Shown here: piece by piece, positions 1 through 44,235 of the stretch
How the letters are laid out: every line of letters begins with the position of its first letter
Numbering within the stretch: the first letter of the stretch is position 1
NCBI GenBank assembly: GCA_026418155.1
Contig: JAOABV010000010.1
Location: forward strand, 1 to 44,235
Direction of reading: 5' to 3'
Length of the DNA stretch: 44,235 nucleotides
Source of the DNA: a candidate division WOR-3 bacterium
GTDB taxonomy: Bacteria > Hydrothermota > Tepidihabitantia > Tepidihabitantales > CAIPLT01
Notes under the pieces: generated by a model
Seen by the model: only the letters and a program-made list of their open reading frames with translations
What the model was told of the DNA's origin: nothing
The model's database searches: none
Position numbers and translations under genes: made by a program

Positions 1-251
1 GACAATAAGTCGGTCCTTTTATTATGAACAGATTGGGTTTACGAACAATTATTTATTTTCTAATCAAATGAATCGTATTTTTTTATACTTTGCGGTTAAA
101 ATTAATTACAGCCGTATCGTAAAATGTAGTTAAATTTTCAATTTTTCTCTGGCTTTATACCTTTCTATCAAAAATTTTTATCTTTATTAATCTATGACTT
201 CTCTTAAGTTAGGAGATTTGAGTTTATGTTATGTATTTACTTATATTTTTA

Positions 252-288
252 CTTCTCAACATTCAGTTATCACTGCTCATCATTTCAG
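252..288 (-). repeat. Short echo of the SBBP gene 3' end
   Basis: On the minus strand the last codons, stop and next bases (273-288) are followed by a near copy at 252-266, with one gap and a few mismatches. It is short and could be chance in AT-rich DNA. It is listed because the same pattern recurs at other gene ends in this window. Confidence 0.25.
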
Positions 289-2049
289 CATCAGCATCTT
301 TCTTTGCATCTTATTGTCATCGGTTTTCAGAACATAGAAATAGATGCCTTGTCGAACTCTTTTATTATGATTATCAGTGCCATCCCAGTTTGCACTATAT
401 GTACCTGCTTCTTTTTGTTCTTTAACTAAATGTTTAATCAATGTTCCGGAAGCATCGTAAATAGAAATTAAGACATTGCTTTTTTGTGGTAGGGAGTATT
501 GTATTGTTGTTTGGTTTATGAAGGGATTAGGAATTGCATTTAGCGTGAGGAGATTTTTTGTAGGCAAGAGCAGTTTTTCTTCTATACCGGCAGTTTGGAC
601 ATATTTAATTGTTACACAGTCACCACTGCTTGTGCCAGTCACATAGACATAACCTTGGTTATCTACTTCTAAATCAGCAGCACCGTCACTGGCGTTATTC
701 GGACTATTATATCTTATTACCCATTGTTGAACTCCATTAGAGTTATATTTAACTGTGGCATAATCGTGCGATGTGCCTCCACCATAACTTTTACCCGTGA
801 CATAGAGATTACCTGCGTTGTCGATTGCGATCGCAGTTGACTTATCTTCTCCATTGGCTGGTCCATTATATCGTTGTGCCCAAATTTGTGTGCCTGATGC
901 ATTATATTTGATGGTGACATAATCGTATACTCCTGCAACCGTGCTCGGACCGGTAACATAAACATTGCCTTGACTATCTACTGTAATATCTGTTCCATAA
1001 TCATAACTATTATCTGCATTATATCTTTGAACCCACATTTGATTACCAGCGGCGTTGTATTTAATTGTCAAGATATCGCCAACAGTTCCGACACCTTCGC
1101 TTTCGCCCGTAATATAGACATTGCTTTGAGCATCAACTGCTATAGCATATGGTTCATCCCAATTATTTCCTGTGCCGTTATATCTTTGAACCCATTGCAT
1201 TTGTCCTGTAGGATGATATTTAATTGTGACATAATCAGCGGTCGTGCCTATTCCTTCACTTCGGCCAGTCACATAGATATAGTTTGAATCATCAATTGCG
1301 ATTGCTTTTGCAACATCAGCGCTATTTGCTGTCCCGTTGTATTTACGAACCCATTCAATGTTACCTGAAGGATTATATTTAATTATTAAATAGTCTCGGT
1401 TGTTGAGACTATCACTATAACCAACAACATATACATTATTCAAATCATCAACCATTATTGCATTGCCGCAATCTATACCATTACCAAAACCATTATATCT
1501 TTGCACCCATTGGATTGTTCCTGATGAATTATATTTAATAGTGGCACAATCATAACCAGTTGCATAACTAAAACTTATGCCTGTAACATAAATATTGCCC
1601 AAATTATCAATTGCTATTGCGCTTGCTCGGTCATTACCATTATCAGTGTGGTTATAAGTTTGTGCCCACTGTTCGACACCGTTAGCAGAATATTTGATTG
1701 TTATGTAATTAAACCCTTGATTGGAATTATAAGTATAGCCCGTGATATAAACATTTCCAGCGTCATCCACGACTAATGCTTCAGCACCGTCGTCATCATT
1801 AGTTATCCCGCTGTATCTTCTTACCCAAGCAGTGTCAATCTGTGAATATAGAAACGAGGGAATAAGTATATTTAAGGAAATACCAAACAACAAAATGATA
1901 TAGAGTATGTGCAATATATTAAACTTATGACGAGTTAGCATCGGTTTAGTTGTTGTGTTATTTACTGACCAATTAGGGTGTTTAGGATTATCTGTTGAGA
2001 TTTTGTTTCTGGTATGAGCATAGTTTATCATATTTATTTGTTTTTTCAT
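280..2049 (-). CDS. Secreted SBBP-repeat beta-propeller protein with C-terminal sorting domain
   Basis: 589 aa. A hydrophobic signal segment lies at about residues 42-70, after an unusually long polar N-terminus. Eight repeats of about 52 residues follow, each with the pattern W-[VA]-x-[RT]-Y-[NS], D-x-x-[GN]-N-[VIL]-Y-[VI]-T-G and T-I-K-Y, which matches the SBBP beta-propeller family. The last 80 residues (PNPF, then Y-D-A-S-G and G-I-Y-F-Y) form a FlgD/Type-IX-type sorting and anchoring domain. The start at 2049 is favoured because AAGGAG sits just upstream on the minus strand. The internal Met37 would give a more typical signal peptide but has no ribosome site. The likely role is a surface or extracellular binding scaffold; the ligand is unknown. 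A TATAAT-like -10 lies at 2096-2101 (minus) with no convincing -35. Confidence 0.85.
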   Translation of the reverse strand: MKKQINMINYAHTRNKISTDNPKHPNWSVNNTTTKPMLTRHKFNILHILYIILLFGISLNILIPSFLYSQIDTAWVRRYSGITNDDDGAEALVVDDAGNVYITGYTYNSNQGFNYITIKYSANGVEQWAQTYNHTDNGNDRASAIAIDNLGNIYVTGISFSYATGYDCATIKYNSSGTIQWVQRYNGFGNGIDCGNAIMVDDLNNVYVVGYSDSLNNRDYLIIKYNPSGNIEWVRKYNGTANSADVAKAIAIDDSNYIYVTGRSEGIGTTADYVTIKYHPTGQMQWVQRYNGTGNNWDEPYAIAVDAQSNVYITGESEGVGTVGDILTIKYNAAGNQMWVQRYNADNSYDYGTDITVDSQGNVYVTGPSTVAGVYDYVTIKYNASGTQIWAQRYNGPANGEDKSTAIAIDNAGNLYVTGKSYGGGTSHDYATVKYNSNGVQQWVIRYNSPNNASDGAADLEVDNQGYVYVTGTSSGDCVTIKYVQTAGIEEKLLLPTKNLLTLNAIPNPFINQTTIQYSLPQKSNVLISIYDASGTLIKHLVKEQKEAGTYSANWDGTDNHNKRVRQGIYFYVLKTDDNKMQRKMLMLK

Positions 2050-2304
2050 AGGTGCTCCTTTCCGTGATTCATATTATGTTATTGGTTTAATACTTATTAT
2101 AGCAATTAAATTTAGTTTTATTAGTTAGTTTTAATATTTTTAATTTTATAATTTTAGTATCTATTTAGACCCTGTCAAGATAATAAAGCAACTCTTTCGA
2201 TTGTAAAGATATTTACTGTTTTCTTTAATGAAAATAAATAATTAGCAGATAGACTTTTAATTTTATAAATTTATTATTTTTTGAGTTATGTCTTAATGTT
2301 CTTA

Positions 2305-2333
2305 TTGACTCTTGGCAAAATTTTTTGTAATGT
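2305..2333 (+). promoter_or_regulatory. Promoter of the tandem thyX gene, probably leaderless
   Basis: TTGACT at 2305-2310 is followed by TAATGT at 2328-2333 (17-bp spacer); TGTAAT at 2326-2331 (15-bp spacer) is the alternative -10. The ATG begins at 2339, only 5-7 bases after the -10, and there is no Shine-Dalgarno, so transcription would start at or next to the start codon. Confidence 0.6.
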
Positions 2334-2338
2334 AGGGT

Positions 2339-3772
2339 ATGAAGATTAGACTGGCTGGTTATAATGTTGATTTGGACCATCTTAAAAAGTTAATTGGCGA
2401 CCGAACCTTTGAGTTAACCCCGGAAACTTTTAGTGCCGCATATGCTCGGATAAGCCGAAGCCCTAAGCCTATTTCTGAATTAAGAAAAATTGCTCGGAAA
2501 GAAATTGCTAAAGCCCGGGAACAGAATCGCCGGGTTATTTTTGAGATGGGACATCATTCAGTAGCTGAACATGCAGTATTTAATTTTGATATTATGAATA
2601 TTTCTCGTTTAGCGGTAGAATATTTGGAATCTCACCGGTTAATGTCCTATACTGAAGCGTCGCAAAGATATATTCGTTGGCATTCACAATTTATCGTTCC
2701 TGAGGAAATAAAAAAGACTAAATTCTTAAAACCATTTCTTAAGACAATAGAAACTCAGATTCAAGGATATGATGTTTTGAGTGAAAAACTTAAATCATTT
2801 GAAACTAAACTGACAAAGCCAATTGAGGATGCTCGTTATGTCACTTCATTAGCAATGACAACTCAGTTAGGTGCAACAATGAATGCGCGTAATTTGGAAT
2901 TGGTTATTAGACGGTGTGCTGCTTCTAAGATTAATGAAGTGAGGATGTTAGGCAAAAAATTATTTGATTGTGCGGTTAAAATTGCGCCTTCAATTCTGCT
3001 TTTTTACCAAAAGACTAATTATGACAGCAAAACTTATGACGAACTGAAAAAGAGCTACCAGCAAATTGGAAAACTATCAAAGGCAAAATCGGAAACTAAC
3101 TCAATTTGCCGGTTAGTTGACTACACAAAAGATGCTGATGAAAAATTGATTGCCGTATTGATTCATAAAACGAGCAATATGTCGTTTCCCTTAGCAATGA
3201 GACAAACATTAAGTCTTAACTCAAATCAAAAATTGGAGATTGTAAAAACCGCTTTTAAGTATGCAAATTTTTATGATGCGGCATTAAGAGAATTTGAGCA
3301 TATTTATTTGACTTTTGAACTAATTTTATCTGCTTCCTGTTTTGCCCAACTCAAACGGCATCGGATGGCAACGATATCAACTCAAGATTACGATTTAAAT
3401 TTAGGTGTTACGATACCCGAATCGATAAAATTGGCAAAACAACTTGACCTATTTAATAAAATTATTGAAAAGACCGAAAAGACTTATGAAAAAATTCATA
3501 AAGAATTGCCCCACATTGCGCCGTATATCTTAACTCAAGCCCATCGCCGACGAGTTTTGCTGACATTAAATATTCGAGAACTATATCATATTGCCCGCTT
3601 GCGTATGGACCAAACTGCCCAATGGGATATTAGAGAACTGTCAAGAAAAATGGTTGAACAAGCACAAAAAGTAATGCCGATTTCTTTAGCCTTTTGTTGT
3701 GCTAAAGACCAATATGATACATTTTATCAGAAATATTTTAAGGAGAGCCTATGTCAAGAAAAACAGCGATGA
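2339..3772 (+). CDS. thyX: Tandem-fused FAD-dependent thymidylate synthase (two ThyX domains)
   Basis: 477 aa, about twice the length of a usual ThyX. ThyX methylates dUMP to dTMP using methylene-folate, FAD and NAD(P)H. Domain 1 (about 1-240) has GHHSVAEH at 71-78 and S-H-R-x7-S at 98-108, followed by QRY. Domain 2 (about 241-477) has REFEH and then R-H-R at 340-342, but the residue eight past the last Arg is Asp350, not Ser. The family signature RHR-x7-S is therefore split: domain 1 keeps the Ser but has Ser in place of the first Arg, and domain 2 keeps RHR but lacks the Ser. ThyX active sites form between subunits, so the two halves may complement each other. The stop lies in an ATGA, and a spurious overlapping start at 3751 was not used for the next gene. 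Confidence 0.85.
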   Translation: MKIRLAGYNVDLDHLKKLIGDRTFELTPETFSAAYARISRSPKPISELRKIARKEIAKAREQNRRVIFEMGHHSVAEHAVFNFDIMNISRLAVEYLESHRLMSYTEASQRYIRWHSQFIVPEEIKKTKFLKPFLKTIETQIQGYDVLSEKLKSFETKLTKPIEDARYVTSLAMTTQLGATMNARNLELVIRRCAASKINEVRMLGKKLFDCAVKIAPSILLFYQKTNYDSKTYDELKKSYQQIGKLSKAKSETNSICRLVDYTKDADEKLIAVLIHKTSNMSFPLAMRQTLSLNSNQKLEIVKTAFKYANFYDAALREFEHIYLTFELILSASCFAQLKRHRMATISTQDYDLNLGVTIPESIKLAKQLDLFNKIIEKTEKTYEKIHKELPHIAPYILTQAHRRRVLLTLNIRELYHIARLRMDQTAQWDIRELSRKMVEQAQKVMPISLAFCCAKDQYDTFYQKYFKESLCQEKQR

Positions 3773-3853
3773 GATTTAGATATTATATTATATTTAGATT
3801 AAAAAACATTTTTAAGAAAAAGAGTTTTTACGAAGCAACGAAAATGAAATTAT
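3732..3853 (+). repeat. Junction echo between thyX and the following lipoprotein gene
   Basis: The thyX 3' end (3732-3777, including the ATGA holding its stop at 3769-3772) resembles 3805-3853, which ends in the ATGA that starts the lipoprotein gene (3844-3847). The period is about 75 bases and the alignment needs gaps. At the protein level, F-K-E-S-L-C-Q-E resembles F-K-K-K-S-F-Y-E. Confidence 0.4.
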
Positions 3854-4479
3854 TGAGAGATATCTCGGTCTGGACAACTTTAGTTGTGCTCGGCATAAGC
3901 AGTTGCTCAAAAGTTATTGTGCCGCCGGCAATTGACCTTAAGCAACATCAAGCAATCGGGATTATTAAATTCAATTGTTCTGAGCCGGGTAATCTGGATG
4001 CGTTTGTCACTCAGAAATTCATTCAAGAGATTACTAAAGACCAAAAATCAATTGAGATTATTGAGTTAGGAACCCAAACCGATGTGCTAAATGCAGTTGG
4101 CCAATCTGCAATTGGTCCTGATGCGTATAAAGCGATGGGTATAAAATATAATGTAAAAAGTATAATTCTTGGCGATATTGAGATTTCCGATATTAAACCC
4201 GAAATTAGTATTGCGCCGGGATTTTCCTATGTTGAAGCCCAAGGTATTATCGAAGCCTCATTGATTGTTCGAATGGTTGAAACGAGTAATGGAGCAACAA
4301 TTTGGTCTGGCACAACTCGTGATAAACGAGAAGTCGGTTCAATTGGTATCATTGGAGGTAAATTTATGTTTGATGCTGAAGACCCAGAACATTCTTATGG
4401 GTCCTTAGTTGATGCGCTGGTGAAAAGAGTGACTAAAGATTTTAAAAATACTTGGTATTGGAAGAGAAAATGCCTATAA
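3844..4479 (+). CDS. CsgG/GNA1162-like lipoprotein
   Basis: 211 aa from Met3844. This start gives a short signal peptide (MKLLRD, hydrophobic core) ending in the lipobox I-S-S-C, then a mature domain beginning near V-I-V-P-P. An upstream in-frame ATG at 3751 has an AGGAG but would put 31 residues before the signal peptide. The mature part (V-L-N-A-V-G-Q, a long D-A-Y-K-A-M-G-I-K-Y-N-V segment, L-G-D-I-E-I, A-S-L-I-V-R-M-V-E, G-A-T-I-W-S-G-T) looks like the CsgG/GNA1162/DUF799 type of envelope lipoprotein. These assemble at the outer membrane, some as secretion channels. The exact role is unknown. Its 3' end is echoed twice downstream. Confidence 0.65.
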   Translation: MKLLRDISVWTTLVVLGISSCSKVIVPPAIDLKQHQAIGIIKFNCSEPGNLDAFVTQKFIQEITKDQKSIEIIELGTQTDVLNAVGQSAIGPDAYKAMGIKYNVKSIILGDIEISDIKPEISIAPGFSYVEAQGIIEASLIVRMVETSNGATIWSGTTRDKREVGSIGIIGGKFMFDAEDPEHSYGSLVDALVKRVTKDFKNTWYWKRKCL

Positions 4480-4583
4480 CTTAAAAATATCCAAAGACTT
4501 TAAGAATACTTGGTATTGGAAAAGACCTTGCCTATGATTTGAATACCTAACATTGGAAAAGAAATGCTCATAACTTAAAGAAC
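4435..4583 (+). repeat. Triple echo of the lipoprotein 3' end
   Basis: Bases 4435-4482 (the last codons and stop) match 4493-4540 at 40 of 48 positions without gaps (period 58). Copy 2 still reads KDFKNTWYWKR and then C-L-stop in a different frame. A third, more worn copy lies at about 4549-4583. Confidence 0.85.
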
Positions 4584-4661
4584 CCAAAATTTTTGAGCGA
4601 GACCTAATAAGAAAAAGATATATATCCAATTTAAGTTTAATATACTGAATTGATTCCAAGG

Positions 4662-4702
4662 TAGCGTCAAGAATTTTGTGTAAATTCTTTTTTCTTCCAT
4701 AA
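4662..4702 (-). repeat. 41-bp dispersed inverted repeat, copy A
   Basis: The reverse complement is identical (41/41) to 31944-31984. Read on the minus strand it is an ATG followed by 12 codons of a Lys-rich, then hydrophobic N-terminus. It ends next to a TTGAC on each strand: GTCAAGA at 4667-4673 and TCTTGAC at 4707-4713 form an imperfect inverted pair. Confidence 0.85.
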
Positions 4703-4708
4703 CAAATC

Positions 4709-4737
4709 TTGACAATATGCTATTTAATAGTTATGCT
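4709..4737 (+). promoter_or_regulatory. Promoter upstream of the PQQ-repeat lipoprotein gene
   Basis: TTGACA at 4709-4714, 17-bp spacer, TATGCT at 4732-4737. The start codon is about 80 bases downstream, so this gene would have a real 5' leader. Confidence 0.6.
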
Positions 4738-4821
4738 ATATATTAATATTTTTAATGAAAAATTAAAAGAGATGAGACTTCGTTATGACAAAGGCTCCAG
4801 AAGTGGATGCATATTGTAAAA

Positions 4822-6360
4822 ATGAAACAAAGAATTTTTATCATAAGTAGCCTAATTCTTTTGGCGGTCTATTGGAACTGTGGCAATAAGGCGCCAAATA
4901 AACCCCAAAAGCCTGACGGACCGTCTTCCGTAATTCCTGGAGTGCCAGATACTTTTTCAACAGTAACTACTGACCCAGAAGGTGATAATGTTAAGTATCA
5001 ATTTGGCTATAAACCTGAAGGTGGCACAGAATCTTATACTAACTGGAGCGATTTAGTTTCCAGTGGTACTGAATATAAGACTGCAATTACCTTAACGCAA
5101 CCTGGTAAATATTATTTAAGATGCCAAGCCAAAGACCAAAAAGGGAAAATTTCCAAATGGTCGGATAATTATGAAGTCGCTTGCGGTTATGGAATTCAAA
5201 AATGGTTTTTTACCTGCTATGACCAACAATTAGAAGACTATGCCGAGTTCAATAGCACTCCCGCAATTGATGACCAAGGTAATATTTATCTTGGATGCTC
5301 AATGGGACATATTCACGCATTAAGACCAAATGGCACTGAACTCTGGCGGTATCCGGTTGATGGTGAAATTACTTCCTCAATAGCCTTGGCAGCTAATGGC
5401 ACTATTTATGCTTGCACTCGAGAAGGAAAGATTTATGCATTATATTCTAATGGCACTTTAAAATGGCAAAGAAATGTTGGTAGTGAAATTGTCGCAAGTC
5501 CAGCAATTGGACAGAATAATGAAGTTTATGTATGTACTATAGATGAAGGACTATTTGCTATTGATGCTAATAACAATTTGAAATGGGTAAAAGATTATAT
5601 CTTCGGTTTATCCTCAGTGGCAGTTGACCGAGCCCATAATCTCTATGTCGGAAGTTATGAAGGTTTTCTTTTCTCACTTGATAGTTTTGGTGATATGCGC
5701 TGGAACGAACCTTTTGATGCTGGTGATGAAATAATCTCTTCGCCGGCAATTACTCCCACGGGTAAAATCTGTTTTGGCACACAAGCCGTAGATAGTAATT
5801 TTATTATATTGAATCCTGATGGTACTGTCTTCAAAAAAGTCAGTTTACAAGGCTCGATCTCGGCTTCTCCAGTAATTGGAAGTGATGGCTCAATTTATAT
5901 TGCCACGGAAGAAGGTGTTTTGTATCGACTTAATGCTAATGGAAATGTTGTTTGGAACATTCAGACCAACGGAAGTTTTGCTTCAAGTCCAGCAGTTGTT
6001 AAATATCCGCAACATTCTGAGGATGTTATCTATTTCCGAGTCTCTTGGGCAATGAAGGGTAAAAAATCATCTCATAAAACCTTTCAAGATGAATTAGATA
6101 CTCTGTTCTACATAAAGTCAGATCGAACAAGACTGGGCACAGCAGTTATTCCGCCTATTCAATATGCGAGTGCTGAACTTATTTCTTCACCCATGGTGGG
6201 TTCCGATGGCACAATTTATATTGGTGGTGGATATTATGAACCTGATGAACCCGCAACACCTTACGGCGGAGTCTATGCATTTTCTGGTCGAGGCGTAGTG
6301 GCAAATTCCTGTTGGCCATTATTTAGACAAAATAGAAAAAATTCTGGCAGGATTGAATAA
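4822..6360 (+). CDS. PQQ-like beta-propeller lipoprotein
   Basis: 512 aa from Met4822 (an alternative in-frame ATG lies at 4807; neither has a clear Shine-Dalgarno). The N-terminus MKQRIFIISSLILLAV is a signal peptide, and Cys20 followed by G-N-K-A-P is the probable lipid site, although the residues before it (Y-W-N) are a poor lipobox. A Pro-rich linker leads to an Ig/fibronectin-like domain (about 25-115: T-D-P-E-G-D, W-S-D). PQQ/YncE-type blades follow: repeated S-S-P-A-I, G-x-I-Y-x-G/A and L-x-W motifs, for example A-N-G-T-I-Y-A-C-T. It is a surface or periplasmic lipoprotein scaffold. Binding of PQQ itself is not implied. Confidence 0.75.
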   Translation: MKQRIFIISSLILLAVYWNCGNKAPNKPQKPDGPSSVIPGVPDTFSTVTTDPEGDNVKYQFGYKPEGGTESYTNWSDLVSSGTEYKTAITLTQPGKYYLRCQAKDQKGKISKWSDNYEVACGYGIQKWFFTCYDQQLEDYAEFNSTPAIDDQGNIYLGCSMGHIHALRPNGTELWRYPVDGEITSSIALAANGTIYACTREGKIYALYSNGTLKWQRNVGSEIVASPAIGQNNEVYVCTIDEGLFAIDANNNLKWVKDYIFGLSSVAVDRAHNLYVGSYEGFLFSLDSFGDMRWNEPFDAGDEIISSPAITPTGKICFGTQAVDSNFIILNPDGTVFKKVSLQGSISASPVIGSDGSIYIATEEGVLYRLNANGNVVWNIQTNGSFASSPAVVKYPQHSEDVIYFRVSWAMKGKKSSHKTFQDELDTLFYIKSDRTRLGTAVIPPIQYASAELISSPMVGSDGTIYIGGGYYEPDEPATPYGGVYAFSGRGVVANSCWPLFRQNRKNSGRIE

Positions 6361-6528
6361 AAATGAGAATTTTAATATTAGTACCACATTTTAACCACAA
6401 AATACTAACCGGGCTGAAGGAAACGAAAGGACTATTATTAGTGCACGATTTTGACCAAATGAAACCCATCAAAATACCAATGGTTAGAAATTATTCTACA
6501 AGAATAGAATGAGCATCAAAATGAAAAT
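6341..6528 (+). repeat. Echo at the PQQ lipoprotein/ileS junction
   Basis: The 3' end of the lipoprotein gene plus following ATGA (6341-6370) resembles the ileS start region (6493-6528). Between them, 6372-6410 and 6428-6470 also resemble each other (period about 57). The similarity is gapped and moderate. Confidence 0.35.
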
Positions 6529-9500
6529 ACCAGTTCCAGTTCCCGACTTTCCTGCAATCGAAAAAGAAATCTTAAAGTTTTGGGAAGAAAAAAAGATTTT
6601 TGAGAAACTACGAACTAAAAATAAAGGCAATAAAAAATTCTCTTTCTTAGATGGTCCAATCACAGCGAATAATCCAATGGGCGTGCATCATGCTTGGGGC
6701 CGAACCTATAAAGACCTGTTCCAACGCTATAAAGCAATGCTCGGCTATGACCAAAGATACCAAAACGGATTCGATTGTCAGGGCCTATGGGTTGAAGTTG
6801 AAGTGGAACGAGAATTAGGCTTCAATTCCAAGCGCGATATTGAAAACTACGGCATTGCTAATTTTGTTAATAAATGTAAAGAACGAGTGCTGAAATATTC
6901 TAAAATCCAAACCCAACAATCAATCCGACTTGGTCAATGGATGGATTGGGATAATTCTTATTATACGATGTCAGATGAAAATAATTATACCATCTGGTAT
7001 TTCTTAAAAGAATGTCATAAACACAATTGGATTTATAAGGGTCATGATGTTATGCCTTGGTGTCCAAGATGCGGCACTGCGCTCTCAGAACACGAAATTG
7101 TAACTGAAGGTTATAAAGAACTCACTCATCCGGCAATCTATCTTAAATTTCCGATAAAAGGTAAAGACAGAGAATATTTATTAGTCTGGACGACAACACC
7201 TTGGACCTTATCATCTAATGTCGCTTGTGCAGTACATCCTGATTTATATTATGTCAAAGTTAAAGCAGATACCGATATTTATTATCTCATAAAATCTCGC
7301 ATCGAAGTGATTAATGGGAAATATCAAATACTGGATGAATTCCTTGGCAAAGAACTTTTAGAAATGGAATATATCGGTCCGTATGATGAATTACCTGCGC
7401 AAAAAGATGTTGTGCATAAAGTTATTCCTTGGGATGAAGTCTCAGGAACCGAGGGCACAGGTATTGTCCATATTGCCCCAGGTTGTGGAAAAGAAGATTT
7501 TGAACTGGGTAAAGAGTTTAATCTACCTGCCATCGCACCATTAACTGAAGATGGCTATTTTCTTAATAACTTTGGTTTTTTAACCGGGAAAAATGTCAAA
7601 GATAGTGCTCAATTAATCTTTGACGATTTACAGAAAAAAGGTATGGTCTATAAGATTGAAGACTATACGCACCGTTATCCCGTATGTTGGCGCTGTGACT
7701 CGGAAGTAATCTTCCGATTAGTTGATGAATGGTTTATATCAATGGACGAATTGCGCTATAAGATTATGGATTCTGCTCGACAGGTGCGATGGATACCAGA
7801 GTTTGGATTAGAACGAGAATTGGACTGGCTGAGAAATATGCAAGACTGGTGTATCTCCAAAAAACGCTACTGGGGATTAGCATTGCCGATTTACGATTGC
7901 CAATGTGGTAAATTTGAAGTCATTGGTGGTAAAGAAGAATTAAAAGAGAGAGCAGTGCGTGGTTGGGAGAAATTTGAAGGCAATTCGCCCCATCGACCTT
8001 GGATTGATGAAGTGAAAATCAGATGCAACTACTGTGGCCAAGAAATCTCCCGAATCCTTGATGTCGGTAACCCCTGGCTTGATGCCGGCATAGTACCTTT
8101 TTCCACGCTACATTATCTTACTGACCGAAAATACTGGGAGCAATGGTTTCCGGCAGATTTTATCACTGAGTGTTTTCCCGGTCAATTCCGCAACTGGTTT
8201 TATGCAATATTAGCAATGAGTACCGTCTTAGAAAACCGCGCACCTTTTAAGACCCTATTAGGACATGCCTTAGTAAAAGATGAGTATGGCGAAGAAATGC
8301 ATAAAAGTAAAGGCAATGTTATCTGGTTTGATGAAGCTGCGGAGAAGATGGGCGCAGATATAATGCGTTGGATCTTCACAAACCATAACCCTCAGGAAAA
8401 TCTTCACTTCGGTTATCAGGCGGCATATGAAACAAAAAGAAAACTTTTAACCCTATGGAATATTTATAGTTTTTTTGTCAACTACGCACGCATCGACCAA
8501 CCAAAACTACGACTATTATCAGAACATAAAGATACTGATACATTTGCTGGTCTCCCCTTAACGGTTTTGGACCAATGGATACTATCACGGCTCAACTATG
8601 TAGTGCAAAAAGTACGAGAACACCTCGACGATTTCGACCCAGCCCCAGTGCCTAAAATAATTGATGAATTTATTGATGATTTGTCGAGCTGGTATGTGCG
8701 CCGCAACCGTCGTCGGTTCTGGAAACCGGGTAAAGACGATGACAAACTTGCCGCCTATCAAACGTTATATGAATGTCTGGTTACATTGATAAAACTAATA
8801 GCACCAATAATGCCATTTTTATCTGAAACTATATATCAAAACATCGTTCGTTCCATAGACCCCCAAGCACCAGAAAGTGTCCACCTCAATTCCTTTCCCG
8901 AACCTAAATTAACATTTTATAACCCCCAACTAGAGAGAGAAATGGCATTAGTTCGCGAATTGATCTCATTGGGGCTTTCTGCGCGCAAAGCAGGTGCATT
9001 AAAAGTTCGACAACCATTACCAACAATCGCCATCATTGGACTTAATTCCGAAGAAAAGGAAAGTCTTAAAAAGTATTTTTGGCTCATTCAGGATGAATTG
9101 AATATAAAAAGCATTGAGATTTTTGAAAGCGAAGAAACCTTCAACCTCCTGCGGGATAATAAAAACTACCTTTTTAGTTCTAAAAGCGAAATCGAGCAAA
9201 CACCCAAGTCAAAATATAAAGTTGCGATTAATAAAGAACTCACTCAAGAGTTAATCGAAGAAGGGCTGGCACGCGAATTAGTTCATAAAATACAGAATCT
9301 AAGGAAAACAGCCGGCTTTGATATCATTGACCGAATTGAATTCTATTATTCTGCAACAGAAAAACTTGGTGCAGCAATAAAAACATTTGAGGATTATATT
9401 TGCCAAGAAGTTTTAGCCGTCACAATCCAACCGATTAAAAGCGACCTCGCTAATAAAGAAGATTTTGAAATTGCTGGCGAAACCTTAAAAGTAAACCAAG

Positions 9501-9538
9501 AAACTGTGACCGTTTACTTAAAGAGAGTTCCGCGATGA
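6509..9538 (+). CDS. ileS: Isoleucyl-tRNA synthetase
   Basis: 1009 aa. It attaches isoleucine to tRNA-Ile and edits mischarged valine. The class I HIGH-type signature is HHAWG at 60-64 (after NNPMGV), and the KMSKS-type loop is M-H-K-S-K-G at 597-602. The editing (CP1) insert lies between (TTTPWTL, G-T-G-I-V-H-I-A-P-G). A W-C-I-S-K-K-R-Y-W-G segment follows, then paired Cys motifs (C-x-C, C-x2-C), and the last 330 residues form the helical anticodon-binding region. Length and motifs fit the long IleRS subtype. Met at 6509 or 6521 could start it; there is no Shine-Dalgarno at either. The stop overlaps the next start by 4 bases (ATGA). Confidence 0.93.
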   Translation: MSIKMKIPVPVPDFPAIEKEILKFWEEKKIFEKLRTKNKGNKKFSFLDGPITANNPMGVHHAWGRTYKDLFQRYKAMLGYDQRYQNGFDCQGLWVEVEVERELGFNSKRDIENYGIANFVNKCKERVLKYSKIQTQQSIRLGQWMDWDNSYYTMSDENNYTIWYFLKECHKHNWIYKGHDVMPWCPRCGTALSEHEIVTEGYKELTHPAIYLKFPIKGKDREYLLVWTTTPWTLSSNVACAVHPDLYYVKVKADTDIYYLIKSRIEVINGKYQILDEFLGKELLEMEYIGPYDELPAQKDVVHKVIPWDEVSGTEGTGIVHIAPGCGKEDFELGKEFNLPAIAPLTEDGYFLNNFGFLTGKNVKDSAQLIFDDLQKKGMVYKIEDYTHRYPVCWRCDSEVIFRLVDEWFISMDELRYKIMDSARQVRWIPEFGLERELDWLRNMQDWCISKKRYWGLALPIYDCQCGKFEVIGGKEELKERAVRGWEKFEGNSPHRPWIDEVKIRCNYCGQEISRILDVGNPWLDAGIVPFSTLHYLTDRKYWEQWFPADFITECFPGQFRNWFYAILAMSTVLENRAPFKTLLGHALVKDEYGEEMHKSKGNVIWFDEAAEKMGADIMRWIFTNHNPQENLHFGYQAAYETKRKLLTLWNIYSFFVNYARIDQPKLRLLSEHKDTDTFAGLPLTVLDQWILSRLNYVVQKVREHLDDFDPAPVPKIIDEFIDDLSSWYVRRNRRRFWKPGKDDDKLAAYQTLYECLVTLIKLIAPIMPFLSETIYQNIVRSIDPQAPESVHLNSFPEPKLTFYNPQLEREMALVRELISLGLSARKAGALKVRQPLPTIAIIGLNSEEKESLKKYFWLIQDELNIKSIEIFESEETFNLLRDNKNYLFSSKSEIEQTPKSKYKVAINKELTQELIEEGLARELVHKIQNLRKTAGFDIIDRIEFYYSATEKLGAAIKTFEDYICQEVLAVTIQPIKSDLANKEDFEIAGETLKVNQETVTVYLKRVPR

Positions 9539-9909
9539 TTAAAAATCGTAAAGAATTACTTGAATTCGAGAAGAAACTAATTAAACTCAAAGAAGCGCTC
9601 TTAAAACAACGAGACTTTACGCGAGAGATACTGTTAAAACCACAAGGAGAATCTGCCGGCGAATCGTCAAGTTATCGGACTCATGTCGGAGATATTGGAA
9701 GCGAAGCTTATCAACGAGAAATAATTTCACAGGTGACGACATATGAAACAAAGATACTGATGGAAATAGATCTTGCCCTAAAAAAAATTCGGGAACGAAA
9801 ATACGGAGATTGCGAGCGCTGCAACAAACCAATTTCTAAAACCCGGCTCAAAGCACTACCCTATACCCGGACTTGCATTAAATGCCAGAAAGAACTCTCA
9901 AATCGTTAA
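9535..9909 (+). CDS. DksA/TraR-type zinc-finger protein
   Basis: 124 aa. An N-terminal coiled-coil (about 5-90, rich in Lys, Glu and Leu) is followed by a C4 zinc finger: Cys93, Cys96, Cys114 and Cys117 (C-x2-C-x17-C-x2-C), typical of DksA/TraR/YteA proteins. Family members bind RNA polymerase through the secondary channel or act as small zinc regulators. It is translationally coupled to ileS by a 4-base overlap. The acidic tip residues that define DksA proper cannot be assigned with confidence, so the exact subfamily is open. Confidence 0.85.
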   Translation: MIKNRKELLEFEKKLIKLKEALLKQRDFTREILLKPQGESAGESSSYRTHVGDIGSEAYQREIISQVTTYETKILMEIDLALKKIRERKYGDCERCNKPISKTRLKALPYTRTCIKCQKELSNR

Positions 9910-10095
9910 GCAAAATAACTAAAAATTCAATATATTATATTTTATAGAATATATTATATTTTTATAGAGTGATATAATATAAATTGTTCTTAAATCTTTT
10001 AATTGCGAAAAGTGTACTATAAATTTATTACAAATTATAAATATACTAATATCAATCAGTTTTTATAGTTTTTAATATCACTTAACTCATTTTAA

Positions 10096-10860
10096 ATGAA
10101 TGTGTTAATCGAAATTGAATATGATGGGACAGAATATGCAGGATGGCAATATCAACCGCATAGACGAACAATCCAAGGTGAAATTGAAAAAGCGCTATAT
10201 AAAATCCTACGGAAAAAGATCCGGATTATCGGTGCCGGGCGTACTGATGCCGGTGTTTCTGCGTTAGGTCAAATTGCTAATTTTCATCTCGACGAAAACT
10301 GGTTTTCTCAAAAAGATAATAAATCATTACTAAATCTCCAAAAAGGGTTGAATGCAATATTGCCAGATGATATTTTTATTAAAAGCATTAGGATAGTGGC
10401 AGACAATTTTAATGCCCGTTATTCGGCAAAAAGTAAGATTTATCAATATCGCCTTATTACTACTAATTCGCCTTTACGAAAAAGATTTGCCTGGTTCATA
10501 CCATATGAATTAGATTTGAATAAAATGAAATACGCTGCAAATTTATTCCTCCATCAATTTAATTTTAGTAAATTTTGTCACTTGAAAAATAAAGACGCCA
10601 TAGTCAGGATTAAATCCCTGAAAATTATGATGTCTTCCAATCCCATTTTCAAAAACCAAAGGCAAGATGAAATTATCATTCGAATTGAAGCCGACCGTTT
10701 TTTATATAAAATGGTTCGAAGAATCGTTGGCGCTTTAGTTGATTTTGCACGGGGAAAAATAAACGAATGCGATATTTTGAATAGTTTTTGTGGTGAGAAA
10801 CATCGACCTATAGTTTGCGCTCCTGCCAATGGATTATTATTATTAAAAGTTAAATACTAA
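10096..10860 (+). CDS. truA: tRNA pseudouridine synthase A
   Basis: 254 aa, normal for the family. It converts U38-U40 of the tRNA anticodon arm to pseudouridine. The catalytic Asp51 is in GRTDAGVSA (48-56). The N-terminal I-E-Y-D-G-T-x-Y-x-G-W-Q motif (7-18) and the C-terminal F-L-Y-K-M-V-R-R-I-V-G motif are both present. It is preceded by a 186-base AT-rich gap with no clear promoter. There is no Shine-Dalgarno. Confidence 0.95.
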   Translation: MNVLIEIEYDGTEYAGWQYQPHRRTIQGEIEKALYKILRKKIRIIGAGRTDAGVSALGQIANFHLDENWFSQKDNKSLLNLQKGLNAILPDDIFIKSIRIVADNFNARYSAKSKIYQYRLITTNSPLRKRFAWFIPYELDLNKMKYAANLFLHQFNFSKFCHLKNKDAIVRIKSLKIMMSSNPIFKNQRQDEIIIRIEADRFLYKMVRRIVGALVDFARGKINECDILNSFCGEKHRPIVCAPANGLLLLKVKY

Positions 10861-10920
10861 AGAATTTAATTTTAGTGGTAATTTAAAATTAATGAAGTTA
10901 GTTTAAGTAGGAAACTCCGA

Positions 10921-11814
10921 ATGGAATCTTATCAGCGATATTTAATTCCCGAAGTTCTCGCTAAACTTAAAAGAATTGATTTAAAAGCTCGACTGGTAGT
11001 TGAAGGATTTCTCACAGGGTTGCATCGTAGTCCCTACAAAGGATTCTCTTGTGAGTTTGCGGAATATCGGCCTTATATGCCAGGTGACGAACTTAAACGC
11101 ATTGATTGGAAAATATATGCTAAAACTGACCGTTTTTTCGTTAAAGAGTATGAAGAAGAAACTAATCTTAAAGGTTATCTTTTGTTAGATGCATCTGGTT
11201 CGATGAGTTATACTTCAGGTAAAATTTCTAAATTAGAATATGCTGAATATTTAGCCGCCAGTTTGGGGTATTTGCTAATTAAACAACGGGATAGTGTCGG
11301 CTTAGCAGTTTTTACTGCTCAATTGGATAAATATATTCCACCGCGAAGTGCCCCAGCCCATCTTTCTTCTTTACTCAAAGCAATTGAACAAGTTAAACCC
11401 GGAGGGGATACTAACTTGGCAAACACTTTTCATCAGCTTGCCGAGAAGATACATCGTCGCGGTCTCGTAATTATTTTTTCTGATTTGTTTGATGATAAAG
11501 AAAAAGTGCTCTCGGCATTACACCATTTTCGCCATAAGAAACACGAGGTTCTGGTGTTCCATATTTTAGATAAGAATGAAATCGACTTTAAGTTTTTTAA
11601 ACCCTTAATCTTGAAAGACCTTGAAACTAATAAAGAAATGACATTAGACCCAAGAGTGATTCGAAAGGATTATCAAAAGGCACTTAATGAATTTATACTC
11701 GATTTTAAGCGCCGGTGCCGGGAATACCTGATTGATTATCATCTGATTACTACGGATACTTCTTTAGATAAAGCGCTTTTTGATTATTTAGAAAAACGTA
11801 AGCGTTTAGGATGA
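10921..11814 (+). CDS. DUF58 / vWA-like protein
   Basis: 297 aa. The N-terminal part contains the DUF58 signature: F-A-E-Y-R-P-Y-M-P-G-D near 46-56, then R-I-D-W. A von Willebrand A fold follows with a MIDAS-type D90-A-S92-G-S94. DUF58 proteins are usually encoded with MoxR ATPases and BatA-type membrane proteins and act in envelope stress or complex assembly. Here the BatA-like partner follows directly, but no MoxR is in the window. AGGA at about 10908 may be its ribosome site. The stop lies in an ATGA. Confidence 0.88.
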   Translation: MESYQRYLIPEVLAKLKRIDLKARLVVEGFLTGLHRSPYKGFSCEFAEYRPYMPGDELKRIDWKIYAKTDRFFVKEYEEETNLKGYLLLDASGSMSYTSGKISKLEYAEYLAASLGYLLIKQRDSVGLAVFTAQLDKYIPPRSAPAHLSSLLKAIEQVKPGGDTNLANTFHQLAEKIHRRGLVIIFSDLFDDKEKVLSALHHFRHKKHEVLVFHILDKNEIDFKFFKPLILKDLETNKEMTLDPRVIRKDYQKALNEFILDFKRRCREYLIDYHLITTDTSLDKALFDYLEKRKRLG

Positions 11815-11884
11815 AAAGAAATTTACTAATGCATCATATCACCACGATTGTCTTCTTATTAGGGCAGCAAGGGTATACTGATTT

Positions 11885-14068
11885 ATGGGCTTTTTAGCTC
11901 CATCTTGGCTTTGGCTTTTGGGTTTAGCCGGTATTCCCATATTAATTCATTTGTTACATCGTATTCGTTTGCCAAGAATTCCATTCTCGTCTTTGTTTTT
12001 TTTAAGTAGCTCTAAAAAGGAAAAGTTCTCTTGGTTACATTTGAAAGAGATCCTGCTTTTGATTTTCCGTACGGCTTTTGTCTTCTTTTTGTTGTTATCT
12101 TTAGCCCGACCGTATTTCAAAAAACATCTTTTTATTAACTTTAACCGGAGCGGCAAATATGATGCCAGTAGAGTTATTATTCTTGATGATTCTTATAGTA
12201 TGGCTTATGGTGATAATTTTTCTCGAGCAAAAGAGCAAGTTGGTAAACTGCTTCGAGATTTAAGTCGTTCTTCTGAAGTGGCAATTATCACATCCTCAGG
12301 AAAATTTATTTCCGATTTTGTTACTCAAAAGGCGTTATTACCAAAGATGCTGGACACGCTTTCGGTCTCGTATTTTGCCAAGTCAATGGAGGAAGCGTTA
12401 CATAAATCTTTTGATATGTTACAAAAAGCATCGTTTACGCAAAAAGAGATTTTTATTGTTACTGATTTGCAAAAAAGCGCTATCGAACCAATTCTGCCAT
12501 TGCTCGCTTCTAAGGATTTGTCGCAAATTAAATTTTGGATGATTGATGTCGGTTCGAAAAATCCTGATAATATTGGTATAAAAGAAATTTTTTTGCAGCC
12601 AAGTTTTCCTACACCTGATTTGCCATTTCAAGTAAATGTTAAACTTAAAAATTATACTGCAAAAAATAAAGAAGCAGTTTTGCAATGTAATATTAAATTT
12701 ATTAACTCTAATCTGTCTTTCTCAAATTCCAAAGTATCTGTGCAAAATGCCGTATTGAAAAATGATGTGGTTGAGAGTCAAATTTTACAATCTGCTGTTT
12801 TCTTAAAACCAAATGAAGAGAAAGTGATTACTTTTAATACTGAAATTAAAAAACCTGGACATTATCTAATTCAAGCATCGATTAGTGATGATTCTTTATT
12901 CGTAGATAATCAATATTATTGGACTTTAAATATTCCTCAAACAACACCAATTCTTTTACTCTATGAGCATCGTCCTGATATTCAATACATTGAGAAAGCA
13001 CTAGCTCAAAGTTATTTTGAAATTACTGCTTTGGAAGCAAAATTGTTAAGACAACATAATCTGAATAAATATCGGGCGATTGGAATCTTCGCACCTAGCC
13101 AATTGAATTATGCTGATTGGGAACGGTTGGCATATTTTGTTCAACAAGGTAAAGGTTGTTTCGTTGTCCTAAATAAAGAGATTAAAGAGACTCGATGGCA
13201 TAAGATATTAAATCTGCAATTAGATCTAACGGGCTATAATGTAACTTTAGATACACGATTTGGTTTTGTGACGATTGACAAGATAAATTATTCGCATCCG
13301 ATTATGGAAATATTTCGAGATATTGATTTGAGTTCGGCAAAGTTTTTTAATTACTGGAAACTCAGTGATGTTTCGGATACATCCGTATCGGATAAATCCG
13401 TATCGGATAAATCCAATTTAAGTTTAAGACAAAAACAGACTCTGGCTTATTTCTCATCCGGAAATCCATTTTTATTAGAAGACCCTAATCAAAGGATTAT
13501 CATTGCGCTATCAAGTTTTGATATTCGCACAACTGATTTTATGTTCAAACCAATCTTTCTGCCAATGTTACATCGAATTTTTAGTTATTTGGCGCTTTCC
13601 GATTTACCCACAAAATATCAAGTTGGTGATGTCATTAAATTACGGCTTTTATCGTCCCATCCGATGTCGAATGTTAAAATTAAGACACCAACGAGCGAAA
13701 TATATCAAGTAATAAATCAATCCCCAGAAAATAAAATAATGTCTAAGCCCATGCCGAATGTCAAAACTAAAAATCTGCCCAACGAAATGGACGAATTTAT
13801 AATTCAGACCTCAAACCTCAAAACTCAAAACCTACTTGAGTTTACTAATACCTCGGTCCCAGGATTTTACCAGATTCAAGACCAATTTTTTTGTGTTAAC
13901 GTTAATCCCGAAGAAAGCAATCTCTTAAAAATTCCTGAAGGACAACTTAAACAGTATGGAATATCGGTAATCAAAGATGTTGAAGGTTCGTTTATTGATT
14001 TTAGCCGAGCCTCAATATATTTATCATTTATGTTTCTTATTTTGGAATTGGTGGTTTTATGTATTTAG
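11885..14068 (+). CDS. BatA-like membrane protein with von Willebrand domain
   Basis: 727 aa. The BatA N-terminus (MGFLAPSWLWLLGLAGIPIL, then H-L-L-H-R) forms one membrane segment. A second at about 54-75 ends in L-A-R-P. The cytoplasm-excluded vWA domain has a MIDAS-type D101-D-S103-Y-S105. A C-terminal membrane helix lies at about 708-727. TATACT lies 5 bases before ATG, a possible leaderless start with a poor -35. Two in-frame duplications sit in the linker: VSDTS-VSDKS-VSDKS at residues 496-510, and a 29-residue degenerate repeat beginning at MSNVK (594) and MPNVK (623). Partner of the preceding DUF58 protein. Its C-terminal helix is echoed in the DNA that follows. Confidence 0.83.
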   Translation: MGFLAPSWLWLLGLAGIPILIHLLHRIRLPRIPFSSLFFLSSSKKEKFSWLHLKEILLLIFRTAFVFFLLLSLARPYFKKHLFINFNRSGKYDASRVIILDDSYSMAYGDNFSRAKEQVGKLLRDLSRSSEVAIITSSGKFISDFVTQKALLPKMLDTLSVSYFAKSMEEALHKSFDMLQKASFTQKEIFIVTDLQKSAIEPILPLLASKDLSQIKFWMIDVGSKNPDNIGIKEIFLQPSFPTPDLPFQVNVKLKNYTAKNKEAVLQCNIKFINSNLSFSNSKVSVQNAVLKNDVVESQILQSAVFLKPNEEKVITFNTEIKKPGHYLIQASISDDSLFVDNQYYWTLNIPQTTPILLLYEHRPDIQYIEKALAQSYFEITALEAKLLRQHNLNKYRAIGIFAPSQLNYADWERLAYFVQQGKGCFVVLNKEIKETRWHKILNLQLDLTGYNVTLDTRFGFVTIDKINYSHPIMEIFRDIDLSSAKFFNYWKLSDVSDTSVSDKSVSDKSNLSLRQKQTLAYFSSGNPFLLEDPNQRIIIALSSFDIRTTDFMFKPIFLPMLHRIFSYLALSDLPTKYQVGDVIKLRLLSSHPMSNVKIKTPTSEIYQVINQSPENKIMSKPMPNVKTKNLPNEMDEFIIQTSNLKTQNLLEFTNTSVPGFYQIQDQFFCVNVNPEESNLLKIPEGQLKQYGISVIKDVEGSFIDFSRASIYLSFMFLILELVVLCI
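13370..13414 (+). repeat. In-frame 15-bp minisatellite inside the BatA-like gene
   Basis: Three tandem 15-base units; units 2 and 3 are identical and unit 1 differs at two bases. They encode VSDTS, VSDKS, VSDKS. Confidence 0.95.
13664..13837 (+). repeat. In-frame 87-bp degenerate duplication inside the BatA-like gene
   Basis: The unit beginning ATGTCGAATGTT at 13664 recurs as ATGCCGAATGTC at 13751, 87 bases (29 codons) later. The encoded segments share P-M-x-N-V-K-x-K and a following x-E-x-x-x-x-I pattern. Confidence 0.55.
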
Positions 14069-14162
14069 CAGAAACAACTGGTCATATCTTCAGCATATAT
14101 TTGACACTAATCTTCATCCTTTGCGCTTTGTTTATATCGGAAATTGTCTTTTATGTATTGAG
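14011..14162 (+). repeat. Echo of the BatA-like C-terminal helix
   Basis: The BatA end (14011-14068, S-I-Y-L then a hydrophobic run, TTTTATGTATTTAG) is followed by 14089-14162, which in another frame encodes S-I-Y-L-T-L-I-F-I-L and a hydrophobic run and ends TTTTATGTATTGAG. A 71-codon frame (14059-14274) spans the second copy. Confidence 0.55.
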
Positions 14163-14270
14163 TATCGAAATTGGTAATTTTATATCTTTAGAGACCGACT
14201 TAATACAAAATACAAAGACTATGCCTGTAATAATCAAAATTATCGGCAGTTATCATTCGGTATTGTATTA

Positions 14271-14395
14271 TTGACAAGGAATAAAAGCATCTATCGTGGC
14301 GGTTATAAGCGATGCCCATAATCCTGTTTCGCATGCAGTGTCATCTTTTCAGATTGTGCTTCAAATTAATGTTGACAACAGATAAAAGAATCTAT
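14271..14395 (+). repeat. Promoter echo upstream of the TPR lipoprotein
   Basis: 14271-14294 and 14372-14395 both begin TTGACAA and match at 20 of 24 positions. Only the second is followed by a good -10 close to ATG. Confidence 0.6.
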
Positions 14396-14401
14396 TATTA
14401 T
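14372..14401 (+). promoter_or_regulatory. Promoter of the TPR lipoprotein gene
   Basis: TTGACA at 14372-14377. TATTAT can be read at 14393-14398 (15-bp spacer) or 14396-14401 (18-bp spacer). ATG at 14407 follows within 5-8 bases, so a leaderless message is likely. Confidence 0.55.
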
Positions 14402-14406
14402 TGATT

Positions 14407-15882
14407 ATGAGTTTTACAATACGGATTTTGCGACATCTAACACTTAGTCTGCTACTGATTTCTTGTGCTTATTATAATACTTTTCATAATGCCAAAAAAT
14501 TTTATAAAGAGGCAGTTGTTTTACAACAGAAAGGTTCTGCTCAAGCCAAAGCTAATTTTGAAAAAGCCATTGAAAAATCGGCATTAGTAATTAGTCGTCA
14601 TCCCCGCTCAAGATATGTCAGCCAAGCGTTGTTTCTTATCGGTATGTCGTATTATCATTTGGCTGAATATCCGAAAGCAATTGCCAAATTCGAAAACTTG
14701 ATAAATGTCTTTCCCAATTCTAAATTCGTTAACCAAGCAAATTTATATTGGGCATTGGCGTTATTAGAAAATAAAGATTATAACTTAGCATTAGAAAAAC
14801 TAACCCGACTAAAATCTGATAAAGGTATACAGTTCTTGAATCGAGAAGAACAAGCATTAGTTACCTATAAACTGGCTGAACTTTATTATCGCAAAGGCGA
14901 CTATTTTTTGGCCAGCCAAGAGTTAGAAAATTTTCGGCTGCGTTATAAAAAATCAAAATATTACAAAGACGCGCTATTACTCCTTGGCAATTTATATCGC
15001 GAACAGAAAAATTTTGATGAAGCAATCGCCGCTTATAAAACCTATATAAAATTATTTAGCGAGAGTCACAAATCGGAAAGAATTTTAGGTATTATTGGAT
15101 TAGCTGAGTGTTTAATGCTCACTGAGCGTTTAGAAGAAGGACAAAAAATCTTAAACGAAATTCTCAATTACGAACTGGATAGTAAAAATTATTTGGCATT
15201 AGGTAAATTTTTTCTTAAAATTAATCAATCCGCTCAAGCCCGACAATATTTACGCAAAGTAAAAGGAATCGATGCCCCCCAAGCCTATTTTCTTATAGCC
15301 TCAAGTTTCGAAACTGAAGGTATCTTCGACTCGGCAAAAATTTATTATGATAGTCTTCTCATAAAGAAAACAAGTTCAGAATACACGAAATATGCTGAAA
15401 TTCGACTTGCGGTATTAAATCCTTTATTCACCATTACAAAAAGTGATTCTCAAGTTAAGTCCGATGTGGCTAGATTCGATTCGGTCAGAGCAAAGGCCGA
15501 GAGTTTGTCAAACAAATACCAAAACGATTCAATTGTTGAATTAATTGATACTGTTGAAAATAAAAAGACAGGTCCCGCAATCGATTCCGCACAAATCTAC
15601 TATCTGTTGGCTGAAGTCTATAATCTCAACCTCAATCAATTTGTACGCGCAATAAATGAATACGAAAAAGTGTATCAAAAATTTCCTACGAGTCCATATG
15701 CACCCAAAGCACTATTAGCCATTGCCTGGATATATAAAAATAAACTAAATGCCGAATCAGACACGAGTCAATTCTTTACAGCATACCATCAAATATTAAA
15801 TCAGATTATTCGTCAATATCCAGAAACTGATTATGCAAAAAAAGCATCGGAAATGCTGAAAACATTAAGCCCTAAAAAGTAA
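14407..15882 (+). CDS. TPR-repeat outer-membrane-type lipoprotein
   Basis: 491 aa from ATG 14407 (an in-frame TTG two codons upstream is less likely). The signal peptide ends in L-L-I-S-C, a lipobox, followed by A-Y-Y-N-T-F-H-N-A. The rest is helical TPR repeats with paired Y/A/L patterns, for example A-L-F-L-I-G-M-S-Y-Y-H-L-A-E-Y-P-K-A. It ends with a BamD/YbgF-like block: A-I-N-E-Y-E-K-V-Y-Q-K-F-P-T-S-P-Y-A-P-K-A. Such proteins organise outer-membrane assembly or envelope complexes. Its place after the DUF58/BatA pair fits an envelope role; the partner is unknown. Confidence 0.8.
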   Translation: MSFTIRILRHLTLSLLLISCAYYNTFHNAKKFYKEAVVLQQKGSAQAKANFEKAIEKSALVISRHPRSRYVSQALFLIGMSYYHLAEYPKAIAKFENLINVFPNSKFVNQANLYWALALLENKDYNLALEKLTRLKSDKGIQFLNREEQALVTYKLAELYYRKGDYFLASQELENFRLRYKKSKYYKDALLLLGNLYREQKNFDEAIAAYKTYIKLFSESHKSERILGIIGLAECLMLTERLEEGQKILNEILNYELDSKNYLALGKFFLKINQSAQARQYLRKVKGIDAPQAYFLIASSFETEGIFDSAKIYYDSLLIKKTSSEYTKYAEIRLAVLNPLFTITKSDSQVKSDVARFDSVRAKAESLSNKYQNDSIVELIDTVENKKTGPAIDSAQIYYLLAEVYNLNLNQFVRAINEYEKVYQKFPTSPYAPKALLAIAWIYKNKLNAESDTSQFFTAYHQILNQIIRQYPETDYAKKASEMLKTLSPKK

Positions 15883-15923
15883 TAATAATCTTTAAAGTAA
15901 AGACCAAAGAGTAATACCAATTG
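15871..15923 (+). repeat. Short echo of the TPR gene 3' end
   Basis: The final codons and stop (15871-15890) resemble 15904-15923, shortly before the pyrK start. Period 33; short and A-rich, so weak. Confidence 0.3.
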
Positions 15924-15933
15924 AAACTACCAT

Positions 15934-16713
15934 ATGCTTAGAGAACAAACTAAAATTATTCAGCATCAACAATTGGCTCCTGAAATCTATTCTTTATGGC
16001 TTTTAGCACCAAAGATTGCTCAACGCACGAAACTCGGTCAGTTTGTCCAATTACAAATATCTGCAACCATCGAGCCATTTTTGCCAAGACCTTTCTCAAT
16101 TGCCGATGTGAAAGATAACAAAATTAGAATCATTTATCGACTAAGAGGTAAAGGCACTAATATACTGAAACAGAAAACTACCGGTGACTATCTGTGGTTA
16201 TTCGGACCACTAGGAAAACCCTTGTCGGGAGAACGAATTGTAAACCCAAAATGTCAAACAATAATTATATGTGCTGGCGGAATTGGTATCGCACCATTAT
16301 TATATGTGGCAAAATCTCTAAAAGATAAATATTTGCTCTCTCTATTTTATGGCGCAAAATCAAAAAGCGAACTCATTCTTTTAGATGAATTTAAATCATT
16401 ATGCGCCGAAATTTTCTTAGCCACTGAAGATGGTTCAGAAGGCAAAAAAGGATTAGTCACTGACTTATTAGACCTAACTCGACTTTCAGCAACTACAATG
16501 TTTACTTGTGGACCAATCCCGATGCTAAAAAAAATTCAGCAATTCTTATTAGAAAATCCCTTGTTGGAAATCTACGGCTTTATTGAAAATATGATGGGAT
16601 GTGGATGTGGTCTCTGCTTTACTTGCGCTATAAAGAAGAAGACGGAAATGGAAAGTTATTTTCATTTGTGTACTGATGGTCCAGTTTTCAATTTAGCAAC
16701 AATCGAACTATGA
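15934..16713 (+). CDS. pyrK: Dihydroorotate dehydrogenase electron-transfer subunit PyrK
   Basis: 259 aa. It is the FAD/[2Fe-2S] subunit that passes electrons from PyrD to NAD+. The FAD-binding R-P-F-S-I motif and the NAD-domain G-G-I-G-I-A-P-L motif are present. The iron-sulfur ligands are Cys223, Cys228, Cys231 and Cys246 (C-x4-C-x2-C-x14-C), as in known PyrK. It directly precedes pyrD. The 3' end, with its stop in TATGA, is the parent of a three-copy tandem repeat running into pyrD. Confidence 0.92.
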   Translation: MLREQTKIIQHQQLAPEIYSLWLLAPKIAQRTKLGQFVQLQISATIEPFLPRPFSIADVKDNKIRIIYRLRGKGTNILKQKTTGDYLWLFGPLGKPLSGERIVNPKCQTIIICAGGIGIAPLLYVAKSLKDKYLLSLFYGAKSKSELILLDEFKSLCAEIFLATEDGSEGKKGLVTDLLDLTRLSATTMFTCGPIPMLKKIQQFLLENPLLEIYGFIENMMGCGCGLCFTCAIKKKTEMESYFHLCTDGPVFNLATIEL

Positions 16714-16806
16714 AGAATAGAATTTCTGGTTTTTGATTTAGCGACAAATGAATTATGAAGACAGATATTTCAATTTTCACTTTAGCAGCAATCGAATTAT
16801 GAAAAA
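16692..16806 (+). repeat. Three-copy stop/start junction repeat between pyrK and pyrD
   Basis: Copies at 16692-16717, 16737-16762 and 16781-16806 (periods 45 and 44) share TTTAGC, a CAA/GCAA core, GAA and TATGAA. Copies 1 and 3 agree at 23 of 26 positions, and copies 1 and 2 at 21 of 26. Copy 1 carries the pyrK stop and copy 3 the likely pyrD start. This suggests an original ATGA overlap that was amplified. Confidence 0.85.
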
Positions 16807-17674
16807 TATTCGATGGAAATGCACTAATGTTAAGGTCGGGAACCTTACATTTAAGAATCCGCTAATTTTGGCATCAGGTACTTTCGGATGGGGCGATAAG
16901 TTTATTGAAGTTGCAAATAAGATGGGAGGAATTGTCACTAAAGGTTTGACTGTCAAACCGCGCCAAGGTAATCCACCTCCTCGTATATATGAAACTTCAG
17001 CCGGGATTCTTAATTCAGTTGGTTTAGAAAACCCTGGCGTAGAAAAGTTTTGTAAAGAAATATTACCGCGACTAAAACCTTTAAAAACAAATTTAATCGT
17101 CAATATTGCCGGTAATTCAGTTCAAGAATATAAGACATTAGCCGAGGAATTATACCAAGACTTAATTGCTGGTATAGAAATAAATCTTTCTTGTCCGAAT
17201 ATTGAAACTAAAAAATTAATCGGACAAAACCCGAAAATGACCTATAAGGTCGTTAAGACAGTTAGGGATGTTTCTAAAAAGTTTCTTATTACAAAATTAA
17301 CCGCTAATTTTATCGACCCATTACTGACCGCACAAGCAGCGGTTGAAGCAGGAACTGATGCTGTCTGTCTCATCAACACATTGTATGGCATCGCATTTGA
17401 TTATAAGACTGGTAAACCGATTTTAGGTGGTATCAGCGGCGGACTTTCCGGTCCAGCAATTAAACCTTTTGCTTTGTATTGCGTTTGGCATGTCAGCCAA
17501 AAATTAAAAGTTCCAATTATTGGCTGTGGTGGTATTACCACCGGAAAAGATGTTTTGGAATATTTGTCAGCAGGTAGTGTTTTAGTTGAAATAGGTTCCG
17601 CTAATCTACGCAACCCTTATGTCGGACTTGAAATATTAAAGGAAATTGATATAATGAGCCCATACAAGAGTTGA
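16799..17674 (+). CDS. pyrD: Dihydroorotate dehydrogenase, class 1B catalytic subunit
   Basis: 291 aa from Met16799. It oxidises dihydroorotate to orotate using FMN. Motifs: A-S-G-T-F-G-W-G (25-32), N-S-V-G-L-E-N-P-G (72-80), and the catalytic cysteine Cys132 in L-S-C-P-N. The phosphate-binding G-C-G-G-I-T-T-G lies near the end. A Cys at the active base position plus adjacent pyrK defines class 1B. A longer in-frame start at 16748 exists but lies in the junction repeat, and its extra 17 residues do not look like the family. Confidence 0.93.
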   Translation: MKNIRWKCTNVKVGNLTFKNPLILASGTFGWGDKFIEVANKMGGIVTKGLTVKPRQGNPPPRIYETSAGILNSVGLENPGVEKFCKEILPRLKPLKTNLIVNIAGNSVQEYKTLAEELYQDLIAGIEINLSCPNIETKKLIGQNPKMTYKVVKTVRDVSKKFLITKLTANFIDPLLTAQAAVEAGTDAVCLINTLYGIAFDYKTGKPILGGISGGLSGPAIKPFALYCVWHVSQKLKVPIIGCGGITTGKDVLEYLSAGSVLVEIGSANLRNPYVGLEILKEIDIMSPYKS

Positions 17675-17682
17675 GATAATAT

Positions 17683-18453
17683 ATGACTAAATTGATTTTA
17701 GCCGTTCAGGCGGACACAACACAAAAAGCAAAGAAAATTTTTTCTGCAACTGAGGGCTGGATTGACATATATAAAATTGGTATTGATTTATATACCTATG
17801 CAGGTTCCCGATTAATTGACTATCTTTTGCACCGAGATGCCAAAGTGTTTTTAGACTTAAAATTCTGCGATATTCCTTCTATTGTCGCCGCTGCCGCTGA
17901 AGTTTGTGTTCGATTAGGGGTTTCGATGTTTACCATCCATACAATGGGTGGCGAAGTGATGATGAAACAAACAGTTGACCATCTCAAAGAATATTGTGCC
18001 AAAAAACGCATAAAACAACCACCCTTAGTTATCGGCGTAACTGTCCTTACTAGCATTTCCGAAAGAGAATTCAAAAATGTTTGGGGAACTAAATCAAAAG
18101 CTGGCATTCTTGGTCAAGTGTTAAAATTATCCGGCTTGGCTAAAAAATGCGGTTTAGATGGTGTGGTTTGTGCAAGTAAAGAAATCGAAGCAATTAAAAA
18201 AGAGTGCGGTAAAGACTTTATTACGGTTGTGCCCGGTATAAGAGTCCCACCTTCTATGTTGAGTGAAGAAGAACGAGAAAATGAAATGCAAAATATAACC
18301 AATGATGACCAATCTCGCATTGCAACTCCGGCTGAAGCCGCAAAATTAGGTGCAGACTATATTGTTATCGGACGACCAATAATTCGGGCAATAGATAAAG
18401 TTAGTCTAATTGAAAAAATTTTACAAGACTTAAAAATCTATTCCTCTAAATGA
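17683..18453 (+). CDS. pyrF: Orotidine 5'-phosphate decarboxylase
   Basis: 256 aa. It converts OMP to UMP. The catalytic D-x-K-x-x-D is D58-L-K60-F-C-D63-I-P. K31 in Y-K-I-G-I-D, the phosphate-gripper region P-G-I-R, and G-R-P-I near the C-terminus are all present. At the first strand the family's conserved A-L-D appears as A7-V8-Q9, so the ribose-contacting Asp aligns with Gln9 unless the loop is shortened and Asp11 takes its place. It follows pyrD by 8 bases. Confidence 0.88.
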   Translation: MTKLILAVQADTTQKAKKIFSATEGWIDIYKIGIDLYTYAGSRLIDYLLHRDAKVFLDLKFCDIPSIVAAAAEVCVRLGVSMFTIHTMGGEVMMKQTVDHLKEYCAKKRIKQPPLVIGVTVLTSISEREFKNVWGTKSKAGILGQVLKLSGLAKKCGLDGVVCASKEIEAIKKECGKDFITVVPGIRVPPSMLSEEERENEMQNITNDDQSRIATPAEAAKLGADYIVIGRPIIRAIDKVSLIEKILQDLKIYSSK

Positions 18454-18581
18454 GAAAATGCACATTCCGATTTCATTATTCTATTCGTATTTTATGAGGT
18501 TTTTTGAGGAACAACTATAATTTAAAACTTTGCTCAGCCTAATGAAAAATAAATCTCGAATTCATATTCAGTCGATATTTT
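18443..18581 (+). repeat. Echo of the pyrF 3' end
   Basis: 18443-18493 (pyrF end with ATGA stop) resembles 18535-18581 with gaps (shared CCT, AATGA, ATTC and TCGxATTTT). Period about 90. Confidence 0.35.
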
Positions 18582-18648
18582 TGAAAATTCAATCAATGCT
18601 AAATAATAATATAAATTGATAATTTCGAATTTCGACTAATACTAATAG

Positions 18649-19236
18649 ATGTTAATTGAATCAATTTTAAAAGAGAAAGGCGTAATTCGCTCTGGACATT
18701 TTTTGCTTTCTTCAGGCCTCCATAGTGCTATTTATTTTGAAAAATTTCGTATTTTAGAAAACCCTGATTTGGTAATAATGTTCTGCAAGATGATTGTTGA
18801 CTATTTCCGAAAGCATAACATCTCGATTGTCTGTGGACCGACAACAGGAGGCGTAATAATTGCTTATGAGGCTGCCCGGCAATTAAATGTCAAATGCATC
18901 TTTGCTGAAACTGCGCCTTCGCCCCAGAAAGGGAGGGTGATAAGGCGAGGTTTTACTATTCATCCAGAAGACCGAGTTTTAATTGTGGATGATATCCTAA
19001 CGACAGGTAGTTCAATCAATGATACCCTGTCGGCTTTAGATACCTATTCGGCAACTATTATCGGCATCGGTGTTTTTATTGACCGCAAAACTAATCCTGT
19101 TACATTTTATCAAGATAACAAAATTTTAGAATTATATGCTTGCTATCAAATTCCTGTGGAAAACTATCCTCCAGAATCTTGTCCTTTATGTAAGATGAAT
19201 ATTCCTATTGAAAAACCCGGCAGTAAGATGATATAA
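18649..19236 (+). CDS. pyrE: Orotate phosphoribosyltransferase
   Basis: 195 aa. It joins orotate and PRPP to form OMP. The PRPP loop V-L-I-V-D-D-I-L-T-T-G-S-S and G-P-T-T-G-G-V-I are diagnostic. The S-G-L-H-S-A-I-Y-F motif near the N-terminus is typical of the longer bacterial/archaeal OPRT type. Cysteine-rich C-terminal end (C-Y, C-P-L-C) of unknown meaning. It lies 195 bases after pyrF. TAATAC lies close to the ATG but no good -35 is visible. Confidence 0.92.
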   Translation: MLIESILKEKGVIRSGHFLLSSGLHSAIYFEKFRILENPDLVIMFCKMIVDYFRKHNISIVCGPTTGGVIIAYEAARQLNVKCIFAETAPSPQKGRVIRRGFTIHPEDRVLIVDDILTTGSSINDTLSALDTYSATIIGIGVFIDRKTNPVTFYQDNKILELYACYQIPVENYPPESCPLCKMNIPIEKPGSKMI

Positions 19237-19305
19237 AAATATGGTAAGGTCTAAGACAAGACATCCACTCCAAGGACCTAATTTTATTTTTACTTTATCC
19301 AAATG

Positions 19306-19333
19306 TTGACTTTTTTCTAATTTTTGTTATTAT
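19306..19333 (+). promoter_or_regulatory. Promoter of the hydrogenase pair
   Basis: TTGACT at 19306-19311, 16-bp spacer, TATTAT at 19328-19333. ATG at 19346 follows 12 bases later without a Shine-Dalgarno, so the leader is very short. Confidence 0.6.
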
Positions 19334-19345
19334 AAAAATTTTAAT

Positions 19346-20335
19346 ATGGAGCAAAACAAGAAATTTAAATTCGGTTTTTATTGGGCCGCATCTTGCGGTG
19401 GTTGTGAAATCGCAGTTTTAGACCTTAATGAGAAAATTTTAGATGTTGTAAATCTTGCAGATATTGTCTTATGGCCCGTGGCAACTGATTTCAAATATAA
19501 AGATGTGGAAAGTTATCCGGATGAGTATATTGATGTTTGCTTTTTTAATGGTTCAGTTCGCAATGCAGAACAAGAACATCTGGCAAAACTCTTACGCAAA
19601 AAATCAAAACTGTTAATCGCTTTTGGTTCTTGTGCCCATCATGGATGTATTCCCGGCTTAGCCAATTTACACAACCGCCAAACTATCTTCCAAACTACTT
19701 ATCAAGAAACCGTCTCAACCAATAATCCCGCAAACAAATTACCACAAATTAATTTTTCATTAAATAATATTCAATTAACTTTACCTGAATTTTATGATGA
19801 GGTAAAACCTTTAGACCGAGTGGTTGCGGTCGATTATTATTTACCAGGATGTCCTCCACCTGTACCAATAATTGCTAATGCTGTGGAAGCAATTGCCAAA
19901 GGACAATTGCCAGATAAAGGAACAGTTTTAGCACCAATCAAAGCATTATGTGATGAATGTGAACGAAATACTAATCAAGATAAAAAGATGCCGGATATAA
20001 AACGAGTTTATGAAATTCAGGCAGACCCGAAAATCTGTTTTTTAGAACAGGGAATTATTTGTATGGGACCAGCAACCCGAAGTGGCTGTCAGACCCGATG
20101 TATTAATGGCAATTGGCCCTGCACTGGTTGTATGGGACCAGCCCCTGAAGTTCTTGACCAAGGCGCCAAGATGATTAGTGCGATCGGCTCAATTCTTAAA
20201 ATTGATGAAGAAAAAAAATTGACTGAAGAAGAAGTTGAAAAGTTAATCGATAAAATCAAAGATCCGATTGGCACATTCTATATGTATGGTTTAGCATCCG
20301 CAATCATAAATCGGAAAATAAAAAATGAAAAATAG
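19346..20335 (+). CDS. [NiFe]-hydrogenase small subunit (group 3-like)
   Basis: 329 aa with no signal peptide, so cytoplasmic. It carries the electron-transfer Fe-S clusters that serve the large subunit. C17-G-G-C20-E gives the first proximal-cluster ligands. G-S-C-A-H-H-G-C and Y-L-P-G-C-P-P-P complete the set. The C-terminal part has C-D-E-C, C-F-L-E-Q-G-I-I-C-M-G-P, G-C-Q-T-R-C and C-T-G-C-M-G-P, ligands for further clusters. The pattern resembles F420-nonreducing (Mvh-type) or NAD-coupled group 3 enzymes. No diaphorase, Hdr or maturation gene is adjacent. Confidence 0.9.
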   Translation: MEQNKKFKFGFYWAASCGGCEIAVLDLNEKILDVVNLADIVLWPVATDFKYKDVESYPDEYIDVCFFNGSVRNAEQEHLAKLLRKKSKLLIAFGSCAHHGCIPGLANLHNRQTIFQTTYQETVSTNNPANKLPQINFSLNNIQLTLPEFYDEVKPLDRVVAVDYYLPGCPPPVPIIANAVEAIAKGQLPDKGTVLAPIKALCDECERNTNQDKKMPDIKRVYEIQADPKICFLEQGIICMGPATRSGCQTRCINGNWPCTGCMGPAPEVLDQGAKMISAIGSILKIDEEKKLTEEEVEKLIDKIKDPIGTFYMYGLASAIINRKIKNEK

Positions 20336-20499
20336 CAACAAAAAACCTATATTAAAAATGAAATAAATACAAAAATGTTTCTTTCTATATTTTTTTGATT
20401 TCGGTATTTGTTTTTTAATTTTAGACTGGATTAAATAAATGTATAATCAAAGACTCATCAAGACTATGTACCTCTTTGTCTTGGTGTCGGGAAATTAAT

Positions 20500-21969
20500 A
20501 TGAACCGAATAACAATTGACCCAATTACCAGATTAGAAGGACACGGAAAAATAGAAATATTTTTGAATGGCAAAGGTGAAGTTCAAGAAGCCTACCTTCA
20601 GGTTCCGGAGTTGAGAGGATTTGAAAAATTCTGTGAAGGTAGAAAAGCCGAAGATATGCCACAACTCACTAGCCGAATTTGTGGCGTTTGTCCGGTTGCC
20701 CATCACTTTGCAGCAACCAAAGCTTTGGATATGGCATTTGGCGTTGAACCGACTTCAGTCGCCAAAAAATTAAGAGAACTTATCTATTGCGGATATATTA
20801 TTTACGACCATATTTTACATTTCTATTTTCTTGGCGGGCCGGATTTCATTGTAGGACCGACTGCTCCAAAAGAGAAACGAAACATTATCGGAGTGATTGA
20901 AAAAGTGGGGCTGGAATTGGCCAATGAAGTAATTAAACATCGGGCTTACGGGCAAAAGATGACAGAAATTTTAGGTGGCAAACCAACTCATCCAGTTTGT
21001 GGATTACCCGGCGGGCTCACCAAATCACTAACTAAAGATGATAAACTTGAAATAGAAAGGATGGCTCAATCCTGTTATGAATTTGCCCAAAAGACACTGG
21101 AAATCTTTCATAAAATTGTTTTAGAAAACCCGAGTTATATGGCTTTAATTGTTAATCCGGCATTATCGCTAAATGTCTATAATATGGGTTTGGTTGATGA
21201 AAAAAACCGAGTCAATTTTTATGATGGCATGGTTAGAGTTACTGACCCCAAAGGAAAAGAATTTATTAAATTCCATCCTTCTGATTATCTCAATCATATT
21301 GGAGAAGAAGTTTTAGAATGGTCCTATGTCAAAATCCCCTATCTTAAAAATATCGGTTTTCAAGGATTAAAAGAGGGCATTGAATCCGGTATTTATCGGG
21401 TAGGACCCTTAGGTCGATTAAATGCGGCTGACGGTATGGCAACACCTAAAGCCCAAGAAGAATATGAGTTAATGTATCAGACCTTTCAAACCAAACCAGT
21501 TACCAGCACCTTAGCTTATCATTGGGCAAGATTAATTGAGTTGCTATATGCTACGGAACGGGCATTGGAACTTCTTTCTGACCCAGAAATTACTGATACC
21601 AATATCCGTAATATGAATTTCAAGCCACAAAAAGCCGGTATAGGGATTGTCGAGGCCGCACGTGGAACTTTAATCCACCATTATGAAGTAACTGAGGATA
21701 TGTTAATTAAAAAAGTCAATTTAATTGTCGCCACAACTAATAATTATGGTGTAATTAATATGTCAATTCAAAATGCCGCTCGCCAGTTTATCAGAAACAA
21801 TAATATCAACCAACCAGATTTAGTCGATGGAATCTTAAATTCAATCGAGATGTTTTTTCGTGCCTATGACCCTTGTTTTGCCTGTGCCTCTCATACTTTA
21901 GGCACAATCCATTTACAAATTAAAATCTACGACCAAGATAAAAATCTCATCGCTTCAATTAACCAATAG
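20500..21969 (+). CDS. [NiFe]-hydrogenase large subunit
   Basis: 489 aa from ATG 20500 (an in-frame TTG at 20476 was rejected). It bears the Ni-Fe active site. The N-terminal pair is R-I-C61-G-V-C64-P and the C-terminal pair is D-P-C458-F-A-C461-A-S-H464. Twenty-five residues follow His464, where a maturation endopeptidase normally cuts; that protease is not in this window. Family D-P-I-T-R-L-E-G-H is at 7-15. No residue at the metal site is missing. A weak TATAAT sits at 20442-20447 and GGGAAA precedes the start. Confidence 0.92.
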
Positions 21970-22040
21970 ATTAAAAAATCTCAAGCAGTCTTCGGAAAAC
22001 ATTTTTCTTATGCGGAGTTTAAGATATAATAGTTAAGAAT

Positions 22041-23420
22041 ATGAATTATAAAAAAATATTGTCTTTCGCAATACTTTTAATTTCAGATATTTTTGTCCTT
22101 GTCATTGCCTATCTGATAGCTTATTTAATTCGAGCATATCTTTTACCAAAGATTTTCCCTTGGTTAGTACCAATTTTGCCTTTTCAAGTATTTATCTCAC
22201 GATTTTATTTAGTGTTACCATACCTTTTAATCTTTGCTTACGAAGGACTCTATAATCGACGGTTTGAATTTTGGGAGGAAACTCGACGACTGTATAAAAG
22301 TAATCTCATTGCAACTGCAATTATTATGATTATACTTTATATTACTCGCGGATTTATTGTTTCTCGACTAATCATCATATTAGTTTTCCTCATCAATTTT
22401 ATCTTATTACCGATTTATCGACTCATCGTCAAAAAAATACTACTTAAATTAAAAATCTGGTCGAATAATTTATTAGTCATTAGTACTCAAGAAACTTATC
22501 AAAAATTACGGAATTATTTTCAACACCATACTACATTAGGTTATCAACCCACTGCATTTATTGAGGTTAACCAAATTAATAATAGTAACATTAGCCAAAT
22601 TTTGAGAAAAGAAAAAATCAACTCAATTATTGTTTCTGTTCAAGAATTAAGTCAAAATCAATTATTGGACCTTTATGAACAAGCCGAAGGTAAAATCGAA
22701 GAATTTTTTGTTATACCGGCAATAGCGCAATTACAAACTATCGGTGTTGGCGTTGAACAATGGGAATCATTATTAGTAATGAAGTTTCGTTACAATCTTT
22801 TGCGTTTTGAAAGTCAACTCTTCAAACGGATTATTGATTTAGTCTTAGCAAGTCTTTTCTTGATTATCTTTTTACCCTTTTACTTGATTATCGCAATGCT
22901 AATTAAATTATCCTCACCGGGACCAATTTTATTTATCCAAAAACGATTAGGCAAAAACCGACGTATCTTTTCTTGTTATAAATTCCGAACCATGTATCTC
23001 GATGCGGATAAGCGATTAGAAAAAATCCTTGACAGTTCTCCAAAACTAAAAATGGAATGGCAAAAATATTTGAAAATCGCCAATGACCCAAGAGTAACTC
23101 CGGTTGGAAAATTTTTAAGACGCACCAGTCTGGATGAGTTGCCACAATTATGGAATGTTATCAAAAACGAAATGAGTTTAGTTGGTCCTCGGCCCTACCT
23201 AATAAAAGAAGTGGAAAATGCTAAAAAATCGATGGAGATTATTGGACGAGTCAAACCCGGCATTACCGGTCTCTGGCAGGTATCGGGTCGAAGCGATTTG
23301 AGTTTTGAAGAAAGAATGCGATTAGATGAACACTATGTTAAAAACTGGACAATTTGGATGGATTTGGTTATCCTGTTAAAGACAATCAAGGTCGTTATCA
23401 AGGCACAAGGAGCATACTGA
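22041..23420 (+). CDS. Polyprenyl-phosphate sugar-1-phosphate transferase (WbaP/WcaJ type)
   Basis: 459 aa. Membrane enzyme that starts a polysaccharide by moving a sugar phosphate onto undecaprenyl phosphate. Four N-terminal hydrophobic segments (about 5-130) lead to a cytosolic CoA-like domain (about 145-255). Another membrane helix (I-D-L-V-L-A-S-L-F-L-I-I-F-L-P) precedes the catalytic block: S-S-P-G-P-I-L-F-I-Q-K-R-L-G, Y-K-F-R-T-M, R-R-T-S-L-D-E-L-P-Q, V-G-P-R-P and G-L-W-Q-V-S-G-R. TATAAT at 22025-22030 lies 10 bases before ATG, with a poor -35. Stop and next start overlap (TGATG), so the following secreted propeller is co-translated. Confidence 0.9.
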   Translation: MNYKKILSFAILLISDIFVLVIAYLIAYLIRAYLLPKIFPWLVPILPFQVFISRFYLVLPYLLIFAYEGLYNRRFEFWEETRRLYKSNLIATAIIMIILYITRGFIVSRLIIILVFLINFILLPIYRLIVKKILLKLKIWSNNLLVISTQETYQKLRNYFQHHTTLGYQPTAFIEVNQINNSNISQILRKEKINSIIVSVQELSQNQLLDLYEQAEGKIEEFFVIPAIAQLQTIGVGVEQWESLLVMKFRYNLLRFESQLFKRIIDLVLASLFLIIFLPFYLIIAMLIKLSSPGPILFIQKRLGKNRRIFSCYKFRTMYLDADKRLEKILDSSPKLKMEWQKYLKIANDPRVTPVGKFLRRTSLDELPQLWNVIKNEMSLVGPRPYLIKEVENAKKSMEIIGRVKPGITGLWQVSGRSDLSFEERMRLDEHYVKNWTIWMDLVILLKTIKVVIKAQGAY

Positions 23421-25555
23421 TGAACGCAAATACTAAATGGCGCAAGCTAAATACTAAATCTTTTCTATTGGCAATATTACTGATTACTACAATCTGTTTG
23501 GCACAATGGCGAACTTATACCAATACCAATTTTATTAATGACATTATTGGTCAAGGAGATTATTTATATTGTGCAACTCGGGGTGGTCTGGTCGTGTTTT
23601 CGCGAACAGATGAATTATTTGTTGAATATTATACTAATGTCGAAGGACTACCTTCGAATCGGATTAATTGTCTGATATTCGATAAATCACAACAAATTTG
23701 GCTTGGAACTAACAATGGTCTCGCTATCTTTAACCCTAATACAAAAGAAATTAGTCGTTATCCGCTAATTGACCATTCTGCAGACAATATCGACTGTCTC
23801 AATGTTTCTGGCGACACAATTTTAGTTAGTTGTAATAACACTTTTTATCTTATTGATACCAAAGGCACAATTCCGTTTTCGGATGATATTATACTACAAC
23901 CGACTTTACCATCTGTTGCGGGACGAAAAATCTTTTCCTTGCAAGCTGGCCCCAGTGATTTTTGGATAGGCACTTTTCCCGAAGGTGTTATTAAATATAA
24001 CCGAAACTTACAAAACTACACAATATATCGGGCAATTGGCGATTCCGTTAAAGCGATGATACTAATTGGCGATACACTATATGTGGCAACAGAAAAATCA
24101 CTATCCCGATTTAATGGAATAAGTTTTGATACTATCAAAATGTTTCCACAGAATTATGTCATATTTGACTTAAAATATGAACGCAACCATTTTTATATCG
24201 CAACACGCTCTGCTCTTTTTGACTATGATCGAAGCAACTTATTTGCTTCAGCAACTTTACCGGTGATACTTTGGGAAGATTCCAGATGCATCTATTTATC
24301 CAATGGAATATGGGTCGGAGTTGGTGGTCAAGTATTTTTGGGTGGTGGCTTACGATATTATTTTAAGCACTGGCACTATTATTTTACTTCAAGCCCAATC
24401 TCAAATAATGTCTCTTGCGTTGTATCGGATACTGGAGGCACAATCTACACAACACATTATCCGAGTTTTACTTATAATTTTAAGACCATAAGTTATAAAA
24501 AAGGCAATGAATACTGGCAACTATTACGAGACACTTTATTTGATGGTTGGGTTTGTGCAGTTGATAAACAGAATAGATTATGGGTTGGACATTGGGCAGG
24601 AAGCAGTGGAATTAGTTGTTATGACCCGCAAACCGACTCCTGGTCTCTAAAAACCTGGCCCGGCACTCGTGGTGTCATTGGTGCCTTTGGCATTGATAAC
24701 AATGATACTAAATGGACCTATAATCAAGACAATAAAATAATTGCCATTACTAATAATGACAGCGAATATGTCTTTACTGTGCCTGGGCTTTCCCGTCCTG
24801 AACGCCATGGTTATGAATTTGCCTTTGACAGTAAAAATCGCGTTTGGCTGGTGGCTCAAGAAGGAATTATTATGTATGATTACAATAACACCTTGGATAA
24901 TCCGATTGATGATGACTATAAAATCTATCGCACCGCATCAGAAAAAACAATTAAGTCAATTGCGATTGATACCCGAGACCGGGTTTATATTGGTACTTCT
25001 CAAGGCTTAGCATTATTAAAAGATGACTCATTTCAGTTTTTCAATACCGAAAATATTCTGCGTGTAAAAACGGATTGCCAAGACCGAGTATGGTATCTTA
25101 CCAAAGATGGATTATCGATGTTTAATCCTTATACTCAAGAACATATAACTTACACTAAAGATAACAGCCAGATTATTCCAAATCTTGATCAAGACGAATC
25201 ATTTTATCAATGGCTCCATATTGATAATGCTCGCAATCGAATTTTGATTGCCACCAAAGAAGGAATAAGCCAATTTCAATTTCAAACCGGACCGCCAGCG
25301 CAACTTTCGGAAATAAAGGTTTTTCCCAATCCATTTATTGTCAGCAAGCATCAGACACTAACATTTGATAACTTACCCAATCAATCAATTGTGAAAATCT
25401 ACACCTTGGAGGGCAAACTTGTGACAACACTTATTGCAACATTATATTCACAACTTTTACACTGGGAACCAAACAATTTACCCACTGGTATTTATTGGGC
25501 GTATGTTACTTCACCTTATGGCAGAGGTATTACTAAATTTGCGATTGTCCGTTAA
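23420..25555 (+). CDS. Secreted propeller protein with C-terminal sorting domain
   Basis: 711 aa from ATG 23420, which has AAGGAG upstream inside the previous gene. The signal peptide is about 1-29 (S-F-L-L-A-I-L-L-I-T-T-I-C-L-A-Q). The body has blades typical of 'two-component regulator propeller' proteins: L-P-S-N-R-I-N-C-L, I-W-L-G-T-N-N-G-L, D-C-Q-D-R-V-W and Y-I-G-T-S-Q-G-L. The last 80 residues (F-P-N-P-F, Y-T-L-E-G-K-L-V, P-T-G-I-Y-W) are a FlgD/Type-IX-like sorting domain. No kinase or regulator domain is attached, so it is a secreted scaffold. The repeated N-T-K in its first 15 codons reflects a short DNA repeat. Confidence 0.85.
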   Translation: MNANTKWRKLNTKSFLLAILLITTICLAQWRTYTNTNFINDIIGQGDYLYCATRGGLVVFSRTDELFVEYYTNVEGLPSNRINCLIFDKSQQIWLGTNNGLAIFNPNTKEISRYPLIDHSADNIDCLNVSGDTILVSCNNTFYLIDTKGTIPFSDDIILQPTLPSVAGRKIFSLQAGPSDFWIGTFPEGVIKYNRNLQNYTIYRAIGDSVKAMILIGDTLYVATEKSLSRFNGISFDTIKMFPQNYVIFDLKYERNHFYIATRSALFDYDRSNLFASATLPVILWEDSRCIYLSNGIWVGVGGQVFLGGGLRYYFKHWHYYFTSSPISNNVSCVVSDTGGTIYTTHYPSFTYNFKTISYKKGNEYWQLLRDTLFDGWVCAVDKQNRLWVGHWAGSSGISCYDPQTDSWSLKTWPGTRGVIGAFGIDNNDTKWTYNQDNKIIAITNNDSEYVFTVPGLSRPERHGYEFAFDSKNRVWLVAQEGIIMYDYNNTLDNPIDDDYKIYRTASEKTIKSIAIDTRDRVYIGTSQGLALLKDDSFQFFNTENILRVKTDCQDRVWYLTKDGLSMFNPYTQEHITYTKDNSQIIPNLDQDESFYQWLHIDNARNRILIATKEGISQFQFQTGPPAQLSEIKVFPNPFIVSKHQTLTFDNLPNQSIVKIYTLEGKLVTTLIATLYSQLLHWEPNNLPTGIYWAYVTSPYGRGITKFAIVR

Positions 25556-25664
25556 AAATTCATCTCTCCGATTACTAAAATTGCTTAAATCCCGAGTAAA
25601 TTAGGCAGATTGATTTAGGTGCCGAACCTTTATTATAAATCAACCCTAACAATCAAAAACTAAA

Positions 25665-25829
25665 TCAATATTCTTCTTGTTCTTCTTCATCAAGAAATTC
25701 TTCGTCTGATTCTTCTTCAAATCCACCTGCCATACATTCGTCATAATCTGGACATTCGTCACAACAATCATCTCGTAATTTGCCTAATTCTTCACATTCT
25801 TCATAATAAGGGCAAATATCACAACACAT
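25665..25829 (-). CDS. Cys-rich mini-protein A (54 aa, acidic tail)
   Basis: A short gene with a strong Shine-Dalgarno (GGAGGT at 25834-25839 on the minus strand, 4 bases from ATG). The protein begins MCCDICPYYEEC. Cysteines at 2, 3, 6, 12, 22, 23, 26 and 32 form two CC-x2-C-x5-C modules joined by an L-R-D-D segment. The tail (residues 35-54) is almost all Glu and Asp. Each module could bind a zinc or an iron-sulfur cluster; that is inference. It is a paralogue of the gene just upstream on the same strand, with 18 of the first 33 residues identical and no gaps. I do not recognise a named family. Confidence 0.85.
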   Translation of the reverse strand: MCCDICPYYEECEELGKLRDDCCDECPDYDECMAGGFEEESDEEFLDEEEQEEY

Positions 25830-25926
25830 TTATACCTCCATTAATATAAATTTTAGATTGTTGGATTATTTATTTTTCTTCTAATATGGCATTTTTGCAA
25901 AATAGATGGTTTCATCGTCGCAATTT

Positions 25927-26094
25927 TCATTTTTTAATATATCGTCTTTTCGGTATCGTTATTTTCGGTTTTTCTTTTTCTTCATCCGATAGATCCATAC
26001 AAGAGTCAAAATATTTACATTGATGACAACAGTCATCTCGAAGTTGGGCTTTTTTTTCACATAATTCATAGCCCGAACAAGCACGACAACACAT
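25927..26094 (-). CDS. Cys-rich mini-protein B (55 aa, basic tail)
   Basis: Paralogue of mini-protein A, starting MCCRACSGYELC with the same eight Cys positions (2, 3, 6, 12, 22, 23, 26, 32) and the shared core L-R-D-D-C-C. The tail is the opposite in charge: K-E-K-P-K-I-T-I-P-K-R-R-Y-I-K-K. AGGAGG lies at 26105-26110, ten bases before the start. The two genes are 97 bases apart and probably share a transcript. Opposite tails suggest either pairing with each other or binding different partners (nucleic acid for the basic one). Function unknown. Confidence 0.85.
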   Translation of the reverse strand: MCCRACSGYELCEKKAQLRDDCCHQCKYFDSCMDLSDEEKEKPKITIPKRRYIKK

Positions 26095-26282
26095 TGATTA
26101 GGTTCCTCCTATGTTTTGACATCGCATTTTTATAAACACAATGCCGGTTATTGGGAAATTTTTTATTTATTTTTTTGCTATTAATGGTATCCATTTTATT
26201 TTTATGGGATAAGTTTTAAGGCAACCGCAAAGTCGATAACTGGTTTTCCGAAATGGTTTGTCCCAACATCACAAAACCAATT

Positions 26283-27110
26283 TTATCTGCTTTTATCCAT
26301 CATTATAATCAATTCTCGAGCAATTTCTGCTACCGCCGAAGCATAAGCCAAATTAGAATCAGCCAACGGATTATACTCAACGACATCACAACCGACAACA
26401 TTTAGACCGCTCAATTTTACAATCGATGCGAACAATTCGTGATATGATATACCTCCAGGTTCAGGGGTTTGCACAGCTGGCATAATCCCACAATCTAAGA
26501 CATCAATATCCAAAGTTAAATAACACGGCCTTTTATCAATTTTCTTTATGATTTCGTCAAGATAGGTTTCGACCTTAAAAAGAAACAAATTGTCATTCTT
26601 GGCTGGTCCAGTGAGTGAACGAATACCTAGTTGAAAAATATTTGTTAACGGCAAAATTTCCGCAATGCGTCGGATTACAGTCGCGTGACAAATTTTCTCA
26701 CCTAAATATTCATCTCTCATATCAGTATGAGCATCAAACTGAATTAAATTAAGGTCAGGGTAGAATTTTTTGAATTCCGAAATAATGGGTAAAGTAATCG
26801 TATGTTCACCACCTAAAAAGAGTATTTTTTTACCATTTTTAAGATAATCCGAAATTGCATTCTGAATCTGCTCAAAAGTATCTTTTATTGTTGCATAGGA
26901 TAAGATAATATCGTTGGCATCATAGATTTTTAAATCGGCAACATCCTTATTAAAATAAGGGCTATAGGATTCAATATTTTCTGTTGCCAGACGAATCTGA
27001 TTTGGTGCCAATCGACAACCTGGCAAAAATGAGCTGGAACGGTCATAGGGAACACCTAACACTACCGTTTGGGATTCAGTTAAAGTTGCTGTTGCAAAAT
27101 ACAATGCCAT
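26283..27110 (-). CDS. speB: Agmatinase/arginase-family ureohydrolase
   Basis: 275 aa. Ureohydrolases split a guanidino group with two Mn ions; the agmatinase branch makes putrescine. Metal ligands are visible: His103 in G-G-E-H, Asp126-x-His128-x-Asp130, and D201-I-D203-V-L-D206. The Asp206 is followed by Cys, where most members have Pro. Glu in P-E-P-G-G-I-S fits the agmatinase side chain-recognition loop. No other polyamine gene is nearby, so a formimino- or guanidino-substrate variant cannot be excluded. A promoter lies at 27125-27152. Confidence 0.82.
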   Translation of the reverse strand: MALYFATATLTESQTVVLGVPYDRSSSFLPGCRLAPNQIRLATENIESYSPYFNKDVADLKIYDANDIILSYATIKDTFEQIQNAISDYLKNGKKILFLGGEHTITLPIISEFKKFYPDLNLIQFDAHTDMRDEYLGEKICHATVIRRIAEILPLTNIFQLGIRSLTGPAKNDNLFLFKVETYLDEIIKKIDKRPCYLTLDIDVLDCGIMPAVQTPEPGGISYHELFASIVKLSGLNVVGCDVVEYNPLADSNLAYASAVAEIARELIIMMDKSR

Positions 27111-27124
27111 CTTCTGGCTATGCC

Positions 27125-27152
27125 ATCATACTGAAAATAATAAACTTGTCAA
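27125..27152 (-). promoter_or_regulatory. Promoter of the agmatinase-family gene
   Basis: On the minus strand: TTGACA (27147-27152), 16-bp spacer, TATGAT (27125-27130). ATG follows 14 bases later, leaving a leader of about 7 bases. Confidence 0.65.
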
Positions 27153-27362
27153 GCATTTTTTGAAGAGAACAATGTAAAAGTCGATTTTGCCACTAGACCA
27201 CGGAAACCACAAATTTTTTTACTTATTGAACTCAGACCTGACATTTTTGATGGTGTTTCAGTATTGCAGTCTCAGAGTTATTTTGACCTGAAACGAAAAA
27301 TATCGTAAATGTTGAAGTGTTGACTGGATTTTTGCATAAACATTTATAAGTTAAATTTAGAT

Positions 27363-28367
27363 CTATTTATATTTTTTGAGTTGGTTTTGACAGAAAAGCC
27401 AGGCATCCTGAATAATTGTTTTCAAATCCGATTTTTCCGGCTTAAATCTTAGTTCCTTCTTTATCTTCTCAACATCAGCAATTAATATGGGACAATCACC
27501 AACTCGTCTTTTACCAATTTTATAATTAATCTTTTGACCGATTACCTGTTGCGCCATTTGTAATACTTCAAGATTAGAATAACCAATTCCTGTTCCAACA
27601 TTATAGACTGCAAATCCGCGCGCCATATTATCCATTGCTAAGATATGTGCTTTTGCGACATCATAAACATGAATATAATCGCGGATACAAGTGCCGTCAG
27701 GTGTCGGATAATCATTGCCATTAATAATAATCTTTGTCTGTTTCAGGGCTGTTTTTAACAATAGTGGAATCAGATGCGTTTCCGGCCTGTGGTCTTCACC
27801 CCAAATACCATCTTCTGTAATATATGCACCAGCCGCATTAAAAAATCTTAAAACAATACAATCTATTATTCTGGAATTAGTGTATTCTTTTAAGAACAGT
27901 TCAAAGATTTTTTTACTCTGGCCGTATGGATTCAAAGGATTTGATGGAGTCTCTTCATTTATGGGAATCGCTTTCGGCGCACCGTATACTGCGGCTGAAG
28001 AAGAAAAGACAAATCTTCGGCAACTACCCGTCGCCACCATTTCTTGTAACAAATTCATTCCGGCCACAACGTTATTCTTAAAATACTTCTCTGGATTTTT
28101 TATTGAATCCGCAATTGAAATCAAAGAGGCAAAATGCATTACGCAATCAAACTTATATTTAGTAAAGACTTTCCGTAATAAGTTAATATCTCCAACATCG
28201 CCTTTAATAAATTTAGCCCCTTGAGGAATTGCAGTTATTTTACCTGACGACAAATTATCAATAACAACAACTCGATAGTTATTTTCTAATAACAATTTAC
28301 TTGTGACTGAGCCAATATATCCGGCACCACCAGTCACAAGTACAAGTTTACAGTGCTTTTGCTTCAT
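27363..28367 (-). CDS. galE: UDP-glucose 4-epimerase
   Basis: 334 aa from ATG 28367. It interconverts UDP-glucose and UDP-galactose with bound NAD. The Rossmann G-G-A-G-Y-I-G is at 13-19, I-D-N-L-S-S-G follows, and the active Tyr-x3-Lys is N-P-Y-G-Q-S-K. S-S-S-A-A-V-Y-G and R-F-F-N-A-A-G-A are typical. An upstream ATG at 28403 adds 12 residues, but it lies in the predicted promoter, so the shorter start is chosen. It may supply galactose for surface polysaccharide with the sugar transferase at 22 kb. Confidence 0.93.
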   Translation of the reverse strand: MKQKHCKLVLVTGGAGYIGSVTSKLLLENNYRVVVIDNLSSGKITAIPQGAKFIKGDVGDINLLRKVFTKYKFDCVMHFASLISIADSIKNPEKYFKNNVVAGMNLLQEMVATGSCRRFVFSSSAAVYGAPKAIPINEETPSNPLNPYGQSKKIFELFLKEYTNSRIIDCIVLRFFNAAGAYITEDGIWGEDHRPETHLIPLLLKTALKQTKIIINGNDYPTPDGTCIRDYIHVYDVAKAHILAMDNMARGFAVYNVGTGIGYSNLEVLQMAQQVIGQKINYKIGKRRVGDCPILIADVEKIKKELRFKPEKSDLKTIIQDAWLFCQNQLKKYK

Positions 28368-28399
28368 ATTTATTAAAAAAATAATACTATAACTATAAT

Positions 28400-28427
28400 A
28401 CATTACTCAAAAATCTGTAATCGTCAA
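28400..28427 (-). promoter_or_regulatory. Possible galE promoter
   Basis: On the minus strand: TTGACG (28422-28427), 16-bp spacer, TAATGT (28400-28405). A TATTAT at 28395-28400 is an alternative -10. Both leave the ATG at 28367 downstream and would place 28403 at or before the transcript start. Confidence 0.45.
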
Positions 28428-28755
28428 TATCTCAAAATAAGTTGATTGAAATTTAAGAGGAGTCATCAAGTTATTAAACTATAAGGTATGGCAATCGACT
28501 TGATGGTTTAATAGATACAGTTGTTGATTATTTATACTTAGTAACAGCCATCCCAAAATTTAATTATATCTTTCTTGGAAACATATATTTTTATTATATT
28601 ATTAAATTACAATATGCTTGTTTTTTACTGAGTTTGAAGAAAATAATTAGGTCTAAAATAATTTTTCTTGGGAGATTTTAGACTGCTGTCTAAATTAATT
28701 AGAAGGTACAAAAAACCGACCATAATCGACTTAATATTTTGATATAAAGAAATTG

Positions 28756-28783
28756 TTGACCATTTGGATAAAAGACTTATAAT
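28756..28783 (+). promoter_or_regulatory. rarA promoter, leaderless
   Basis: TTGACC (28756-28761), 16-bp spacer, perfect TATAAT (28778-28783). The A of the start codon (28790) is the seventh base after the -10, exactly where transcription usually begins. There is no Shine-Dalgarno. Confidence 0.8.
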
Positions 28784-28789
28784 TGTCTT

Positions 28790-30076
28790 ATGAATAAATC
28801 CAATAGTCTGCACTCTGATAAATCAAATATTCCTCTTGCAGAAAGATTAAGACCTAAAGAATTAAGTGAAATTATTGGACAAGAGCATCTATTAGAACAA
28901 AATCGACCGCTTCGTAAAATCATTGAAAAGGGTGAATTACACTCAATGATATTTTGGGGACCACCGGGGTCAGGCAAGACGACTTTAGCCCGAATTATTG
29001 CTCATTATACTAAAGCCCATTTTATTGAATTTAGTGCGGTGACTTCGGGCATTGCAGATATTCGGCGAGTGATAAAAGAAGCCGAATACCAAAAGCAGAT
29101 GTTTAATAAACCGACAATTCTTTTTGTGGATGAAATCCATCGCTTCAATAAAGCCCAACAGGATGCGTTTTTGCCTCATGTCGAATCTGGAAAGATAATT
29201 CTCATTGGAGCAACCACAGAAAATCCTTCATTTGAAGTCATCAGTCCTTTACTTTCCCGATGCCGAGTTTATATTTTACATCAATTGTCTCCAGATAATC
29301 TTAAAACAATTCTGAAGCGTGCGATAAATCATCCCGATGGATTAAAAGAATATAATCCGATTGTTTCGGACGTGATTTTAGATTATATTGTTAATCTGGC
29401 TCAGGGTGATGCTCGAGTTGCTTTAATGATATTGGATATTGCAGTTCAATCGACTGAACCTAATGAGAAAAATCAAAGAATTATTACCCAAGAGACAATT
29501 GAGCAGGTGGCTTCAAGAAAGATTCTATTATATGATAAGAGTGGCGAAGAACACTATAATCTAATTTCAGCACTTCATAAATCATTAAGAGATTCTGACC
29601 CAGATGCCTCATTATATTGGCTGGCGAGGATGCTCGAAGCCGGTGAAGACCCATTGTATATTGCCCGTAGGTTAGTCCGTTTTGCGACTGAAGATATTGG
29701 AGATGCCAATAATCTGGCATTAGTAATTGCCAATGCGGCAAAAGATGCGGTAGATTTTATTGGTCGTCCTGAAGGTGATTTAGCATTAGCACAAGCTGTA
29801 GTCTTTTTAGCCTTAGCACCAAAGAGTAATGCAATTTATAAAGCGTACGAATTAGCCAAAAAAGATGCCTTAGAAAGTCTTACGGAACCAGTGCCTTTAC
29901 ATTTAAGAAATCCCGTAACACCATTAATGCAGCAGCTTGGATATGGTAAAGGTTACAAATACGCTCATAATTATCCTGAAGCACAAGTTGACCAAGAACA
30001 TTTTCCATCATCATTAAAAGGAAGAAAATATTATTATCCACCCAAAAGCCCAAAGATAAGTAATAACAAAGATTAA
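28790..30076 (+). CDS. rarA: Replication-associated recombination ATPase RarA (MgsA)
   Basis: 428 aa. AAA+ clamp-loader-like ATPase acting at stalled replication forks. Walker A is G-P-P-G-S-G-K-T-T (57-65) and Walker B is F-V-D-E-I-H (111-116). R-F-N-K-A-Q-Q-D-A-F-L-P, G-A-T-T-E-N-P-S-F and sensor L-L-S-R-C follow. The C-terminal half has the MgsA tetramerisation region (S-D-P-D-A-S-L-Y-W-L-A-R-M and G-R-P-E-G). Full length. The permease gene follows after 35 bases. Confidence 0.95.
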   Translation: MNKSNSLHSDKSNIPLAERLRPKELSEIIGQEHLLEQNRPLRKIIEKGELHSMIFWGPPGSGKTTLARIIAHYTKAHFIEFSAVTSGIADIRRVIKEAEYQKQMFNKPTILFVDEIHRFNKAQQDAFLPHVESGKIILIGATTENPSFEVISPLLSRCRVYILHQLSPDNLKTILKRAINHPDGLKEYNPIVSDVILDYIVNLAQGDARVALMILDIAVQSTEPNEKNQRIITQETIEQVASRKILLYDKSGEEHYNLISALHKSLRDSDPDASLYWLARMLEAGEDPLYIARRLVRFATEDIGDANNLALVIANAAKDAVDFIGRPEGDLALAQAVVFLALAPKSNAIYKAYELAKKDALESLTEPVPLHLRNPVTPLMQQLGYGKGYKYAHNYPEAQVDQEHFPSSLKGRKYYYPPKSPKISNNKD

Positions 30077-30111
30077 AAAATGCTCGCTTTTATTTATTAG
30101 AATAGACACAG

Positions 30112-31011
30112 ATGATATTATTACTGCAGAACTTTTATCATTATCTGATTGAGATTCTCCCGGCATTAGCAATCGGATTTCTATTATCAGGAATAATCCA
30201 TGAATTTATTCCGACGAAGATTATTGAAAAATATTTATCGGGTAAAGGGCTTAAACCAATTCTCTTATTGACTCTGATTGGCACGGTCTTACCGATTTGT
30301 TGTTGGGGCACTTTACCAATGGCTATTACTTTTCATAAAAAGGGTATAAAATTAGGACCAATCTTTGCCTTTTTAGTGGCAACACCTGCCACTTCGGTCA
30401 GTGCATTCTTAGTAACATTACAAGTATTGGGTCTAAAATTTGCTATCTTTATATTTGTCGCAGTTATCATTATCGGACTTGTGCTCGGTATTATCGGCAA
30501 TCATATCCAATACACACCAAAAGGAAACAAAGACCAAATAATCTGTTCGCGCTGTAATTTAGAAGAAAGAGAATGCAACTGCCATAAGAAAATCGCAAAC
30601 CGAATAAAATCAATTCTGACATTTGCATTTGTGCAAATGCCTAGGGAAATTGGGCCTTTGACTTTACTGGGTATTTTTCTGGCAGCGATGGTAGTTACGA
30701 TTACGCCGATTGGAGTATTTATAAAAAATTTTCTAACTGGTAGTATTGCTTATCCATTAGCATTAATATTTGGTATCCTAATGTATTTCTGTTCAACTTC
30801 AAGCCCGCCTTTGGTCGATGCTTTAATTAGACAGGGTATGAACCCCGGTGCCGGAATGGTTTTGCTTTTAATTGGACCGGTTACTTCTTACGGAACACTG
30901 TTAGTATTCGGTAAAGAATTTGGCTTTAGAGTCGTGATTATATATTTAATAGTTTTAAGTATTTTATCCTTGGGTTTGGGATATTTGTTTAGTTTTTTAA
31001 TAAATCAATAG
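30112..31011 (+). CDS. SO_0444/ArsP-type efflux permease (PF03773-like)
   Basis: 299 aa. Eight or so hydrophobic segments in two bundles. Signature bits: G-T-V-L-P-I-C-C-W-G-T-L-P in the first half and C-S-T-S-S-P-P-L-V-D-A-L in the second, typical of the DUF318 permeases that export metals or arsenicals. The cytosolic linker has C-S-R-C (about 144-147) and C-N-C-H, a likely metal-sensing or metal-delivery site. The substrate is not determined. It ends 42 bases before a strong terminator. Confidence 0.82.
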   Translation: MILLLQNFYHYLIEILPALAIGFLLSGIIHEFIPTKIIEKYLSGKGLKPILLLTLIGTVLPICCWGTLPMAITFHKKGIKLGPIFAFLVATPATSVSAFLVTLQVLGLKFAIFIFVAVIIIGLVLGIIGNHIQYTPKGNKDQIICSRCNLEERECNCHKKIANRIKSILTFAFVQMPREIGPLTLLGIFLAAMVVTITPIGVFIKNFLTGSIAYPLALIFGILMYFCSTSSPPLVDALIRQGMNPGAGMVLLLIGPVTSYGTLLVFGKEFGFRVVIIYLIVLSILSLGLGYLFSFLINQ

Positions 31012-31053
31012 TTTCAACCTGTAATTAATTTTAGTTCTTGAGAAAATGTATTA

Positions 31054-31096
31054 AACGGGCTTTACCAAGAATCAAAGTAAAGCCCGTTGGTTTTTT
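31054..31096 (+). terminator. Rho-independent terminator after the permease gene
   Basis: Perfect 12-bp stem AACGGGCTTTAC (31054-31065) / GTAAAGCCCGTT (31077-31088) with an 11-base loop, followed by GGTTTTTT. It closes the rarA-permease unit just before the convergent gene. Confidence 0.92.
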
Positions 31097-31117
31097 GCAG
31101 ACTTGGAATAAAAGCTT

Positions 31118-31681
31118 TTATTTATTTATTTTAATTCTTGTTCCGAGATGCAACTTTGCTAAACCTAACATTTCAATGGTAGAATGCCCCCAACAATCGA
31201 TACCGCGTTCGGCTTTAGTAGTTTTATCCCATAATTGAATTTCCAGATATGGTCGTAGTTTATCATTTATTTGGTATGCTAAACCAAAACCTGCCCGATA
31301 ATTATACCATTTCTGCCAACGCATTTTGCGATAATATAAGCCAAAAGTCAAGTAAGGATAGAATCTTTTTAAGGGAAAAGCATAAGATATATCAGCGCCA
31401 ATTTGCGGAAAGATTAGAAAGTCAGTTCCTCCTGCATATAAAAATCGTAATTCAGAAATACCGGTCCGAATTGTTAGATTTTTGTAAGGTGTTATGTGAA
31501 AATCTAAGGCGAAGCAAGTATAAGGTGTTTGAAGTGTATCCGTTAGCCAGGTATCAGGCGGAACATATAATCCCTCAAGTTCTTCAGTTATATTAGTCGA
31601 AATCCGCAGACCCATGTCGGTAGCGGATGTACCAAAACAGACGGCACATATAATTAAAGCGGTGGTTGTTTTGTATAACAT
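31118..31681 (-). CDS. Small outer-membrane beta-barrel-like protein
   Basis: 187 aa. The signal peptide is about 1-20 (L-Y-K-T-T-T-A-L-I-I-C-A-V-C-F-G). The mature part alternates aromatic and polar residues in short strands with turns (F-Y-P-Y-L-T-F-G-L-Y-Y-R, R-A-G-F-G-L-A-Y-Q-I) and ends in a strand, as in 8-stranded outer-membrane barrels. AAGGAGG precedes the start on the minus strand. No named family recognised. Confidence 0.7.
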   Translation of the reverse strand: MLYKTTTALIICAVCFGTSATDMGLRISTNITEELEGLYVPPDTWLTDTLQTPYTCFALDFHITPYKNLTIRTGISELRFLYAGGTDFLIFPQIGADISYAFPLKRFYPYLTFGLYYRKMRWQKWYNYRAGFGLAYQINDKLRPYLEIQLWDKTTKAERGIDCWGHSTIEMLGLAKLHLGTRIKINK

Positions 31682-32122
31682 AATGCCTCCTTATATATAA
31701 AGTTCGGAGCATTTTTATACAAAACAATTACTTACCGACCGCTACATCATCTCCTATACATTATAAATTTAAAATATTTTAAGTAAAATACGAAACAAGT
31801 CAATACCAAATGTAATCGAGCAAATATCTTGGGAATTGCGGAAGCGGATAAGGCCGATGTGCAGTTTTGCTAATTATGCGAGTTGTGCTCGAACAGTATA
31901 TGCGGTTTTTAACAAATATAACCAACAACGAGAGGCAAAGCCTTTATGGAAGAAAAAAGAATTTACACAAAATTCTTGACGCTATCTTTACTGTTATGCT
32001 TATAACATCACATTCATTTTAAGAAAAATACATTGCGAAATGATCTTAGAAAACCCTTTGGCAATATACTAAATATTAATATCTTGCATAATAAGAGAAG
32101 TCTTTATCTTTAACCGAAAATC
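31682..32122. other. Gene-free tract with inverted-repeat copy B
   Basis: Upstream part serves the barrel gene (minus). The rest holds the 41-bp repeat copy at 31944-31984 and a 19-codon frame (31946-32005, +) reading MEEKRIYTKFLTLSLLLCL and then stop, which looks like an isolated signal-peptide start. Confidence 0.5.
31944..31984 (+). repeat. 41-bp dispersed inverted repeat, copy B
   Basis: Exact reverse complement of 4662-4702. Downstream TTGACG and TTATAA (18-bp spacer, 31976-32005) could form a promoter, but no gene follows on this strand. Confidence 0.85.
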
Positions 32123-33478
32123 TTATCTTGACCTTAAAAATCTAATGGTATTTAAGATAAACTCTTTACCATAATTTAATCTTCTTAAAGCATAGTCGGT
32201 CATAATACCTAAGGCATAACTGGGTGAAGTTGCCTTAGCTTCTTTAACTTGTTTCAATAATAATAACGCGATAAATCGTGATATTCCAGCAAAGATAAAG
32301 AACAACTGGTAATTAACTATATTTAGGCCTAAGACTTCAAGATTAAAATCTTTTAAGAGGTTTGCCAGATAACCCCCTAATAGCGATGATACAAATCCAC
32401 TGATACCAGTAACCGCAGCAAAGATGGCAAAATAACTTTCTTTAAGTTCTTCGTTATCAGAAAGTGAGAAAAGAATATTAAAGACACTCAGATTTACTCC
32501 TGACCAGAAAATGCCGGTGAGAAATGCATCAATCCAAACCGGTAAAAGAAAATTGGCGGTGGGGAAAATCCAGAGCAAAGGCAGAAAGGCAATAGAGAAA
32601 AAATTAATAAATAGAATTGGTTTTGATTGAAAGCGGTCAATTGCTTTTCCCCATAATGGTTGAAAGATAAATGTCACAATACCTGCAATAATAGAGTAAA
32701 TTGCAACAGTAGAATATTGCATTCTAAGATTTTGGAGCATAAAGACTAAATAAAAGGGACTGGCAATACTTGAGGTGATATACCAAAATCCAACAAAACG
32801 TAAAAATTTACGAAAATTTGTGTCTTTGAACGGAGCGGAAATAATTGCCCGCAAATTAGTTGGTTGCCTGACCATACTAATCTCTGGTTGTTGAGACAAA
32901 AGAATCGTACCTACTAATGCACAAAGGCTGGCGATTAAGAAAATTATGCCAAAGCCAAAGTTATGTTGGTTCGTTGCCTTAAAATAGTCTAGGAGTTTAG
33001 CTCCGCTAAAAGATACCGCCATACCAATTAAGCCCATTGCAGTGTTACGAATACCGAAGAACCGGCCGCGCATCTCTTTGGGCACTAAATCACTCATCCA
33101 CGAGAGCCAGGCATTATCAGCTATCATCAATAATGCATTAAAAACTCCAATAATGACTAAAAGATGCGACAACCGAGGCGTAACATTAAATAACAAGAGT
33201 ACAGCCAAAATAAAAAATAGGGCACGGCCAATACCTGAAGTAACAACTGTAAGCGGTTTTCTGCGACTTAACCGATTTACTAAAAAAGCCGAAACAAATC
33301 CAAAACTAGTTAGAAGCGCAGGGATTGCTGCTAAAAGTCCAATGTGAAAAGCCGAGGCTTTCAAATATAAAGCAAAACCAGTTAAAAACATACCTCCGGT
33401 CAGAGTTATATGAATATTAGTAAAAAGTCCTTGCAGAATAGAGATGCGAAGTGCTTTTTTAATAACTGTATCTTGCAT
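32123..33478 (-). CDS. MFS transporter
   Basis: 451 aa with about 12 hydrophobic segments. The cytosolic loop between helices 2 and 3 has N-R-L-S-R-R-K-P-L, and D-L-V-P-K-E-M-R-G-R-F-F-G is a variant often seen in MFS proteins of uncultured bacteria. The second half repeats the fold (G-K-A-I-D-R-F-Q-S-K-P). Substrate unknown. A promoter lies 9 bases before the ATG. Confidence 0.85.
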   Translation of the reverse strand: MQDTVIKKALRISILQGLFTNIHITLTGGMFLTGFALYLKASAFHIGLLAAIPALLTSFGFVSAFLVNRLSRRKPLTVVTSGIGRALFFILAVLLLFNVTPRLSHLLVIIGVFNALLMIADNAWLSWMSDLVPKEMRGRFFGIRNTAMGLIGMAVSFSGAKLLDYFKATNQHNFGFGIIFLIASLCALVGTILLSQQPEISMVRQPTNLRAIISAPFKDTNFRKFLRFVGFWYITSSIASPFYLVFMLQNLRMQYSTVAIYSIIAGIVTFIFQPLWGKAIDRFQSKPILFINFFSIAFLPLLWIFPTANFLLPVWIDAFLTGIFWSGVNLSVFNILFSLSDNEELKESYFAIFAAVTGISGFVSSLLGGYLANLLKDFNLEVLGLNIVNYQLFFIFAGISRFIALLLLKQVKEAKATSPSYALGIMTDYALRRLNYGKEFILNTIRFLRSR

Positions 33479-33487
33479 AAAGAGTTA

Positions 33488-33516
33488 ATATTACAAAACC
33501 TGTTCTCAAAAGTCAA
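33488..33516 (-). promoter_or_regulatory. Promoter of the MFS gene, near-leaderless
   Basis: Minus strand TTGACT (33511-33516), 17-bp spacer, TAATAT (33488-33493). ATG follows after 9 bases with no Shine-Dalgarno. Confidence 0.6.
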
Positions 33517-33831
33517 TTATAATTATTAAGAAAAACTGTCTTCTATAATTTTGAAATATTTATGCCATGGTTTTATCCTCAAAAAAACTAGCATGATACT
33601 AACAACAAAAAATAGATATATCTTTATTTCTTCATACTTTGACAATATAATATTGGAGTGGTTCAATTTTAACGGTTAATAGAATTAGTGTGGTTAGTAA
33701 AAAATTTGAAAGATTATTTTCAACCGTAAAACCAGGAAAATATGAAAATGAAAACAATAAGCCAAAAACAATGTCCTAAAAAGCAGATAGTTGCTTATAT
33801 ACATATACTAAGAACTTATAGACCAAGGAAA

Positions 33832-34500
33832 TCAACCTTGTTTATTTTTTGTAGGTTTCGTACTTTTTGCTCTAATAATTAAGTCATAGTCTTTTTGGGT
33901 CAATAGCATAAAATATTTGACAGCACTACGATTTTCTATTAAACTTTTGCCAAATATATTTCTGAGAGGCAATATCGACTGCTAAATATACCTAATATTT
34001 TCCTTCTTTACTTACTGAATGATAACCGCATTCGCAACCAAAGAGATATAGCATATGCCTCATTACCCAATTTCCTAAAAGATACTATATTTCCTAAAAG
34101 ATACTATAACCGATGTGTTTTAAGATGTCTTATTCGCCGAGGTTACTTTTGTGCTTTGACGCCCAGTTTTCAATATTCTCTTAACCTTCCTTCGCTATCT
34201 ATACCTCCGTAGAGGGAGTCATACCATCATTTTGTAAAGTTTTTTATTTTATTCTTTGTAATTCAAAGAGTTGAATGAAAATTTTATCTCTATTTTTGTT
34301 GAAATATACATATAACTTCGCTGAGAGGTAAAGTTAACATTATAGGAGCAGACTTTTGGAGTTTTGGGTTAAAAATAATAATGTCTTAATTCGGGGTAAC
34401 TTTGAATAAGGCGTCCTGTCCGCAGTTGGTCTTAGAGGTCTTTGAATGAATTAATGTTTTCCCCATCAGCACAGATATCTCTGTTATTCTCAATTTTTTT
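33832..34500 (-). pseudogene. Decayed coding relic, identity unknown
   Basis: On the minus strand, several coding-looking pieces are broken by stops and frameshifts. The upstream piece includes R-D-I-C-A-D-G-E-N-I-N-S-F. Next is Y-D-S-L-Y-G-G-I-D-S-E-G-R-L-R-E-Y-stop. Then come GNWVMRHMLYLFGCECGYHS followed by V-S-K-E-G-K-Y-stop, and V-Y-L-A-V-D-I-A-S-Q-K-Y-I-W. The last piece is A-V-K-Y-F-M-L-L-T-Q-K-D-Y-D-L and ends in Lys-rich K-N-K-Q-G-stop. The C-x-C-G-Y-H could be a metal site. A worn-out transposase or phage-type gene is possible; I cannot name it. Confidence 0.35.
34071..34108 (+). repeat. Perfect 19-bp tandem duplication
   Basis: 34071-34089 and 34090-34108 are identical. It shifts the frame of the relic gene on the other strand, so it probably arose after or during decay. 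Confidence 0.97.
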
Positions 34501-34881
34501 GCAAATTCAGAGGGACTTTTTCATAATTCTCATCTTAAGCTTAAGTCCAAATTGGGAAATCACAAAATGCACTGTATCGAGAAGATTAAATACAAAAACA
34601 ACTGCAAAATGAACAAATCATGCACTATTTTAACAAATGCTATCTAATAACTAATGACTCTCAGATAATTTTAAGAGTTTGACAATGTTTGTGAAAATTC
34701 TGGTAAATTTAGATAAGCATATTGGCTTCGTTAACATTTTTATAAATCTGCTAATTTTTTTTATTCAGATTCTATTACAAATTAGGTTTCGATTTTCTAA
34801 TCGATAATACTACTTTTTAATTGTTTCAACCAACACTAATTCAGGTAAGCCTTTAATCTTTTTTGTAGTTAAAAAAGTAGG

Positions 34882-35412
34882 TTATTCAAATCTTGCACTA
34901 TAAAGACAACCGCAATATTTTTGCCGATATAAATCCAGTTTTTTACTGAGTTGAAAGTCTTTTTCTTCTTGTTGGTAATTGGTTTCAATAAATGTAATGT
35001 GATATTTTTTGCCAATTTTTTTACCCAAAGAATTGATGATGGCAGCATTTTTATAAGGACTGGCGGTTAATGTAGTTGCATAATACCGAATTGATTCTTT
35101 TTGCGCATATTCTGCAGTTGCCTCAAGACGAATGCGAAAACAACGCCAACAGCGTGGACCTCCTTCTTGCCAATGTTCTAAACCCAAAATTGCAGAATGC
35201 CAGTTTAGATTATCGTTTGCCCCATAAATTAGTTTTACTTTACAATGGGTAAGTAATTTCTCAGTTGCAATTAGCCGTTGCTGATATTCAATGGGTGGTT
35301 CAATGTTAGGATTATAAAAATAACCAATGACTTCATAATTTTCTTGCAACCGCTTAATAATTTGACTAGCACAAATCCCACAACAGATATGAAGTAATAG
35401 TTTATCTTTCAT
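34882..35412 (-). CDS. queH: Epoxyqueuosine reductase QueH
   Basis: 176 aa. It reduces epoxyqueuosine to queuosine in tRNA, the last step of Q34 synthesis. It is the QueG replacement common in anaerobes and does not need cobalamin. Cys10-Cys11-x2-Cys14 after L-L-H-I, C88-x2-C91 in P-R-C-W-R-C-F-R, and the terminal Y-C167-G-C169 are the conserved Fe-S and metal ligands. Complete length. No other queuosine gene is in the window. Confidence 0.93.
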   Translation of the reverse strand: MKDKLLLHICCGICASQIIKRLQENYEVIGYFYNPNIEPPIEYQQRLIATEKLLTHCKVKLIYGANDNLNWHSAILGLEHWQEGGPRCWRCFRIRLEATAEYAQKESIRYYATTLTASPYKNAAIINSLGKKIGKKYHITFIETNYQQEEKDFQLSKKLDLYRQKYCGCLYSARFE

Positions 35413-35424
35413 TTATTTTGACCT

Positions 35425-35508
35425 ATGAGAAAACTTTTAATTCTTCAAAACATATTTTTATTTATCGTGCTGTTCGCTTCTTTTAATTCTTTGAAGTCTC
35501 AAGATTAG
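35425..35508 (+). pseudogene. Isolated signal-peptide ORF (27 aa)
   Basis: ATG 35425 opens a frame with a classic signal peptide (MRKLLILQN, then I-F-L-F-I-V-L-F-A-S-F) and stops at 35506-35508 just after S-Q-D, where a mature protein would begin. It is divergent from queH. It may be a secreted-protein gene truncated just past its signal peptide, or chance in AT-rich DNA. Confidence 0.35.
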
Positions 35509-35536
35509 GCGATTCTTAACTACCTTTAGATGGATT

Positions 35537-35836
35537 CTATTTTATCGTTTTTAATTCTTCTTTTTTCTGTTTAATTTTTTCCTCAGTCTTTTGGAGTCTG
35601 TTAATGATTTCTATCATCTTTTCACTAAGATTAAACATCTTCGTCGGGTCGTAATGTTTTTTATATTCAGTATATAATATCTCACCTAAATTTTGTAGTA
35701 ATCGGTCTTTTTCTCGCTCTAACGAGAAAATCTGGAGTTTGATTTTGCCTTTATAAGTTAAGTCTTCGGCTTCTTTGAGGGCTAATTTGGTCGTATCTTT
35801 TAACCAAGTTTTGACATCTTCCCAAATTATCGGCAT
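35537..35836 (-). CDS. Small coiled-coil protein
   Basis: 99 aa, AAGGAAG six bases before ATG. It starts M-P-I-I-W-E-D-V-K-T-W-L-K-D and then A-L-K-E-A-E-D-L, followed by a charged helical body with a heptad-like pattern (Leu/Ile with Lys and Glu) and a Lys-rich end. No membrane segment, no Cys, no known catalytic motif. It is probably a cytosolic helical hairpin. It follows the C25 gene on the same strand after about 100 bases, but function is unknown. Confidence 0.75.
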   Translation of the reverse strand: MPIIWEDVKTWLKDTTKLALKEAEDLTYKGKIKLQIFSLEREKDRLLQNLGEILYTEYKKHYDPTKMFNLSEKMIEIINRLQKTEEKIKQKKEELKTIK

Positions 35837-35937
35837 ATTTTACTTCCTTTCATAAAATTGTCTTCAGACTATTCATTCTTTTTATTATTTCTCTACCCAC
35901 AACTGTCTGACTTTTGTATTTTCAACTCAGATTCAAT

Positions 35938-38900
35938 CTAATTCATTATAATAAACTTTTCCACAATTGATTTTTTCTCTTCTTTACCAGATTCGTATGA
36001 CCGAGCAATAATTTTGTAAAGATAGACACCGTTAGCAGGTATATCTCCATCTGCGTCTTTCCCATTCCATTCAATCTGATTATAGCCAAAGGAACAATAT
36101 CTTTCTGGTAGAGTATTAATTAATCTGCCGGCAATCGTGTAAATCTTTATCTGCACCCAAGCGGGTTGAGTCAATTCAAAGGTAAAATACCCGGTTTGAG
36201 TGTTAGCATCTAAATAGTATAATACTTTGTGAATATTTAATCGTTGCTCGGTTAACACCTGCACTTTTACCGATTCTTGAGTTACTCTTAAGAGATTATC
36301 TGATGCCCGACACAGAATGGTACATGCGCCCGTATCTAAATCTACCGGATAAAAGAACCGTCCTTGAGTAAAATTGCCAATATCATAATTAAAATAAGGG
36401 GTTAAATCGACATCATATATAATTTGATTTGATTTACGAATAATGAGCCGGGGATAATAATTTCCTGGAATCGGGGCTAAAAGGATACCTGAAGTATCGG
36501 CGACAATACCTGTCAAGGTAAACTGTTTTGGTACAATATCATTGTTATTAATTCTTTTTTCGTCATAATAGAGTTCAATCTTCGGTCCGGTAAAATCTGT
36601 GTAATTAGCCACAGCGGTATCAAAGACAATAGTATCCTTAAGAAAACTACAAATCTTATTTTGATTCGGGTCATAACTAATAGCGCTAATGCGAGAAGTA
36701 TGTGGTATCTCTGTATAATAACCACCTCCAGCACCAGGTAAAATATCATAACGGATAAACCGCGGCAGTCCTAAAGGCACAACAAAACGGAATTGCATTG
36801 TGTCATTAATAGTGCGACCAATACCACGAAAGATTTCATAGCCGGATAAAGCATAAAAGATTGTGCCAATCTCCGATTCATATCTTCGTTGCCATCGATT
36901 AGAAAATACGGAGGTCGAATAGAGTTCCCCTGAATTTGGTGCTTGGCATTGAATCGCTTTAGCCGGTTGAAAAGTATCAGGTTGGGCATTAATCTTTGTC
37001 ATTAAATTGGGTAAGGCGGGAATTGTTGCTGGGTCGCCAAAAAGATGATAATAATGATTCTGTGGTGTTGTATAACAGGCAAGTAAAAAAGCCCGACCCA
37101 AGGTGCTTTCTGGTTGTGCGATTAGTTTTTGAAAAAACATTTTGGCAAAGACAAAATTATCTGCTGAGAAAGTTGCTTTACTGGCACCAGTGGTGGCAAT
37201 TGCTCCTTCTTGTCTACGCACTAATTCTTCCGTAATTGACTCAAATTTTGTATCATCAAATCTTCCCACACCACAACTACCAAAAAAGGCAATCAAATTT
37301 CTTTTTCCATTTTTAATTAAAGGTATATGTTCCGTCTTGAATACCTGCTCGTGTGCAATCTGAAAACCTGAGCCATGACCAAAATAGGCCAATAATGAAA
37401 CACCTCGATTAATCTCTTTGAGTAAGGCTTCGCGGGCTAATCGTTTTTCTCGAACTTCATTAAAGGGATATTCTGTAAGATAAATCTTTATAGGCTCAAG
37501 ATGGTGAAACAATTGATTCGTATTATAAGTTAAAAAGAATTCAAGATTTTCGTTATTGCTAATATGTTCAAACCAGAATCCGACATCAACTGTGCCTTGC
37601 CCTTTCCATTCATCGTCTGATAAAAGAATGAATCGTTTATTCCAAAATCCTAAAGTTCGTCTTGACTCATAGTCAATTAATTTATCGTAAAAGTTTCTTA
37701 TTTCTGTGTTATTGCGCGCGGTAATTCTGCCCAATATCATATCAGGTGTTGTGCCTGGACCATTAAAATCCGCATACCAAGCATCAACCGATAACGCACC
37801 GAAAGAATAGACCTGAAAGTCAATATCATAACCGCGTTCATAAGGCGGTACAGTGGGAAAAGTTGTTAATTGTAAAATATTACGATAATCATAAGTGCCG
37901 TCACCTAATAATAAACCAAAATAAGGTCGATACTTTTGAAATAATCTCTTAATCGCACCAGGTTCTTCAATACCGAAAGTAAAATCATCATAAATTGCAC
38001 TCAAGGGAACTGTTTTAACTTGGGCTTGTGGTATTCCAACAATATTATTTCGCCGATAATTTTCTAACAGCAAAGCATTAGGATAAAGTTCATCCGGTGC
38101 AATAATAAAATAGTGGATATTTCCATAATTTAGGGTTCGACCAACAATTCGGGATTCAATGCTCAAAACCTTGCGGGCTTTGGTCTCGTCCGTTATATAG
38201 TAAAAAGTAGTGTCGTAATTGGTTAATCCAAAGATAATTGTGTCCTGATTTTTATAATAACCAGTAATCATTTTCGGCGCATAATAATTAGTAATATCCC
38301 AAACAAGTGGTTTGTTATTCATGCGGGTTATAGCAAAACTTTGAGTGCCGGGCGCAGAATAAAAATACAAATCTCGCATAGTTGGCAGGAATTCCAGTCT
38401 TTGTGAATAGTGAACATCAAGATAATCGAAAAATACTTCTTGGCTACTGGTATTATATAAAGTAAAATTAATCGTGTTGTTCGGAACCAATGGTATGCGT
38501 CGATTTATAACAAAATCGAAAGGCGGTGGTCCTGATTCACCACCACTAAAATAGAAAGTGTCGAGATGAGTATTGTTTATACCGACTTTTAGATAATTGG
38601 ATGATGATTTACCCCAAAACCGACCAGAGATAGAAAAGAGTGATTCTGGATTTTGTAAGTTTAAGGTTATATCAAAAGTTTTGGCATTGATACCGGCTTC
38701 TTTAGAAAAAAGTTCCCAAATCCATAATAAGCCACTTCGAGCAGGACAATCACGGTCTTGTTCCAGATGAGCATAATTAGACGCTGAATTTTTCGGGTTA
38801 GATTGTGCAGTCGACTGTATTTGTTCCATTCTTTTACCATATCCGGAAATTTGTAGCGAAAATCCCCAAGTTAACCAATAGTAGTTATAACGAGTAAATG

Positions 38901-40014
38901 GATTAGTATAAAAATTAGTCCGTTTGAGATTAAAACGCGATGGGGACAAACCGTAAAATAGAATATAGTCGTCTTTATCAAAAGAACCATCAGATTCGCC
39001 TGAAATATAAATTGGAATTTCAACCATAGTATCTGGATAATAGACATTAGAAGTGCATTCACCGATATTGAACAAACGGATTGTTCGTGGGTCGATTAAT
39101 TTTATCGGAAGCCCGGCTTTTCGCAATTCCTCATAAGTTATTTTATAGACACCGGTCGACTCAACTTTTATCTTATACCAGTTCAAAAATCCTTGGGGAT
39201 ATCGGGGATTAAGCGGATTGAGTTGTGGTGTCTTTTTCCAATGCACGGCGTCTTTTCCATTAAGTAAAAGTTCTTGACAAATACCATCAAAATAGTCAGA
39301 CCAAGGATTATATTGTGCCGGTTCACTAAAACGCAAGTGCACGACAAAACTATAATTTATTATTGCGCGTTTGTTGGGATATTGATATTGAATAGGCGTA
39401 ATCTTTATCCGAGCAATGCGAATATCCCGCAGATAGCCAATTTCTGAAACTTCACAAATATTTTCCGGATAAATTGAAGATTTTGCATAAGATGAGTTTA
39501 GTTTATATATTGGTTCTTTATCCCAAAACCGCATTGGCACCGGTGGAATATCAATATTGTTAATTGTAACCGCAGATATAACTGTCGTGGTAATAACAAT
39601 ATCACCTTGTTGAGGAATACCAATTAAAATATCTTGACTCGGTAAATCGAATGTCCCAGGTAATTCTTTACGCGTTGTGCCTTCTATCTTAAATACTGTA
39701 TAAGTCTGATTATCAATAGCAAAACTTTGTTGAGTTAGCGCGTCTTCCGTAAAATCATAACGAAAGGTAAATTCAGTATAATCCGATTTAACGACCGTTA
39801 TCTTGGTAGGAGACGACAATTTAATTTCAGAAACAGGTATCCGATTCGGACTTAGTTCATTCTCTAAAAGAGAAGGCATTTGAACGGATAAAGGTTTCTC
39901 TGGTTGCGGTATCTGTTTAATGTTTGGTACTTGTGGCGGTTTTAGCAAATTTGAAGATACTGCAAAGAGCAAGGATAGAAATAAAAAATAGGATAAGGCT
40001 AACGTTCTTCTCAT
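35938..40014 (-). CDS. C25 (gingipain/PorU-like) secreted cysteine peptidase
   Basis: 1358 aa. Signal peptide about 1-20 (R-R-T-L-A-L-S-Y-F-L-F-L-S-L-L-F-A-V). A long N-terminal region follows. The C25 catalytic domain has His880 in F-G-H-G-S-G and Cys914 in F-F-G-S-C-G-V-G, 34 residues apart as in gingipains. An Ig-like segment precedes a C-terminal FlgD-type sorting domain (W-V-Q-I-K-I-Y-T-I-A-G, W-N-G-K-D, N-G-V-Y-L-Y). PorU, the C25 sortase of Type IX secretion, processes such tails in other proteins; carrying a tail itself makes this more like a secreted gingipain-type cargo, or a fused sortase. It has its own leaderless-type promoter. Confidence 0.88.
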   Translation of the reverse strand: MRRTLALSYFLFLSLLFAVSSNLLKPPQVPNIKQIPQPEKPLSVQMPSLLENELSPNRIPVSEIKLSSPTKITVVKSDYTEFTFRYDFTEDALTQQSFAIDNQTYTVFKIEGTTRKELPGTFDLPSQDILIGIPQQGDIVITTTVISAVTINNIDIPPVPMRFWDKEPIYKLNSSYAKSSIYPENICEVSEIGYLRDIRIARIKITPIQYQYPNKRAIINYSFVVHLRFSEPAQYNPWSDYFDGICQELLLNGKDAVHWKKTPQLNPLNPRYPQGFLNWYKIKVESTGVYKITYEELRKAGLPIKLIDPRTIRLFNIGECTSNVYYPDTMVEIPIYISGESDGSFDKDDYILFYGLSPSRFNLKRTNFYTNPFTRYNYYWLTWGFSLQISGYGKRMEQIQSTAQSNPKNSASNYAHLEQDRDCPARSGLLWIWELFSKEAGINAKTFDITLNLQNPESLFSISGRFWGKSSSNYLKVGINNTHLDTFYFSGGESGPPPFDFVINRRIPLVPNNTINFTLYNTSSQEVFFDYLDVHYSQRLEFLPTMRDLYFYSAPGTQSFAITRMNNKPLVWDITNYYAPKMITGYYKNQDTIIFGLTNYDTTFYYITDETKARKVLSIESRIVGRTLNYGNIHYFIIAPDELYPNALLLENYRRNNIVGIPQAQVKTVPLSAIYDDFTFGIEEPGAIKRLFQKYRPYFGLLLGDGTYDYRNILQLTTFPTVPPYERGYDIDFQVYSFGALSVDAWYADFNGPGTTPDMILGRITARNNTEIRNFYDKLIDYESRRTLGFWNKRFILLSDDEWKGQGTVDVGFWFEHISNNENLEFFLTYNTNQLFHHLEPIKIYLTEYPFNEVREKRLAREALLKEINRGVSLLAYFGHGSGFQIAHEQVFKTEHIPLIKNGKRNLIAFFGSCGVGRFDDTKFESITEELVRRQEGAIATTGASKATFSADNFVFAKMFFQKLIAQPESTLGRAFLLACYTTPQNHYYHLFGDPATIPALPNLMTKINAQPDTFQPAKAIQCQAPNSGELYSTSVFSNRWQRRYESEIGTIFYALSGYEIFRGIGRTINDTMQFRFVVPLGLPRFIRYDILPGAGGGYYTEIPHTSRISAISYDPNQNKICSFLKDTIVFDTAVANYTDFTGPKIELYYDEKRINNNDIVPKQFTLTGIVADTSGILLAPIPGNYYPRLIIRKSNQIIYDVDLTPYFNYDIGNFTQGRFFYPVDLDTGACTILCRASDNLLRVTQESVKVQVLTEQRLNIHKVLYYLDANTQTGYFTFELTQPAWVQIKIYTIAGRLINTLPERYCSFGYNQIEWNGKDADGDIPANGVYLYKIIARSYESGKEEKKSIVEKFIIMN

Positions 40015-40020
40015 AACAAA

Positions 40021-40048
40021 ATTACAATGAGAATAAAAATTGTGTCAA
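40021..40048 (-). promoter_or_regulatory. Promoter of the C25 peptidase gene, leaderless
   Basis: Minus strand TTGACA (40043-40048), 16-bp spacer, TGTAAT (40021-40026). ATG starts 6 bases after the -10; no Shine-Dalgarno. Confidence 0.7.
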
Positions 40049-40385
40049 TCAAAAGTTTATTCCATATCAGTATTTCGGATAACAAAACATTTTCCGAAAT
40101 CTTTCTTATATCAAATTATAATTGTTAACGATAGTTATGTCAATCTATATCTGCAATGTGTCTAAGAGATACTTTTTAGGTGATTTAAATTTTATAATAG
40201 TTATGGGAAACAAGTTTTTGACTTATCTAAGATTAATTTCAAATCTTTATTTAAGAATAAAAGGCGCTATGCAAACCACAACCCTTATCAATTATAAAGA
40301 ACTAAAAAATTCACCCAATAACTGCATGCGTAATTTTGTGTCGATGATGTTAGATAAAGTGGCGATAGAAAAAGGTTCTTGGAGA

Positions 40386-40642
40386 TATAATCAAATTTTG
40401 GGGAAAATTGGAAATGTGGTATTTTACGAGCATGATAAAAATGCTGGCACTAATCAAACGTGACAAATGCCGTCGGAAAGGAACCTACAATAAAAGATTA
40501 TGGCAAAAATCAAATGAAGACAAGACTAATCTTTGACCGCAAGCAAAAATAAGTTATTTTATGAAAATATAATCAAATCTTGTGGATAATTAGAAATAAG
40601 GTATTTTATAAGTAAAATAAAAGCGCCGGCATTAATCAAACG
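40386..40642 (+). repeat. Degenerate duplication with 182-bp period
   Basis: 40386-40460 and 40568-40642 align without gaps at 60 of 75 positions and begin with the same TATAATCAAA. Weaker similarity continues downstream (a shared TAAAAGATTA). Confidence 0.85.
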
Positions 40643-40775
40643 AGCCGGCAACTTGTTTGACCAAGGAGGTAAAAGATTAGGTGACTTTATCTGCTATCCC
40701 ATTGATTATCGTATGGTTAAATCATTCGGCCAATTAGAGGACAATCCGAGCATTTGAAGATTCGACGGTCGGAGA

Positions 40776-40846
40776 GGTATGCCGGCGGATTGCCGAGGGG
40801 TATGCCCCCCGGCCTGCCCACTGGCTTGCCGACCGGCTTACCTATT
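40776..40846 (+). repeat. GC-rich 11-13-bp minisatellite
   Basis: Five or six imperfect units of the form GGNNTGCC plus 3-4 bases (for example GGCCTGCCCACT, GGCTTGCCGACC). On the minus strand it reads GKPVGKPVGRPGGIPLG. It is much richer in G+C than its surroundings. Confidence 0.75.
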
Positions 40847-41055
40847 AGGTGACCGAAGATGCCAAGGAAGCCGGTGGTTAAAACGAAAGTATAATTGAGT
40901 TGATTACAGGAATTTTTTATCAACAGAAACAGCGGGACGGAACATTAAAAAACGGGAAGATGTGCTTATCTTTTATCTACAGAATTTCCCCAAACATTGA
41001 CAATATCTTTTTCCTTCGCATCTTATCTATATCTCGCAACCAATTAGACCCAGTG

Positions 41056-42264
41056 CTAAAAAATGTTTAGGCTTAAGTATTGTGATAGCACAAATCCAAG
41101 TCCCGCACCAACAAAAATTAACCAAGCCGGACTAATTTGAAATTTAATCAGTAGAATAAAACTTACGAGCGCAAATCCAATTTTTATCAGCGAACTGGTT
41201 GTGCAATCACAAATTAAAACATTATTGGTAGAACCTAAAATAATTGTTGCTGAGATAAGAAATCCCACAATTGCTGGTTTAACTCCACTAATAAATCCTT
41301 TTAGATAATTGGCAATCGCTATTCGCCTGTTATTTTTTATAAATCGGTGGTAAATTCCTAAGATCACTGCCAAAATAATGAGCGATGGTAGAAAGATTGC
41401 AATTGTTGCAATGATTGCGCCGACAATACCTGAAACTTTATAACCAACAAAAGTTGCTAATAAAGCCACCGGTCCAGGTGTTATTTGACTAATCGCAACA
41501 CCAGCCAAAAGTTCAGATTGAGTAAGCCATTTTTGGACAGTAACAACTTCGTGTTCGATAAACGGGATTGCAGCATAACCGCCACCGAAGATAAAAGCAC
41601 CAGTTTCTAAAAAGATAAGCGATAACATTGCTATGTTCTTTAGTTTAACAATAAGCGGCGTTGTTCCATAGAAGAAAAATAAAGGTAGAATAAGAATAAA
41701 TTTAGCGTTCGTCCGCTGTCTTAGGATAACACCGATAACGCCGCAAATCAAAAAAATTAAAACTGGACTAATCTTTAAAAAATTAGCACCTAAGGCAAGT
41801 ACTGCAATTAGAATTGCTTTTAAGTCTTTAAGATACAGCCTTGCCATATCGAAACTTGCCCAAGCAAGAATTCCAATGATAATTGGTTGAATCCAAGCAA
41901 AAATATTATTGAGAATTGGTATTTGCTGAGAATGGAAATAGAGATAACTAAAGATTAGAGTTGACAGAAAGCCGGGAAAAAGAAAAGCAATTACTGAACC
42001 AATCATTCCTTTTGTGCCTTTGATTTTAAAGCCAAGATATTGGACATAATTCGGAATAAATGGACCAGGAATCATTTGACCTAATGTGACCGCAGTGGCT
42101 AAATCGTCATCAGTTGCCCATCTTTTATTAACGATAATATATTTGCGCAGAATTGCCAACATACCAACACCACCACCAAATCCAACACTGCCAATTTTAA
42201 GAAAAATTAAAATTAAATCCCTAAATCTTACTGCTTTTGTAGTCTTATCAAAGGTATTTTGCAT
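41056..42264 (-). CDS. chrA: ChrA-family chromate/anion transporter
   Basis: 402 aa with two homologous halves. Half 1 has G-S-V-G-F-G-G-G-V-G-M and G-Q-M-I-P-G-P. Half 2 has T-G-A-F-I-F-G-G-G-Y-A-A-I-P-F and Q-I-T-P-G-P-V. These F-G-G-G and P-G-P signatures define the long (two-domain) ChrA transporters. In bacteria they often expel chromate, but the natural substrate in anaerobes is unknown. Own promoter at 42272-42300. No regulator adjacent. Confidence 0.92.
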   Translation of the reverse strand: MQNTFDKTTKAVRFRDLILIFLKIGSVGFGGGVGMLAILRKYIIVNKRWATDDDLATAVTLGQMIPGPFIPNYVQYLGFKIKGTKGMIGSVIAFLFPGFLSTLIFSYLYFHSQQIPILNNIFAWIQPIIIGILAWASFDMARLYLKDLKAILIAVLALGANFLKISPVLIFLICGVIGVILRQRTNAKFILILPLFFFYGTTPLIVKLKNIAMLSLIFLETGAFIFGGGYAAIPFIEHEVVTVQKWLTQSELLAGVAISQITPGPVALLATFVGYKVSGIVGAIIATIAIFLPSLIILAVILGIYHRFIKNNRRIAIANYLKGFISGVKPAIVGFLISATIILGSTNNVLICDCTTSSLIKIGFALVSFILLIKFQISPAWLIFVGAGLGFVLSQYLSLNIF

Positions 42265-42769
42265 TAAGTTAATATTATCTCAAAAACATAGATTTAACAA
42301 GATTAAATATTAATGGACAACGAAAAAATCAGGAAATGTAACAGTTTAATGTGTTTAGCCAATTTATAACAAAATCATTTCCTGGACCTTTATGCTTCGT
42401 GAACAGTCAGTTATAGATAAACTAACATAGATAAACTAATAAAAATGAAAGTTTTCATTTCATATAATGTGACCACTTGTTGTAAGTTACCATTCTAAAG
42501 AACGTAACCAGAATAAATCTCCAAAATTAAGAAGTCTTTAATCTTGAAAGGATAAAAAGTGCCCAAAAGTATTTGTCTTAAAAGCACCTATCCCTACAAA
42601 AAGAAATTTGTTGGCACTATGTCCAATATTGACAAACTAAAAAATTACACTTTGTATTTATTACATTCTCATTTGATAGTAATTTTTATGACTAATCGTT
42701 AACACATCGTAATTGTAATGACTGTTGAAGATGTTGTTGACATTATAAAACATAATACATAACTTGACA
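42265..42769. other. Gene-free tract between chrA and the LVIVD gene
   Basis: Apart from the chrA promoter it holds a tandem repeat of TAGATAAACTAA (42414-42425 and 42428-42439) and an echo of the LVIVD gene end (42736-42780). No gene seen. Confidence 0.6.
42272..42300 (-). promoter_or_regulatory. Promoter of the ChrA gene, leaderless
   Basis: Minus strand TTGTTA (42295-42300), 17-bp spacer, TAATAT (42272-42277). The ATG follows after exactly 7 bases; no Shine-Dalgarno. Confidence 0.6.
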
Positions 42770-42780
42770 TTATTTCATAA
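42736..42780 (-). repeat. Echo of the LVIVD gene 3' end
   Basis: TTGACATTAT occurs on the plus strand at 42764-42773 (including the stop) and at 42737-42746, 27 bases away. On the minus strand the wider units both read TTATG, then TAATGTCAA. Confidence 0.5.
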
Positions 42781-44038
42781 CAACTAATTTTTCTTTTATC
42801 ATTTCGTCATTCAACTTCACAAAATAGACACCGCTTTTAATACCATCAAGCGAGATACTTTGAACTTTTTCACCTTTGAACTCTTGAACTTTTATTAATT
42901 TTCCTGTCACATCATAAATCGCAATTTGTTCAGTCCGATCCGGGCAAACATTCAGCGGATGGCCTACAGCAAAATATGACCTTGCTGGGTTCGGATATAT
43001 TTTTACCGTTAAGCATTTTGTGTCAAGCGTTATACGTTCTTCTTCAATACCACCTGATGGTCCCCGATAAATATAAAACCCACTATCACCTTGTGCAACA
43101 TATATATAAGAATTTACGACATACACACCTCTAGCGCTACTAGTAGTAACATAATAACCATATTCTGTTGGCGCTGAAGGATTGGAAACATTAATTATTC
43201 TGAGATTACCATCTGCAACATAAGCATAAGAACCTACGACAAAAACATCATAAGCAGTACCATCAGTATCATAATAGCCTACCTCCGTTGGCGACGAAGG
43301 ATTGGAAACATTAATTATTCTGAGACCAGAATTTCCATCTGCAACATAAGCATAAGCACCAGAAACATAAACATCGTATGAATAACCAGGTGTATCATAG
43401 TTTCCAACATAAGTTGGTGATGATGGATTTGAAATATCAACGATTGTCAATCCCCGGGTACCCGCTGCGACATAAGCATAAGAACCTAAAACATAGACTC
43501 CCTGCGCATAACCTACATTTGTTGTATTCCCAACTAAAGTTGGTGAACTCGGATTTGAGACATCAACAATTATTAGTTGACCACAAGGAATATAGGCATA
43601 AGAACCAGAAACATGGACATCATAGATATAACCTAAATTAGTATAAGAACCAACCAAAGTAGGTGATTGAGGATTAGAAATATTTACAATTCTCAGACCA
43701 GACCCACCGTATGCCACATAGGCATATGACCCTGAAACATAAACACCATTAGCCCAACTTGGTGCGAGATAATAGCCGACTTGATAAGGTGATTGCGGAT
43801 TGGCAACATTAATAACTCTAAGACCAGAAGCTGTGGCCGCGACATAAGCATAAGAACCCACGACATAAACATCAGTAGCATAACTATTGGTATTACAGCG
43901 ACCTATCAGTCGACAATTCAGTGAATCAGTAAGCAATTTATTAGATGGATTGAGATTTAAGTGTTCAGCATTTGAGAGTGTCGTTTGTGCCAATAGTCCA
44001 ATAAAAACAATTAGGATTATAGCAATTTTGTCTTTCAT
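42770..44038 (-). CDS. Secreted LVIVD-repeat propeller with C-terminal sorting domain
   Basis: 422 aa. The signal peptide is about 1-24 (A-I-I-L-I-V-F-I-G-L-L-A-Q). Seven repeats of about 42 residues follow with the pattern G-S-Y-A-Y-V-A, G-L-R-I-[IV]-[ND]-[VI]-S-N-P-x-S-P-T and V-G-Y-Y, the LVIVD propeller family; the seventh is partial. The last 80 residues (Y-P-N-P-A-R-S-Y-F, Y-D-V-T-G-K-L-I, S-G-V-Y-F-V-K-L) form a Type-IX-like sorting domain. AGGAGG sits 5 bases before ATG. Promoter at 44103-44130. Likely exported to the surface. Confidence 0.88.
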   Translation of the reverse strand: MKDKIAIILIVFIGLLAQTTLSNAEHLNLNPSNKLLTDSLNCRLIGRCNTNSYATDVYVVGSYAYVAATASGLRVINVANPQSPYQVGYYLAPSWANGVYVSGSYAYVAYGGSGLRIVNISNPQSPTLVGSYTNLGYIYDVHVSGSYAYIPCGQLIIVDVSNPSSPTLVGNTTNVGYAQGVYVLGSYAYVAAGTRGLTIVDISNPSSPTYVGNYDTPGYSYDVYVSGAYAYVADGNSGLRIINVSNPSSPTEVGYYDTDGTAYDVFVVGSYAYVADGNLRIINVSNPSAPTEYGYYVTTSSARGVYVVNSYIYVAQGDSGFYIYRGPSGGIEEERITLDTKCLTVKIYPNPARSYFAVGHPLNVCPDRTEQIAIYDVTGKLIKVQEFKGEKVQSISLDGIKSGVYFVKLNDEMIKEKLVVMK

Positions 44039-44102
44039 GCTGCCTCCTAATTATAAATATTTATAAGGATTAAAAAAATTTTATTTTGCGTACAATGAAA
44101 AA

Positions 44103-44130
44103 ATTATATAAAAAATCAGAATAATTTCAA
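44103..44130 (-). promoter_or_regulatory. Promoter of the LVIVD propeller gene
   Basis: Minus strand TTGAAA (44125-44130), 16-bp spacer, perfect TATAAT (44103-44108). This gives a leader of roughly 58 bases with a strong AGGAGG, unlike the leaderless genes nearby. Confidence 0.75.
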
Positions 44131-44235
44131 GTATTTTAATAGGTGTGTTCTCCTTTTTTTATTAAAATTATCTGTGTTATCATATCATAGGAGGATACAC
44201 CTTTATTTTTAACATATCAAGCCTAAATTTACACA

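Follow-up and report, generated by a model that had tools for sequence, protein, structure and literature searches.

The cysteine spacing C-x2-C-x5-C ligates a [4Fe-4S] cluster in the WhiB-like proteins (PMC7363131), is contained in the motif of the SPASM auxiliary clusters (PMC5715301), and in RseC forms a cluster that is sensitive to O2 (PMC11729352).

The stretch of DNA analysed here (44,235 nucleotides from a candidate division WOR-3 bacterium, hereafter the window) specifies two mini-proteins, A and B, each built of two CC-x2-C-x5-C modules. They are paralogues of one undescribed, well-conserved family of small proteins, and the best clue to what they do is their genomic linkage, in two phyla, to successive steps of one pathway, that of polyamine synthesis.

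Organization of the locus

The two adjacent genes lie on the minus strand, where the first-pass annotation had placed them: gene A (25665–25829) specifies 54 amino acids and gene B (25927–26094) 55, both being recognized as ORFs and by comparison with relatives. In this WOR-3 genome they close a conserved speB-B-A run, all on the same strand, which begins with an agmatinase (speB; 26283–27110, minus strand; TIGR01230, E 6.4e-73, above the curated cut-off). The strong Shine-Dalgarno sites reported earlier can be read directly upstream of each gene on the minus strand: GGAGG about 6 bases before the ATG of A (25830–25840; start region TGGAGGTATAA-ATG) and AGGAGG about 10 bases before that of B (26095–26110; start region AGGAGGAACCTAATCA-ATG). 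Gene order and the short gaps suggest that the mini-protein genes are co-transcribed with agmatinase. Scanning the window for Rfam elements revealed none, and a promoter and terminator scan found it no richer than shuffled sequence.

The neighbouring PorZ-like gene (23354–25555, plus strand), which is convergent to A, contains a type IX secretion sorting domain, scoring above the cut-off for TIGR04183 and below it for NF052228. Further along the plus strand (19346–21969) two genes read as the small and large subunits of a NiFe hydrogenase; genes of this kind are kept near the mini-protein locus across much of the order.

Sequence of the mini-proteins

Both proteins match CC-x2-C-x5-C-x9-CC-x2-C-x5-C exactly, and this pattern occurs twice in the window but not once in 100 windows of equal composition generated by a first-order Markov model. 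Comparison of A with B reproduced the 18 identities in the first 33 residues that had been noted, all eight cysteines among them. Neither mini-protein possesses a signal sequence. The C-terminal tail of A is nearly pure acid (net −12), as was claimed, but that of B (DLSDEEKEKPKITIPKRRYIKK) is not simply basic: an acidic stretch is followed by a basic one, for a net charge of +3.

The view that the scaffold is itself an internal duplication also held. The two halves of a protein are identical at 1.39 of 7 non-cysteine positions against 0.68 expected, mostly through a proline after the third cysteine and an aromatic residue two positions further on (CCxxCPxYxxC). This excess is modest, being reached in 3% of common permutations that preserve relatedness, and it lends the putative duplication of each protein modest support beyond the cysteines.

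Family searches and distribution

Pfam, NCBIfam, PHROGs, PADLOC and PDB sequence searches with the mini-proteins yielded nothing significant, and a Foldseek search of PDB folds, with a low-confidence model as query, gave no match; the earlier statement that no named family is recognizable thus agrees with these searches. A match to a known zinc-ribbon or ferredoxin-like family, named by the first-pass annotation as evidence that would speak against novelty, was found in none of the profile libraries. A literature search for small cysteine-rich proteins tied to agmatinase or polyamine operons returned nothing relevant.

Within its phylum the family is confined to the order of the window, where 22 of 28 genomes carry a mini-protein gene. 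A GTDB-wide scan, in which a degenerate DNA pattern for the cysteines was used and the matches then translated, added Omnitrophota and one Auribacterota genome; many of the DNA matches were chance cysteine-rich repeats in the wrong frame and were discarded after translation. Sampling of 384 Omnitrophota and 44 Auribacterota genomes found mini-proteins in 11 and 2 of them, respectively. The copies outside WOR-3 all have acidic tails.

All eight cysteines are invariant among 28 aligned members from the three phyla, at a mean column identity of only 36%. In one Omnitrophota copy outside this alignment (L190:7818–7991, minus strand) a tyrosine replaces the second cysteine of the second CC pair. 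Values of dN/dS in closely related pairs are mostly 0.02–0.3, rough figures given such short sequences. Together with the conservation of the cysteines they indicate that the mini-proteins are real and selected, and the family is under purifying selection.

Two kinds of more distant sequence were encountered. Four Omnitrophota genomes that carry the family also specify an eight-cysteine paralogue (NCCExCQVYWTCETKWYRGE...CCPVCNYYKICL) whose spacer is longer and whose tail is rich in lysine (L176–L179, match at about position 1501). It adjoins a transporter-like gene and, in at least one genome, as a profile match shows (L176; Pfam RnfC_N, E 3.6e-28), lies near an RnfC gene. This hints at a broader superfamily that keeps company with redox genes. 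The viral contigs contained no relative except for one 40 amino acid ORF held in common with an Archaeoglobus bin (L120:1056–1178 and L147:9170–9292, minus strand) and lacking profile support. This ORF shows a similar doubled CC-x2-C, with x4 rather than x5 in its first half; its score with the family profile falls below threshold, and it may be convergent.

Relationship of A and B

Among the 22 carriers of the order, B and A occur together in six, B alone in fourteen and A alone in two, while every Omnitrophota and Auribacterota carrier has the A type alone. Absence of the pair from close relatives, which the first-pass annotation would have counted against its proposal, is in part what is seen, the pair being found in three of the five genomes of the same family. 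Because each of the two genes can be found without the other, neither an obligate A-B complex nor a toxin-antidote pair is likely. The suggested interacting pair finds no support if taken as obligate, nor does the idea that one member is a decoy or chaperone of the other; of the DNA- or RNA-binding form that was also proposed, no sign of DNA or RNA binding was seen.

Core identity between genomes is 75% for A with A and 67% for B with B, compared with 43% between A and B within one genome. The A core is 60% identical to the Omnitrophota form and that of B 44%; A being the nearer, B looks like the derived paralogue in WOR-3. The duplication also looks older than the families holding both genes, and a tree of 33 columns gives the A/B split weak support. 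Opposite tail charges have endured in two separate lineages, although the B-lineage copy in G016, whose tail is net −1, shows that the sign of the charge can vary.

Linkage to polyamine genes

In all 22 carriers of the order the mini-protein gene lies directly downstream of agmatinase on the same strand, with gaps of 0–215 bp (for G013 and G022 the adjacency was taken from gene coordinates). Wherever a genome of the order has an agmatinase, that of the window included, it is the sole arginase-family gene present. Family f4 keeps agmatinase-B-(A) with every other neighbour changed. Two genomes of the order lack both agmatinase and mini-protein, but they are just 82–83% complete.

The converse does not hold. 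Agmatinase occurs alone in four genomes of the order, where no mini-protein copy was seen downstream of it, and in 76 genomes elsewhere in the phylum; in the latter group, 20 regions downstream of agmatinase were inspected in mini-protein-free genomes and no similar small ORF was found. These 80 genomes rule out that agmatinase in general needs the mini-protein, which is thus an order-specific addition, dispensable for the enzyme.

Pyruvoyl-dependent arginine decarboxylase (PvlArgDC) makes agmatine, the step before agmatinase. In both Auribacterota carriers, which are two related genomes, the mini-protein gene lies 36–42 bp before that of PvlArgDC on the same strand. The PvlArgDC of the window's own genome was considered as the site of a further mini-protein and ruled out, a deoxyhypusine-synthase-family gene coming after it instead (L196:3465–5138; G000:C37). 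The remaining polyamine pathway of this WOR-3 genome thus lies elsewhere than at the mini-protein locus.

Conserved linkage to polyamine genes is therefore found in the WOR-3 order and in Auribacterota, and not in Omnitrophota, and the clue is weakened because the Omnitrophota neighbours are not polyamine genes. There the gene upstream specifies a DUF5666-like secreted protein, and downstream lies either a KamA-family radical-SAM aminomutase or a DUF4912 and GH57 pair. The upstream product, as seen in loci L081–L143, is a conserved secreted protein of about 130 amino acids with weak similarity to DUF5666, and at some of these loci an ArsR-like regulator precedes it.

Possible function

The reading that we tentatively favour is that the mini-proteins are cytoplasmic two-centre metal accessory proteins of polyamine synthesis, behaving as redox- or metal-responsive adaptors. 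The existence of the family, its cysteine pattern, the purifying selection on it and its linkage to agmatinase and, in a second phylum, to arginine decarboxylase are what the data establish; the steps beyond these differ in strength. That the mini-proteins bind metal is very probable, a role in polyamine metabolism is possible and is put forward with reserve, and the adaptor mechanism, though the likeliest one, is doubtful as such. That each protein has two sites for metal or Fe-S is plausible and would fit the near-invariant cysteines. As to the kind of centre, we lean slightly towards [4Fe-4S] rather than Zn(Cys)4, because the half motif C-x2-C-(P)-x4-C matches the spacing of known [4Fe-4S] sites.

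Each of the two tandem CC-x2-C-x5-C copies in a chain would hold one metal centre, the fourth ligand of each half being the cysteine directly before it (CC), and each core would pair a short metal knuckle with a helix before running out into a disordered charged tail. The AlphaFold models have cores that are moderately confident by pLDDT (72–80; pTM 0.36), with no metal placed; a short helix leads to the last cysteine of each half and the tail is unstructured. In the WOR-3 order the genes would be transcribed together after agmatinase and their products would serve as dispensable accessories of the arginine-agmatine-putrescine pathway. The cysteine modules might sense or carry metal or electron state, while the charged tail might dock on a partner or bind the polycationic product.

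Of the other readings, the one with the strongest claim is a structural zinc mini-protein, with a Zn(Cys)4 knuckle in each half, that acts as a small adaptor or nucleic-acid binder and owes its place beside agmatinase to inherited gene order. Small zinc proteins often contain Cys4 knuckles, and conservation in much of the order extends to the PorZ-like, sugar transferase and hydrogenase neighbours, so that part of the linkage could be a matter of synteny alone; the different gene context in Omnitrophota points the same way. Inherited order sits less easily with family f4, where agmatinase-B-(A) is all that has been kept, or with Auribacterota, where the link is to the preceding enzyme of the same pathway, and no zinc-ribbon, zinc-finger or zinc-knuckle profile in Pfam or NCBIfam matched the mini-proteins. 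We consider it a credible alternative, yet a less likely one. Storage or detoxification of metal by a metallothionein-like protein that came by chance into an agmatinase operon is unlikely: the cysteine content of about 15%, the CC pairs and the small size are what it would lead one to expect, but the fixed spacing, the duplicated module and the conserved aromatic, proline and helix positions are at odds with the loose cysteine pattern of metallothioneins, no metallothionein profile in Pfam or NCBIfam matched, and no metal-stress genes are evident nearby.

Two further readings have very little in their favour. Small genes side by side with tails of opposite charge recall a toxin-antitoxin or decoy pair, in which a basic effector B would be neutralized by an acidic A; the partners do not always co-occur, however, as the B-only and A-only genomes attest, inheritance looks vertical and beside a metabolic gene, and no relative was found in plasmids, phages or PADLOC, all of which makes this most improbable. 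Equally hard to credit is a RiPP precursor peptide, to be modified into a natural product. A small cysteine-rich product, and a KamA-type radical SAM gene adjoining some of the Omnitrophota copies, would suit it, but KamA belongs to an amino-acid mutase family, the part of the mini-proteins that is conserved is the core and not a variable C-terminal peptide, and in WOR-3 no maturase, protease or exporter adjoins the mini-protein gene.

The two-centre metal accessory protein stays the preferred reading. Against it stands that neither agmatinase, a manganese enzyme, nor PvlArgDC is known to depend on an Fe-S partner or on an electron carrier. A more specific version of it, a double-cluster Fe-S family that is a redox-responsive partner of polyamine-making enzymes (agmatinase, PvlArgDC) and in which the opposite-charge tails of the two paralogues set the partner or polycation that each binds, is improbable. 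Were it true, it would constitute an undescribed link between the redox state of the cell and polyamine supply in anaerobes.

The family is missing from all protein-family libraries searched, and yet its eight-cysteine scaffold is almost fully conserved in three candidate phyla. If metal is bound, the mini-proteins would represent a compact duplicated Cys4 module of new spacing and offer a testable lead to an Fe-S or zinc accessory protein for polyamine synthesis in largely uncultured bacteria. At about 55 residues, their synthesis and metal analysis should be straightforward.

Comparison with known systems

In overall plan the mini-proteins resemble the bacterial 2[4Fe-4S] ferredoxins, having about 55 amino acids, eight cysteines, two pseudo-symmetric halves and, in the case of A, an acidic character. 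The ferredoxin spacing is C-x2-C-x2-C-x3-C-P as against CC-x2-C-x5-C, a difference that holds in every member, and the Pfam Fer4 profile matched none of them. One member scores E 0.17, which is not significant, with DUF2769 (PF10967), a family of unknown function.

The N-terminal Fe-S motif of RseC/RnfF and that of SPASM possess the same C-x2-C-x5-C spacing, and an RnfC gene lies close to that of the distant Omnitrophota paralogue. These motifs occur, however, in larger membrane or radical-SAM proteins, which show no sequence match to the mini-proteins.

With the WhiB-like (Wbl) proteins the mini-proteins share small size, solubility and the C-x2-C-x5-C spacing, present twice per chain. The G[V/I]WGG motif of WhiB is absent from all aligned members, and the WhiB-like profile PF02467 gave no significant match (best E 0.28, in one of 22 members). 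WhiB holds one cluster and its first cysteine is distant, whereas in the mini-proteins the fourth cysteine is adjacent (CC) and the whole module is doubled.
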